Assembly: GCA_903933385.1 (NCBI GenBank)
Contig: CAIZJW010000287.1
Location: 1 to 49,825, forward strand
DNA length: 49,825 nt
Direction: 5' to 3'
From: an uncultured Silvanigrella sp.
Lineage (GTDB): Bacteria > Bdellovibrionota_B > Oligoflexia > Silvanigrellales > Silvanigrellaceae
The position numbers were made by a program, and so were the translations under genes. Positions 1 to 49,825 of the stretch are shown in pieces. The notes under the pieces are model-generated. The model worked only from the letters and a program-made list of their open reading frames with translations, was not told where the DNA came from and made no database searches. Numbering within the stretch: the stretch's first letter is position 1; each line of letters starts with the position of its first letter.

Positions 1-95
1 GAGGAGCTCTTTTGTCAGTGAGCTCTAATTGGTCGCTCTGGCCAGTTTTTGAAATTCATTATCGATCACTGCCGAGTTTCTGAGAGGTTAATCTG

Positions 96-1400
96 ATGAT
101 TCTCGCAAACGTATTAAAGCAATTTTCTGCATTATCTTCGTTTGTTTTTTTGTTGGCGGCCTGTAGTGAGCCGGCTGCTCGCAAAAAGGCCGGTGAGAGT
201 TTTATTGCTGATGTATTGACCATTGACAATGCTTCGGTCGATTCGCCCGGGAGTGTTCCGAAGTTCCGATTTGGCCCACAACCTTTTAAGATTTTAACAG
301 ATGTGAATGACCTGAGTGGAGAGGGGTTATCTTTGCTGCAGGGTGGCGATCTTGAGGTTATCGAGATGGCTGGCTCCATAATTGCAAACGGACTATTTAC
401 TGGCGGGAATCGGCCTCTTCTCGAATACCGAATCAATGATGGTGTAGTTAAGCCAAAAACTAGCAAATCATTAGCTATGCTCTCAGCTATGTATCAATTC
501 GATTCATTGGTTGCCAATATTGAGCTTTTAACCGGAAAAAAGCCTGAAGAGTTCTCAAAAGAATTCGGCTCACTCCGAGTTCTTTTTCAACCCGCTATTC
601 TCATGGATGATGATGGTGAACAGGTCAGGAATTATGAAACCAGTAATGCAGCTTATGTTGCAGGAGCAAAGCAGTTTGCTCTTTTCAAGACTTCAGATTC
701 TGAGAAAGTTCCTCTGAGTTTTAATCCGCAAATCATTGCGCACGAGTTTGGTCATGCGATCTTTGAGACGGCGTTTTATGCTAATAATTATCAAACCTGC
801 GATTCTAAGGATTTTGACAAAGCTAATTTGTTTAAAGGTAGGCTTGAACTTGAATATGTAATTCGCGGCCTTAATGAGGGATTTGCTGACTTTGTTAGTT
901 TTGCCTGGACAGGATCGAGCAATATTTTGGAATCTTCGATAGGAAAGTCGAGTGCGTCTGCTCAGAGAAACTTTTCGGAATTAACCTTCGACTATGATGC
1001 CTGGAGTTCTGTTTCGAATACCTGCAGCGGGGGATTCTATTGTTTGGGATCGGTTTGGGCGCGAACCCTGCTTGATATCTATCAAGGGTTTAATTTTGAT
1101 GTTCGTAATGGCGACCAGAGAAAGCAATTTCTCAGGGAATTAGTTGGAATGTTGAAATCAACGAGTGAAAAGCTTCGTGCCAACAACGGTGCTGCTCTGC
1201 CGCCGCCCGATGCTGAGATCGAGATGTGTAAGCCTCGACAAAAGAGGATCGGCTTAATTGACGATGAAATGCTTGGGACATTTTTGAAGGCCTTTGTTGA
1301 GTCATCGAGTGCTAGTTCGCGAAAACTTTATTGCGAAAAAATAGCGCTCCGATTTGGATCTTTCGGGTTTGCAAATAAGTTTCGCGGGAGTTGTTCATGA
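96..1400 (+). CDS. Lipoprotein zinc metallopeptidase, gluzincin-like (HExxH / NExxAD)
   Basis: A predicted 434-residue exported lipoprotein. A hydrophobic leader ends in LLAAC with the lipobox Cys at residue 23. The core carries the zinc motif HEFGH, followed about 60 residues later by NEGFAD, the arrangement in which gluzincin peptidases supply a third zinc ligand from Glu. This points to a membrane-tethered periplasmic or surface protease. Several Cys pairs in the C-terminal half (CSGGFYC, CKP, YCEK) could form disulfides. The ATG at 96 follows GAGAGG at a good distance. The next gene starts inside its stop codon. I cannot assign a known peptidase family or substrate. Confidence 0.8.
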   Translation: MILANVLKQFSALSSFVFLLAACSEPAARKKAGESFIADVLTIDNASVDSPGSVPKFRFGPQPFKILTDVNDLSGEGLSLLQGGDLEVIEMAGSIIANGLFTGGNRPLLEYRINDGVVKPKTSKSLAMLSAMYQFDSLVANIELLTGKKPEEFSKEFGSLRVLFQPAILMDDDGEQVRNYETSNAAYVAGAKQFALFKTSDSEKVPLSFNPQIIAHEFGHAIFETAFYANNYQTCDSKDFDKANLFKGRLELEYVIRGLNEGFADFVSFAWTGSSNILESSIGKSSASAQRNFSELTFDYDAWSSVSNTCSGGFYCLGSVWARTLLDIYQGFNFDVRNGDQRKQFLRELVGMLKSTSEKLRANNGAALPPPDAEIEMCKPRQKRIGLIDDEMLGTFLKAFVESSSASSRKLYCEKIALRFGSFGFANKFRGSCS

Positions 1401-2044
1401 AAAGGCTGGTCAAAGGACTATTATCCTCTGTTCTCTTGCTATCAGCCGTCAGTCACGCATCTCAGTCTGGTTCCGTAAAGCTGACTCAAAATGATCAGAA
1501 GTCTGAGCGATTAAGTTTGCGGGATCTTTTTTTGCCTCGACGCTATTTAGCGTCCGTTGGCTATGGCCTGATTCCTCGAGAAATCTTTGGGCAGGAGGCA
1601 TTCTTTCAGGAAAGTTGGTTTGTTTCGGGGGCTGTGCATTGGGATTGCCACTTTCTGAAAGCTTGCGACCTCATACTAAGAGGCCACTATCAGGGATTTT
1701 TATCGCTGCCAGAAAGCAGCACTCAAATCAGCATAAAGCCCAGCGAATCAAGGGCTGGAGTTGAAGTAGGCGTTGAGAGTCATGCCTGGGTACCCTTGGG
1801 AATCTCGTTGGGCTACGTTTCAGCTTTTCGGAAGAATCAGCTCGAGTTGGGTACGAACGTGAGTAACGATTCAGGATCAGTGAAGTGGAGTGAGCAGGTG
1901 CGCAGTCCGTCGGTTCGCTTTTGGTTGGGAGTTCCATTGCTTCCTCAGAAGTTGAGCTTACTGATTGGTACGACACATGTGTATAGCAACGAGATGGCTT
2001 CTGAGAGGAATTTTTATTCTTCTGAACTACGTTTTGAGTTCTGA
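1397..2044 (+). CDS. Exported protein, possible small outer-membrane barrel
   Basis: A 215-residue protein with a signal peptide (MKRLVKGLLSS... ending near AVSHA). The mature part has alternating polar and hydrophobic stretches and ends in ELRFEF, the C-terminal aromatic typical of outer-membrane beta-barrels. The ATG at 1397 overlaps the peptidase stop as ATGA and follows GGGAG; an in-frame TTG at 1391 is less likely. Coupling to the metallopeptidase suggests a shared function or location. No family recognised. The barrel assignment rests on the signal peptide and C-terminal Phe only. Confidence 0.65.
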   Translation: MKRLVKGLLSSVLLLSAVSHASQSGSVKLTQNDQKSERLSLRDLFLPRRYLASVGYGLIPREIFGQEAFFQESWFVSGAVHWDCHFLKACDLILRGHYQGFLSLPESSTQISIKPSESRAGVEVGVESHAWVPLGISLGYVSAFRKNQLELGTNVSNDSGSVKWSEQVRSPSVRFWLGVPLLPQKLSLLIGTTHVYSNEMASERNFYSSELRFEF

Positions 2045-2092
2045 ATTTTTTTGCAATTTCTTTTTATTTTCTTTGTTGAAGATACAAAAAAA

Positions 2093-2114
2093 GCCATCCT
2101 TGCGGATGGCTTTT
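2093..2114. terminator. Bidirectional intrinsic terminator
   Basis: A perfect 7-bp stem GCCATCC/GGATGGC (2093-2099 and 2104-2110) with loop TTGC, preceded by seven A (2086-2092) and followed by TTTT. Read either way it gives a hairpin plus U-tract, so it can end both the upstream plus-strand pair and the HU gene arriving on the minus strand. Confidence 0.85.
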
Positions 2115-2135
2115 ATACTTAGAAAAGAGCTTCGA

Positions 2136-2459
2136 TTAACGCTTGCTCTTTCCACCCTTACGGCTCGTACCAACTGCATCCTTGAGTGACTTCGCAGCGC
2201 GGAAGCTCACCTTTTTGGAGGCAGGGATGTTGATAGCTTCGCCCGTTTGTGGGTTGCGGCCAGTGCGAGCTGCGCGCTCCTTGGCAAACAGAATTCCAAC
2301 TTTGTCGATGCGTGCTTTGTTTCCAGCTGCAATCTCGCTCTCGATGGTTGCGAGGAACTCTGTCAGAAGCGTTTTGGTCATCTTCTTAGGGAGCTTGTCG
2401 GTGAACTTATCAGCGACGGCAGAGATCAGTTGCTGTGTGGAAACAGTATTGTTGGCCAT
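2136..2459 (-). CDS. hup: HU-family nucleoid DNA-binding protein
   Basis: A 107-residue histone-like protein that bends and packages DNA as a dimer. It has the HU/IHF fold signature: helical N-terminal half (AVADKFTDKLPKK), then the core GILFAKERAARTGRNPQTGE with the GRNPQTGE arm motif and IPASKKVSFRAAKSLK. HU proteins are usually about 90 residues; this one adds a Ser/Gly/Lys-rich basic tail (SRKGGKSKR) that may add DNA contacts. AAAGGAG lies 5 bases before the ATG. It is monocistronic between its own promoter and the bidirectional terminator. HU and IHF cannot be separated with certainty by eye; HU is favoured. Confidence 0.95.
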   Translation of the reverse strand: MANNTVSTQQLISAVADKFTDKLPKKMTKTLLTEFLATIESEIAAGNKARIDKVGILFAKERAARTGRNPQTGEAINIPASKKVSFRAAKSLKDAVGTSRKGGKSKR

Positions 2460-2497
2460 TGCGACTCCTTTGATTGAACACGTTGGTGTCTATGGGG

Positions 2498-2526
2498 AGA
2501 TTAGCGGATGGTTTTTGGCAAATCAA
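2498..2526 (-). promoter_or_regulatory. Sigma70-type promoter of the HU gene
   Basis: On the minus strand, TTGATT (2526-2521) is followed by exactly 17 bases and then TAATCT (2503-2498). Transcription would begin near 2490, about 30 bases upstream of the HU start codon. Confidence 0.6.
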
Positions 2527-2611
2527 GTTTCGCGGTGTATCTTCTGCGGGAGTTTCGAAAAAAAATCTGTGAAGAGCCTTCGGCACACACGAATCGAGTT
2601 GAGGTTTATTG

Positions 2612-3688
2612 ATGACTGCATCCAGCTATTTCGTGCATAATTTTAGTCCATTCATTTTTACTGTACGTGGACTTAAACTCGATTGGATGTCTACCCCTGT
2701 TGGTTCTGGGGTGCTCGTGATTTTATTTCTGCTCGGTTTGGGAATGCTTTGGGGGTGGCCCCGTGCTCGCCAATTGAGTGATAAGCAGCTGAGTCATGTC
2801 TATTTACTGCGTCCATTTTTTGTTGCACTTGCAGTTGCAATAACAGCTCTTTTTGCTTTGCACAAAGCTGGCATTGACTGGGGACTGCGCTGGTATTCAA
2901 CCATGTACCTTTTAGCATACACGTTCACATATCTCTGCTGCAGGCACTGGATCCGCAAACGCAGTATCATGCTTACACCAATGCTTCTCGATTCTCTCAT
3001 TGCGTATGGCATGATTGGTATGATTGCTGGCGCACGTATTGCATATGTTTTTATTTATAATTGGGATTCGTATTCCAAGAATCCTGCCGACATGTTCAAA
3101 GTTTGGGAGGGTGGCTTATCGTTTCACGGCGGAATCGTCGGTGTCATTGCTGCCTTGATTATCTTCTGTCGGCAGAATGGAATCCCATTTTGGCATCTCT
3201 CCGACCGCTTGGCGCTCACTGTGCCCGTGGGAATTGGACTCGGACGTATTGGTAACTTCATGAATGGTGAGCTGTATGGTCGTGTCATTTCGGATCACGT
3301 TCCTTGGGCCATAATATTTCCAGGGGGTGGTGATCTTCCACGTCACCCAAGCCAAATCTATCAAAGTCTCGGTGAAGGCTGGCTGTTGTTTCTGACTCTC
3401 GCCCTTATTAATCGGATGAAACATCGGGAAGGAACTATTGGGGCAGCGTTTATTTTCTTTTACGGATTCTATCGTTTCTTCATGGAGTATTACCGAGAAG
3501 CTGATGAGCAGCTGAAGTATTATTTTAGCAACACAATGACAATGGGCCAAATTCTCTGTGTGCTCACGATGTTTGCAGGGATTGGTGTTTTTCTTGTCAC
3601 TCGTGACACTCTTCAAACTCAGACCGAAGCTTGGCAGCAGCGCATTGATTCATTTCTTGCTCAGCGCAGGAAAATTGAGGCCGAGTGA
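2612..3688 (+). CDS. lgt: Prolipoprotein diacylglyceryl transferase
   Basis: Inner-membrane enzyme moving diacylglycerol from phosphatidylglycerol to the lipobox Cys of prolipoproteins, the first step of lipoprotein maturation. The 358-residue protein has about seven hydrophobic segments and the family signatures GGLSFHGG, GIGLGRIGNFMNGELYGR (with the essential Arg/Asn/Glu) and a C-terminal RFFMEYYRE block. It is longer than the usual 260-300 residues because of an extra N-terminal region with added membrane segments (about residues 30-110) and a charged C-terminal tail. Start: ATG 2612; a TTG immediately upstream (2609) is possible. It fits the lipoproteins and Lol factors elsewhere in the window. 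Confidence 0.95.
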   Translation: MTASSYFVHNFSPFIFTVRGLKLDWMSTPVGSGVLVILFLLGLGMLWGWPRARQLSDKQLSHVYLLRPFFVALAVAITALFALHKAGIDWGLRWYSTMYLLAYTFTYLCCRHWIRKRSIMLTPMLLDSLIAYGMIGMIAGARIAYVFIYNWDSYSKNPADMFKVWEGGLSFHGGIVGVIAALIIFCRQNGIPFWHLSDRLALTVPVGIGLGRIGNFMNGELYGRVISDHVPWAIIFPGGGDLPRHPSQIYQSLGEGWLLFLTLALINRMKHREGTIGAAFIFFYGFYRFFMEYYREADEQLKYYFSNTMTMGQILCVLTMFAGIGVFLVTRDTLQTQTEAWQQRIDSFLAQRRKIEAE

Positions 3689-3699
3689 TTCGGCTTTTT
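3680..3699 (+). terminator. Short terminator overlapping the lgt stop codon
   Basis: Stem GCCGA/TCGGC (3680-3684, 3690-3694) with loop GTGAT and a following TTTTT tract. The lgt stop codon TGA (3686-3688) sits in the loop. The stem is only 5 bp, so strength is uncertain, but it lies where lgt meets the convergent trpC-like gene. Confidence 0.5.
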
Positions 3700-3718
3700 A
3701 TGTCTCTTCGCGTGGTGA

Positions 3719-4540
3719 TTATGTGTCTGGGTTGAATTGAAATGTGCTCGTGAATCCAAGTCGAGTGAGTAGAGTTGCTTCTGCGGTGTTAGCTGCTGCT
3801 GTTAAAAGGACGCGTGTGCAGTTTGCTGGTACTCGAGGGAGTGCGCTCTGAATGAATTTTGCGCTCTGCTCAATGCCTTCCATTGGAAAATGACAGAGCG
3901 CGATGTGTGGTGCATCTGTTTGGATTGCCTGTTCCATTTCTTCGTCAGTTGCGACCGAGACAATCGGGCAAAGGCGACAATCGCGAGCCAATTCTATGGC
4001 CATTTGTAACTCATAAAGATCAAGACTTCCGGCGTGGATCTGTATTGCAGAGAATCCAAGATCCGAGGCGAGCAATATGTCGGCCTGCTGAGTGAGGAAG
4101 CCACATCGCACGATCATAGAATTTGTGCTTCTTGCGTTTGCAAGCGCATCTCGCAGATCATTTTCTTCAACTTGCCACGACTCTGTCATCCAAAACCCTG
4201 GGCGCAAAAAAAGACCCGCCACCGATGAGGGACTCAAATTTTTGAGTGAATTCAGAACTGTTGAGAAAGGTTCGTTGCTCGTGGTTTCCTGTGAGTTTAT
4301 AGAGTTCGCTATGCTAAAGCAGCGACGCAGGTCGTTGTCCCACATGAAAACCGGGAAAATGGCGGGAGATTTTAGAGAGCCAGAAGCTCTGCCAAAATAA
4401 GATTTAAGTGATAACAAATCCCGGGTTTCGCATTGACGAAGAAGATCGTCACGCCAGGCAGTGCGGTCTTCACTTTTCCAAAATTCCTGCGCAGCAACTC
4501 TTTCGAGTTCGACAAAGGAATCAATGAGCGGGTGACTCAA
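3719..4540 (-). CDS. TrpC-like (indole-3-glycerol-phosphate synthase fold) protein, catalytic residues lost
   Basis: A 273-residue protein with a TrpC-like beta/alpha-barrel layout, directly downstream of a trpD-like gene. The second half aligns by eye with indole-3-glycerol-phosphate synthase (ILLASDLGFSAIQIHAGSL, then a block ending MEQAIQTDAPHIAL). However, the usual catalytic blocks are replaced: KDF is RCGF, EVH is VSVA, GINNRNL is IALCHFP, and the ES-G block is LTAAAN. The N-terminal EIK-SPS phosphate and catalytic segment is also unrecognisable. It is therefore probably not an active synthase; a regulatory or structural role, or pathway decay, is possible. The start is a TTG at 4540 overlapping trpD by 20 bases, preceded by GGCGGAAAG. 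Last gene of the minus-strand run. Confidence 0.6.
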   Translation of the reverse strand: MSHPLIDSFVELERVAAQEFWKSEDRTAWRDDLLRQCETRDLLSLKSYFGRASGSLKSPAIFPVFMWDNDLRRCFSIANSINSQETTSNEPFSTVLNSLKNLSPSSVAGLFLRPGFWMTESWQVEENDLRDALANARSTNSMIVRCGFLTQQADILLASDLGFSAIQIHAGSLDLYELQMAIELARDCRLCPIVSVATDEEMEQAIQTDAPHIALCHFPMEGIEQSAKFIQSALPRVPANCTRVLLTAAANTAEATLLTRLGFTSTFQFNPDT

Positions 4541-5603
4541 GGGATTCTTTCCGCCATTGTTCGAGTTTGTTTTCGGCCTCGCCTGACTTCAGTGCAGCGC
4601 GAGCTTTTGCGATACCTTCCTTCATAGATTCAACAACTGAAGCACACCAAAGTGTCGCAGCTGCATTCACCACCACTGCGTCTTCAATGGCGCCAGGATT
4701 TCGGCCTTGAAGTGTGATTTTAAAACAACTCGCATTCTCCTCAATGCCAGCTCCGCGCAGGGCATCTTTTTTATAAGTAGGAATTCCGAAATCAGAGGGA
4801 CTCCAAATTTCGGCATTCTGACTGCCATCGACCAACTGTATGATGCGGGAAGGACCGCAAACTGAGATTTCATCGAGACCATCTTCGCTGTGAACGACAA
4901 GCGCTCTTTTTCGACCTAGGTCATGGAGGCAGCGTGCAGCAAGAATCTGGATGTCCTCAGAGTACACACCCACCAGTTGCCCTGAAAGAGGTGCTGGGTT
5001 TGCGAGAGGTACGAGAAGGTCGAAGATAGTGTGAAACCCAAGGCTTCTGCGAACGACGCTGAGATGTTGCAGCGCTGGCAAAATCGCAGGTGCGTAGAGA
5101 TAAGAGAGGCCGGTGCGATCGACTTGTGACTGCAGGGTGCCGAGGCTGCGGGATAGATGAATCCCCAGTGCTTCGAGCACGTCGGCACTTCCGCAGCGAC
5201 TCGAAATTGAGCGAGTTCCGAACTTTGCGACTTTAGCTCCCGCAGCGGCAGCAACAACCGCAGCCATGGTTGAAATGTTGTATGTATGGGAGCCGTCGCC
5301 GCCTGTGCCAGAGTTATCCACAAGTCTGTCAACAGTCATGCCCGATGGAGTTCCTGGAGTCTTTTCTCTTCCAGAACCTACATATGAACCGGCTGGTTGA
5401 ATGAGGCTTTCAAGGGCCCCCATCACGACGTCTTGCGTCAGGGGAGTGAGGCGGAACGCTGTCAGAATCGAAGCAACGCGGACGTCAGACAAGCTTGATT
5501 GCAGCATGCCGTCCATGAACTTACGAACTTCCGACCGTTGCAGACGCGCACCGGCGAATAGATGCTCCATGAATTGCGTAAAGACTGAATCTTGTGCGGA
5601 CAT
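4521..5603 (-). CDS. trpD: Anthranilate phosphoribosyltransferase-like protein (TrpD family)
   Basis: A 360-residue TrpD-family protein; classical members join anthranilate to PRPP in tryptophan synthesis. The PRPP loop GTGGDG (residues 99-104) and NIST are intact, as are GSADVLEALG, a TIFDLL-PL-NP block and the acidic DGLDEIS motif that binds magnesium. Deviations: the usual KHGNRS is KFGTRS (127-132), replacing a His and the Asn that helps bind anthranilate, and FNLLGPL reads FDLLVPL. Substrate could therefore differ. The start is ATG 5603; the open frame continues 39 codons upstream but would overlap the hydrolase gene. No trpE, trpG, trpF, trpA or trpB is in the window. Confidence 0.8.
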   Translation of the reverse strand: MSAQDSVFTQFMEHLFAGARLQRSEVRKFMDGMLQSSLSDVRVASILTAFRLTPLTQDVVMGALESLIQPAGSYVGSGREKTPGTPSGMTVDRLVDNSGTGGDGSHTYNISTMAAVVAAAAGAKVAKFGTRSISSRCGSADVLEALGIHLSRSLGTLQSQVDRTGLSYLYAPAILPALQHLSVVRRSLGFHTIFDLLVPLANPAPLSGQLVGVYSEDIQILAARCLHDLGRKRALVVHSEDGLDEISVCGPSRIIQLVDGSQNAEIWSPSDFGIPTYKKDALRGAGIEENASCFKITLQGRNPGAIEDAVVVNAAATLWCASVVESMKEGIAKARAALKSGEAENKLEQWRKESLESPAH

Positions 5604-5613
5604 AGAAGCACCC

Positions 5614-6741
5614 TCAGATGTCGTCGGAGTCCTCGGTTGTGATGGCCTGCATCGGATAAACCCGATGTGAATGACGCACCAGTGACACGAAATTGTTGTC
5701 CTCAATTCGCTCAAGGTCAAGGAACCTGACTATGCAATCGAAGACATTGACAGGCGCCTCGAGGCAAAGAATGTGCGCAGCGTCGCGGACCCAGTAACCC
5801 TGGCATTGTGGTATCGCCTTCACTATAGCCACCGGGCTTTCGGGCGAAAGGAGTTTGTCTTGCATGCCCCACATCAGGAGAGTCGGGCATTTTATCTTTC
5901 CTAAATCTTTGTCGAGGAAATCTTCAGAGCCAACCGTTTTTACGAAGTCCCTAACGCCGTCGTCTTTGAGTACCCGATAAACTCCACGTTTCAGAAGTGG
6001 ACTCAAAACCGGAAGTCCGTTGTAGGGATAAACGCTCATGATACCAGGATAGATGCTGTGAAACTTATTCCAGCTCAAGTGCAAGAGAGTGTCGCGCAAT
6101 GAATGGGTTCTGAAACCAAGCCCCCCTGGATTGAGGAGAGTGAGGGACTTTACCAATGCGGGCGACTCCACTGAGAGTGACATTCCCAGCCAGCCACCCA
6201 AACTCAGTCCGACGATATCTGCCGCATGTGGAGAGAGTGAGCGAACGAATTCTCGGATCGATTGCACGTGTTCTTTGCGCGTCATGACAGGATTGTTTGG
6301 TTTGCTGAAACCAGAAAAATGAAACAGGTCGGGTAGAACAACTCTACGTTTGTTCATAAGCATGAGTGCAAGCATTGCGAAGCATTGCCCGCTGCTGCCA
6401 ATTCCATGAACCAAAATGAGTGGTGGTTCATCAGATTCAGGTTGAGAATCGTAGTAATGAAGCTGGCCAAAGGAATTGTCACTCGTGCATGATTTTAGGC
6501 CGAGTGGCCCCAATCCTTCGCGCACGATTCGGGCGAGAGTCAGATCGAGTTGGCGTTCTGCAAAACTCACAACATCAGAGTTTTCAACACGACGTGCTGG
6601 CCGAACGATGTTGTTAAGTAGTTTTAATCGGATAGTGCGGCTCATTTGCCCGCCGATAGAATCCGAAGGTATTGCATTGCTCAGAATGGCATCCTTTATG
6701 CTGTCTAGCAGAGGATTTTTTGATTTCGAGATGCGTTCCAT
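5614..6741 (-). CDS. Alpha/beta-hydrolase fold protein
   Basis: A 375-residue cytosolic alpha/beta hydrolase. The oxyanion-side motif HGIGSSGQ is followed by the nucleophile elbow GLSLGG (Ser nucleophile), an acid region LLMWGMQDKLLSPES and the late His in DAAHILCLEAP, giving a complete Ser-Asp-His triad. About 100 residues precede the fold, giving an unusually long N-terminus with no recognised domain. It starts 14 bases after glmM ends and runs 10 bases ahead of trpD, so it is probably in the same transcript. Substrate unknown; esterase, lipase or C-C hydrolase are all possible. Confidence 0.8.
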   Translation of the reverse strand: MERISKSKNPLLDSIKDAILSNAIPSDSIGGQMSRTIRLKLLNNIVRPARRVENSDVVSFAERQLDLTLARIVREGLGPLGLKSCTSDNSFGQLHYYDSQPESDEPPLILVHGIGSSGQCFAMLALMLMNKRRVVLPDLFHFSGFSKPNNPVMTRKEHVQSIREFVRSLSPHAADIVGLSLGGWLGMSLSVESPALVKSLTLLNPGGLGFRTHSLRDTLLHLSWNKFHSIYPGIMSVYPYNGLPVLSPLLKRGVYRVLKDDGVRDFVKTVGSEDFLDKDLGKIKCPTLLMWGMQDKLLSPESPVAIVKAIPQCQGYWVRDAAHILCLEAPVNVFDCIVRFLDLERIEDNNFVSLVRHSHRVYPMQAITTEDSDDI

Positions 6742-6755
6742 GACTTCGTGTTCTC

Positions 6756-8117
6756 TCAGGAATTTGTCTGAACGATCTCTTGCAAAAGTATCAGCTCTAG
6801 TTCCTGAGCGTAAGTTCTGATTTGAACCTGATCGGGACCTTCAATTGTGATACGAGCCAGAGATTCAGTTCCACTATACCTGAAGAGAATTCGCCCTGCA
6901 TTGCCAAGTTCTTTTTCTATTTCTGACAGTCGAGCTGAGAATTCTGGCAGGCGCTCAACCGGTACTTTGCGCTGCACTTTTACGTTGCGAGTGATTTGTG
7001 GAAGCTTTTGCATGACCTCGGAGAGCAGAGAAAGTGGTCGATTTCTGCGGCACATCATTTCGAGGACCTTAAGGCTCGCAATGATTCCATCACCCGTGGT
7101 GCTGGAGTCGAGGAATAAGAGGTGACCGCTTTGTTCTCCCCCGAGAACGATGTTGCGTTTGCGCATTTCCTCGACAACATGTCGGTCTCCCACAGGAGTG
7201 CGAAACACTTGAATGCCTGCTTTGCTTAACGCGACATCGAGACCTTTGTTACTCATAACCGTAACAACCACGCTGTTGTTCGCCAGCTGTCCGGTTGCCA
7301 GCATCTCTTGCGCGCACATCGCAATAATTTGGTCGCCGTCGAGGAAATTGCCTTTTTCATCTACAACCACCAGCCTGTCTGCATCGCCGTCGAGCGCAAG
7401 TCCTATGTCTGCACGATAGCGCAATACTTCTTCGCGCAGTTTTTCCGGATGAAGCGCGCCCGCTTCGAGGTTGATGTTAAAACCATTTGGTTCGTTATTG
7501 ATCTCGAAGACTTCAGCGCCGAGCTCCCGAAGAACTTTTGGACCAACTCTGTATCCAGCACCATGTGCGCAGTCCATCACAATGCGCATGCCGTCGAGCT
7601 TGAGCGACTTCGGAAAGCGCTCCTTTAAGAAAACTGCATATTGTCCAATTGCATCATCAATGCGCTTTGCGCGTCCAATTCGTTGCGCGTTCACAACACG
7701 GTTTTCAAGATTTGGATTGTCTATAAGCTTTTCAATGAAATCTTCATCGGCGTCTGGAAGTTTGAAGCCATTTTTGTCGAAGAATTTAATACCATTGTCA
7801 TGAAAAGGATTGTGACTCGCTGAAATCATAATGCCAGCGGAAGCTCTCATTCCTCGTGTGAGATAAGCCACGCCTGGGGTTGGGAGGGGCCCGACAAACA
7901 AAACGTCTGCACCGACAGAGCACAAGCCCGCGGAGAGAATTCCTTCGAGCATGTAACCACTGACACGTGTGTCTTTTCCAATAATAACGCGTGGTCGTTC
8001 GGTTTTTTCGCGGAGAGCTAACCCGAATGCCTGTCCTACTCGGAGCACCATCGATGGAGTCATAACTCCAACGTTGGCCTCACCTCGAATTCCATCTGTT
8101 CCAAAATATTTGCCCAT
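6756..8117 (-). CDS. glmM: Phosphoglucosamine mutase
   Basis: Converts glucosamine-6-phosphate to glucosamine-1-phosphate, the route to UDP-GlcNAc for peptidoglycan and lipopolysaccharide. The 453-residue length is normal. It has the N-terminal signature GKYFGTDGIRG, the phosphoserine loop ISASHNP (catalytic Ser at 101), the metal loop DGDADR, the sugar loop GGEQSGH and the C-terminal phosphate loop RYSGTE. Start: ATG 8117 (MGKYFG); the open frame extends 79 codons upstream over the cdaR end but that part has no mutase homology. It lies 37 bases after cdaR, the conserved cdaA-cdaR-glmM order in which the c-di-AMP enzyme is physically and functionally linked to GlmM. Confidence 0.97.
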   Translation of the reverse strand: MGKYFGTDGIRGEANVGVMTPSMVLRVGQAFGLALREKTERPRVIIGKDTRVSGYMLEGILSAGLCSVGADVLFVGPLPTPGVAYLTRGMRASAGIMISASHNPFHDNGIKFFDKNGFKLPDADEDFIEKLIDNPNLENRVVNAQRIGRAKRIDDAIGQYAVFLKERFPKSLKLDGMRIVMDCAHGAGYRVGPKVLRELGAEVFEINNEPNGFNINLEAGALHPEKLREEVLRYRADIGLALDGDADRLVVVDEKGNFLDGDQIIAMCAQEMLATGQLANNSVVVTVMSNKGLDVALSKAGIQVFRTPVGDRHVVEEMRKRNIVLGGEQSGHLLFLDSSTTGDGIIASLKVLEMMCRRNRPLSLLSEVMQKLPQITRNVKVQRKVPVERLPEFSARLSEIEKELGNAGRILFRYSGTESLARITIEGPDQVQIRTYAQELELILLQEIVQTNS

Positions 8118-8154
8118 GCCCGCCACATCCTTGTGTGAGGTTGTTCTGACTTTG

Positions 8155-8847
8155 TTACTTAATAGGACTCGCAACTTCAATGAAGTTGACCTTGACCGTG
8201 ACTTTGTCGATGGATGGTTTGAATGCACCGCCAAGTTCAATCGCCAGGCCAGCTTGTGCGGTGTAGTCTTTTCCGCCCAAATTCGAAATGTCGACGGGAA
8301 TGGTTGAAATTGAATCGAGTTTCGAAAGCGATTGGCGTGCACCTGTGAGTTCAATTTCAGAGGGGTTAATAGTCACTCTGCTAATTTCATAACCAAACTT
8401 GGGTGAGCCTTGTAGTACCGCTTTGACTGGGACTCTTTTAACTTCCAGGCGGTCGAGCTCAACATCAAGCCAAGGTTCATGCATGGTGAGAGAATATCGC
8501 TTGTCGAGATTCGGAAAATTTTCGCCTGAAATTGCCACGCGGATTTTTCCCAGACGCTCTTTGCGCAAATCAATTTCACCGGTGAGCTCTTCATCGGTCG
8601 GGACCCTGGAAAACAATGTATCGGGCATGCGCAATGTGACGTTAACAACTCGCTCGGGAGTCCCTGTCACTATGATTCCTTGCTCGGTTTGGAGGCGAAC
8701 GCGCACTGTTCGGTTGAATTCGCGAACCTGCTGGTTTCGAACAATCAAAAAGAGAGCAACGGCAAATCCTACTGAAAGAATCTTCAAGCCGAAATTGTTT
8801 GTGAAGATGAATGTAATTCGACTAAAAATGGACGATGTTCCATTCAT
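8155..8847 (-). CDS. cdaR: YbbR-domain regulator of diadenylate cyclase (CdaR)
   Basis: A 230-residue membrane-anchored protein: one N-terminal transmembrane segment (about residues 18-36, ILSVGFAVALFLIV) followed by an extracytoplasmic part with YbbR-like repeats (for example VPVKAVLQGSPKFGYEISRV and SKLDSISTIPVDISNL). In Firmicutes, CdaR binds and modulates CdaA. Firmicute proteins often have three or four YbbR repeats and are longer; this one seems to hold about two. Its ATG overlaps the cdaA stop as TGATG, with an in-frame GTG one codon earlier. The position between cdaA and glmM supports the call. Confidence 0.88.
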   Translation of the reverse strand: MNGTSSIFSRITFIFTNNFGLKILSVGFAVALFLIVRNQQVREFNRTVRVRLQTEQGIIVTGTPERVVNVTLRMPDTLFSRVPTDEELTGEIDLRKERLGKIRVAISGENFPNLDKRYSLTMHEPWLDVELDRLEVKRVPVKAVLQGSPKFGYEISRVTINPSEIELTGARQSLSKLDSISTIPVDISNLGGKDYTAQAGLAIELGGAFKPSIDKVTVKVNFIEVASPIK

Positions 8848-10175
8848 CACACAGTTCCCTTTTTGGCCTTGAAAGATTCAAGGTCGTTGGAATCAGCATC
8901 TTTGCCTGATGTTGAGCTTGAAGTCTCGGTTGTGTCCAGGGGCGGATTCAATGAAACACCTCCCACAGTGACATCTCGTGGAGGTGGCTCTGGAGGCATG
9001 GGCGGCACGAAACGATGATCGCTTTTGCTTTGTTCATCGTCGAAATCGTCGGTAGGATTTTGCAGTTCGAGCTCAACTTCTGAAAGAGGCTCAATCTCGT
9101 GCAAAGTAGATGTTGGTTGGGCTTCAGGCACTCGGTTTCGAGGGCCTGGGTGTCGCGGAAGTCGCAAATTCATGGACCAGCGCTGCGACTCTCCACCTGG
9201 AGTTGAAACAGTCCCTGTTGTGGAGAGCTGGCGTGCTGTCATCGTAGAACGCGGTTCTTCCTCGACCGCATTTTTTCTCTCACCCCAGGCGGGACGCCGT
9301 GTGTTTCCTCCGAATTCTTTCTTTGGCTTTTTGCTCGATGAATCGCTCAACAATTCCCACCACCAGTTTTTGATCGGCTGAGTGTAGCGAAGCAGGCCGG
9401 TTGCTTTTTCTCGTGTTTGCGGAATGAGCAGGCTCATTAACAACCTACGAGTGATGTCTGCGTTTGGTTGTCGCTGCATTTGTCCATCCCACGCGACCGA
9501 GATATTCCCGGTTTCCTCAGACACAACCAGAACCACTGCGTCAGTTTCCTCGGAAATACCCACCGCAGCGCTGTGGCGGGTGCCCATTTTTTTACTGAAG
9601 CTTGGATTCTTAGACAGGGGCAATTGCGCAGATGCGCAGCTGAGGCGACCTTTCTGGATGATCACAGCGCCGTCGTGGAGCGGAGAGAACGATTGAAAAA
9701 TCGAGAGAAGAATTTGCTCACTCACGAGCGAATCAAGTTTTACACTATGATCATAGAGCCGATCGAGTCCGATTCCACGCTCAAATACGATAATAGCCCC
9801 TGCGCGTTCATGGCTGAGTGTGCGCGCTGCATTAATTGCTTCATCAATTGCACGCACTCCAATATCTTCGTCCATTCCTTGAATAAACGGCCCTCGGCCC
9901 ACGCGAGTCAGCAGACGACGTAGGTCGTCTTGGAAAAGAACAATAACCACAACGATGATTGAGGAATAAAATTTTGAAATGATCCAATTCAGAGTGTTGA
10001 GCTCAAGGTAACCACTCATTGCATAGGCAATAAATATTATAATGATACCGATCAAAACCTGAACGGCGCGCGTACCCCGGAGCATGTTCATAACTTGGTA
10101 GCAAATTATGGAAACAAAGAAGATATCGAGAAACACACGCCAATTCATTTGCTGCAGATGGTCGGCAAAGAGCAT
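8847..10175 (-). CDS. cdaA: Membrane diadenylate cyclase CdaA with long C-terminal tail
   Basis: Makes cyclic di-AMP from two ATP. Residues 1-80 carry three hydrophobic segments, as in CdaA/YbbP. The DAC domain (about 100-250) keeps the DGA motif (168-170). The second signature, normally GTRHR, reads GTRHS (198-202), so RHR has become RHS; the codon for Ser202 is at 9570-9572. The catalytic domain is followed by about 170 residues of low-complexity, Pro/Glu/Ser-rich sequence (PPMPPEPPPRD and similar), probably disordered and absent from standard 270-residue CdaA. ATG 10175 follows AGAGG and lies 8 bases after lolA. Activity is likely but the motif change deserves a test. Confidence 0.92.
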   Translation of the reverse strand: MLFADHLQQMNWRVFLDIFFVSIICYQVMNMLRGTRAVQVLIGIIIIFIAYAMSGYLELNTLNWIISKFYSSIIVVVIVLFQDDLRRLLTRVGRGPFIQGMDEDIGVRAIDEAINAARTLSHERAGAIIVFERGIGLDRLYDHSVKLDSLVSEQILLSIFQSFSPLHDGAVIIQKGRLSCASAQLPLSKNPSFSKKMGTRHSAAVGISEETDAVVLVVSEETGNISVAWDGQMQRQPNADITRRLLMSLLIPQTREKATGLLRYTQPIKNWWWELLSDSSSKKPKKEFGGNTRRPAWGERKNAVEEEPRSTMTARQLSTTGTVSTPGGESQRWSMNLRLPRHPGPRNRVPEAQPTSTLHEIEPLSEVELELQNPTDDFDDEQSKSDHRFVPPMPPEPPPRDVTVGGVSLNPPLDTTETSSSTSGKDADSNDLESFKAKKGTV

Positions 10176-10183
10176 TTGTTTTG

Positions 10184-10939
10184 TTACCTCTTGTCGACTG
10201 CTGTTCCGGGGGGAGGCGTGAATTCAAAGCTACTTGCAGCCACTTTTCCCGGTTTGAACGAGTTGAAGGTTATGTTTGTTTTGTTGCCGTTTCTGAATTC
10301 AATCTTGATGATGCTCACAAATCCGCTGGCTTGATCAATTGCGAGCGAGATGTTTTTTTGCCCGCTTTTTTTGAGTGGTTCGAGCACTACGCAAGTGTGA
10401 TTGTTTGGGCAGTTTGAATTTCCTTGGCTTTCATCATTTGCGAATGAATTCACTTTTTCAAGACTGTATTTATTGGGCAGTTTGTCGAGTTGGAAGACGA
10501 CATCAAGAAACTCTAGGTCGCTCGCATTTGCAGGCAAACGCATCGCGTGTTTCGTGTTTTCAACATATTTCCAGAACCATTCACCGTCATTGATGTAGAG
10601 TTCTTTTCCTGGGTTGCTAATTTCCCATCTGAATTTTCGCGGCTGTGAAAATATAAGTTCACCGACGCTTAGAGTGGTTTTCTTGCGCAGGGCGCTAAAA
10701 ACCTTCTGTTCGAATTTGACTCTAAACGATGTGTGGATGTTCGATTTTGCTTGAAGAGCTCTCAGTTCTGCTGCGATCTTTTCACTTGCATTCCCTTGAA
10801 CGGTTGATGCTGCCGTATTTGAATTGGCCTCGGCGAGTGAGAAATGCACTGAGGAAAGGCACAGTAACGCCAGCGCGCTTCGTTGTCCTGATAAAGCAAC
10901 GATTTTAAATATGCGTTCTGGATGGAACTGGCTTTTCAT
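10184..10939 (-). CDS. lolA: Outer-membrane lipoprotein carrier LolA
   Basis: Periplasmic chaperone that takes lipoproteins from the inner-membrane LolCDE complex to the outer membrane. The 251-residue protein has a signal peptide (hydrophobic stretch IVALSGQRSALALLCLSS, cleavage near SLAEA). LolA hallmarks are present: an early TSFRVKFEQK strand, PRKFRWEISNPGKELYINDGEWFWKY in pieces typical of the family, and a SIIKIEFRNGNKTNITFNSF-like block near the C-terminus. ATG 10939 has GGAG seven bases upstream; a further ATG at 10960 lacks this. It appears to head the lolA-cdaA-cdaR-glmM group, about 80 bases after the LOG gene. Confidence 0.9.
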   Translation of the reverse strand: MKSQFHPERIFKIVALSGQRSALALLCLSSVHFSLAEANSNTAASTVQGNASEKIAAELRALQAKSNIHTSFRVKFEQKVFSALRKKTTLSVGELIFSQPRKFRWEISNPGKELYINDGEWFWKYVENTKHAMRLPANASDLEFLDVVFQLDKLPNKYSLEKVNSFANDESQGNSNCPNNHTCVVLEPLKKSGQKNISLAIDQASGFVSIIKIEFRNGNKTNITFNSFKPGKVAASSFEFTPPPGTAVDKR

Positions 10940-11017
10940 GATTTGGCTCCGGCTCAGCATGTCTTATGGCAAACTTGCCCGACAAGCTTGGAAGCTGCAA
11001 GCCCGGTAGCCCAAGTT

Positions 11018-11560
11018 CTACGAAAGGAGACGATCAAGCGCTTCGAGGTCGTTCACAACCGTGAAGAGGTCTGCAGGAGGTCGACTCAATCCCGTAGCTG
11101 CAATTGATTCGAGCCAAGATATGAGTGCCGTGTAGTAACCATCATTGTTTAGAATGTAGACTGGCTTGTCCATGAAGCCCAAGGTGTTGGCTGTCAGTAC
11201 TTCAAAAAGCTCGTCAAGCGTTCCAAGGCCACCAGGCAATATTATAAAGACATCAGATTCATTCATTAGAATGTCTTTACGCTGAGCCATGGTTTCAACA
11301 GTTATAAATTCCTGAATGTCTTTATGCGCTAGTTCTTTGTTGGCAAGCTTTTTGGGCAAAACGCCGAGCACCCGTCCACCTTTCGAGAGAACACCGTTGG
11401 CTGTTGCTCCCATAAGTCCGTCTTTGCTTCCCCCGTAAACAAGTCGCATTCCATGCTTGGCGATAAGCTGGCCAACAGCAAATGCGTCCTCTCGGAACTG
11501 TTCGGAACGGCCGTTCTGAGCGCCGCAGAACACACATACTGAGCGATTAAATGCCTTCAT
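11018..11560 (-). CDS. LOG-family (TIGR00730) Rossmann-fold protein, probable nucleotide phosphoribohydrolase
   Basis: A 180-residue protein opening with VCVFCGAQNGR and carrying GGSKDGLMGA and the family signature PGGLGTLDELFE. In characterised LOG proteins this PGGxGTxxE motif hydrolyses cytokinin or other nucleoside 5'-monophosphates to free base and ribose phosphate. Many members were once annotated as lysine decarboxylases, which is wrong. Size is typical. ATG 11560 is 14 bases after the upstream membrane-protein gene, so the two are probably cotranscribed. The substrate in this organism is unknown. Confidence 0.88.
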   Translation of the reverse strand: MKAFNRSVCVFCGAQNGRSEQFREDAFAVGQLIAKHGMRLVYGGSKDGLMGATANGVLSKGGRVLGVLPKKLANKELAHKDIQEFITVETMAQRKDILMNESDVFIILPGGLGTLDELFEVLTANTLGFMDKPVYILNNDGYYTALISWLESIAATGLSRPPADLFTVVNDLEALDRLLS

Positions 11561-11574
11561 GATTTAGACGTCCA

Positions 11575-12792
11575 TTAGGATTTTTGCAGGGAACTCAGTT
11601 GCGGCGAGGCCAGATTGGATTCTGGCACGACCGAAAGAGTTGGAGCGAATGTCACTGGATTTTGTCTGAGACGCAAGCCAATGAATTGGCCCACAAGAAC
11701 TGCTCCGAACATGCACAAGTCGACACCTGTCAAGAGCGTTTCTTCGAGGAGGAGAAGTGACAAGGCACAGCCAGCGCTGAGTCCCAGAAACTGCCACCAG
11801 TTGTTGAAGTCGCGGCCAATACGGAGGGAGTTTTTGATATGAATACGAGGCCGCATCGCAAGTAGCAGAATCCCAAAAAGGAACGCTGGAGTTGTAGCAA
11901 CGAGTCGGTGCGTTGAGTTTGCATTGAAGTGACCCATCACAGGAGTTCGATCGCCCATGATTTGCAATGCCAGCCAGCCCCCCAAACTTAAAAGGATGGC
12001 TGAAACAGCGGTTGGAATGCTCCAAAAGGTTACACTTGAAATGCTTCGGTCTTGAGCGCGTTGGAGGCTTGAAGCGCCGCCGAACAAGAGAGCAGAAATG
12101 AGCGAAAGACAACGCGGTAAAGCGAAAGAAAAGCCGTCTGCCCCTGGAAGGAGATGCAATTGTGGGGCGATTGATTTGCCGGGACGTAAGATCTCTAAAA
12201 CTTCGGGCATGAGAAAGAGGGTGGCAGCCAAGATCATGGCAAGTGCAGAGATACGACTTTGAAAATCTATCAGGGGTTCGCTCCCCGTGACCAATCTCCA
12301 CATCGTTCTGCTCCAGGGGATGAATGCTAAAGCTATTGAATGAATTGGGGACCACCCCGGTGATGCGAGTGCCAGGCCCTGAACAAAAAGCCCGGCCGCA
12401 ACGAGCAAGCCCGCAACAGTGGCTCTCTTCCAGGTTTCACGCTCCGGAATGAGAGTTTGAAGGAGGGCAGACCAATTGAGAATTGTGCTTGCAAGGCACC
12501 CAGCCAAAGACGCGAGAAGAGCCCAGCCAAAGCCACTCAATGCACCGGTTTTGCTTACTAAAGCAGAGTGGGCCAGCAGCGCAGCCATGCCAAGTCCCAG
12601 CAAAAGTGAACTGCTTTGCGCCGAAACCCTGTCAGATGCTTCTTTTGTGGCTTTTTTATGACCCATAGGCGTGTCCGATTTTCTTTCTTGGAAAAAGGGC
12701 TCGCGGGGAACCGTTGCTTTTTTCAGAATGCTTGCCGGGGCTACCAAAGAGCTGGCCAACACGCCAGCTTTTTTTTTCGACCCGACAATCAC
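11575..12792 (-). CDS. Polytopic membrane protein of unknown function
   Basis: A 405-residue protein with about 40 hydrophilic N-terminal residues and then roughly ten hydrophobic segments, beginning SSLLLGLGMAALLAHSALV. The layout resembles ten-helix drug/metabolite-type carriers, but I see no diagnostic motif. A weakly conserved ending (PQLSSLQKS) follows the last helix. The start used is a GTG at 12792 preceded by AAAGG at 8 bases; an internal ATG at 12666 would remove only the hydrophilic tail and lacks a good ribosome-binding site. It starts 72 bases from the divergent ribA. Confidence 0.6.
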   Translation of the reverse strand: MIVGSKKKAGVLASSLVAPASILKKATVPREPFFQERKSDTPMGHKKATKEASDRVSAQSSSLLLGLGMAALLAHSALVSKTGALSGFGWALLASLAGCLASTILNWSALLQTLIPERETWKRATVAGLLVAAGLFVQGLALASPGWSPIHSIALAFIPWSRTMWRLVTGSEPLIDFQSRISALAMILAATLFLMPEVLEILRPGKSIAPQLHLLPGADGFSFALPRCLSLISALLFGGASSLQRAQDRSISSVTFWSIPTAVSAILLSLGGWLALQIMGDRTPVMGHFNANSTHRLVATTPAFLFGILLLAMRPRIHIKNSLRIGRDFNNWWQFLGLSAGCALSLLLLEETLLTGVDLCMFGAVLVGQFIGLRLRQNPVTFAPTLSVVPESNLASPQLSSLQKS

Positions 12793-12864
12793 TTGTTCTG
12801 CCTTTGATTGTGCAATATCGAGGGCCTCTGTGCTCTTTCCTCAGAAAGGACGGAACGTAGCCCG

Positions 12865-13503
12865 ATGACCTCATTGCAACACATGTCGACCACCCGATTG
12901 CCGACCCTCTGGGGTCCTTTCCAGATGTCTCTCTATTTGGAATCCGCCACTGGCAAAGAGCACATTCTTTTGTGGATGGGTGATTGGAGTGGAGCAGAAA
13001 AGTTGCCTCTTGTGCGGATTCACTCTGAATGCCTGACTGGCGATGTTTTCTCTTCTTTGCGGTGCGATTGTGGGCAGCAACTTCAGGATTCAATGAATGC
13101 CATTGCAAAAGAAGGCTGTGGTGCGATCCTCTATTTGAGACAAGAAGGCCGCGGAATTGGACTATCCGCAAAAATGCGAGCCTACGCTTTGCAAGATGCT
13201 GGAATGGACACCGTTGAAGCAAACCTAGCGCTCGGCTTTTCAGCCGACGAAAGAAATTTCGCATTGGCTGCTGAAATGTTGAAGTTGTCGGGTGTTTTGA
13301 GAGTTCGTCTGATGACAAACAATCCTGCCAAGATCGAGGCGCTGGAAGGAGCCGGCATCAAGGTTGAGGAACGAGTGCCAGTGACCCCCATTCTTCAGCA
13401 TGAAAACTCCAAATACATCCGTACAAAAATGGAAAAGATGCGGCATATTATAAGCCTAGAGGCGGCCGAGGCGGCCGATTTGCCTGCAACAGGTGAAGGG
13501 TAA
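12865..13503 (+). CDS. ribA: GTP cyclohydrolase II
   Basis: Opens the imidazole ring of GTP, the first step of riboflavin synthesis. The 212-residue length is that of a stand-alone RibA, without a RibB domain. Signatures: LVRIHSECLTGDVFSSLRCDCG containing the zinc Cys residues and catalytic region, LRQEGRGIGL, and LMTNNPAKI. Start: ATG 12865 with AGAAAGGA upstream; an open-frame extension to 12808 has no homology. It is divergent from the membrane-protein gene, and the 72-base gap is too short for an FMN riboswitch. No other riboflavin genes are nearby. Confidence 0.95.
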   Translation: MTSLQHMSTTRLPTLWGPFQMSLYLESATGKEHILLWMGDWSGAEKLPLVRIHSECLTGDVFSSLRCDCGQQLQDSMNAIAKEGCGAILYLRQEGRGIGLSAKMRAYALQDAGMDTVEANLALGFSADERNFALAAEMLKLSGVLRVRLMTNNPAKIEALEGAGIKVEERVPVTPILQHENSKYIRTKMEKMRHIISLEAAEAADLPATGEG

Positions 13504-13629
13504 ATCCTGCAGAGTACTGCCAAATCAGTGTCACTTCGCGCAATCCTTCAGCCTGCGCTCAACTTCATTTTGCTATCCTCTCAATGAGTCAATGGCACAT
13601 CCGTGTGGGATTCAGCAGGAGGATGGCAC

Positions 13630-14961
13630 GTGGGCTTGTTGGGGATTCAGCCTTTTTGCTTAACAATCATATGCCTGACGAGTGCTGTAGCGGTGGCCGA
13701 CGTGCGCCGTGCAGAGCCCTCTGCTTTGGCTAACCTCAACATCCGACATCATCTCATCCCTGGCCTCAAATTGAATGCGAAAAGCTCGAAGGCATTGCCA
13801 AACAAGGCAACTGCGCCAGCCCCTCAGTCGGCTGCCACTGCTGTGCAAAATCAGCGCCCAGCCGTTCCGCCGCCACCCCCAGTGCGCCGATCGTCCAGCG
13901 TTTCGTGGCAAGCAGCCTGTCGAGAGCCAGTGCGGGTGAGCTTTTTTGGAGACTATTGGGTGGCACCAAATAGCCCCGCCGCAGACATGAAGCACTCCCT
14001 TTTGGATAATCTCCGACCGCTGTTGGGATGGGCTGACTTCAATGTAGTTAACTTCGAAGGAAGCATCACCAATGCAAAGAAACGCGCATTTCCAGCATTC
14101 CCTTTCGCTTTAAAGCAAGCCTCCGACAGTTTGAAGTGGCTTTCGTCCGCAGGTGTGAATCACTTAACGAGAGCTAATAATCACGCCATGGACTTTGGTT
14201 GGGAGGGGGCCGAAGAGACTTCAGCTGCCATCAAGGCGGCCAGTATGAAATTCTCAGGAATTGGCAGTGATTTGAAATCAGCTTTGAAGCCAATGTGGCT
14301 TGAGAAGAATGGCATGAAGATTGCGGTTGTGTCGGTCACAACCACTTACCCTGCCGAGGCCTGGGCGGCCGACAAAAAACCTGGAGTTGCCTTTCCAAGA
14401 GCCGATGCTTTGCGGAAAACGATTCAAGGTGTTCGTGATGAGGCTGATTTTGTAGTTGTGGCCTTTCACTGGGGAGAAGAACTGAAGCCAACACTTCGAG
14501 ATCATCAACCCCAGCATGCAAAAGTTGCGCTCGATGCAGGTGCTGACCTGGTTGTTGGTCATCATGCACACGTGGCACAAAAGATAGACGTTGAACCGGA
14601 AAACGGAATGATTGTTTACGGTCTCGGAAATTTCATTTTCACCTCTCTGTCTCGCGACGCGAAATTTGGACTAGGCTCGCATTTTGAATTCTGCCGCGCC
14701 GATGTGCCCGATGCCGAAGGGGCAACCCACCATTTTAAAATGGTTCTGACTCCGCTGCTGACCTACAATCGGAGCACTGGATATCGTTCGCGCATGATGA
14801 ATCTTGGCGAATTTCTTCCTTTTGCCCGTGAGTATGTCAGAAAAGGCTATTTTTCCCCTGAACTTGAGTTCTTCGTTCCCGGCGAAGATCGCGTAAAGAC
14901 GCTTGGTGAGTGGTTGCAGCCGCGCGAACAAGCCTCTAAAGAAGGACGAGAAGTCCGCTAA
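13630..14961 (+). CDS. CapA-family (PGA_cap) metallophosphatase-like exported protein
   Basis: A 443-residue protein of the CapA/PGA_cap family, related to calcineurin-like phosphoesterases and linked in Bacillus to poly-gamma-glutamate capsule. Motifs: FFGDYW, VNFEGSI, RANNHAMDFG, VAFHWGEE and DLVVGHHAHV, together the metal-ligand pattern of the family. The N-terminus has a hydrophobic export segment (LTIICLTSAVAVA) and then a Pro/Ala-rich linker (about residues 60-90). The start is GTG 13630, seven bases after a perfect AGGAGG (13617-13622); a GTG at 13603 has no such site. No capB or capC is nearby, so capsule synthesis is not implied. pruA follows after 28 bases. Confidence 0.85.
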   Translation: MGLLGIQPFCLTIICLTSAVAVADVRRAEPSALANLNIRHHLIPGLKLNAKSSKALPNKATAPAPQSAATAVQNQRPAVPPPPPVRRSSSVSWQAACREPVRVSFFGDYWVAPNSPAADMKHSLLDNLRPLLGWADFNVVNFEGSITNAKKRAFPAFPFALKQASDSLKWLSSAGVNHLTRANNHAMDFGWEGAEETSAAIKAASMKFSGIGSDLKSALKPMWLEKNGMKIAVVSVTTTYPAEAWAADKKPGVAFPRADALRKTIQGVRDEADFVVVAFHWGEELKPTLRDHQPQHAKVALDAGADLVVGHHAHVAQKIDVEPENGMIVYGLGNFIFTSLSRDAKFGLGSHFEFCRADVPDAEGATHHFKMVLTPLLTYNRSTGYRSRMMNLGEFLPFAREYVRKGYFSPELEFFVPGEDRVKTLGEWLQPREQASKEGREVR

Positions 14962-14989
14962 GTCCATTGTCCAAACCGGGGTCCTCAAA

Positions 14990-16609
14990 ATGAACGTTTT
15001 GTCTATGGTCAAACCGACCAACGAACCTATTGAAAACATCCGCGACACAGAAGCAGCATGGGCACAGTTTGAATCTGCCACGCGAGAGATTCCACTTGGC
15101 CTTGAAGTTCCCATGATTATTGGTGGGCAGAAAATCTACTCAAATCAAAAGGGCAAAAGTCTCAATCCTGCGAACAAGCAAATCGTCTGTTCATTCCAAG
15201 AAGCTGATGCAAGTCATGCGCAAAAAGCCATCGATGCTGCACTCGCAGCAAAGCCGGCGTGGGCTGCATTGTCACCAGCCACACGCTTGCAGAAATTTCG
15301 AGATCTCGAAGCAGTTCTGGCGAAATGGAAATACCAAACCTGCGCAACCGCTGCCGTTGAGTGCGGCTACACAGCCAATGAAACATCTGCGAGTTGGGCC
15401 GAGCTGATGGATTTCGTGCGATTCAACAATTGGTTTTATTCTGAGCTCATCGCTGAGCGCATGGGTGATGGACCAATGGAGACAAACCAGTTGCAGTTGC
15501 GTCCGCTCAAAGGCTTCACTTGCGCAGTGACTCCCTTCAACTTTCCTATCGCAATTGGCTACAACCTTCCTCTTGTGATGGCGCTCACTGGCAATACCGT
15601 TGTTTGGAAACCCAGCAGCGATGCAATTCTCACGAGTTATCTTCTCATGCTCGCGCTTGATGAAGCAGGATTTCCTCATGGTGTTATTAACTTTCTTACC
15701 GGTGAAGGGCCAAATTGTCTCCCAACCGTTCTCAAGCATCCTGAGTTAACCGCATTGAATTTCACTGGTAGTTTTAACACTGCGCGTGTTTTTGGAAATT
15801 ATCTTTTCAACACAGACTTCCCCCGTGACAATTTCCCCCGCTTTATTGCAGAAACGGGTGGCAAAGATTTTCTTGTTGCCGATGCCGATATTGATGTCGT
15901 TGATACGGCTCAAGCAATTGTTCAAGGAGCTTTCGGACGCAGCGGTCAGAAGTGTTCTGCAAATAGTGTGGTGCTTGTTGATGAGAAAATTTGGCCAACA
16001 CTCAAGGTTGAACTTATTAAGCAAGCGCAGGCTCAACTCATGATTAATCCTGTGGAACGCAAGGCTGACCTCGGACCGGTTATAAATCAGCGTGCGTTCG
16101 ATAAAATCAAGGCTGCTGTCGAGAAAGCAAAGGCAGATAAAAGCTGTACATTCATCACAGGCGGAAAATGTGACGATAGCAAGGGGTACTATGTTGAGCC
16201 GACATTGATTGAGGTCGACAAAGATATTCACGATCTCCTCAGCGTTGAGATTTTTGGCCCCGTCACTGCTGTGCGTACCTTCAAGACACTCGAAGATGCT
16301 GTCAGAATCATTGAACAACATTCCTACCGGCTGACTGGTTCGGTCATTAGCCGCAACGAAACATTCCTTGAAAAGGCGATTCCTGTTCTTTCTCAATTAG
16401 CCGGCAATTTTTATGTGAATAGAAAGACAACTGGTGCAGTTGTGAATCAACAGCCCTTTGGTGGCGACGGTGCCAGTGGCACAAACGCTAAAGCTGGTGG
16501 GAAATGGTATGTTCTCAACTTTGTTTCGCAGGGAAGTATCACTCGCCGTCATACGCGTAGTACAACTCCGCAAGCCTTTTCCGCACTTAAGAATACGCTC
16601 GGTCGTTGA
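14990..16609 (+). CDS. pruA: L-glutamate gamma-semialdehyde (1-pyrroline-5-carboxylate) dehydrogenase
   Basis: NAD-dependent aldehyde dehydrogenase finishing proline catabolism by oxidising glutamate semialdehyde to glutamate. The 539-residue stand-alone form is as in monofunctional P5CDH. Features: PFNFPIAIGYN, the FTGS turn, ETGGKD with the general-base Glu, GRSGQKCSANS with the catalytic Cys, EIFGPVTAV, and a C-terminal GGDGASGTNAKAGG block characteristic of P5CDH. ATG 14990 lies 28 bases after the CapA gene. An upstream in-frame ATG at 14903 would overlap that gene. No proline dehydrogenase gene is in the window. Confidence 0.93.
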   Translation: MNVLSMVKPTNEPIENIRDTEAAWAQFESATREIPLGLEVPMIIGGQKIYSNQKGKSLNPANKQIVCSFQEADASHAQKAIDAALAAKPAWAALSPATRLQKFRDLEAVLAKWKYQTCATAAVECGYTANETSASWAELMDFVRFNNWFYSELIAERMGDGPMETNQLQLRPLKGFTCAVTPFNFPIAIGYNLPLVMALTGNTVVWKPSSDAILTSYLLMLALDEAGFPHGVINFLTGEGPNCLPTVLKHPELTALNFTGSFNTARVFGNYLFNTDFPRDNFPRFIAETGGKDFLVADADIDVVDTAQAIVQGAFGRSGQKCSANSVVLVDEKIWPTLKVELIKQAQAQLMINPVERKADLGPVINQRAFDKIKAAVEKAKADKSCTFITGGKCDDSKGYYVEPTLIEVDKDIHDLLSVEIFGPVTAVRTFKTLEDAVRIIEQHSYRLTGSVISRNETFLEKAIPVLSQLAGNFYVNRKTTGAVVNQQPFGGDGASGTNAKAGGKWYVLNFVSQGSITRRHTRSTTPQAFSALKNTLGR

Positions 16610-16627
16610 TTGATTTTGTTCTCTTTG

Positions 16628-16677
16628 GCACACAGTGTTTATGAGTCAAACTCTATTCGCTGTGTGCTTTTCTTTTT
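16628..16677 (+). terminator. Intrinsic terminator of pruA, inside the cca 3' end
   Basis: A perfect 8-bp stem GCACACAG/CTGTGTGC (16628-16635 and 16660-16667), with a smaller inner hairpin GAGT-CAA-ACTC in the loop, followed by TTTTCTTTTT. The right arm also encodes the last residues of the convergent cca gene, whose stop codon lies in the loop. Confidence 0.8.
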
Positions 16678-18089
16678 CTGCTTTGCGATTGCGAATTCAG
16701 ACTCCATTGCAAAGCAGCTGAACACGTTTCGGCTAAATTTGAACCCTCGGATAGTCGCAAGTACGCAGGCCTATTTATGTTGTCGATACCGATAAGGTTC
16801 ATAAGTAGAGAAATATCTACAAACAATCGAGCCCAACCCAAAGCCTCAGGTGGTTTGTCGGTGGCCCAATCTTGAAGAATGGTTCGCATAGGTTTCGCAT
16901 CCGCAGAAATGGTTTTTTCCACAGCAGTTCCAAATCCAAGTTGCGAGTTCTCTTGGCTACAAACTCGACAAAATCCTCTCAGAATATCGATTTCTTCAAT
17001 TCTCGTGAGAGGAATATTGTCTGTAAGCCACGATGCTGCGACGACTTCAATGCGATTTTGTCGCAAAAGCCACCTGCAGTTTTCAAGCCATTCTCGCCAA
17101 AGACTGCTCCTGGGATCCGAACCATTTGATGGCGGTATGTGAAATTTCTTCGACGCACATCGAACAATCAGATCGATGTGAGCCCGCTCTTCCAGCGACA
17201 ATGGCCAACTTTTAAAAGCAAGTTGCCAATCTCGAGATTCAAAGCCTTCGTTGTGAATGCACATCAATGCAAACAAGCTTCCAGGATGACGAAGTGCGAG
17301 ATCAGGAACGACTAGTTTTGGAGCTTTGAGTTGATTTGAAGTATCTCCCTCGCGAAGAGATTTTGAATTTGGATGAGAATCTCGCAAAAGCACTGGTTGT
17401 GCAGATTTTACGTTTTTCGTGAACGAGTTTATGGCTAAGGTTTTGAGTTTGGAAATTTCTAACAAAACTCTCTCAAGGCTTATGTGGATGAGTTCTCCGG
17501 TCAGTGATTGTGCCGCCTGGCGAGTTGTTTCCTCGATTTCAAAATTCAAATTTGCAGCAAAGCGATAGAGTCTGAGAATACGAAGAGGGTCTTCATGAAG
17601 GCGGGTGATCGCATCACCCACGCATCGGAGCTGTCGACTGTTCAGATCACTCATACCCTCATGAAAATCAACAATGACGTCGTCAATTGGATCAAAATAG
17701 AGTGCGTTTACTGTAAAGTCGCGGCGAGAGCTGTCTTCCTCAATGGTACCCGGGCCTACTTTGCTTGGGTGACGCCTATCGACGTAGTCGGATTCTTTGC
17801 GAAAAGTTGCAATCTCGAAGGAATGTTCTCCGATACTTGTGAGCCCGACTCCAAAAGCTTTGCCAATGGCTAAAGTTCCGGGGAGTATCTTGCGCACACT
17901 GTTGAAGGAAGCGTCGGTTGCGATGTCGATGTCTTGGGGGACAAATGTCGGATTCAATAGAAAATCGCGCACGCAGCCGCCAACCCACCATGCCTGCCAT
18001 CCCGCCTTTTTGAGCGTTTCACAGATGCCGCGCGCTGCCAAAATGCGTGGGTGTTCCGACACTGCTTTATCGAGCTTATATGGTATCAT
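16653..18089 (-). CDS. cca: CCA tRNA nucleotidyltransferase / poly(A)-polymerase family
   Basis: Adds or repairs the 3' CCA of tRNA; the class II family also includes poly(A) polymerase. The N-terminal head has WWVGGCVRD (G-loop), the two catalytic aspartates in DIDIATDA, then RRDFTVNAL and the HEDPLRILRLYRFA neck helix typical of the family. 478 residues. Start: ATG 18089 (MIPYKLD); the frame extends further upstream but crosses into the divergent glycosyltransferase gene. CCA-adding and poly(A) activity cannot be told apart by eye. The tRNA-Leu in this window already encodes CCA, so repair may be the main role if that holds for other tRNAs. Confidence 0.9.
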   Translation of the reverse strand: MIPYKLDKAVSEHPRILAARGICETLKKAGWQAWWVGGCVRDFLLNPTFVPQDIDIATDASFNSVRKILPGTLAIGKAFGVGLTSIGEHSFEIATFRKESDYVDRRHPSKVGPGTIEEDSSRRDFTVNALYFDPIDDVIVDFHEGMSDLNSRQLRCVGDAITRLHEDPLRILRLYRFAANLNFEIEETTRQAAQSLTGELIHISLERVLLEISKLKTLAINSFTKNVKSAQPVLLRDSHPNSKSLREGDTSNQLKAPKLVVPDLALRHPGSLFALMCIHNEGFESRDWQLAFKSWPLSLEERAHIDLIVRCASKKFHIPPSNGSDPRSSLWREWLENCRWLLRQNRIEVVAASWLTDNIPLTRIEEIDILRGFCRVCSQENSQLGFGTAVEKTISADAKPMRTILQDWATDKPPEALGWARLFVDISLLMNLIGIDNINRPAYLRLSEGSNLAETCSAALQWSLNSQSQSRKRKAHSE

Positions 18090-18096
18090 CTGTCTC

Positions 18097-18116
18097 AATA
18101 TCCAAGCTCCGATATT
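18097..18116. repeat. Inverted repeat in the cca / glycosyltransferase divergent gap
   Basis: AATATC and GATATT are perfect inverted 6-mers separated by 8 bases, in the 82-base gap between divergent genes and only 7 bases upstream of the cca start. It could be an operator, or chance. Confidence 0.25.
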
Positions 18117-18171
18117 TGTTGAAAGGAAAACCCCTTTGGCGACCCGGGATTCCCATACCCGAGAGAGTATC

Positions 18172-20283
18172 ATGAACAAGATGCTTGAGGGCAGAGGTTG
18201 GTTCTTGATTTGCGCTTTCATTGCCGTCTTGGCAGGGATCAGTCGATTTTTGTTTCTCGCCGAAAAACCCTACCACCACGATGAAAGCTTGCATGCTTAC
18301 TATTCGCATCGCGTAGCCCAAGGAAATCCACACGAATACTCAGCTCTTCTTCATGGCCCAGTTCTTTACTACCTTGTTGGCACATTTATGGCGATCTTTG
18401 GGGCTGGCGAATTCATTGCACGCTTTCCGGCAGCGCTGTGCAGTGTGGCTCTGGTCGTACTCCCTTTGTTTTGGAGTCGAAACATCGGCAGGGCCGCGGC
18501 TGTCTGTATTTCAATGTTGCTACTTCTCAGTCCTACGTTCATGTATTTTGGCAGATTCCTGCGGGAAGATTCCTTCAATTCGCTCTGGATCGGTTGCTCG
18601 CTCGCTGGTTTTTTCGCCTATCACTGGTGGGGAAAGCCATGGCACGCAATTGCGGGCTCAGCATTTCTTGCAATGCAGTTTTGCAACAAAGAAAATTCTT
18701 ACCTTCATCTTTTTGTTTGGCTGACTGGTGTCTTCGCTGTTCTTTGGCTCATTAAACGAAGTGGGCTTCAAGAGCTGGGCGATCTTCGCGGTGGTCACCA
18801 GTCACTTTCTTCTTGGTCTGACCGGTTGGCACTCGTGCTTAACTGTGTGTCTGTGTTCGCAGTTATCTTTGTGCTATTTTATTCCAGTTTTTTCCGCCAC
18901 TCCAAAGGCGCGATGAACGGAATACTCGATGGTTTGTATCGTGAGAGCTTGCTTTATTGGTGGGATCAGAATCAGAAACGGCGTATCGATGGCCCTTTCG
19001 ATTACCATTTCCCATTGATTCTGAACTACGAATTTGCACTCCTGCCAGCCCTTTTTGCTGCATGGCTGCGAGCGGTGTTTTCAGCAACTCGAAGGTCGGC
19101 AATTTCGGCTCTTCGGTTTCCATTCTCGTGGGTGAAAAATCGAAAAGCTGTTCTGATTTTTTCCGGACTTCTTCTTTCGCTCATCGCACTTCCCCGCGTT
19201 GGTCTCACCAGTGATGGATGTGTCATCTCAGAGTTCTGCGGGAATCAACTGTTTGGAGAAAGTCTCGCGACACGGCTCTCCGCAATAGCGAAGTTGTTGC
19301 ATCTTGCCCACACCCGGCACCTACTGCAATTGCTCTCGATTGCCTTCTTGGGAGCGATAGCTGTGATTGCAAATGCTGCATTAAGACGTTTCCTTGATGG
19401 ATTCCTTTGGTGGTGGGCAACTGGAATGTTGGGAATTTATTCTTATGTGGGCGAAAAAGTTCCTTGGCTCCTTCTTTATATCCTGCTGCCCCTCGTGATG
19501 CTCGCGGGTCTGGAATTGGGGAGGCTCTTGGGGGCAAAAGGGACACTTACTTTACTTCCAGAGCGTTCTTTTGATGCCAAAGAACGAGAAATACTTTCAG
19601 TGGGTGAGGAAAGGTTCAATTTCAAGCTCGCTCGGCTCACATGGATCGTAAGTTTGCTGTTTCTTGTGTTTTCTACTTGGAAGGCTGTTCGGGTCTCTTT
19701 TCCGGCAGCAGCCAGTCCGCAAGAACGGTTGGTGTTTACCCAAACCACACCAGCGGTGAAATTGATTCGAGAGCGCTGGGTCGCCATGAGCCGGGCTGAA
19801 GGTCGAACTCCCAAAGTCACGATGAGCGGCGATTCCACGTGGCCTATGGCCTGGTATGGTCATGATCTCCCCGGACTTGACTTCATTCAACCGGCCAACA
19901 CGGCCGCGGCCGAGCCATTTGATGCTATTTTTCTGGATACAAGCGCACTCGATTTTGCCCGCCAGGCTTTGCAGTCCTTTGATATCTATAAAGTTCCTCT
20001 AAGACATTGGTGGGTTCCGCAGCCAAACCCCCGAATTGACGAAATTTTCGAATATTTCTTGACGAGCCGGCCCTATCCGAGGGAACTGCGTAACTCTCCC
20101 CTTGAACAGGGGATAGGCGATACTTCGGTCCTCTATTTGGAAAACAGGCGTCCGGGTCGTTTTTTTGCTGAAGCAGCTCAATGTGAGTGCGGCGAGAAAG
20201 TTGAATCCGCGAAACTTCCGGGTGCGGATCCCGTTGGCGGTTCTCTTGATAACTCAAGAGCTCCAGCAGAAAGGAAAAATTGA
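18172..20283 (+). CDS. Agl23-like (TIGR03663) polytopic membrane glycosyltransferase-family protein
   Basis: A 703-residue membrane protein with about a dozen hydrophobic segments. The opening (RFLFLAEKPYHHDES, then HAYYSHRVAQGNPHEY) matches the GT39/PMT-like family TIGR03663, named flippase-activity-associated protein Agl23 in archaea. The Asp-Glu pair in HHDES corresponds to the acidic motif in the first extracytoplasmic loop of lipid-phosphate-sugar-dependent transferases. The C-terminal roughly 200 residues are soluble. ATG 18172 gives the homologous start; an open frame reaching 17797 is antisense to cca and not credible. It overlaps the next gene by one base. Probable role: transfer of a sugar from a polyprenyl carrier to a periplasmic acceptor. 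Confidence 0.78.
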   Translation: MNKMLEGRGWFLICAFIAVLAGISRFLFLAEKPYHHDESLHAYYSHRVAQGNPHEYSALLHGPVLYYLVGTFMAIFGAGEFIARFPAALCSVALVVLPLFWSRNIGRAAAVCISMLLLLSPTFMYFGRFLREDSFNSLWIGCSLAGFFAYHWWGKPWHAIAGSAFLAMQFCNKENSYLHLFVWLTGVFAVLWLIKRSGLQELGDLRGGHQSLSSWSDRLALVLNCVSVFAVIFVLFYSSFFRHSKGAMNGILDGLYRESLLYWWDQNQKRRIDGPFDYHFPLILNYEFALLPALFAAWLRAVFSATRRSAISALRFPFSWVKNRKAVLIFSGLLLSLIALPRVGLTSDGCVISEFCGNQLFGESLATRLSAIAKLLHLAHTRHLLQLLSIAFLGAIAVIANAALRRFLDGFLWWWATGMLGIYSYVGEKVPWLLLYILLPLVMLAGLELGRLLGAKGTLTLLPERSFDAKEREILSVGEERFNFKLARLTWIVSLLFLVFSTWKAVRVSFPAAASPQERLVFTQTTPAVKLIRERWVAMSRAEGRTPKVTMSGDSTWPMAWYGHDLPGLDFIQPANTAAAEPFDAIFLDTSALDFARQALQSFDIYKVPLRHWWVPQPNPRIDEIFEYFLTSRPYPRELRNSPLEQGIGDTSVLYLENRRPGRFFAEAAQCECGEKVESAKLPGADPVGGSLDNSRAPAERKN

Positions 20284-21365
20284 TGCGTTCTAAATTAACC
20301 CTTTTCATCGCAGCTGTGATGACGTTTCTGATTGCGGTATTTGCAGGCGCACTTTTTTATTTGAGCGATCTTCTGATTTTCCCCTTCAAGCCGCGTGAAA
20401 AGTGGACTGCCGTAGAAACAATCGAATGTAGCAAATGGATGGACGAGTGGGCCTATGCTGATCTCACCGATGGCGGGCCCGGCAAAAAACCCGTTGACCT
20501 GAGTTGTCAGGATTCACTTGTCCTTCCTGGACAGAGTTTCTACGTGAACAATTCATCGGGTGAGAGAATTCATTATAAAGTCTACGATAATATTGCTCCT
20601 GAGCAAAAGCCTGCCTCAGACCTTATGCCACTGTTTCTGCATGTGCATGGCGTCTCAGGTACCCACATGCATGGTGCCCGGTACTTCAAAATGGCGCAGC
20701 GGCTAGGCTTTCAATTGGTAGCCATGGATTTAAGTAACCATGGTCTTTCCGACCACAATAACTTGGGAGCAAGTTATGGATGTCGCGAGCAACATGATGT
20801 TGTCGCCGTCATTAACGCTCTCAAAGAACAATTTCCTGGACGCAGAATTTTGGCTCATGGCACCTCAATGGGGAGCATGGCTTTGTTAAATGCTTCTGCC
20901 ACGGTGATGACAGAAGAGGCGCTGAATAATAGCAAAAGTATTTATGCGCTCGTGCTAGAAAATCCGATTCCCTCGGTTGAGCAGCTGACGCTGAATACCC
21001 CCAAAAAGCCGAATGTTCCGCAGAGTTTTATTGCTGCGGGTGTGTGGTTAGCAGGAAAGCGTGCGCGGGTTGATTTCAACAGCTGCCAGCCCGTGGATGC
21101 TGCACCAAAAGTGACTGTTCCCACGTACATCCTCAATGCGGTGAATGACGACATTGTTCAACCCGAAGTCTCAGCCCAGGTTGTGGCTGCAATTCCCAAG
21201 GAAAACGTTTTTCGCGTGAAAGTCTTTAACAAGGGTGCTCACTCTGCTGTTTGGAATGGCCAGCCGAGGGAGGTTGAGCAAGATTTGCTCGACCTCTGGA
21301 AAACAGCACTTCCCACAGTGCCCGCCGTTCCGGCATCCGGTGAAACAGCAAAAGCCGGTCAATAG
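20283..21365 (+). CDS. Membrane-anchored alpha/beta hydrolase
   Basis: A 360-residue protein with one N-terminal transmembrane segment (residues about 6-30) and an extracytoplasmic alpha/beta-hydrolase domain. Visible motifs: HVHGVSGTHMHGARYF, the DLSNHGLS strand typical of the fold, the nucleophile elbow GTSMGS, an acid in NAVNDDIVQPE and the late His in KGAHSAVW. The start overlaps the glycosyltransferase stop (TGATG), so the two are translationally coupled. A shared role, such as trimming an acyl group on the glycosylated product, is only inference. The Pro/Ala-rich tail has no recognised domain. Confidence 0.75.
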   Translation: MRSKLTLFIAAVMTFLIAVFAGALFYLSDLLIFPFKPREKWTAVETIECSKWMDEWAYADLTDGGPGKKPVDLSCQDSLVLPGQSFYVNNSSGERIHYKVYDNIAPEQKPASDLMPLFLHVHGVSGTHMHGARYFKMAQRLGFQLVAMDLSNHGLSDHNNLGASYGCREQHDVVAVINALKEQFPGRRILAHGTSMGSMALLNASATVMTEEALNNSKSIYALVLENPIPSVEQLTLNTPKKPNVPQSFIAAGVWLAGKRARVDFNSCQPVDAAPKVTVPTYILNAVNDDIVQPEVSAQVVAAIPKENVFRVKVFNKGAHSAVWNGQPREVEQDLLDLWKTALPTVPAVPASGETAKAGQ

Positions 21366-21389
21366 TTTTTATAGTTCTGAGGTTATGAA

Positions 21390-22877
21390 ATGCCAGTTCG
21401 TACATACACCCGTCTGATTGCCATTGTTGGTCGTCCCAACGTTGGTAAGAGCACACTTTTCAATAGGATCGTGAAGCAGAGGAAAAGTCTGGTTCACGAT
21501 GAACCGGGTGTGACCCGTGATCGTATTTTCTCGCGTGCGGAATTTTCAGGAACTTCCTTTTATTTGTGCGACACGGGTGGTTTTGAACCAGCGTCACATG
21601 ACAATATTAAAAAGCAGTTGGTTGAACAGGCCGAACTAGCCATCGAAGAAGCAGATGTCGTGATCTTTGTGACCGACGCGCGAGAGGGTTTGCACCCTGT
21701 CGATTCCGATCTCATCAAACGATTGCGCAGAGCAGATAAGTTTTTTGTCGTTGCGGCGAACAAATGCGACCTACCCAAAGACGACCATCTCGCAGAAGAT
21801 TTTCGTAAGCTGGGTGTAGAGCACCTCTTCGCTATCAGTGCGGAACACAGTCGTGGTGTGGGAGAGTTGCTCGAAACTGCAGTTGAAATGATTAAAGCCA
21901 AGCCGCAGATACCGGATGAAGCTGCGGAACAGATCAAGCTGGCAATCATTGGCCGCCCCAACGTTGGAAAATCTTCTCTCCTGAACCGACTCGCCGGTGA
22001 GGTCCGAAGTATTGTCGATGCGCGCCCTGGAACGACACGTGACGTCGTGGACATCACGGTTCGAGCTTTTGGACGCGAGTTCAAAATTCTGGATACAGCC
22101 GGTATTCGTCGCAAGAGTCGAATGACCGATAGGCTTGAGAAATATTCAGCGTTGCGCTCAGTGGCCTGCCTTGAAGAATGCGATGTTGCCGTGTTGGTTA
22201 TTAACGCGGATGAAGGTCCAACCGAGGGCGATGCACGGGTCGCAGGGTATGCCTTTGAAATGCGAAAACCAATTCTGATTGTTGTTAACAAGTGGGACTT
22301 GGTTGAGAATAAAACCTCCACAACAATCAATCGATATCAAGAAGAATTGCACGTAGCTTTGCGCTACATTCGGTATGCTCCGACGTTGTTTACGAGCGCC
22401 GAGGAAAATCAGCGCGTCAGCAAGATATTGCCTGCGTGTATTGAAATGTATGAGCAAAGCAGAAAACGTATTTCAACCTCCGAGTTGAATAAGGCTTTGC
22501 GTCTGATTCTCGAAAAACACACACCCCCGCTGACAAAAAATAGATCTAGGCGGATCAAATTCTTTTATATGACCCAAATCAGCGTCTCTCCGCCAAGGTT
22601 TGTCATTTTCTGCACCGATCCAAAAGATGTTCACTTCAGCTATCGGCGTTTTCTGGAAAACGAATTCCGTGAGGCTTTCGGATTCAAGGAAATTCCGATC
22701 AGTCTTTTCTTGCGCGAACGCGCACGCAAAGCTCACGGATCGAAGCCAGAGCAAGATTTACTTGAAATGCCTAAGAGCAAATTCGACCTTGAATGGGATG
22801 AAAATCTCAGTCCGGATGTTGATTCCGATGACTTCGAAGATGCAGAAATAGTTTACGATGACGAGGTCGATGCTTGA
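21390..22877 (+). CDS. der: Ribosome-assembly GTPase Der (EngA)
   Basis: Essential double GTPase for 50S subunit maturation. The first G domain has GRPNVGKST, DTGG and NKCD; the second has GRPNVGKSS, DTAG and NKWD. A KH-like C-terminal domain follows (about 360-455), ending in a longer acidic tail (DVDSDDFEDAEIVYDDEVDA). 495 residues; Der proteins are usually 435-490, and the tail explains the extra length. ATG 21390 lies 24 bases after the hydrolase. The following methyltransferase gene overlaps its stop, giving a ribosome-biogenesis pair. Confidence 0.97.
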   Translation: MPVRTYTRLIAIVGRPNVGKSTLFNRIVKQRKSLVHDEPGVTRDRIFSRAEFSGTSFYLCDTGGFEPASHDNIKKQLVEQAELAIEEADVVIFVTDAREGLHPVDSDLIKRLRRADKFFVVAANKCDLPKDDHLAEDFRKLGVEHLFAISAEHSRGVGELLETAVEMIKAKPQIPDEAAEQIKLAIIGRPNVGKSSLLNRLAGEVRSIVDARPGTTRDVVDITVRAFGREFKILDTAGIRRKSRMTDRLEKYSALRSVACLEECDVAVLVINADEGPTEGDARVAGYAFEMRKPILIVVNKWDLVENKTSTTINRYQEELHVALRYIRYAPTLFTSAEENQRVSKILPACIEMYEQSRKRISTSELNKALRLILEKHTPPLTKNRSRRIKFFYMTQISVSPPRFVIFCTDPKDVHFSYRRFLENEFREAFGFKEIPISLFLRERARKAHGSKPEQDLLEMPKSKFDLEWDENLSPDVDSDDFEDAEIVYDDEVDA

Positions 22878-24289
22878 ATAGAGAAGCGGGCCCGCGAAAC
22901 GCCAACCGGCTGAACCATGGCGCGAAGTTATGGTGTGAGTACGTAGACTCCAAATTGCCGCGGCAATTGGACAAGTGGCTTGCCGACAAACTTCGCACTG
23001 AGAAGAAGTTTGGCAGCCAGGATAGGCGTTTTTATAGCGATCTTCTTTTCTCTGCGGCTCGCACTGCAACAACGACATTGTTTTGTGATTTTCTTGCGCG
23101 CGAATTCAAAATTTCTGACTTGAATAGCTTTCTTCTGCAAAGCAGCGATGCACAAAGAAAACAAACGGAAGTCTTTTCGCAGGCTGTTAAAAGTGAAGCA
23201 GAACTCTGGGAAGCCATCAAGAAACTAAAGGCTGAAGTCGTTGTGCAAGATGCGTTCCAGGCGTCGCACCCTGAACTTGAGAAGATCTCTGATGCGGATA
23301 AATGGCGTCAGCGTTTGATAAATGATTTGCGCGAAAACGACTCTGAAGATCAAATACCTCATGAAGCCGACCTCTCACTTCTCCTTGTTGCCCATGGTAT
23401 TCCAGCAGCCTGGACTTCCTTGCTGAACGATCGCATTCGTCGAAGCGGTTGGTTGCTTGATGATCTCGTGCGGTTTGTTTCATTGCAGAATGTTCGCGCA
23501 CCATTGTGGATTCGACTCAACAACACTGAGAAAAAGCACGAAGTTGAAAAAGATTTAACGTCTCATGACCTCGCTGTGACTTGGATGGAAGGCGGGGAGG
23601 CTGCGCTCGTTCGTGGTTCTTTCGGCGTGTATCAATGCGATTCATTCAAAGCTGGATTCTTCGAAGTACAGGATGGCGCGAGTCAGCAAATTGCTTCATC
23701 AGTGCATGCGAAGCCAGGAGAGAAGATTTGGGATGCGTGTGCAGGCGGGGGCGGAAAAAGCGTTGCGCTCGCTGCTGGGCTGCGAGGCAAAGGAGCGCTT
23801 TATGCCTCCGACATTCGCGAACACAAGCTCGAAGAAGCGAAGAGACGCTGCCAGCGAGCTGGTTTTCATAACGTCAGAACGCTGGTTTGGAATGGAGCTG
23901 ATTCACCCAAGTTCGGCAAGGAAATCTATCTCCAGGCTGGATTCGATGCCGTTCTTGTTGACGCGCCGTGCAGTTCATCGGGAACCTGGCGGAGAAATCC
24001 AGATGCACGGCTGCGAATTGCCGATTCTGATTCTCGAAAATCATTACTCGATTTGCAACTCAAACTTCTTCTCAATGCGGCCGCACTCGTGCGTCCGGGC
24101 GGCAGGCTTGTGTATGGAACGTGCAGTTGGTGCGTCGATGAAAATGAGAAAATCGCTGAGAGTTTTCTCTCCGAACGAGCCAATGTGTTCAATGCTCAAA
24201 CGGCGTCTTCCCTCAGCGAACTTTTCGGGGCTCCCAAACAAGATTCAGACACAATGTACTCGGCTCGGTTTGAGCGCCGACAATCGTAA
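22874..24289 (+). CDS. RsmB/F-family RNA (cytosine-5) methyltransferase
   Basis: SAM-dependent NOL1/NOP2/Sun-family methyltransferase making m5C, most likely in 16S rRNA. C-terminal catalytic half: the SAM-binding DACAGGGGKS, motif IV DAPCSSSGTWRRNPD with one catalytic Cys, and motif VI GTCSWCVDENE with the second Cys. The N-terminal part is helical (KLPRQLDKWLADKL...), as in RsmB. 471 residues. The start is a TTG at 22874 overlapping the der stop (TTGA), the only reasonable start before the homologous region. RsmB and RsmF cannot be separated by eye. Confidence 0.85.
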   Translation: MNREAGPRNANRLNHGAKLWCEYVDSKLPRQLDKWLADKLRTEKKFGSQDRRFYSDLLFSAARTATTTLFCDFLAREFKISDLNSFLLQSSDAQRKQTEVFSQAVKSEAELWEAIKKLKAEVVVQDAFQASHPELEKISDADKWRQRLINDLRENDSEDQIPHEADLSLLLVAHGIPAAWTSLLNDRIRRSGWLLDDLVRFVSLQNVRAPLWIRLNNTEKKHEVEKDLTSHDLAVTWMEGGEAALVRGSFGVYQCDSFKAGFFEVQDGASQQIASSVHAKPGEKIWDACAGGGGKSVALAAGLRGKGALYASDIREHKLEEAKRRCQRAGFHNVRTLVWNGADSPKFGKEIYLQAGFDAVLVDAPCSSSGTWRRNPDARLRIADSDSRKSLLDLQLKLLLNAAALVRPGGRLVYGTCSWCVDENEKIAESFLSERANVFNAQTASSLSELFGAPKQDSDTMYSARFERRQS

Positions 24290-24445
24290 ATACGAATCTG
24301 CAATAAAAAATAAATAAAAAATCAATATTATCATAATTTTGCTGTCGTTGACCCTCAAGTCGACCCAGACTTGTCCGAAACCCCCTATTGCAGCAAAGGG
24401 GTCGCTTCTGTGAGCAACTCTAGGCCTGCGGAACGGGAGTGTTTG
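24290..24445. promoter_or_regulatory. AT-rich leader with hairpin upstream of the lipid cluster
   Basis: A 156-base spacer. 24303-24345 is almost pure A/T and could act as an UP element or promoter region. At 24382-24401 a compact hairpin can form: CCCCT pairs with AGGGG and TTG with CAA around loop CAG, with one bulged A. There is no T-tract, so it is not a classical terminator. I could not fix clear -35 and -10 boxes. Confidence 0.35.
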
Positions 24446-25393
24446 ATGCTTGATGGAATGCGCACCGCAGCAAAGTCTGCGAGACTGTGCCACATCATCA
24501 TGAATGCGTCTGCAGGACGGGCGCATCGCGACCGCTTGGCACTCGCTTTACGTGCTGGCTTACCGCAATGGCCTGTCACACTTCATACACCGAATTCGCA
24601 AATCGAGATGTTGTCTCTGATTCGCTCCATTCCATTGGGCGACGATCTTGTGATTGCGGGAGGTGATGGAACTCTGCAATGCGCCCTGCCAGCTTTAATG
24701 GATACACGCCGTCCTGTGGTCGTTCTCCCGTTAGGCACGGCCAACGATTTTGCATCTCACTGGGGATATTCCGCTGACGTGCTTTCGTTGCAAAGCGCGC
24801 TGACAAAGCGCGTGCTTCGTGAAGTAGATGTTGTTCAATGCAATGATATTTATTTTCTCACAGTGGGTGGGATAGGTGTGGGTGCTTTTTTAACGAGAGA
24901 TTTTAATAGAATACGCAGATTCTCTCCCATAATAAACAAATTATCAGAAACCATGGGCAGCAATATTTATACAATTTTAGCAGCCACAACAATTCTTGGT
25001 CGCAAATCATATTTACGACGGTTGAAAATTGAAACCTCAAAAGGCGTACGCGAGGGTTTGTTTAGTAACATATTTATGTGCAATCAGTCGCGCCTTGGCG
25101 GTGATTTGCTCGTGGCGCCGGAGGCAAGCACCTCCGATGGCTGTGTCGATGTCCTTTTTTTGCGCGGTCAAACCCCAACTGAGCTGCTTTATTCGCTTGC
25201 GTGTTTGAGGATGAACAAAGAGCCCGTGCTCTCAGAGCGTGTGACCACTGAGGAAATGATAGTGCGCTCATCCGACGGCCATGGGCAGCTTATGTTTGCT
25301 GATGGCGAGGCGTTTGAGATGCCCTCGGAACTGCGTATCAAAGTCCACAGGGGTGGAATGTCCATTCTCACGGCAGGGGGACCTGCAGCATGA
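24446..25393 (+). CDS. Diacylglycerol-kinase-family lipid kinase
   Basis: A 315-residue ATP-dependent lipid kinase of the DAGK_cat type (DgkB/YegS-like), phosphorylating diacylglycerol or a related long-chain hydroxyl lipid. The nucleotide-binding motif GGDGT is at residues 72-76, then LPLGTANDFA, the usual second core signature, and near the C-terminus DGCVDVLFL and FADGEAFEM, which fit the family's beta-sandwich domain. ATG 24446 follows GGGAG; an upstream in-frame TTG at 24371 would run through a hairpin and is less likely. First gene of a tightly coupled lipid cluster; its stop overlaps the next ATG (ATGA). Confidence 0.88.
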   Translation: MLDGMRTAAKSARLCHIIMNASAGRAHRDRLALALRAGLPQWPVTLHTPNSQIEMLSLIRSIPLGDDLVIAGGDGTLQCALPALMDTRRPVVVLPLGTANDFASHWGYSADVLSLQSALTKRVLREVDVVQCNDIYFLTVGGIGVGAFLTRDFNRIRRFSPIINKLSETMGSNIYTILAATTILGRKSYLRRLKIETSKGVREGLFSNIFMCNQSRLGGDLLVAPEASTSDGCVDVLFLRGQTPTELLYSLACLRMNKEPVLSERVTTEEMIVRSSDGHGQLMFADGEAFEMPSELRIKVHRGGMSILTAGGPAA

Positions 25394-27504
25394 ATATTCC
25401 CAAGACTAGAAAAGTTGTTGTTTTGAATTTCCTTGAGCAGGGGAGCGATCTTCTCGGGACAATTAAACTCGATGGTATTGAGTTTGAAGTCATCGAGAAA
25501 AGGATTGGCTGGGACTTCTCAATGGCGCATTATATCGTTCACGAAATGGACGGCGATGTCGACGCCTTTGTGCTCAGTGGAGTGAGAGATAAGGCAGTTT
25601 TTGGCAATAGAGAGGTATTGCATCATCCCACCCGCGACCTCATTCGATTTGCCGACAGGACTCCAGTTTATACAGGGGTCGACCTGGTCACTCTTTTTGG
25701 CAACTGGACGTTGCGCAAATTTCTGCGCGAAGAACCTCATTTCTTTAAAAGAAAGAAGGTTCTTTTCCACACTGCTCTGTACACACCATTTGCAGAGTCT
25801 TTTATAGAAAGTGGAGCAATACTGCAGTCAGCTGATCCGCTTTTTTTGTTTGGTATGCCAACCCTTCTTCAGAATCAGAAACAAATTGGCCGATTCTTAA
25901 CTTTGATTACGCCATTGCTGTCTTCGAAATTGGTTGCTGGTCGGCATGTTTTTTCGCAATGGATGAGGGAACATTCCTCCAAGTCGCTGTCAAAATGGAT
26001 CTCTGGTTGCGATGTGTTTGTCACCTATTCGGCGTTGCTAGGTGAGATCGAAAAGCCAGAGGTGTTTGAGGGAAAGGTGGTATTTACTGACTTCCTCACC
26101 TCCGCACAACGCGAGAAACTCGAACGTTTCAAGGTGGCGCAGATTGTGGAGTTTGCTCCCGATGTGTCTGCATTGAAAATTCCGGAAGAATTATGGTCAT
26201 TCGGTCTGACAACTGCGCTTATGGATCAGTTGCGAATCAGTCGACAGAGCAATCTTGAATTGAGTGAATTTGCACTCGAAATGATTGAAGGTTTGCGAAT
26301 CGAGCCCCGTCGTCTTCAATCGGCATCCAAAGTCCCAAGGCGTTGTGCATTCATTATTCATCCCCTCAGCGTGAAACATTTAGCCCTCACGCCAGGCTTT
26401 TCTTGGCTTCGCAGTGCGCCAAAGAAGGTTGTTTCGGTCGCGGAAGGAGCTATGGCTCGCGTTCCGGTGTTTCGCTATGGAGAGCTCACGCGTGTTCGCA
26501 GTGAATTGACTGGACAGGAAGTGATCTGTGACATCTATGCATTGTGCGCAACCCCGCGCGCCATGCTCCGCATGGATGAAAATTTTATCTACGACCAACT
26601 TGTTGCTGCGGCAGAGCACGCTCACAAACGTGGCGCGCTGATGATCGGTCTGGGAGCGTATACAAAAGTAATTGGTGATTCAGGCGTGACCGTCGCACGT
26701 CGTTCACCTATCCCAGTGACAACTGGTAATTCATACTCTGCCGCCGCAACTTTGTGGGCTGCACGTATGATGGTTGAGCGCATGGGTTTTGTCACACGCG
26801 AGCCAAAAAATGGGCTCCTAAAGATGAAGGTCATGGTCGTTGGTGCGACTGGGAGTATAGGCCGCGTGTCAGCGCAGCTCCTTGCGCTTGTCGCTGATGA
26901 AATTGTGATTGTGGCACCCCGGGCTGACAAACTTCTCGAGTTGCGTGATGAGCTCAAAGAGTTGGCGCCAAATACAGAGGTTTTGGTACGAACTGATCCG
27001 AACGAAGAATTGTTGGACACCGATTTGGTAGTGACTGCGACTTCCAATCAACGAGGACAGATTTTAGACATCATGCGCGTGAAGCCTGGCGCCGTGATCT
27101 GTGATTGCTCACGTCCACTGGATATTCGTCCTGAGGAGGCAAAACGTCGGCCAGATGTTCTGGTGATAGAAAGCGGCGAAATTGATTTGCCTGGTCCGGT
27201 GCGGATGACAGTGGATATTGGCCTGCCAAAACCAAGTGTTTACGCTTGTTTGGCTGAAACAGTTCTTCTCACAATGGAAGGCCGCTATGAATGTTTTTCA
27301 CTGTCTCGTCAATTGCAGTTGGAGCGTGTGAAAGAGATTTATCAATTGGGACTGAAGCACGGAGCGAAATTGGCGACTATTCGCACTCACGAGGGAGTTC
27401 TGACCGAGGAACAAATTGAACGCTGTCGTGAACTGGCTCTGCAGATGCGCCGCGATTGGCAAAAGCCAGTTGCATCGACAAAAAGAAAGTTGAGGCTCGT
27501 ATGA
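25390..27504 (+). CDS. Acyl-ACP-reductase-like dehydrogenase with unknown N-terminal domain
   Basis: A 704-residue two-part protein. From about residue 370 on it resembles cyanobacterial long-chain acyl-ACP reductase (AAR), which makes fatty aldehydes: HAHKRGALMIGLGAYTKVI, TTGNSYSAAATLW, the Rossmann motif VVGATGSIG (glycines 485-491) and YACLAETVLLTMEGRYE. The Cys in that last block (residue 620) matches the acyl-thioester Cys294 of Synechococcus AAR. Residues 1-330 belong to no family I recognise. They lack a signal peptide or clear membrane segment, and include a hydrophobic ADPLFLFGMPTLL stretch. No aldehyde-deformylating oxygenase is in the window, so alkane synthesis is not implied. Start and stop overlap both neighbours by 4 bases. 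Function: probably reduction of an acyl thioester, by inference. Confidence 0.75.
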   Translation: MNIPKTRKVVVLNFLEQGSDLLGTIKLDGIEFEVIEKRIGWDFSMAHYIVHEMDGDVDAFVLSGVRDKAVFGNREVLHHPTRDLIRFADRTPVYTGVDLVTLFGNWTLRKFLREEPHFFKRKKVLFHTALYTPFAESFIESGAILQSADPLFLFGMPTLLQNQKQIGRFLTLITPLLSSKLVAGRHVFSQWMREHSSKSLSKWISGCDVFVTYSALLGEIEKPEVFEGKVVFTDFLTSAQREKLERFKVAQIVEFAPDVSALKIPEELWSFGLTTALMDQLRISRQSNLELSEFALEMIEGLRIEPRRLQSASKVPRRCAFIIHPLSVKHLALTPGFSWLRSAPKKVVSVAEGAMARVPVFRYGELTRVRSELTGQEVICDIYALCATPRAMLRMDENFIYDQLVAAAEHAHKRGALMIGLGAYTKVIGDSGVTVARRSPIPVTTGNSYSAAATLWAARMMVERMGFVTREPKNGLLKMKVMVVGATGSIGRVSAQLLALVADEIVIVAPRADKLLELRDELKELAPNTEVLVRTDPNEELLDTDLVVTATSNQRGQILDIMRVKPGAVICDCSRPLDIRPEEAKRRPDVLVIESGEIDLPGPVRMTVDIGLPKPSVYACLAETVLLTMEGRYECFSLSRQLQLERVKEIYQLGLKHGAKLATIRTHEGVLTEEQIERCRELALQMRRDWQKPVASTKRKLRLV

Positions 27505-28595
27505 GCTCCGGTTACTTCAACACCCTCAATTACACCCTCGCCAATGAAGACACCGCATTGGAAATGAATGTTCTCCCTGAAAATGTTGCGCATGCACTCG
27601 CCGTGGCGGGAAGTGGTGCACGCGTTCTTCCACTCTTTGCAAAAAATCCTGCACATCTGACCTGCGTTGATCTTTCTCGGGAGCAGCTCCTTTTAACTGA
27701 ACTTCGTATTGAGTCGGCGCGCGTGTTGAGTCGCGAAGATTTTCTTTGTTTTTGGGGTTATCCACCGCGTTTAGTCAATCCCGAATTTCGTTTAAAGGTT
27801 CTGACTGAACTGCAGATTTCCCAGGAATGCCGAAGCCTGTTTGAAGGTATTTTCAAGCAGCTTGGTTGGACGTCATTGTTGTATGTTGGTCGGTGGGAAC
27901 GAACATTTTTGAAGATTTCTAAGCTGTGTCGTGTTTTGCTAGGTGAAGATTCAAGGAATATTTTCGCGGCAAAAAATTTCTCCGAGCACTTGCTCTATGT
28001 GACCCGAGATTTCTCAAATTTTAGATGGAATGCTCTTGTTTTTTTAATTGGAAACTCAAAATTTTTTAATGCCCTTTTATACAAGGGCCATTTCCCACAA
28101 AAGAATGTTCCTGGGAGTCATCGAAGATATTATAAGGATGCATTTAATAGAATCTTCGCAAACGGAGTGCCTAGGCAAAACTTCTTCTTGCAGCTTACTT
28201 TCCTTGGAGAGTTGATATTTGAAGAGGGTAATCCTGTTGAATGTCATGCAGGCGTTTATGAGAAAATTCAGGCAGGTATTAGGTTAGCAAAAATTGAGTA
28301 TAAGCTTGGCAATGTCATTGATGTTGTGAGTCAAAGCTCTGAGAATCCGATTGATTTCGTTTCGCTCTCTGATGTTCCTTCCTACTTTGATGAAGCCACT
28401 GCTCGAGATTTTCTGACGCGAATGACTGTCGGTCTATCAAGTGATGCAATTGTTGTCGCCCGTTATTATTTGCGGGTTATTAACTGGATGAATCAAGGTG
28501 GATTCAAAAAGGTCAATGCTGACTTTGAAAGATGGATCGAGGAAGAAAAGACACAGATGTATCATATCGATATTTTCAGGAAGATAAGTGCGTGA
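27501..28595 (+). CDS. BtaA/DUF3419-like aminocarboxypropyl transferase
   Basis: A 364-residue protein resembling BtaA, which transfers the 3-amino-3-carboxypropyl group of SAM to diacylglycerol in betaine-lipid synthesis. Residues 1-70 show the expected start: an N-terminal NTLNYTLANEDTALE segment, the SAM loop VAGSGARVL (37-39 GSG) and VDLSREQLLLTELRI. A later FVSLSDVPSYFDEATARDFL block is also family-like. No BtaB methyltransferase is adjacent, so the product need not be a betaine lipid. The base composition of 27.9-28.5 kb looks somewhat more AT-rich than its neighbours. ATG 27501 overlaps the reductase stop (ATGA). Confidence 0.75.
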   Translation: MSSGYFNTLNYTLANEDTALEMNVLPENVAHALAVAGSGARVLPLFAKNPAHLTCVDLSREQLLLTELRIESARVLSREDFLCFWGYPPRLVNPEFRLKVLTELQISQECRSLFEGIFKQLGWTSLLYVGRWERTFLKISKLCRVLLGEDSRNIFAAKNFSEHLLYVTRDFSNFRWNALVFLIGNSKFFNALLYKGHFPQKNVPGSHRRYYKDAFNRIFANGVPRQNFFLQLTFLGELIFEEGNPVECHAGVYEKIQAGIRLAKIEYKLGNVIDVVSQSSENPIDFVSLSDVPSYFDEATARDFLTRMTVGLSSDAIVVARYYLRVINWMNQGGFKKVNADFERWIEEEKTQMYHIDIFRKISA

Positions 28596-29362
28596 GGTGG
28601 CAAGTGGTTAGGTTGCAGCTTTTCTTGGGAGCAGCGATTTTTTGCGTTTGGTCTGCTGCAAGTTTGCGGGTTGAAGCTGCCTCTCCCGAAAAATCAAAGC
28701 TCGGCCGACAGAGCAGTCAGCCGAGCCCTGACGAGATTCTTCGGAGAACTGATGAAGTCCGTTGTCCTTCAGAATCTTATTTTATGGAAGTTGAGGTGAA
28801 CAGCAAGAGTGACGATAACGTCGTGAAGCTTGAAGTATTCACAAAAGGGCGCGACAAAACTCGTGTGAATACCATTCTTCCCACACGCGATCGTGGACGC
28901 AATATGGTCATGATTGGCGAGGAGATGTGGGCCTATGTGCCAAATTTGAAACGGGCAGTTCGAGTTGCCCTGAATCAGAAGCTCACGGGGCAAGCAGCAA
29001 ATGGCGATGTGAGTCGCATGCGCTGGTGGGGCGATTATTCCGCGGTCAAGGAATCGGACGATGAGAAATTTTGGGTTCTGATGCTCACAGCTCGAAAGAA
29101 GGGGCTGACTTACGAGAAGATCCGTGCGTGGGTTGAAAAGGGTAGCTTCCGGCCTGTTAAGGCAGAGTATTTGAGTTTGTCTGGAATGATTCTAAAGAAA
29201 ACGAGTTTTGGCGATTTTAGATCAATTGCAGGCGCAGTGCGCCCTACTGAAATAAGTATTCAAGACGCAAAAAATTCAAATGATTCTTCAGTGATTCGAA
29301 TTTTGAAACTTGAAGCCCGCGAATCTTCAGATACCATCTTCAATCAGAACGCATTGCGCTGA
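28592..29362 (+). CDS. Outer-membrane lipoprotein-sorting-like protein (LolA-fold, COG2834-type)
   Basis: A 256-residue exported protein with an N-terminal hydrophobic segment (LQLFLGAAIFCVWSAASL) and a LolA/LolB-like body: a KLEVFTKGRDKTRVNTILP strand pair, then NMVMIGEEMWAYVPNLKRAVRV, RMRWWGDYS, and GSFRPVKAEYLSLSG. This is the pattern of outer-membrane lipoprotein-sorting proteins that often sit beside lipid exporters. The start is GTG 28592, overlapping the previous stop as GTGA; GTG 28604 is an alternative. It may carry the lipid made by the upstream genes across the periplasm (inference). It is distinct from the lolA at 10.2-10.9 kb. Confidence 0.78.
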   Translation: MRWQVVRLQLFLGAAIFCVWSAASLRVEAASPEKSKLGRQSSQPSPDEILRRTDEVRCPSESYFMEVEVNSKSDDNVVKLEVFTKGRDKTRVNTILPTRDRGRNMVMIGEEMWAYVPNLKRAVRVALNQKLTGQAANGDVSRMRWWGDYSAVKESDDEKFWVLMLTARKKGLTYEKIRAWVEKGSFRPVKAEYLSLSGMILKKTSFGDFRSIAGAVRPTEISIQDAKNSNDSSVIRILKLEARESSDTIFNQNALR

Positions 29363-29382
29363 GGCTGTCTGGATAGCTGACG

Positions 29383-30618
29383 ATGAAATCAACCGATCAC
29401 TTTAAATCTGTTTGTTGGAAGCGACTGATTTTTCTGTCAGCTTGCTCTTGGTTTGGTTTTTGTTCCGATGCCCGTGCAGAGCTTCGTGCATGGTCGGGAA
29501 GCGCGGAGCTTTCTACTGTCGGCTCGCCAGAGAATAATGTCCTTTGGAATTTTCGCCCTGGATTGGGCCTAAAATGGGAGCCCTCGTTTTCACTCTTTCC
29601 TCATTGGAGTCTCGGATTAGAAGGGCGAATTCGTGCCGATTCTCAATCTGAATTTTCATTATCAGGGCGGCAATTCGATGCGCGAGTCGACAGAGCTGTT
29701 CTTCAATGGATTGGATCAGAAGCGAGTCTTTCAGCCGGGTGGCAGAAGTTTACTTGGGGTGACTCAGCTTTTTTAGATGGTGTTGATGTTCTCAACGCCC
29801 GCGACCTCACTGAGCCTGTTTACTCCGACGATGAACTGCTCAAAATCGCTGTCCCTTCTGTGTCTCTCCAATATCTTGCAGGCAATACCGTTTTTCAGGC
29901 TGTTATAGTTGTCCAACCTGGTCGCTCACCTGTGCCCACTGAAGCTGCTGGAGTCAATGTGAACGCTCCTGAACCCCTGCGGCCCGGAGATGTTTACGAG
30001 TTCGGATTGAAGGCGGGTGGCTTGCTTAAAAACGGTTGGGACATCAACGGATATCTCGCGTCACATCAGGAGCGAATTCCGCAGGCAGTGCTCGTGCCCA
30101 ATCCTCTCGGGCTCTCTGTGCGTCTTTATGAACCACGCGTATTCACGCTTGGAATAACTGCAACGCAGTCTGCAGGTGATGTTGTGGTCCGATCTGAGAT
30201 GGCGTTTCACTTCAATCGCGCACTTCCCGAGTTCGGGCTTGCTCAAGAGGCAACGGCAAATCAGATGGTTGGGCACGTCACTGCGGATTTCACCCTGTTT
30301 TCTGATCTCATTCTCACGGGCGAGATCTGGGCTGAAAAATGGTCAGAGGCCTCGAGCGATTCTTTCAAAAATACAAGCAGCCTTTTAGGTGCGCGTTTGC
30401 AGAAGCCACTCTGGTCGCAGCGAGTTGATACTTCGTTGGGTTTTCTGACGTCGGCCGCTGTCAATGAGAGTCTTTTGACTGCCGGATTTACCTGGAAGTT
30501 TCTTGATGCTTGGCAGTGGAATCTAGATGCCTATCGCGTGCAAACGTCAAAGGGTCATTCTTTGGCGCGCCGACAGCTCAAAAATCTGATAAACTCGACT
30601 CTGAAATTTCAGTTCTGA
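29383..30618 (+). CDS. DUF1302-like outer-membrane beta-barrel protein
   Basis: A 411-residue exported protein with a signal peptide cleaved near SDARA. The mature sequence is rich in alternating aromatic/polar strands and ends in LKFQF, with terminal Phe. The internal block GWQKFTWGDSAFLDGVDVLN followed by ARDLTEP resembles the DUF1302 family, in which a long barrel is often encoded beside a lipoprotein-sorting protein. It starts 20 bases after that gene here, matching the same pairing. Transport cargo unknown. No RND/MMPL permease is encoded in the window, unlike many DUF1302 loci. Confidence 0.7.
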   Translation: MKSTDHFKSVCWKRLIFLSACSWFGFCSDARAELRAWSGSAELSTVGSPENNVLWNFRPGLGLKWEPSFSLFPHWSLGLEGRIRADSQSEFSLSGRQFDARVDRAVLQWIGSEASLSAGWQKFTWGDSAFLDGVDVLNARDLTEPVYSDDELLKIAVPSVSLQYLAGNTVFQAVIVVQPGRSPVPTEAAGVNVNAPEPLRPGDVYEFGLKAGGLLKNGWDINGYLASHQERIPQAVLVPNPLGLSVRLYEPRVFTLGITATQSAGDVVVRSEMAFHFNRALPEFGLAQEATANQMVGHVTADFTLFSDLILTGEIWAEKWSEASSDSFKNTSSLLGARLQKPLWSQRVDTSLGFLTSAAVNESLLTAGFTWKFLDAWQWNLDAYRVQTSKGHSLARRQLKNLINSTLKFQF

Positions 30619-30647
30619 GGCGATAGATTTTTTTCGGAGTAGAAGCA

Positions 30648-31490
30648 TTGTTGCTTTTGCGTGTCAGTCTTGTGGGGCTCATTTTTTTGCTGCTGGGTTT
30701 TCAGCAGGCGGATGCTTTTGTTTTTCTCGGCCCTGCGAAACCAAGATTGAAGCCTGCTGGTGGGCAAACTCAGGTGTTTCATTTGACCCCAGTAGCTCCT
30801 AGTTTCATAGATAAAGAAACTTTTGAAGATGGTTTTTATTCCGAGCGAAGCGACTCAGAGATTTTCGCTTTGTTGGTAGAGCGCTCGATGCTGGCATGGA
30901 ATGAGATACCAGAATTTGGGATTCAACTTGGAATCGCTGAAGGGACTGAAGGTAAAATAGATCCCGAAGATAATTTATTTTCGATTGGTGTTGGAAAGAT
31001 CTCTACAGTTGCGAGCGGTTTGGCCTTTCCTGTGACCGATGAAAAGGATCCTTCGACTCTCCGAGATTGTGACATTCAGGTTGGCACTGATATCGACTCT
31101 ATTCCATCTTTCATTTTCGTAATGATCCACGAGCTTGGTCATTGTCTTGGGCTTGGCCACAATCATTCCGATCCGTCGGCAATCATGGGCTATTGGCAGC
31201 CACGCAAAGAGGTTGCTCTTGGGTTCGATGACATTGCAGGTGCTTTGAGTTTGTACCCTCCGAAAGTTGGTGAGCAGACGAACAGCTTTGCACCCTGCGG
31301 AAGTCTTGTTCACATTCGATTCAGGCAGAAATATGATCGGCCAAACAAAAACCACCCTCAGTACTTTCGAAAAGAAGAAATGAACTGGGGTGGCTTATTA
31401 GTGTTATTTGCTGGACCAGCCCTTCTTTGGCTAGCGAACCTGCTTAGACCATTGTCATCCCGCCATCTACGGCCAAAGTCTGGCCAGTGA
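30648..31490 (+). CDS. Matrixin-like exported zinc metalloprotease with C-terminal membrane anchor
   Basis: A 280-residue metzincin. An N-terminal signal segment (LVGLIFLLLGF) is followed by a catalytic domain with the zinc site HELGHCLGLGH (HExxHxxGxxH) and a Met-turn in AIMGYW shortly after. A C-terminal hydrophobic helix ([19 protein letters not shown]) and basic tail suggest membrane anchoring. The start is TTG 30648 after GGAG; TTG 30651 is also possible. It follows the barrel gene by 29 bases and its last 47 bases overlap the convergent fabG gene. Substrate unknown; association with the lipid cluster may be positional only. Confidence 0.8.
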   Translation: MLLLRVSLVGLIFLLLGFQQADAFVFLGPAKPRLKPAGGQTQVFHLTPVAPSFIDKETFEDGFYSERSDSEIFALLVERSMLAWNEIPEFGIQLGIAEGTEGKIDPEDNLFSIGVGKISTVASGLAFPVTDEKDPSTLRDCDIQVGTDIDSIPSFIFVMIHELGHCLGLGHNHSDPSAIMGYWQPRKEVALGFDDIAGALSLYPPKVGEQTNSFAPCGSLVHIRFRQKYDRPNKNHPQYFRKEEMNWGGLLVLFAGPALLWLANLLRPLSSRHLRPKSGQ

Positions 31491-32259
31491 CGTAACTCGA
31501 AGCATCGCTGGCCAGAAACACCGCCATGCGTGCAATTTCGAGGGGATCGCCCAAACGCTCCATTGGAATTTGCTTCAGGACATTCTCAATGAGTTTGTCG
31601 CCGTGAGCTGACGTCATGTCGGTTGTGATGTAGCCGGGGCAAATTGCATTGACCTGGATGTTTCGTGAGGCAAGTTCCTTGGCAAGACTCTTTGTGAGAC
31701 CGAGAATTCCGGCTTTACTCGCCGCGTATGCCGCCTGACCCATGTTGCCAGTCAATCCGATCACCGACGAGATGTTGATAATTTTCCCTGCTCGCTTGCG
31801 CATCATTCCCATGGTTACTGCACGCGCACAGACAAAAGTACCCTTCAGGTTGGTGTTAATGTTTGCATCCCACTCCTCATCTTTCATTTTGATGAAGAGG
31901 TTGTCTCGCGAAACACCAGCGTTGTTTACAAGGATGTCGAAGCCACCGAACTCTTTTTCAAGTGTCTTGATGGCCTCGGAGGTTTGGGCACTGTTTGAGA
32001 CATCGAATTGAACTGCCCTTGCTTGTCCGCCAACGGATTCGATGGCCGCAACAGTTTCCTGGGCGGCTGCCGCATTGCCAGCATAATTAACTATAACTCG
32101 AGCTCCACAGGCCCCCAGAGCCATTGCGATGGAGCGACCGATTCCCCGAGAGCCGCCGGTGACAAGTGCTACCTTCCCAGCAAGAAGGCTGGAATTGTAA
32201 GTTTTTCTGATTTGCTCGGCCACTTGGGCGGGAGTCAGGACGTCCTGTGGTGTGGTCAT
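31444..32259 (-). CDS. fabG: 3-oxoacyl-[acyl-carrier-protein] reductase / SDR
   Basis: NADPH-dependent short-chain dehydrogenase of fatty-acid elongation. Cofactor motif [12 protein letters not shown], catalytic Ser in NISSVIG, Tyr and Lys in YAASKAG, then PGYITTDM and the ending [13 protein letters not shown], all typical of FabG. 271 residues against about 247 for most FabG, because of a 30-residue N-terminal extension ([19 protein letters not shown]). ATG 32259 is preceded by GGAGGAGAT-like sequence, a strong binding site. Its 3' end overlaps the convergent matrixin gene by 47 bases. No acpP or fabF is adjacent, so other SDR substrates are possible. Confidence 0.88.
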
Positions 32260-32362
32260 GTGATCTCCTCCGGAATATGTCCTCAAACGATAAAAAAAAA
32301 GACCCTGAGCTCTTACGTGATTTTGGCGAAAATCACCAATTACAATCAGTGGGGTGGTTTCC

Positions 32363-32391
32363 TTGAGCCTGCGGACGGGTTAGGATATAGC
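32363..32391 (+). promoter_or_regulatory. Sigma70-type promoter for tRNA-Leu
   Basis: TTGAGC (32363-32368), exactly 17 bases, then TATAGC (32386-32391). Transcription would start near 32398, about 16 bases before the mature tRNA. Confidence 0.6.
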
Positions 32392-32413
32392 CCTCAAGGC
32401 AACCTGAGCCTTT

Positions 32414-32500
32414 GCTCTCATGGCGAAATTGGTAGACGCAACGGACTTAAAATCCGTTGGCCGCAAGGCCGTGCCGGTTCGATTCCGGCTGAGAGCACCA
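32414..32500 (+). tRNA. tRNA-Leu (anticodon UAA)
   Basis: Complete cloverleaf: acceptor GCTCTCA pairs with TGAGAGC, D-arm GGCGAAATTGGTAGACGC, anticodon stem ACGGA/TCCGT with loop CTTAAAA (anticodon TAA at 32448-32450), a long class II variable arm, T-loop GGTTCGATTCC, and encoded CCA. The long variable arm and UAA anticodon give leucine. It lies 48 bases ahead of tyrS and may be processed from a shared transcript. Confidence 0.97.
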
Positions 32501-32548
32501 GTCCATCTCAAATCCGAGTCAGGTTTATCAACCAGGATGGTGGTGCGC

Positions 32549-33796
32549 ATGACACTTCGATACGACGAACTGCTTTTCAAAAGACATTGCGAATCGTGGC
32601 TGGGTATCTCCCCCGATGAACTTCTAGAGTTCATTGAGCCCAAGTGTCAGGAGATGTTGACCCGCAATGAATTGGTCAGTCGTTTAAAGGAAGGGCGGCC
32701 GCTGCGGGTGAAATTTGGTATCGACCCAACGGGTTCGCAGGTTCATATGGGACATTTGGTTCCCATGCTTCTTCTCAACCAGTTCGGCAAAGCAGGACAT
32801 CGGGTTGATTTCATCGTGGGTGGCTTCACAGCGCGAATTGGAGATCCCTCTTGGCGAGATTCAGCGCGCGTGCCTCTGACACTCGAAGAGATCGATGCCA
32901 ACATGAGATCTTATCGCGGGCAGGTGGAAAAGTTCGTTGATGTTTCACGCTTCACCTTTCACAACAATGCCGATTGGATTGACCCTCTCACGCCACGCGA
33001 ATTGTTCGAGTATCTCCAGTGTGTGAGTTTGTCAGAGGCGACTCAACGAGATGATTTCCGCAATCGCATGAAACAAAGCCAGGGAGTGTCACTCGCCGAG
33101 GTTTGCTATGGCATACTTATGGGCGTCGACTCAGTACATCTCAAGAGTGATATCGAGCTTGGTGGAGTAGATCAACTTCTTAATTTTCAGCAATGTCGCA
33201 GCTTAATGCGTCAACGTGGACAGAAAGAAGAAGTTGTTCTCATGACGCCCATTCTCGAAGGCACAGCCGGTGACGGGCGAAAAATGAGTAAGAGCTTTGG
33301 CAACTACATCGCACTCTCAGAAGAACCAAAGGATAAATTTGGGAAGGTGATGTCCATCCCAGATTCGCTCCTCATGCAATACTACAAAGCATTTGCTGAC
33401 GTGCGAAGCTCCGAGCTCGACTCCCTCAAGGCTTTTTGCGCGCAGAGTCCCTTTGAAGCTAAAAAACAACTTGCTTCATTGGTTGTTGCTCTCGGCGATG
33501 GCCTTGAAGCTGGGTTAAAGGAGCGTGAGGAATTTGAACGCTTCTTCTCAAAAAAAGTCATTGATACCGAGGCCTCTGTTCCCCTTAAAATTGGCGGAGC
33601 TGGGAGTGTTTTTGAAGCTCTCGCGGCCTCCGGTGAATTCGCAAGCAAGAGCGAACTCCGCCGTCTTTTTGAGCAAAAGGGAGTAAAGCGGATTGAGGGT
33701 GCTGATGAATTGGCGCTTTCACTCGCAGATACACCCATCGTTGGGCAAATTGTCAAAGTTGGAAAACGGAAGGTCTTCAAACTGGTTTCTGAGTAA
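32549..33796 (+). CDS. tyrS: Tyrosyl-tRNA synthetase
   Basis: Class I aminoacyl-tRNA synthetase charging tRNA-Tyr. The HIGH-type motif is HMGHLVP within GIDPTGSQVHMGH, followed by GGFTARIGDPS, GGVDQLLNFQQCR and the KMSKS motif in GRKMSKSFGN. The C-terminal part (about residues 345-415) is an S4-like RNA-binding domain (SKSELRRLFEQKGVK...). 415 residues, normal for the family. The open frame runs back through the tRNA gene, so the upstream ATGs are false; ATG 32549 (or 32537) is the realistic choice, with AGGATGGTGG before it. Confidence 0.95.
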   Translation: MTLRYDELLFKRHCESWLGISPDELLEFIEPKCQEMLTRNELVSRLKEGRPLRVKFGIDPTGSQVHMGHLVPMLLLNQFGKAGHRVDFIVGGFTARIGDPSWRDSARVPLTLEEIDANMRSYRGQVEKFVDVSRFTFHNNADWIDPLTPRELFEYLQCVSLSEATQRDDFRNRMKQSQGVSLAEVCYGILMGVDSVHLKSDIELGGVDQLLNFQQCRSLMRQRGQKEEVVLMTPILEGTAGDGRKMSKSFGNYIALSEEPKDKFGKVMSIPDSLLMQYYKAFADVRSSELDSLKAFCAQSPFEAKKQLASLVVALGDGLEAGLKEREEFERFFSKKVIDTEASVPLKIGGAGSVFEALAASGEFASKSELRRLFEQKGVKRIEGADELALSLADTPIVGQIVKVGKRKVFKLVSE

Positions 33797-33873
33797 AACA
33801 GAGCCATTCGTTCGCAGACTCCGAATCGGTTTCTTAGAACCACACATCTTGAGCTCTCCAGGGAGGGGTGCAC

Positions 33874-34764
33874 ATGAGTGATTTTGGTGCTGCCCCGCGC
33901 ATGGACTGGACACTGCAGGGAAAGCCATTTGAATCGGCCTCGTTCAAGTGGGGGCTGCCTTTGCTTCCCCATCTTCACGAGACTTTTTCACGGACCCAGG
34001 CCTTACCTGCCTTCGAGGTTTCTCTCGACAGGCTCTTGCTGCAGGAAAAAAGTTCAATTGATCGCAGCTGGGCGCGCGCCATGGCGCAAAAAACGGATGT
34101 CTGTTTACTTTCGCGATTGCTGAATTTGGGTGGCGAGCGTGAAATCACTGATGCAGAACTTAAAAACATTGCTCAGTGTGTTGAAGAGATTTCTCCTCGC
34201 TGGTTTGCGATTTCGGTGGGCTTCAATGCTCAGCGTGGCCATGTTCTGCAGAATCCCTTGCCCCTCCCAAAAACGCAAGAAATGTTAGAACATCTCGTCG
34301 AGAGGATTCGTCGACTCAAATTTTTTTGTAATCGCGAAATAGCTCTCGTGAATGTGGCATCGATGTTTCGCTATTCGTTTGAGAGTTTTTCTGAAACCGA
34401 GTTTTTAAGCAAACTTGTAGATGCAACTGGATGCAAATTAATTCTGGATATTCCGGCATTCTATGTAAGTCTCTATCACAGAGAACAAGACTTTGAGAGC
34501 GAGCTTGCAAAACTGCCACTCGATGCGGTGGCAAGCGTTCGCATTGGTGCACTCGCGCTTTCCACACATGGAATTGTCGATGCTGAATGTGGGCGTCTTT
34601 CAATCACGCACTGGGGCCTTTTGGAGGATGTTCTTCACGCACTTCCTGCCAATCAGCACCGTGCTATTTTTTTGAAATGGTTCGAGCCTTTGGTTTCGGG
34701 CAATGATCTGGTTGCCGAGATTGTCAGTGGTCAGAGTGCGCTCAAACGGCTTGGGGAGGTGTGA
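33874..34764 (+). CDS. Divergent DUF692-family protein, probable metal-site loss
   Basis: A 296-residue TIM-barrel-type protein matching the DUF692 (MbnB/BufB) pattern: NPLPLPKTQEMLEHLVERI, then ALVNVASMF, SETEFLSKLVDATGCKLILDI, YVSLYHRE and LPLDAVASVRIGAL. Active DUF692 enzymes are multi-iron oxygenases that modify Cys in peptide precursors. Several expected ligand positions differ: LEN is LVN (residues 158-160), LDVNN is LDIPA (191-195), and the IHLAG His is Arg (VRIGA, 222-226). Only the Asp at 192 is clearly kept. Catalysis is doubtful. ATG 33874 has GGGAGG seven bases upstream. It is followed at once by a DUF2063-like gene, the usual partner. Confidence 0.65.
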   Translation: MSDFGAAPRMDWTLQGKPFESASFKWGLPLLPHLHETFSRTQALPAFEVSLDRLLLQEKSSIDRSWARAMAQKTDVCLLSRLLNLGGEREITDAELKNIAQCVEEISPRWFAISVGFNAQRGHVLQNPLPLPKTQEMLEHLVERIRRLKFFCNREIALVNVASMFRYSFESFSETEFLSKLVDATGCKLILDIPAFYVSLYHREQDFESELAKLPLDAVASVRIGALALSTHGIVDAECGRLSITHWGLLEDVLHALPANQHRAIFLKWFEPLVSGNDLVAEIVSGQSALKRLGEV

Positions 34765-34765
34765 T

Positions 34766-35425
34766 GTGAATCACGGCCAACAGGGTCACTTCGCCTTTGA
34801 ATACCTTCTCTTTGAATCTTTTCGGGCACGTGACGCAAAGAATTCTCACTGGGCCGATGGTTTGTTACATGTTGTGCCTCATGAGCAGCTGCCGCAAGTT
34901 GCACTTCATCATCAACATGCTCAGTACCACCAAGTTTTGTTTTGGCTGGAAAATCTTTTTCCACAGGCTGCTCAGTGGTTAGGGGTACGAGAATTGGCAC
35001 GTCTCGCGCTCGATTTCTTGGAAAATAGTCCAATCCATTCGGAAGATCCGATACTTCATGCACAGAAATTGATTGAAATTCTGAGCACAAAACGTTCTCA
35101 TCTGCATGTTGCTCAGCTTGAGGTGCTTATGCGCTGTGGAATTGCAGCGTGGAAGGTGCGCTCGGCAAAGTGGCGCCCAGACATTGCCACGATCCCTCGC
35201 GAAAGGCCGTTTTCTTTCATGACGCTCGTTGAACACAACCTGGCGGCATGCGTTGAATCAAGTGGTGATTGGTCTATTTTCAATTTGTGGCAGAGTGCTC
35301 AAACTGGCAAAGCTGTCGATGTTTTGGGTGACGCCGATGTTCTCGCAATTTTTCGCAAAGATGAATTCACTCTTGAGTTTGAATGTTGGACTACAGAGCA
35401 ACTGAAGGAACGCATTCAAAGTTAG
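34766..35425 (+). CDS. DUF2063-like (MbnC/BufC/HvfC-type) partner protein
   Basis: A 219-residue helical protein. Its core, with WLENLFPQAAQWLG, RELARLALDFLENSP and AQLEVLMRCGIAAW, follows the DUF2063 consensus of FP, LAxxFL, and LxxLEWA blocks. In methanobactin and bufferin systems such proteins form a heterodimer with the DUF692 enzyme and recognise the precursor leader. Start: GTG 34766, six bases after GGGGAGG and one base after the DUF692 stop. No DUF2282-type precursor is adjacent: only 77 bases separate tyrS from the pair, and the next gene is convergent. Its stop overlaps that gene's stop by 4 bases. Confidence 0.6.
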   Translation: MNHGQQGHFAFEYLLFESFRARDAKNSHWADGLLHVVPHEQLPQVALHHQHAQYHQVLFWLENLFPQAAQWLGVRELARLALDFLENSPIHSEDPILHAQKLIEILSTKRSHLHVAQLEVLMRCGIAAWKVRSAKWRPDIATIPRERPFSFMTLVEHNLAACVESSGDWSIFNLWQSAQTGKAVDVLGDADVLAIFRKDEFTLEFECWTTEQLKERIQS

Positions 35426-36330
35426 CGTGTGTAGAATTCTTTTGAAAGCAGAAGTGCCTGACATGCGAGTGTGTAAAGATCTTCAGGATGAAGGTCTTTG
35501 TCTTCTAGCTTTTCACCCTCCGCAAGCTCGAGATTGGCTTGAAGAGATTTACTTGCCTCGGCGCTCATTCTTTCAACAAACTCTGGCGTTACTTTTTCAC
35601 TAGGTATTCGAAGTGAATGTATCGCAAAGTGGCGTATGTTTTGTTCTTTATAATCTCTTGATCTGGCAAGTTTGTTTGAAAATAAGATGTTATTTTTCAG
35701 TTCTCTTCCAACAAGCTGTGGGCATGCGTCTGACGCAAATTCCGTAAGTGCGCCGAGATAGGCATCGCTCAAGCTTGGCTTCCAGCAAGGCTCTGCCAGA
35801 GTGTCGCCCGTTTCTTTGATTTCTCTATCACAGAGGGCTGTCATCTGTTCTGGAGTGAACAATGCGGAGGGATGAGTGGTAAACCAAGCGTCACGCTCGT
35901 TCTCGGTTGAGCCTCTGATTTGTTCTCCAAAAGTAGATCGCAAAATCGGAATAAGTGAGCTCGCTCCAAGAATTTGCAGGGATTCTAGCTTTTCTGTTTG
36001 TTCTAATGAAGCTGTTTTTTCGCGTTCGAACTCAGAGTTGTTTTGTCGAAAAGAGTGAAAAAGATGATCCTCATTGAGACGTGAGAGTGGGTGATAAATA
36101 GAAAATGCGCGCCACTCATTGAGTGTCCATGTATTGTTCGGTGTCTTTCCCTGTTGAAGAGCATTGCTTCGAGTGGTTGGAATGGAATTATCAGTATATT
36201 CAGTCTTTCCGCCTGCATTCGCATTGAGACAGGCAGTGATGCCAACTGTAATTGCAATAGGAGCAAGAATGACACCGAAATAAATCGATCTGGGTTTTTG
36301 CATTTTAGAGAATTTAGAGAGGAGGTTCAT
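35422..36330 (-). CDS. Predicted lipoprotein partner of the CxxCH protein
   Basis: A 302-residue exported protein with a hydrophobic leader and possible lipobox ITAC (Cys about residue 34). The mature part is mostly charged and helical. The ending ACQALLLSKEFYTR resembles the last block of planctomycete DUF1553-type proteins (ALL-S-EF), but the rest does not align by eye. ATG 36330 overlaps the upstream gene's stop by 4 bases (ATGA), so the two are probably made together and may form a complex at a membrane. Function unknown. Confidence 0.6.
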   Translation of the reverse strand: MNLLSKFSKMQKPRSIYFGVILAPIAITVGITACLNANAGGKTEYTDNSIPTTRSNALQQGKTPNNTWTLNEWRAFSIYHPLSRLNEDHLFHSFRQNNSEFEREKTASLEQTEKLESLQILGASSLIPILRSTFGEQIRGSTENERDAWFTTHPSALFTPEQMTALCDREIKETGDTLAEPCWKPSLSDAYLGALTEFASDACPQLVGRELKNNILFSNKLARSRDYKEQNIRHFAIHSLRIPSEKVTPEFVERMSAEASKSLQANLELAEGEKLEDKDLHPEDLYTLACQALLLSKEFYTR

Positions 36331-37763
36331 TGATCAGACCTCCTGACTAATTCAAGTGCGAGATCACGAATCACTGCTGCCATACTCTCTGAGTTTTGTT
36401 GATACGAGCTGGCTCCCAGTTTCTTCAGACTTGCCAATTTCGACCCTGGTGGTCTGTATCCGAGAAGGAAATGAAGAGCGTGATCTACGGCGCAATTGCG
36501 CACGGCAGATTGATCGGTCAGCGGTGAATTCAGAAGTTGGATGATTTTGTTAGCGGCGTCTTTCTTTTGCACACTTTTGAGGTGCTTGTCGAGTTCAAGA
36601 TGACAACTCGAGCAGAAGTAGGAGCCTTCTTTCGCATGCTCAGGGTGTGGCAACGGAAGAGAGAAAACCTGCGGAGCCAGATGTGGAATTTGGCATGTGA
36701 GCAACAGACTCGTGTTCCACTGCCAAATTTTCTCATTTAAGCGGGATGCTCGCAGTGGTTTGAGCATAGTCATTGGGTCTAATTCTGTGCTTAGAACCAA
36801 TTCCTCTGCAAGTGCATCGGCCATGGGGCGGGGGCCTTTTCGTCGGCCCGTGAGGTTGTGATTTCCCGACAAAAGGCCTTTCAGCGGTTCCGTAAACTCA
36901 TCAATTCTAAGAGCACTGTGTAAGCTGTTAATGAATTTATCCTCTGACAGGCTCGACCATTTTCGAATGAGATCAATGCTACTGCGTGATTGGACAGTTC
37001 GTGCTGGTGTTGTTGTGATGAGTGACCACTTTTGTCGCGTGACAACTGCCAAAGCTAAAGCACGCCCTTGAGTGAGAGAGATATCATTGAGCAGACGTGA
37101 AATAGCACGACCACCGGCAGAGTCACGGTCAACTCCAAGATCTCTGTTTTTGGGGTCGAGACGTGCATCCGCAGGAACACATTTTTGCAATGACTGGCCG
37201 CAGTATTCCTCTGTTTTGACAATCGGACACACACGCATTGATGCCGATGAGTCCCAGGCCGGCAATGCGTCAACGGTGTCATCACATTCGCACGTCAGGG
37301 GTTTTTGATCATTTTCAAATACAGTCCAAACGCCGTTGCATGTTGTTGGTGATGAGCTCCCTGGCGTTCTCATGAACCACACAATGCGTCGCTGACTCTC
37401 TGCAACAGAAGGAGCGCTCAGAATTTTTTTATCTTCTTCAGGATTCTCCCAAAGCCACGCAGGCGTTTGCTTCAGTTGCGATTGCCAAAAAAGACTTTGG
37501 CGGTCAAAGAATTCTTTGCTGCCCACAAGTTGGTTAGCGAGCTCGAATGCTCCGCGGCTCGCGTGCGAGCGTACAAATTCTTTTTCAGCATCCGTGGGCA
37601 GACGCTCCACGAGGGCTAGGGTCATTCGATCCAAGCCTGCGGCAGTGATCGGTTGTTGAACGTGTGTGTTGCGGATAGGAAATTTTTGCCCAGCAAGGCC
37701 CCTTGAGAACTGACAAACAATTCCCAAAAAGAGCAAATATGGCAAATATTTGGATTGTGGCAT
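36327..37763 (-). CDS. Exported single-CxxCH protein, DUF1549/DUF1585-like
   Basis: A 478-residue exported protein (signal segment PYLLFLGIVCQFSRGLAG). It carries one haem-binding-type motif, CSSCH, about 100 residues from the end, followed by HALHFLLGYRPPGSKLASLKKL. This order resembles the DUF1588/DUF1585 region of planctomycete-type cytochrome proteins, and the opening LPTDAEKEFVRSH...SKEFFDRQSLFW resembles DUF1549. Several other Cys pairs (CECDD, CGQSLQKC) may be disulfides. Haem attachment is not certain. The start is ATG 37763; an earlier in-frame ATG at 37787 is possible. No other cytochrome or ccm gene is in the window. Confidence 0.6.
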   Translation of the reverse strand: MPQSKYLPYLLFLGIVCQFSRGLAGQKFPIRNTHVQQPITAAGLDRMTLALVERLPTDAEKEFVRSHASRGAFELANQLVGSKEFFDRQSLFWQSQLKQTPAWLWENPEEDKKILSAPSVAESQRRIVWFMRTPGSSSPTTCNGVWTVFENDQKPLTCECDDTVDALPAWDSSASMRVCPIVKTEEYCGQSLQKCVPADARLDPKNRDLGVDRDSAGGRAISRLLNDISLTQGRALALAVVTRQKWSLITTTPARTVQSRSSIDLIRKWSSLSEDKFINSLHSALRIDEFTEPLKGLLSGNHNLTGRRKGPRPMADALAEELVLSTELDPMTMLKPLRASRLNEKIWQWNTSLLLTCQIPHLAPQVFSLPLPHPEHAKEGSYFCSSCHLELDKHLKSVQKKDAANKIIQLLNSPLTDQSAVRNCAVDHALHFLLGYRPPGSKLASLKKLGASSYQQNSESMAAVIRDLALELVRRSDQ

Positions 37764-37839
37764 CAATGCACAATTCTCCATTTCCATTGAAGTTTTCGGA
37801 AGTTTTAAGGGAGTGCGCGAGGAAGCGACCTGCCGGGCG

Positions 37840-39036
37840 TCAGTAGGCTGGCAAAAGGACACTCTGCAGCTCGGGAAGGAGCAAAATGGTCAGGGTCATG
37901 CCAACCGAGAGTATTAATAATAAAACCCAAATGAGAATATGAGTCGGTTTATTGTGACTGCTGCTCTCGAGCGTCTCGAGCGTCTTTGGTGCCTGTTCGG
38001 AAATTTCCTCGCTTGTCTCATAATGGAGATGGTTGAGGAATATTTCCTGTTTGAATTCAGGATAAGCCTTCACAAGTAGATCTTTGTTTCGCAAAAGGAC
38101 CCACTCTCCCAAGCCCGAAGCCATTTCGGTGTTGCTGGGTAATGTTCGCTTGATCCAGAGGTCAATCACTTCTGAGGCCACAATAGGGCCTTGAATTTCA
38201 CCGTTAGGAAGGCGCAGCATGTAGGGACGTGTGTCGAATATTGGCCCGGAAAATTCTCTAAATGGCTCGTTCAAATCGCTCACAATAGAAATAACTACGG
38301 TGACGTTGTCGGGAGCACCCGCTGCCTTTGCGATATCGATCAATCGCTGGGGTGCTTCTGCAATCGAACCTGCCACAAGTGCTCGGAGCACATCTCTGTC
38401 GGAGACAAATCCGTGCAAACCATCACTGCACGTGAGAAACACATCACCATCAGTGAGGCGTTTTGAATAAATGTCTGGTTTGGGGTCGGGCATGACGCCC
38501 ATTCCCCGAGTTAACTTAGATCGATCGCGGGCAGACAATTGCCCTTCTGAAGCGCTCCCCGATAGGTTCAAAATTCCTCGATCGAGAAAAGTACCCAGAT
38601 TGTGGTCAATGGTCAGTTGCCAGCTTCCGAAGCGTGGTTTGTTGTCAGAGGATTTGAAGGCGCGGACTAGATATGTTCTTGAATCGCCGACATGACCAAT
38701 GGTCACAAATCCATGCGTGAAGCAGAGAATATTGACTGTCGCACCCATCCCACGACATGAAGAATCTTCCTGGCTTCGTAAAATGAGTTTTGTATTAACG
38801 GTTTTGAGAGCTTCATCAATGCGCACCGGGACGTCATCGATAGCAGATTCCGAGATTTTGGCCAGGCTCTCGGTAAGGCCCTCAACCACCATGTGACTGG
38901 CTACCTCACCGGCAGCATGTCCGCCCATTCCATCGGAAAGAATGACTATTCCGAGGCTCGCGTCACACGAATATGCATCCTGATTCAGAGCACGAACCAG
39001 CCCTTTGTCGGTTGCACCAAACATGCGCAGTTTCAA
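37840..39036 (-). CDS. PP2C-family serine/threonine phosphatase with GYF-like domain and membrane anchor
   Basis: A 398-residue protein. The N-terminal PP2C domain (about 1-250) has the metal motifs NQDAY, SDGMGGHAAGEVAS, GHVGDSR, CSDGLHGFV and APDNVTVV, so it should be an active Mn/Mg phosphatase. Next, about 275-320, YMLRLPNGEIQGPIVASEV followed by GEWVLLRN resembles a GYF_2 domain, a peptide-binding or membrane-associated module. One transmembrane helix (ILIWVLLLILSVGMTLTILLL) ends the protein. The start used is TTG 39036 with GGGAG at 8 bases; ATG 39024 and ATG 39120 are alternatives. No Ser/Thr kinase gene is in the window. Confidence 0.82.
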   Translation of the reverse strand: MKLRMFGATDKGLVRALNQDAYSCDASLGIVILSDGMGGHAAGEVASHMVVEGLTESLAKISESAIDDVPVRIDEALKTVNTKLILRSQEDSSCRGMGATVNILCFTHGFVTIGHVGDSRTYLVRAFKSSDNKPRFGSWQLTIDHNLGTFLDRGILNLSGSASEGQLSARDRSKLTRGMGVMPDPKPDIYSKRLTDGDVFLTCSDGLHGFVSDRDVLRALVAGSIAEAPQRLIDIAKAAGAPDNVTVVISIVSDLNEPFREFSGPIFDTRPYMLRLPNGEIQGPIVASEVIDLWIKRTLPSNTEMASGLGEWVLLRNKDLLVKAYPEFKQEIFLNHLHYETSEEISEQAPKTLETLESSSHNKPTHILIWVLLLILSVGMTLTILLLPELQSVLLPAY

Positions 39037-39186
39037 ATCTAAATCTCCCAAATCACACGAGCGGCAGTAGAAAGAGTCTATCCCGAAATTGCTCCCATTG
39101 ACACATGTCCAAAGTGACATAAGGACGGTAGGATGCGTTCTAGCTTGCATTTCTTGCCAGGTTGTCAATTTTCCGATGGAGGACAC

Positions 39187-41814
39187 ATGACTCTCGACAC
39201 ACTCACCCCCGAGCAATTGTGCACACTCGAGAAGCATGCGCTCGGCGTTGTTGCTGAGTTGGCAGAGAGCGGGCTTTTGTTTTTTCAACGGCCTTTAAAT
39301 GTCGAAACAAAGGCTGACAAAAGCATTGTTACCGATGCCGATCGCTTTCTTGAGAAGAAGGCTCGTGAGCTTCTCGCTTTGATTACGCCTCAATGGGGAT
39401 TTGTGGGTGAAGAGTATGGCTCTGTTGGGTGTTTGAAGGAGCTCTCATTCGCTCCCTTGGAACAACAGTCAGGCGCTGTTTCAACTTTGGGCCTCAATCA
39501 TTTTGAAGTGACGCTGCAACAGAGGCCTTCACAGAAACTTAATCTCGACAAAGACACCTACTGGATTCTTGATCCTATCGATGGAACATTGAATTTCCAG
39601 TCGCGCTCTCCCTTGTGGTCGACTCTTTTGGCTCTGGTGCACAAGGGACGTCCGGTTTTGGGCATCGTTGCGTTGCCTGCACTGAACGAAGTTTTTGTGG
39701 CAAGCAAAGGCAACGGAGCTCGCTGGGGGAAATTAAAGCCAGCAAATGGGTCAGGTATTGCGGAACAACAATGGCAAGATTGCGCTGTGCGCCAAACAAA
39801 AACCTTGGCAGACGCATTTGTTTCTTATTCAACTGCCAAGACTTTTGCATACCGTGGTGTTGAATCTTTTCTCTCGCTGCTTCAGGAGGAAGCCTACGAG
39901 TGTCGCACACACAGCGATGCTTATGGTTACACTCGGATCCTTTGCGGCGGAATAGATGCCATGCTCGATCCCCTTGTGGCACCGTACGACGTTGCGGCTC
40001 TGCAGGTTTTATTCGACGAAACTCCGGGAGCTGTTTTTACCAGCTTTCATGGTCACTCAGACAGTGCTCGATTTCGTGCGGGAAGTGTTATTGCCGCTGC
40101 AAATACTGAACTGTCTGACATAATTTTATCCAAATACAGAACACACCTTATCGAAACTGCAAAACAATATTGTGAAAGTAATGCAGAATTTGCGGCGCCG
40201 CTGCTACCAGAAACCTTCTCTCCAACTTTCTTGCTTCCATTTGAAAGTGGTGTGAGTCGGTTTTCTGGCAAAACCTGGGCTCGATCAGTTGAGACGGCCG
40301 TGGCTGCGTTCTTGCTAAAGCATCCCGAGGCCCTTGTTGAGGATGTCGCTGTGTTGGTTGGAACGCGAGAGTCTGCATCTCGTTCACTTTCCAACGGTCA
40401 TGACGAAGGTCCGCCCGATGTTTCAGCTTCAAGTGCATTTCATGTGAGAGCTGTGGTTTCGGGTGGAACAGGGCTCATGACAGGAACTTTGAGTGCCGAA
40501 ATTTCACCCTTGGAATGCGTGAGTTCCGCGCTCGATGCAGCTTGGCGACAAATTGAAATACGAGATCCAGAGATTTTACAACGCCGCATTTTGGCTTCAC
40601 GCGAGCAACTGATTGCTCACTGCGGACAACATCCATGGCAAGTGGTGCGTTTCGCAGGTGAGTTTCAAAGCATCAGTGGTCTTATCCAAAAATTCCACAA
40701 GGAACCACACGACACCCGAATTCATTCGCTCAAAAGTCGATTGAATATGTCGGCTGAATATCGGTGGCAATATTTCCTGGATTCCGCACAGCAAACGTAC
40801 GTCAATCAGGTCTGCCGAATTGCAACAAATTCAACTTGCGCAGAGGGCGAAGAGAAACGCACTGCATACGCTCGACATCTCCAGAATAAATTCCCAGAGC
40901 CTGCTCAACTTGAAGACGAATTGAATTATCACTTTGGGAAAGTAAAACAGCAATCTCTCGATCTTCTCTCGGCAGCTCTCGTTCCCGAGGAACCGGAATA
41001 CGATTACCTTGCGGTTGATGCAGATTTGCTCGGGCTCATACTTCACGAAGCAATTGGTCATGCGGCTGAGGGAGATCTGATTCAAACGGGCGCCTCTGGA
41101 TTCGGCGAACATGGAGAAATGAAAGATCTTCTTGTTGGTCCAGAATGGATGGATATTTTGATCGACGGAACGCTGGATAATTGTGGATATCTTCCCGTAG
41201 ATGCGGAAGGAGTGCTTCCGCAGAGGAAACTCTTAGTTAAAAATGGTCGGCTCGTTGATTCTATCCATACGCGTCACACTGCTCTGGTGGCAAACCAAAC
41301 CCCAGATGGTTGTGCGCGAGTGCAGTCGCTGCAGTATCCCTCGCTCAACCGCATGACGAGTATCTGGGTTTGTCCTGAACATTCCAAGCCTCTCGATCTA
41401 TCGAATTTGCCCCACCAATGGGATGATCTTCCCGCTGAAATTGTGCAAAAGTCGCTTGAAAAGAGTGGCTACCTCGATGGCGAAAAAGGAGTTCTACTCC
41501 TCAGCGGTTGGAAGGGTGGCACAGCCAGCTGTTCAAATCTTGAATTCAGAGCAGACGTAGCCCGTGTTTTACTCTTAAAGAAGGGATGCAAACCTGTTCG
41601 GATGCGGGAAGCAAACTTCACCGGCATTGCAACTGAGTGTTTTAGATCGGCTGTCGATGCGTTTGGTCCAACATTGTGCCGTAGCATCGGCACCTGCGGA
41701 AAAGATGGCCAAGGTGTTTTAACCTCAGATGGTGGTCCAGCTTTTATGGTCTTTACTCCTCATCCCAAAGTGAGGGTCATTGGCACTGGCGACGGCGAGG
41801 GAGCAGAAGAATGA
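39187..41814 (+). CDS. tldD: Fusion of inositol-monophosphatase-like domain and TldD metalloprotease
   Basis: An 875-residue fusion. Residues 1-310 form an IMPase/HisN-type phosphatase: ADKSIVTDADRFLE, GEEYG (Glu75-Glu76), DPIDGTLN (129-136) and GGIDAMLDP followed by YDVAAL, the full metal-site set. Residues 330-875 form TldD: HEAIGHAAEGD (His620, Glu621, His624; zinc HExxxH), YLPVDAEGV, an NFTGI block and the C-terminal GTCGKDGQG. TldD with TldE makes the TldD/E protease, which removes leaders from microcin B17 and degrades unfolded peptides. TldD is normally about 480 residues and unfused. ATG 39187 follows GGAGG closely; ATG 39133 with AAGGA is possible. It overlaps tldE by 4 bases. Confidence 0.88.
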   Translation: MTLDTLTPEQLCTLEKHALGVVAELAESGLLFFQRPLNVETKADKSIVTDADRFLEKKARELLALITPQWGFVGEEYGSVGCLKELSFAPLEQQSGAVSTLGLNHFEVTLQQRPSQKLNLDKDTYWILDPIDGTLNFQSRSPLWSTLLALVHKGRPVLGIVALPALNEVFVASKGNGARWGKLKPANGSGIAEQQWQDCAVRQTKTLADAFVSYSTAKTFAYRGVESFLSLLQEEAYECRTHSDAYGYTRILCGGIDAMLDPLVAPYDVAALQVLFDETPGAVFTSFHGHSDSARFRAGSVIAAANTELSDIILSKYRTHLIETAKQYCESNAEFAAPLLPETFSPTFLLPFESGVSRFSGKTWARSVETAVAAFLLKHPEALVEDVAVLVGTRESASRSLSNGHDEGPPDVSASSAFHVRAVVSGGTGLMTGTLSAEISPLECVSSALDAAWRQIEIRDPEILQRRILASREQLIAHCGQHPWQVVRFAGEFQSISGLIQKFHKEPHDTRIHSLKSRLNMSAEYRWQYFLDSAQQTYVNQVCRIATNSTCAEGEEKRTAYARHLQNKFPEPAQLEDELNYHFGKVKQQSLDLLSAALVPEEPEYDYLAVDADLLGLILHEAIGHAAEGDLIQTGASGFGEHGEMKDLLVGPEWMDILIDGTLDNCGYLPVDAEGVLPQRKLLVKNGRLVDSIHTRHTALVANQTPDGCARVQSLQYPSLNRMTSIWVCPEHSKPLDLSNLPHQWDDLPAEIVQKSLEKSGYLDGEKGVLLLSGWKGGTASCSNLEFRADVARVLLLKKGCKPVRMREANFTGIATECFRSAVDAFGPTLCRSIGTCGKDGQGVLTSDGGPAFMVFTPHPKVRVIGTGDGEGAEE

Positions 41815-43226
41815 CAACGGAAAAATTATCGGCAGTTGAACTGTTTGTTCGGCGGGTCAGAGAACATCTGAGTTCTTGCTTGGCCTCTGGAATTCTCGAC
41901 GGCTATGTGTGCACTGCAACGCAACGCCATGTTTATGCAGCAACGCTTTTTAACGGGCTGCGCCATACCAAGGGGCCCTTGCAAGAGAACCGCCCTTTCC
42001 AGTTAGATGTCTCTCTTGTTTTACCAAATCAGAGAGGTGTAGGGTTCACGCTTGAATCTTTGTCGATGCAGCTTTTTGTCCATCAACTTGAATTTGCTCT
42101 CGCGCAATCGGTTGAGCTCCGCCACGGAATTCAATTTTGCAAACAAGATTCCTATCCAACCCTTTCGCTAGCTTCAAAAGAATTTCTCCAGTGCTTTGAC
42201 CGCCAAGATGCAGGGACTCTGACAACACAGATTCTCAACCAAACAGATGAGCTTGCAGCTCTTGTGAAACACCCGCGTCTTATGAACCGTGAAGTGAGCG
42301 TTTCTATCTCGATGACAACGCGGAATTATGCCGACTCCGTGGGGAACGAAGCCAGCGAAACCTCTGCGGCTTGCTCTGTGATGGTGGCTTTTTCGCTTGA
42401 AGATACGAGTGAATCGCACTCCGATCTTTTCGGCGCTCTGCCAAGCGCAAAGGAAATTAAAGCAATTGTTGATGAGGCTTCGAAAAATATCGTCAAGACA
42501 AGTGTGAAGCCCCTAGACGCAAAAAGTCCTTTGCCCGTTTATCTGACCCACAAGGCTGTTGGTGACCTTTTCGATCAATTAGTGATTCCCAATCTCGAGA
42601 CACGATCTCTTCTCGACAAAACTGGTGCCTGGGAATTCGCTCATCTCGATACCGTTGTCATTCCTGGCCTAACCATTGAAGATAATCCTCATCTTGAACA
42701 GTCTCCGTTTTCTGCAGTGTTTGATTTTGAGGGGAGCCCAACAAAGCCGGTTAAAATAATGAAGTCTGGTGCGTTGGTGCATCCACTGATGACTTCTTCG
42801 CTCCTTGCTGAAGTAGAGAGTGAATATCCCCAATGGAAAGGTCGATTCCGTCTGACCGGGCATGCAGACAGCGCCAACTCCACCTCATTTACCAATTTGT
42901 TTTTTCGAGTCGAGAAACCACCGCTCCCTGATCTTGGGAAACTTTCATACATTCAAATCCAAAATCTGACAGGCATGTCAGTTGACCCCCTGACAGGTCA
43001 ATTCGCCTTGGATGCTGACGGTGCAAAAGTGATGGACAATGGGCGGGTTTTGTATTCAACGAGTCTTACGCTGCGTGGGAATTTCTTCGATGCACTTAAA
43101 CATTCCAGCACAAGAGTTGGAGCATTGGAGAGACATTTTAATACGTGGTCGCCGGGCATTTATACCGAAGCGCTCAGTTGCGTGAGTAAAGAATTGGCGC
43201 AGAATTTTGAGGAAGAGAAAGCGTGA
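41811..43226 (+). CDS. tldE: TldE/PmbA subunit of the TldD/E metalloprotease
   Basis: A 471-residue PmbA/TldE protein, the non-catalytic partner that builds the closed heterodimeric chamber with TldD. It lacks the HExxxH motif, as expected. Family blocks: FAHLDTVVIPGLTIEDNPHLEQ split by FSAVFDFEGSPTKP, then RLTGHADSANSTSFTNLFF and IQNLTGMSVDPLTGQF. The ATG overlaps the tldD stop (ATGA), so the subunits are coupled. The N-terminal 150 residues are weakly conserved. Its stop overlaps the start of the exonuclease gene. Confidence 0.88.
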   Translation: MTTEKLSAVELFVRRVREHLSSCLASGILDGYVCTATQRHVYAATLFNGLRHTKGPLQENRPFQLDVSLVLPNQRGVGFTLESLSMQLFVHQLEFALAQSVELRHGIQFCKQDSYPTLSLASKEFLQCFDRQDAGTLTTQILNQTDELAALVKHPRLMNREVSVSISMTTRNYADSVGNEASETSAACSVMVAFSLEDTSESHSDLFGALPSAKEIKAIVDEASKNIVKTSVKPLDAKSPLPVYLTHKAVGDLFDQLVIPNLETRSLLDKTGAWEFAHLDTVVIPGLTIEDNPHLEQSPFSAVFDFEGSPTKPVKIMKSGALVHPLMTSSLLAEVESEYPQWKGRFRLTGHADSANSTSFTNLFFRVEKPPLPDLGKLSYIQIQNLTGMSVDPLTGQFALDADGAKVMDNGRVLYSTSLTLRGNFFDALKHSSTRVGALERHFNTWSPGIYTEALSCVSKELAQNFEEEKA

Positions 43227-44005
43227 AGAAATTGAGAATTTTTTCTTGGAACCTGAACGGTATACGCGCAGCGGTGCGCAATGGTTTCATGGATTGGCTC
43301 GAAAAGGAAAAGCCCGATGTTCTTCTTTTGCAGGAAGTGCGTTGTTCTGAAAGTGACCTCCAAGCAGAGTGGTTAGCGCCATTCGGGTATAAATCTTTTT
43401 GGCAACCCGCGGTGAAAAAAGGCTACAGTGGTGTTGCTATCTACACGCGGCTTCCTGTGGAGTCGGAACAAGTGATCCGCGGCCTCGGTTCGCCGCAATT
43501 CGACACAGAAGGGCGATTCCTTGCCTTTGTGCATGGCAAGATTCTCTTTGCATCTGCTTATTTTCCAAACTCCCAGCGTGACACTTTGCGTTTGCCTTAC
43601 AAGCTAGAATATTGCGAGCTCATCATGGAGTTCTTGAACAAGCATCGCGCTGCAGGGCATGAGGTTGTATTAGGCGGCGACTTTAATATTGCCCACACGC
43701 CTCTCGATTTGGCGAACCCGAAACAGAACGAGAAGAATGCGGGGTATTTGCCCGAAGAGCGTGCTTGGATGAGTAAGTTCATTGAAAATGGCTACGTTGA
43801 TACTTTTCGTCTATTTGAGTCTGGCGGCGGTCATTATACATGGTGGAGTCAACGGCCTGGCATCCGTGAACGGAACATCGGATGGCGTCTCGATTATCAT
43901 TTCATTACCCCCGGCTTGGTCCAGGATGTCGTCTCGGCTAAAATCTTTCCAGCCGTTTTGGGCTCGGACCACTGTCCCGTGTCTTTGGAGTTGAATCTGA
44001 AATGA
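43223..44005 (+). CDS. xth: Exodeoxyribonuclease III
   Basis: A 260-residue apurinic/apyrimidinic endonuclease and 3'-exonuclease of base-excision repair. All motifs are present: SWNLNGIRAA (metal Asn), LLLQEVR (metal Glu), YFPNSQRD, GGDFNIAHTPLDL (catalytic Asp, Asn), GHYTWWSQRPGIRERNIGWRLDYHF in pieces, and the final SDHCPVSLEL (catalytic Asp-His). The start is GTG 43223, overlapping the tldE stop as GTGA. No functional tie to TldD/E is known; the linkage is organisational. Confidence 0.96.
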   Translation: MKKLRIFSWNLNGIRAAVRNGFMDWLEKEKPDVLLLQEVRCSESDLQAEWLAPFGYKSFWQPAVKKGYSGVAIYTRLPVESEQVIRGLGSPQFDTEGRFLAFVHGKILFASAYFPNSQRDTLRLPYKLEYCELIMEFLNKHRAAGHEVVLGGDFNIAHTPLDLANPKQNEKNAGYLPEERAWMSKFIENGYVDTFRLFESGGGHYTWWSQRPGIRERNIGWRLDYHFITPGLVQDVVSAKIFPAVLGSDHCPVSLELNLK

Positions 44006-47000
44006 ATAAAATGGCTATCGGCTTAATTGCATTGGCCTGCTGTGTTGTGGCGCCTCCTGCTGCCTTGGGGGGACTTGCTTTTTTGGAAGTTCTCAGCGGC
44101 AATTACGATCATCTCAAAAAAGAGCGGATTCTCGAGATACTCTCGAAAGAGTCAACTCTTTATTACAGTGATGGCACCACCCAACTCGGGAGCTTGTTCG
44201 GATCGGAACATCGGCAATATATCCGACTCAAAGATATTCCTAAGCTAGTTCAGCAAGGCGTGATTGCAGCCGAAGACGATGATTTCTATGGGCATCGTGG
44301 AGTTAATTTCATAAGTACAGCCCGTGCAGCCTTTCGCAATCTCGTTATGGGTAAGCGTGAGGGTGCGTCTACAATTACTCAGCAGACTGTGAAGAATTTA
44401 TACGGCCGTCCCGTGACAAATTTGAAAGCCAAATTTGAGGAGGCCATCAATGCCTTCAAAATGGAGCGCAGATTCAGTAAAGATGAAATTCTTGAATTCT
44501 ATCTCAACCAATTTCATGTGACAGGCAATGGGCGTGGTGTTGGTGTTGCTGCCAAGTATTATTTCGATAAAGAAGTGCACGAACTGACACTCACAGAGGC
44601 TGCCTTCATTGCAGGAAGTGTTAAGGGCCCTGAGCGTTACAATCCATTTACAAAAAAGGCAGTGGCCGCGCAGAACCGTGCCAAAGCAGATGCCAAGGTG
44701 CGCAAGAACTACGTTTTGCGCCGTATGTTAGACACAAAATTTATAAGCCAGGCTGAATTTGATGCTTCTGCGAGGGAAGATGTTCCCTTTCGCCAGGGTA
44801 AATTTCAATTCAATGAACTTTTCATCACTGAACTTGTTCAACGTCAGCTCAGCCGTAAAGAAGTTCTTTCTGCCTTGGGTGCTGAAACTGCGGATGAAGT
44901 GGGTTCGATGGGCTTGCGCATCACGACAACGCTTGATCAATCTGTCCAACGCGGAGCTCTCTACGGAGTGCGACAAAACCTGAGTCGGCTTGAGATGATT
45001 CTCACGGGCTTTGATAAAGCCCCAGCTGCGCAGTTTGTGAGTATTCAGCGTCCGGAATTACACGGATTTTATGTCGGAAAAGTTCTTCAGCTCTCAAAGG
45101 AAAAAGGCAAGGAATCGGCAACTCTGAGCTTCGGCATTCCCGAATGTTTTGTTCCCTCTGATGCCATCGATCGAGTTGCGAAAATTACCGATCAGGCTTT
45201 TTACCGCGGAACTGATAAATCGAAGGCAATTCTTCTCAATCAGGTGCGTGTGGGCGATTATGTGCTTGCGAGTGTTCGCGAGCAGCGTCCAGATGGGCGT
45301 CTTGTCTGCGACATCGAGCGTCAACCCCGAATTCAGGGCGGCGCGATTGTGCTCGACAAAGGTCAGGTTGTAGCCATGGTGGGAGGCTACGCGCCACATG
45401 AATATAATCGTGCTGTGTTTGCAAAGCGTCAGCCCGGAAGTACGTTCAAAACTCTCACATATTATCCTGCCCTTCAGCTTGGCTGGCACATTCTTGAACC
45501 ATTGCTGAACACTCGCAACGTGTACACCTGGCAAGGCCAATTCTATTATCCTCGCCCCGACCACTCTCCCGACACGCTTGAAACGACATTCGCCGGTGCA
45601 GGTGCCAAGTCAGAGAACCTTGCAAGCGTCTGGTTGCTCGCACACATGCTCGACCGCCTCACATTCTCTCAATTCAAAGATTTGCTCGTGACTTTAGAAA
45701 TGGCGAACTCTGGTGAAAACGAAAATGATGTCGCCAATCGATTAGCTTCCAAATACAATGCACGTTTCTTGGAGCCCAATTTGCGGGCCGGGCTTTTCGG
45801 TGCAGTTAAGGGTGAGCTCCTCGATGATGTTGCTGTGTCGCATGATCGCCGACTGCGTTTCCTCGTGAAGTCGATGAACTATGGCACGGCATTTGAAGCA
45901 GAAGCGGCTCGTGTGGCTGTTGCCAAACCTAAGGCAATGCCCGAAAAAGAAAAGCAAATTCGTTTGCACGTTCTGAAAAATAGTTTTTTACGCTGGGAGC
46001 GGATGCGTGAAGACGCACTCGCAGCAATCACGCGGGTTAAATCGTTGGCTCAGTCGAAGTCAATTCTGAGCAAGGAAGACATTGTTGCCCTTGCTTCATT
46101 TCATGCCATCGAAAATCAAATTGTCTGGCAGCCATCCGATCCGTTTTTGATGGGTATAGTGACTCCACAGCTACAAAATCCAGTTGTGAAGCCTCTGCAG
46201 CCTGAGGAAGTTGTTCGTCTTGCAGAATCAAATTCGTCACTCTTCTCAGAGGAAAATATTTTACTCGACGGTGTTTTGCCTATGAGCCTTGTTGCGGAGA
46301 TGAAGGATCAGGTTGACACCAAATACAAAACTATCGCCGATGCTCCTGCAATGGAGAAGCTCTTCTGGCACGACGATTTTCGCTATTCACTGGGCATGAT
46401 TTATGCGCAGAAAATGTCGAAGCAAATGGGCATTGAAAGTGACGTGCAATGGGTGCCTTCTTTCCCGCTCGGTGCAAATGTTGTGACGCTTGCAGAGTTA
46501 GCGCTCGCTTACCAAAGCATTTTGCAAGGAAAGACATACCGTTTTTTCAACACCGACCAAGAAAATCAGTTGCTCCTCATCAAACGTATTGAAGATGAGC
46601 AGGGAAATCTTCTCTGGGAGGCTGAAGAGCAAGAACATCAATTGGCCGATCAGTTCTACTCAGCTCCTATGTTGAGTGTTCTGAGAGGAACAGTGACAAA
46701 CGGCACCGCGCGAGCTGCCAATCGAACCGTTGTGCTGCGCTCTAACAATCCTGAAGAGGATGCACTTCTTGAGAAAGCCGCATTGCGTATTCCAACTTTT
46801 GGAAAAACAGGCACAACCAATGACTACGTAAACGCGACCTACGTCGGCTATCTGCCTTACCCAGAGGATTCCGGAACAAAATCACTTTCAGCTGAAAATG
46901 CATACACAATTGCGTCTTATGTTGGCTACGACACAAATGAGCCAATGCGCCGTAGAGGTTTTAAAGTTGCCGGTGGTACTGGAGCGCTACCTGCTTGGAT

Positions 47001-47574
47001 TGAAATTGCACAAACCCTCATTAGGGAACAAAAATTTTCTGAAAAGCTTGCTTGGCGTCAGATGGTTGAAAAAAAATACAGCGAAGTGCCTTTCGATTAT
47101 GGAGACGACACTCAGAAAATAACGGTACCTGTTCATGGTGCTTCAATGACTAATGATGAGAGCGACGGCACCGACGACTCCCGTGCCGACCTGAACTCGG
47201 TCATTGACGATTATGCTGTGAGCGCCAATGCGGTTGTCAGACTTGCCCTGAGCGGGCGAAATAGCGAAGGTGTCTTCTCAGCCACCCGGCGTGTGATCCC
47301 TTTCAGCGCTCGTGTCAAAGAATCAACATCTACCGCAACACAACCTGTTGTTGGAACCCAGCCATCGGGCGAGCCACTTCAATCCACTCCTGAGGGCAAC
47401 AATCCGCAATCACCTAACAATAATCTTTCAGTTCCGCCCTCCCCGGGGGAATTGGCAAAAAATGCCCCCCCAGTGCCGCAGCCCACGCCCATCAAGGAAA
47501 ATCTGACACCCGATTTCCCTATTCCAAAGTTCAAGATCGACGATACGTTCAACAGCGAGGATCCGGTGAACTGA
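44002..47574 (+). CDS. mrcA: Class A penicillin-binding protein (PBP1A-like) with large insertion
   Basis: Bifunctional peptidoglycan glycosyltransferase and DD-transpeptidase anchored in the inner membrane. GT51 domain: AAEDDDFYGHRGV (catalytic Glu91), GASTITQQ, KDEILEFYLN. Transpeptidase: GSTFK (Ser480, Lys483), SEN (537-539) and KTGTT (935-939). SxN and KTG are about 400 residues apart, roughly twice the usual PBP1A spacing, so around 200 residues of helical, charged sequence are inserted there. The last 130 residues are Pro/Ser/Asn-rich and probably disordered. 1190 residues in all, against about 850 in E. coli. ATG 44002 overlaps the xth stop (ATGA). The gene symbol is by analogy. Confidence 0.93.
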   Translation: MNKMAIGLIALACCVVAPPAALGGLAFLEVLSGNYDHLKKERILEILSKESTLYYSDGTTQLGSLFGSEHRQYIRLKDIPKLVQQGVIAAEDDDFYGHRGVNFISTARAAFRNLVMGKREGASTITQQTVKNLYGRPVTNLKAKFEEAINAFKMERRFSKDEILEFYLNQFHVTGNGRGVGVAAKYYFDKEVHELTLTEAAFIAGSVKGPERYNPFTKKAVAAQNRAKADAKVRKNYVLRRMLDTKFISQAEFDASAREDVPFRQGKFQFNELFITELVQRQLSRKEVLSALGAETADEVGSMGLRITTTLDQSVQRGALYGVRQNLSRLEMILTGFDKAPAAQFVSIQRPELHGFYVGKVLQLSKEKGKESATLSFGIPECFVPSDAIDRVAKITDQAFYRGTDKSKAILLNQVRVGDYVLASVREQRPDGRLVCDIERQPRIQGGAIVLDKGQVVAMVGGYAPHEYNRAVFAKRQPGSTFKTLTYYPALQLGWHILEPLLNTRNVYTWQGQFYYPRPDHSPDTLETTFAGAGAKSENLASVWLLAHMLDRLTFSQFKDLLVTLEMANSGENENDVANRLASKYNARFLEPNLRAGLFGAVKGELLDDVAVSHDRRLRFLVKSMNYGTAFEAEAARVAVAKPKAMPEKEKQIRLHVLKNSFLRWERMREDALAAITRVKSLAQSKSILSKEDIVALASFHAIENQIVWQPSDPFLMGIVTPQLQNPVVKPLQPEEVVRLAESNSSLFSEENILLDGVLPMSLVAEMKDQVDTKYKTIADAPAMEKLFWHDDFRYSLGMIYAQKMSKQMGIESDVQWVPSFPLGANVVTLAELALAYQSILQGKTYRFFNTDQENQLLLIKRIEDEQGNLLWEAEEQEHQLADQFYSAPMLSVLRGTVTNGTARAANRTVVLRSNNPEEDALLEKAALRIPTFGKTGTTNDYVNATYVGYLPYPEDSGTKSLSAENAYTIASYVGYDTNEPMRRRGFKVAGGTGALPAWIEIAQTLIREQKFSEKLAWRQMVEKKYSEVPFDYGDDTQKITVPVHGASMTNDESDGTDDSRADLNSVIDDYAVSANAVVRLALSGRNSEGVFSATRRVIPFSARVKESTSTATQPVVGTQPSGEPLQSTPEGNNPQSPNNNLSVPPSPGELAKNAPPVPQPTPIKENLTPDFPIPKFKIDDTFNSEDPVN

Positions 47575-47634
47575 CGAACAAGTTGGTCTGATCAGATTCC
47601 TTGCGAAGAAATCCAGTTCTTCCGAGGAACGGTC

Positions 47635-48279
47635 ATGATGAACGACAGTGGAAATCGAGATTGGATCCGGCGCAGAATTGAGCTTGAGGATGCCGATGAC
47701 CAGAGGGTTCCCGCTGAGTTTTCGGGAATTGTCCCCGGTTTCGAGCGTCATCGCGGCGGTGTTGAATACTCATTGCTGACTTTCGCAACTTTGAGTTTTG
47801 CCGCAGCCAGTTTGATTCCCTTCTTCTCGCACCCCTTTGTCCAGAGAGATTTTGCGCTGCGGGCGAATTCACTTGAGCCTGGCGAAGCGTTGGGATTTGT
47901 CACGTTCATGGACACTCTCGAAGACACATCGGGTTCGCAGATGAAGGATATGTTCGGTTGGGGAGCGCTCGATCTTGTCTCCCGAGCATCTCAGGCACTT
48001 GCTCCGCATTTGCAGGCATGTCGTGCTCACTTGCAGGGGCCTGCAAGTGGTTTGGTGTTTCGTTTTGATGTGAAGGTCGATGTCAGTAAGCCAGGATTCT
48101 CTGTGAATGGCTTACTTGAAGGTGCGGAGCGAGAGCCAGCAATGGCTGGTTGCCTGCGCGACAAAATCAACACTCTCGCGATCTCGGATTTTAGCAATTT
48201 GCGCGCAGCGTCACCGAAATCCTACAAACTCCGCCTCGGTGTGCAGATGGCACATGGATCCGATGGCGGAGCTCCATAA
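47635..48279 (+). CDS. Membrane-anchored protein of unknown function
   Basis: A 214-residue protein with about 45 charged cytoplasmic residues, one hydrophobic helix (YSLLTFATLSFAAASLIPFF) and an extracytoplasmic domain of roughly 150 residues with two Cys (ACRAHL and GCLRDK) that could pair. I recognise no family. ATG 47635 follows GAGG, 60 bases after the PBP gene, so it may be the last gene of that operon and perhaps a PBP accessory; that is inference from position alone. It ends 4 bases before the convergent oxidoreductase gene. Confidence 0.6.
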   Translation: MMNDSGNRDWIRRRIELEDADDQRVPAEFSGIVPGFERHRGGVEYSLLTFATLSFAAASLIPFFSHPFVQRDFALRANSLEPGEALGFVTFMDTLEDTSGSQMKDMFGWGALDLVSRASQALAPHLQACRAHLQGPASGLVFRFDVKVDVSKPGFSVNGLLEGAEREPAMAGCLRDKINTLAISDFSNLRAASPKSYKLRLGVQMAHGSDGGAP

Positions 48280-48283
48280 AAGA

Positions 48284-49825
48284 TCACTTCGGCTTCGAAT
48301 CTTTCTGAGTTTTGTCGGTGTCTTCTTTCTTGGGAAGAACTGGTTTTGGAATTGTTCCTGCAAGCACTTCTTTGCTCCAAATGAGGGGCTGATACTTCTT
48401 AATTCTCTCTTGAACCAGGCCAATGTGCTTCTGACTCTTCATTATAAAATGCGAGGTCACTTGCGACTGTGCCATGAAGCTTGCAAGTGCTCCCGCTCCA
48501 GTCCCTGACGCGAATTCTATTGGATGCAATCGTGTTGCTGAATTCACGTGAAATGTTTGTGCCATGGTTTTTCCTGCGACGAGCAGGTTGGTGATGGTTG
48601 AGTTGGTATGAGCGCGCATGGGGAGAGTAAAAGGGCGCGGATAGGCTGTATAACCTGCAGGATAATTGCTCGACATACAGCGCTGTCCATCAACATTCGG
48701 ATTACGACTCGGATGTCTGTCGGCGACGTAAACTCCCGTACCTACGGAGTCACTGAATTCAGTTCCATCAAACATCTCGCCGTAGCGATAAACGTAGGGC
48801 GAACCATCACTTCCATATCCAATGCTGCGACGTGTATCGCGAATGTAGGGCACCTTGCTCAATCCAAGCGGAGTTCCGAGCGCTTCTGAAAGAACAATGT
48901 GCTGACCGATGTCTCGCTTTTGTCCATTCCATGTGACTGTGGCATTTTTGCGAAGGTGATCGACCCAGCCCCAAGCTTGAAGCTCTGCCTCTCCAAGAGC
49001 TTGAACATCAATTCCACCTTCCCAGTTTCCACTGCGTGCCTGAGCACGAGCTCCATCGATGGGCAGGAAAAGATAACGGTAGGGATAATCGTTGCCAAGC
49101 TCCCAATTTTGATTTGAGATGTCGCCAATTTGGGCGGCAGGAAAAAAGCCATAAACTTTTTCAGTTTTGCGCTCAACGGGCCCAACAACAATGCGGCGGT
49201 AAGTCCAGACATCATCGAATGAAAAAGAACGAGACGAAGTTGCAATGCTATACAGAGACTTTCCGGCATCAAGGAGCCCACGTTTTACAAGTGACTGCTT
49301 ATAGGCTTCAACTTGAGGTTGGATTTCGCGAACCCATCGGCCGCCTGCGAGTGCTGAGTCGGGTTGCGGAGTCTCATTCATGCGCAAGGTCATCGGATAA
49401 ACGATCGCTTGTCCACACGTCTCCTGGGAGCCTTGTCCAACAGGTGCGGCGTCGTTGCGTTCCATTCCCTGAAGATACGAAGAGCCACTTAAAACAAGAA
49501 TCTCTCCCCATTCCGTTGCGTCAATGACAACCGGAAAATATTCTTTGCCGTTGTTGGTCGATTTTTGAGCTGCATTCAATGTGTAAATCGTCTTGCGGAA
49601 GCGCGATGAATCTTTGCTGCTGTACCAATCTTTGATCTGTTCGGAGAGGCGCAGCGGAGGCGCACCAATTTCGTTGTGTTGGATCACGGTGACAGAGGTG
49701 ATGCGTTGGTCTTCTGTTCGAACTGATTTCACGACTGTATTGCGAAAAACCTTGAGTCGGCCTGACGCTTCGTAGGTGGAAGCAAGTGAATTGATGCTGC
49801 CAATAAGATTCGTGGGAGGAAAGCA
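48284..49825 (-). CDS. FAD-dependent oxidoreductase (FAD_oxidored type), 5' end beyond window
   Basis: At least 513 residues; the frame stays open to the right edge, so the N-terminus with the FAD-binding GxGxxG is outside. The visible part matches the FAD_oxidored family (pfam12831): YEASGRLKVFRNTVV at the edge, FPVVIDATEWGEILVLSG, NYPAGYTAYP and LLVAGKTMAQTFHVNSATR near the end. These proteins are often secreted or periplasmic flavoenzymes of unknown substrate. A Lys-rich tail (KKEDTDKTQKDSKPK) ends the protein. An internal ATG at 49732 is not the real start. Confidence 0.82.
   Translation of the reverse strand, partial: CFPPTNLIGSINSLASTYEASGRLKVFRNTVVKSVRTEDQRITSVTVIQHNEIGAPPLRLSEQIKDWYSSKDSSRFRKTIYTLNAAQKSTNNGKEYFPVVIDATEWGEILVLSGSSYLQGMERNDAAPVGQGSQETCGQAIVYPMTLRMNETPQPDSALAGGRWVREIQPQVEAYKQSLVKRGLLDAGKSLYSIATSSRSFSFDDVWTYRRIVVGPVERKTEKVYGFFPAAQIGDISNQNWELGNDYPYRYLFLPIDGARAQARSGNWEGGIDVQALGEAELQAWGWVDHLRKNATVTWNGQKRDIGQHIVLSEALGTPLGLSKVPYIRDTRRSIGYGSDGSPYVYRYGEMFDGTEFSDSVGTGVYVADRHPSRNPNVDGQRCMSSNYPAGYTAYPRPFTLPMRAHTNSTITNLLVAGKTMAQTFHVNSATRLHPIEFASGTGAGALASFMAQSQVTSHFIMKSQKHIGLVQERIKKYQPLIWSKEVLAGTIPKPVLPKKEDTDKTQKDSKPK

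Follow-up and report, generated by a model that had tools for sequence, protein, structure and literature searches.

The window, a stretch of 49,825 nucleotides from an uncultured Silvanigrella sp. (G000; the comparison set comprised 58 genomes of the phylum), carries six closely spaced genes:

24446-25393, forward strand: lipid kinase of the DAGK_cat/YegS_C type, 315 aa (Pfam)
25390-27504, forward strand: predicted acyl-thioester reductase, 704 aa (NCBIfam, PDB profiles, AlphaFold/Foldseek)
27501-28595, forward strand: DUF3419 protein, 364 aa, of the BtaA-type SAM-dependent 3-amino-3-carboxypropyl transferase family (Pfam)
28592-29362 (GTG start), forward strand: predicted LolA_like (PF17131) periplasmic carrier with an N-terminal signal-like segment (Pfam)
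29383-30618, forward strand: predicted DUF1302-like outer-membrane barrel with a signal-like N-terminus and the C-terminal residues ...LKFQF (Pfam)
30648-31490 (TTG start), forward strand: matrixin-like zinc metallopeptidase with a signal-like N-terminus (Pfam Peptidase_M10)

The first four genes overlap by exactly 4 bases at each of their three junctions (ATGA, ATGA, GTGA), and gaps of 20 and 29 bases precede the DUF1302-like and matrixin genes, respectively, all as an earlier note on this DNA had described; promoter and terminator scans of the cluster stayed at or below chance level. Across the phylum, DGK-(SDR)-reductase-DUF3419 is a recurring operon in which the 4-base overlaps recur too, and the arrangement is not due to chance. 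Full-length copies of the 704-aa protein occur in 12 of the 58 genomes, with DUF3419 directly downstream in 10 and DGK upstream on the same strand in 11 of these 12. The six-gene order is intact in congener G005, the same six genes lie at two contig ends in congener G004, and a scan of genome contigs had a congener as its sole match. This bears out the note's view of a conserved unit that combines fatty-acyl, kinase and SAM-dependent functions with envelope transport; homologues scattered without co-occurrence, which it had named as the outcome that would speak against such a unit, are not what the gene-order search of the 58 genomes returned. Our literature search found no paper describing the combination, in line with the claim that it is undescribed.

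Five of the six family assignments made earlier reach Pfam cut-offs, the exception being the reductase, which scores below cut-offs and appears nearer to PigE/TamH than to AAR. For the kinase, DAGK_cat (PF00781) scores 62.8 bits (cut-off 23.6) and YegS_C 33.3 bits (above its cut-off), and each of the 11 cluster kinases examined has the GGDGT and PxGTAND motifs. No Pfam family matches the 704-aa protein above cut-off, and its NCBIfam matches over residues ~316-688 both lie below curated cut-offs: PigE at 161.8 bits (equivalog NF053554, reductase part only, requires 850) and acyl-ACP reductase at 62.1 bits (equivalog TIGR04058 requires 449.7). Neither Pfam nor NCBIfam reveals an aminotransferase domain in it. 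PDB profiles match PigE (4ppm, E 5e-38) and AAR (6jzq, E 2e-17), the column of AAR Cys294 aligns with Cys620, which is invariant in 12/12 sequences, and the Rossmann nucleotide motif GATGSIG is likewise kept in 12/12 (once as GATGGIG). With an AlphaFold model (pLDDT 83) that Foldseek matches to AAR and the carmabin TAD (E ~1e-18), these results identify the protein, as far as sequence and model can, as an acyl-thioester reductase of the PigE/TamH/AAR fold that keeps its catalytic cysteine and is closer by sequence to the PigE/TamH thioester reductases than to cyanobacterial AAR. PigE and TamH make aldehydes from acyl thioesters (PMC8341465, PMC9594044). The first ~310 residues form an extra domain with no named match in domain libraries and no match in a plasmid search; plasmid searches with the 704-aa reductase gave partial matches alone, most of them to PigE/TamH-like proteins fused to an aminotransferase. 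This N-terminal domain may resemble proteins annotated 'quinate 5-dehydrogenase'.

Kinase and reductase can seemingly persist without the rest of the system, since G003 keeps the DGK-reductase pair (between RsmB and FabG) while DUF3419, PEP-synthase-like and AMP-ligase-UbiA genes were not found at the thresholds used in this 83% complete genome. Most relatives have an SDR gene between kinase and reductase; a search (without positive control) found no SDR able to finish the reduction in the window's family. Relatives lacking the reductase usually carry an HMG-CoA-reductase-kinase fusion in its place: among genomes with the system, 11 have the reductase, 6 the fusion and none has both (p = 0.002), a mutual exclusion that points to a shared step of thioester reduction followed by phosphorylation. 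An HMG-CoA reductase match is present in 57 of the 58 genomes, in most cases as a plain frame of ~400-480 aa; the fusions thus seem to be an additional copy tied to the cluster, and we rejected a housekeeping role for them on the same count.

DUF3419 (PF11899) is matched over residues 5-336 with 98.2 bits (gathering score 28.2). Residues E16-D17, G39 and D57 are invariant in 19 DUF3419 sequences, more typical members included. The AlphaFold model (pLDDT 90.5) shows a weak fold match to a solved structure (6ulo, TM 0.41-0.48), and the PDB holds no sequence relative of the protein.

As for the envelope components, the fourth product matches LolA_like PF17131 with 120.1 bits (cut-off 30) and LolA TIGR00547 with just 17.2 of the 112 bits required, while DUF1302 (PF06980) is matched at 32.0 bits (gathering score 23.2) by the C-terminal half only of the fifth, for which the sequence suggests a DUF1302-like outer-membrane barrel. 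LolA_like orthologues scoring at least 190 bits occur in 8 genomes, all 8 of which have DUF3419 (p = 3e-4), and several adjoin ABC-FtsX and/or DUF1302-like genes. The DUF1302-like gene is next to the LolA_like gene in the congeners and in G020, G035, G044, G001 and G046; the two are joined to the enzyme operon in the window's genus and G020 only. The usual partner of this pair is a LolD/FtsX-type ABC transporter. Its LolD-like ATPase and FtsX/MacB_PCD permease are encoded next to the LolA gene in G035 (ABC-FtsX-LolA-DUF1302 as one operon) and, with a similar layout, in G044 and G053; in the window genome they have a separate, second locus. LolCDE-LolA and type VII ABC systems (YbbAP-TesA) share a LolD-like ATPase, a LolC/E-like FtsX permease and a LolA-fold periplasmic protein with the present set, which differs in having LolA_like PF17131 rather than LolA, a DUF1302 barrel in place of LolB, and linked biosynthetic enzymes. 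A type VII ABC transporter of E. coli extracts hydrophobic molecules (PMC12646458), and DUF1302 with a LolA-superfamily protein has already been linked to hydrophobic transport (PMC6394551, PMC10866462). RND-DUF1329-DUF1302 transport (AmeABCD, PP_0765/PP_0766) likewise combines a DUF1302 outer-membrane protein with a LolA-superfamily periplasmic protein; here, however, LolA_like replaces DUF1329, and the energy apparently comes from ABC-FtsX instead of an RND pump. The matrixin, which the earlier note counted among the pathway members, has a Peptidase_M10 match (34.0 bits, cut-off 24), the zinc motif HELGHCLGLGH (HExxHxxGxxH, kept in all three congeners) and a C-terminus made of a hydrophobic segment and a basic tail, but the gene was seen in no genus other than that of the window, and whether it belongs to the system is uncertain.

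That the six genes are the whole pathway, as first proposed, proved too narrow. On another contig of the window genome (C120), genes for an AMP-ligase-UbiA protein, a PEP-synthase/PigC-like protein, an ABC ATPase and an FtsX permease, which appear to belong to the pathway as well, lie divergent from an AurF-like di-iron oxygenase gene, in a layout that is the same in G004 and G005. The PEP-synthase-like gene is present in 19 of 23 genomes with DUF3419 and in 1 of 35 without (Fisher p = 1.7e-10, n=58), and AMP-ligase-UbiA gives an identical table (p ~2e-10, n=58); the genomes are mostly drafts and those within one genus not independent, and counting by genus gives p = 1e-5 and 9e-5, respectively. 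These genes share an operon or are adjacent in G032, G029, G035, G036, G042, G043 and G001. ABC-FtsX of this subfamily adjoins DUF3419 in G042 and G043, and AMP-ligase-UbiA with the PEP-synthase-like gene in G000, G004, G005 and G001; the C120 FtsX scores 432 bits against that of G035 and at most 93 against FtsX paralogues of its own genome. A plasmid search with AMP-ligase-UbiA returned generic AMP ligases only.

From what was observed (gene content, conserved operons, co-occurrence, catalytic motifs and the split locus) we infer one biosynthesis-and-export system divided over two loci, of which the six genes form one. We give this proposal, with its reactions and the sequence in which they run, its product and where that product ends up, about even chances. 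The AMP-forming ligase from the second locus would activate a fatty acid, the 704-aa reductase would convert the acyl thioester into an aldehyde using Cys620 and NAD(P)H, and the aldehyde may be taken on to the alcohol by the SDR in most relatives and by some other enzyme in the window's family. The DAGK-type kinase would then phosphorylate a hydroxyl. Building blocks may be joined or modified by the UbiA-type membrane transferase and the ATP-dependent PEP-synthase/PigC/RPH-like enzyme, and the DUF3419 enzyme would add a group from SAM, for which 3-amino-3-carboxypropyl is the likeliest candidate. Extraction of the amphiphilic product from the inner membrane is tentatively assigned to the LolD/FtsX-type (type VII) ABC transporter encoded at the second locus; the LolA-like protein would carry the product and hand it over to the DUF1302 barrel.

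A product other than a lipid has to be weighed here, namely a diffusible secondary metabolite made by tambjamine/prodigiosin logic (TamA, TamH, TamQ/PigC), with DUF3419 supplying an amino-acid part and ABC-LolA-DUF1302 serving secretion, which we consider possible if rather doubtful. Shared with TamA-TamH-TamQ and PigE-PigC are an AMP-forming ligase, an AAR-fold thioester reductase (nearest to PigE) with the same catalytic cysteine and a PigC-like ATP-grasp/PEP-utiliser enzyme; moreover, the AurF-type oxygenase and GNAT proteins adjoin the second locus, and a DUF3419 relative on a Deefgea plasmid adjoins a haem-oxygenase-like di-iron enzyme. Yet the PEP-synthase-like protein, while matching RedH (364 bits) and PigC (353 bits), scores far higher with its general family NF004881 (1103 bits), the reductase lacks the fused aminotransferase, and neither pyrrole-forming nor aminotransferase genes were recognised in the operons. 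The DAGK-type kinase and UbiA protein, extra to tambjamine/prodigiosin systems as are DUF3419 and the LolA-DUF1302 exporter, better suit a membrane-bound intermediate, and we favour a membrane lipid over a tambjamine-like metabolite.

Less probable, to our minds, is a homoserine (betaine-type) glycerolipid, close to the amino-acid headgroup on diacylglycerol suggested earlier, in which DUF3419 would play the part of BtaA, with diacylglycerol or an ether analogue as acceptor. Family membership and the adjoining lipid-type kinase and acyl reductase agree with it, BtaA being known to transfer 3-amino-3-carboxypropyl from SAM onto diacylglycerol (PMC3972451). DUF3419 is, however, the one component shared with BtaA/BtaB synthesis: no neighbouring BtaB gene turned up among those cluster genes that could be identified (many flanking ORFs are unassigned), the protein shares just 15-21% identity with more typical family members from G040, G053 and G044, and its other partners, PEP-synthase-like and AMP-ligase-UbiA, have no place in that chemistry. 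Because its relatives occur in other settings and BtaB was not recognised alongside, DUF3419 is no proof of a homoserine glycerolipid. That two unrelated modules share one transcript, DGK-reductase-DUF3419 enzymes and LolA-DUF1302(-matrixin) for lipoprotein or general envelope traffic, is about equally improbable, for although LolA-DUF1302 lies apart from the enzymes in most relatives and the window genome has further ABC-LolA sets (C295, C296), the strict company of high-scoring LolA with DUF3419 and the same-subfamily ABC-FtsX beside the enzyme genes argue against it.

Our preferred two-locus reading has a bolder form that we hold to be unlikely: a new outer-membrane lipid class that would combine a reduced, phosphorylated acyl chain (HMG-CoA-reductase-derived in sister lineages) with a SAM-derived amino-acid group, and would have a dedicated ABC-LolA-DUF1302 exporter and interchangeable reduction-kinase modules making the chain precursor. 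With the reductase-kinase pair replaced by HMG-CoA reductase and a kinase, the system offers a testable case of substitution by an unrelated pair within one pathway. To our knowledge, DUF3419 has been characterised for betaine lipids alone, and it now gains a second, larger genomic setting. Substrates of the LolA-DUF1302 outer-membrane route are seldom known; here the route is tied to defined biosynthetic enzymes, so its substrate may be found by chemistry.

In exact agreement with the gene layout given in the earlier note, we find six plus-strand genes at one site of the window, the first four of which are joined by 4-base overlaps (ATGA, ATGA, GTGA), while the fifth and sixth follow spacers of 20 and 29 bases:

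24446-31490, plus strand: six-gene cluster of kinase, reductase, DUF3419, LolA_like, DUF1302 and matrixin genes

The DAGK/YegS-type kinase, DUF3419, LolA_like, DUF1302 and matrixin proteins all score above curated Pfam cut-offs; for the 704-aa reductase, no Pfam family does. Its C-terminal half has the thioester reductase fold of PigE, TamH and AAR, with an active-site cysteine that is invariant and a nucleotide motif that is kept among 12 homologues. The N-terminal ~310 residues are predicted to form an alpha/beta domain (well modelled), to which none of the tools applied gave a family name. A TamH-like fusion, which joins a class III aminotransferase to a thioester reductase, is encoded in another genome of the phylum (L029, 83-2785; G029:C199), which has the full cluster elsewhere. 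At the far end of the cluster, the matrixin-like protein (30648-31490) carries a C-terminal hydrophobic segment and a basic tail, much like proteins that are sorted or anchored by their C-terminus, and its counterparts in two congeners (G004, G005) have similar tails. Further along the window (33868-35425), a gene of the MbnB/TglH/ChrH family (PF05114) precedes an unnamed gene; the pair, possibly one for RiPP modification, is kept in the two congeners (L027, L179).

Full-length reductase occurs in 12 of the 58 phylum genomes searched, preceded by the kinase in 11 and directly followed by DUF3419 in 10, the DUF3419 gene of G020 being broken by a stop. Overlaps of 4 bases recur in the relatives' operons. 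Of the congeners, G005 has all six genes in the window's order, and the cluster genes of G004 are split over two contig ends. G003 has only kinase and reductase left, between RsmB and FabG. In seven genomes (G036, G035, G032, G029, G043, G020, G042) the gene between kinase and reductase encodes an extended SDR, a relative of PRK07201 and OleD, and a search run without a positive control did not find this SDR in the window's family.

The earlier note saw in the six genes a cluster for the synthesis of an unusual polar lipid and its export to the outer membrane. Our data support this in part, and the system is larger than the six genes claimed. The relatives' operon runs into or adjoins genes for an AMP-ligase, which stands alone or is joined to either UbiA or an alpha/beta hydrolase, for a UbiA-like protein and for a PEP-synthase/PigC/RPH-like protein of ~900 aa. 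DUF3419 and the PEP-synthase-like gene occur together in 19 genomes, with 4 and 1 discordant (p = 1.7e-10; 58 genomes, kinship ignored), and DUF3419 and AMP-ligase/UbiA also share 19, again with 4 and 1 discordant (p = 1.7e-10, kinship ignored). Counted by genus, the two co-occurrences give p = 1e-5 (PEP-synthase-like) and 9e-5 (AMP-ligase/UbiA), phylogeny uncorrected. In the window's own genome such genes form a second locus, outside the window:

G000:C120: AMP-ligase/UbiA, PEP-synthase-like, LolD-like ATPase and MacB_PCD/FtsX permease genes

Divergent from these lies a gene for an AurF-like di-iron oxygenase. The congeners match this layout, and G005 carries its two loci on separate contigs of 193 and 170 kb, so the loci are not neighbours.

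Homologues close to the window's LolA (at least 190 bits) are found in 8 genomes, all 8 with DUF3419. In G035 such a LolA is part of an ABC-FtsX-LolA-DUF1302 operon, of which G044 and G020 have close variants; G001 and G046 have the LolA-DUF1302 pair, and G053 has the four-part arrangement with a LolA more distant from the window's. Given these operons in relatives, the window's LolA-DUF1302 and the ABC-FtsX genes of C120 are most simply read as two halves of one exporter. DUF1302 together with LolA-superfamily proteins has been linked to hydrophobic substrates (PMC6394551, PMC10866462), and a type VII ABC system to the extraction of hydrophobic molecules (PMC12646458). Two further ABC-FtsX-LolA_like gene sets, more distant in sequence, are present in the same genome (L182, G000:C295; L183, G000:C296).

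Six of the 9 system-bearing genomes without the reductase have, near DUF3419 or AMP-ligase-UbiA, a fusion of HMG-CoA reductase to an EcKL/APH-type kinase (its kinase part confirmed by Pfam in 3 of the 6 and assigned by frame length and by eye in the other 3), and none of the 11 genomes with the reductase does (p = 0.002). Because both modules pair thioester reduction with phosphorylation, this suggests that they serve an equivalent pathway step. The fused HMG-CoA reductase may still make mevalonate. As for the phylum at large, an HMG-CoA reductase match in 57 of the 58 genomes suggests that isoprenoids are made through mevalonate throughout.

Judged by its family membership, DUF3419 would be an aminocarboxypropyl transferase. 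A 37% identical relative is encoded on a plasmid, with the gene neighbours listed here:

L184, 18586-21898 (Deefgea piscis plasmid NZ_CP054144.1): DUF3419, haem-oxygenase-like di-iron enzyme, SpeD and monooxygenase-like genes

No partner of the present system is among its annotated neighbours, and family membership therefore does not reveal what the DUF3419 acceptor is. DUF3419 is likewise paired with a haem-oxygenase-like enzyme in G051 (L067, 6461-8188), and on the Rhizobium plasmid pMK-2 (L185, 1823-8161) it is lined up with ketoacyl-ACP synthase III, oxidoreductase, MBL-fold and CoF-synthetase genes.

To our minds, the best reading is a pathway in which an activated fatty acid would be reduced to an aldehyde (and alcohol) and then phosphorylated, the end product being an amphiphile with a SAM-derived group that would leave by the ABC-LolA-DUF1302 route. 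Its main rival sees the product as a tambjamine-like metabolite. The protein families themselves are known; the system is an undescribed combination of them.
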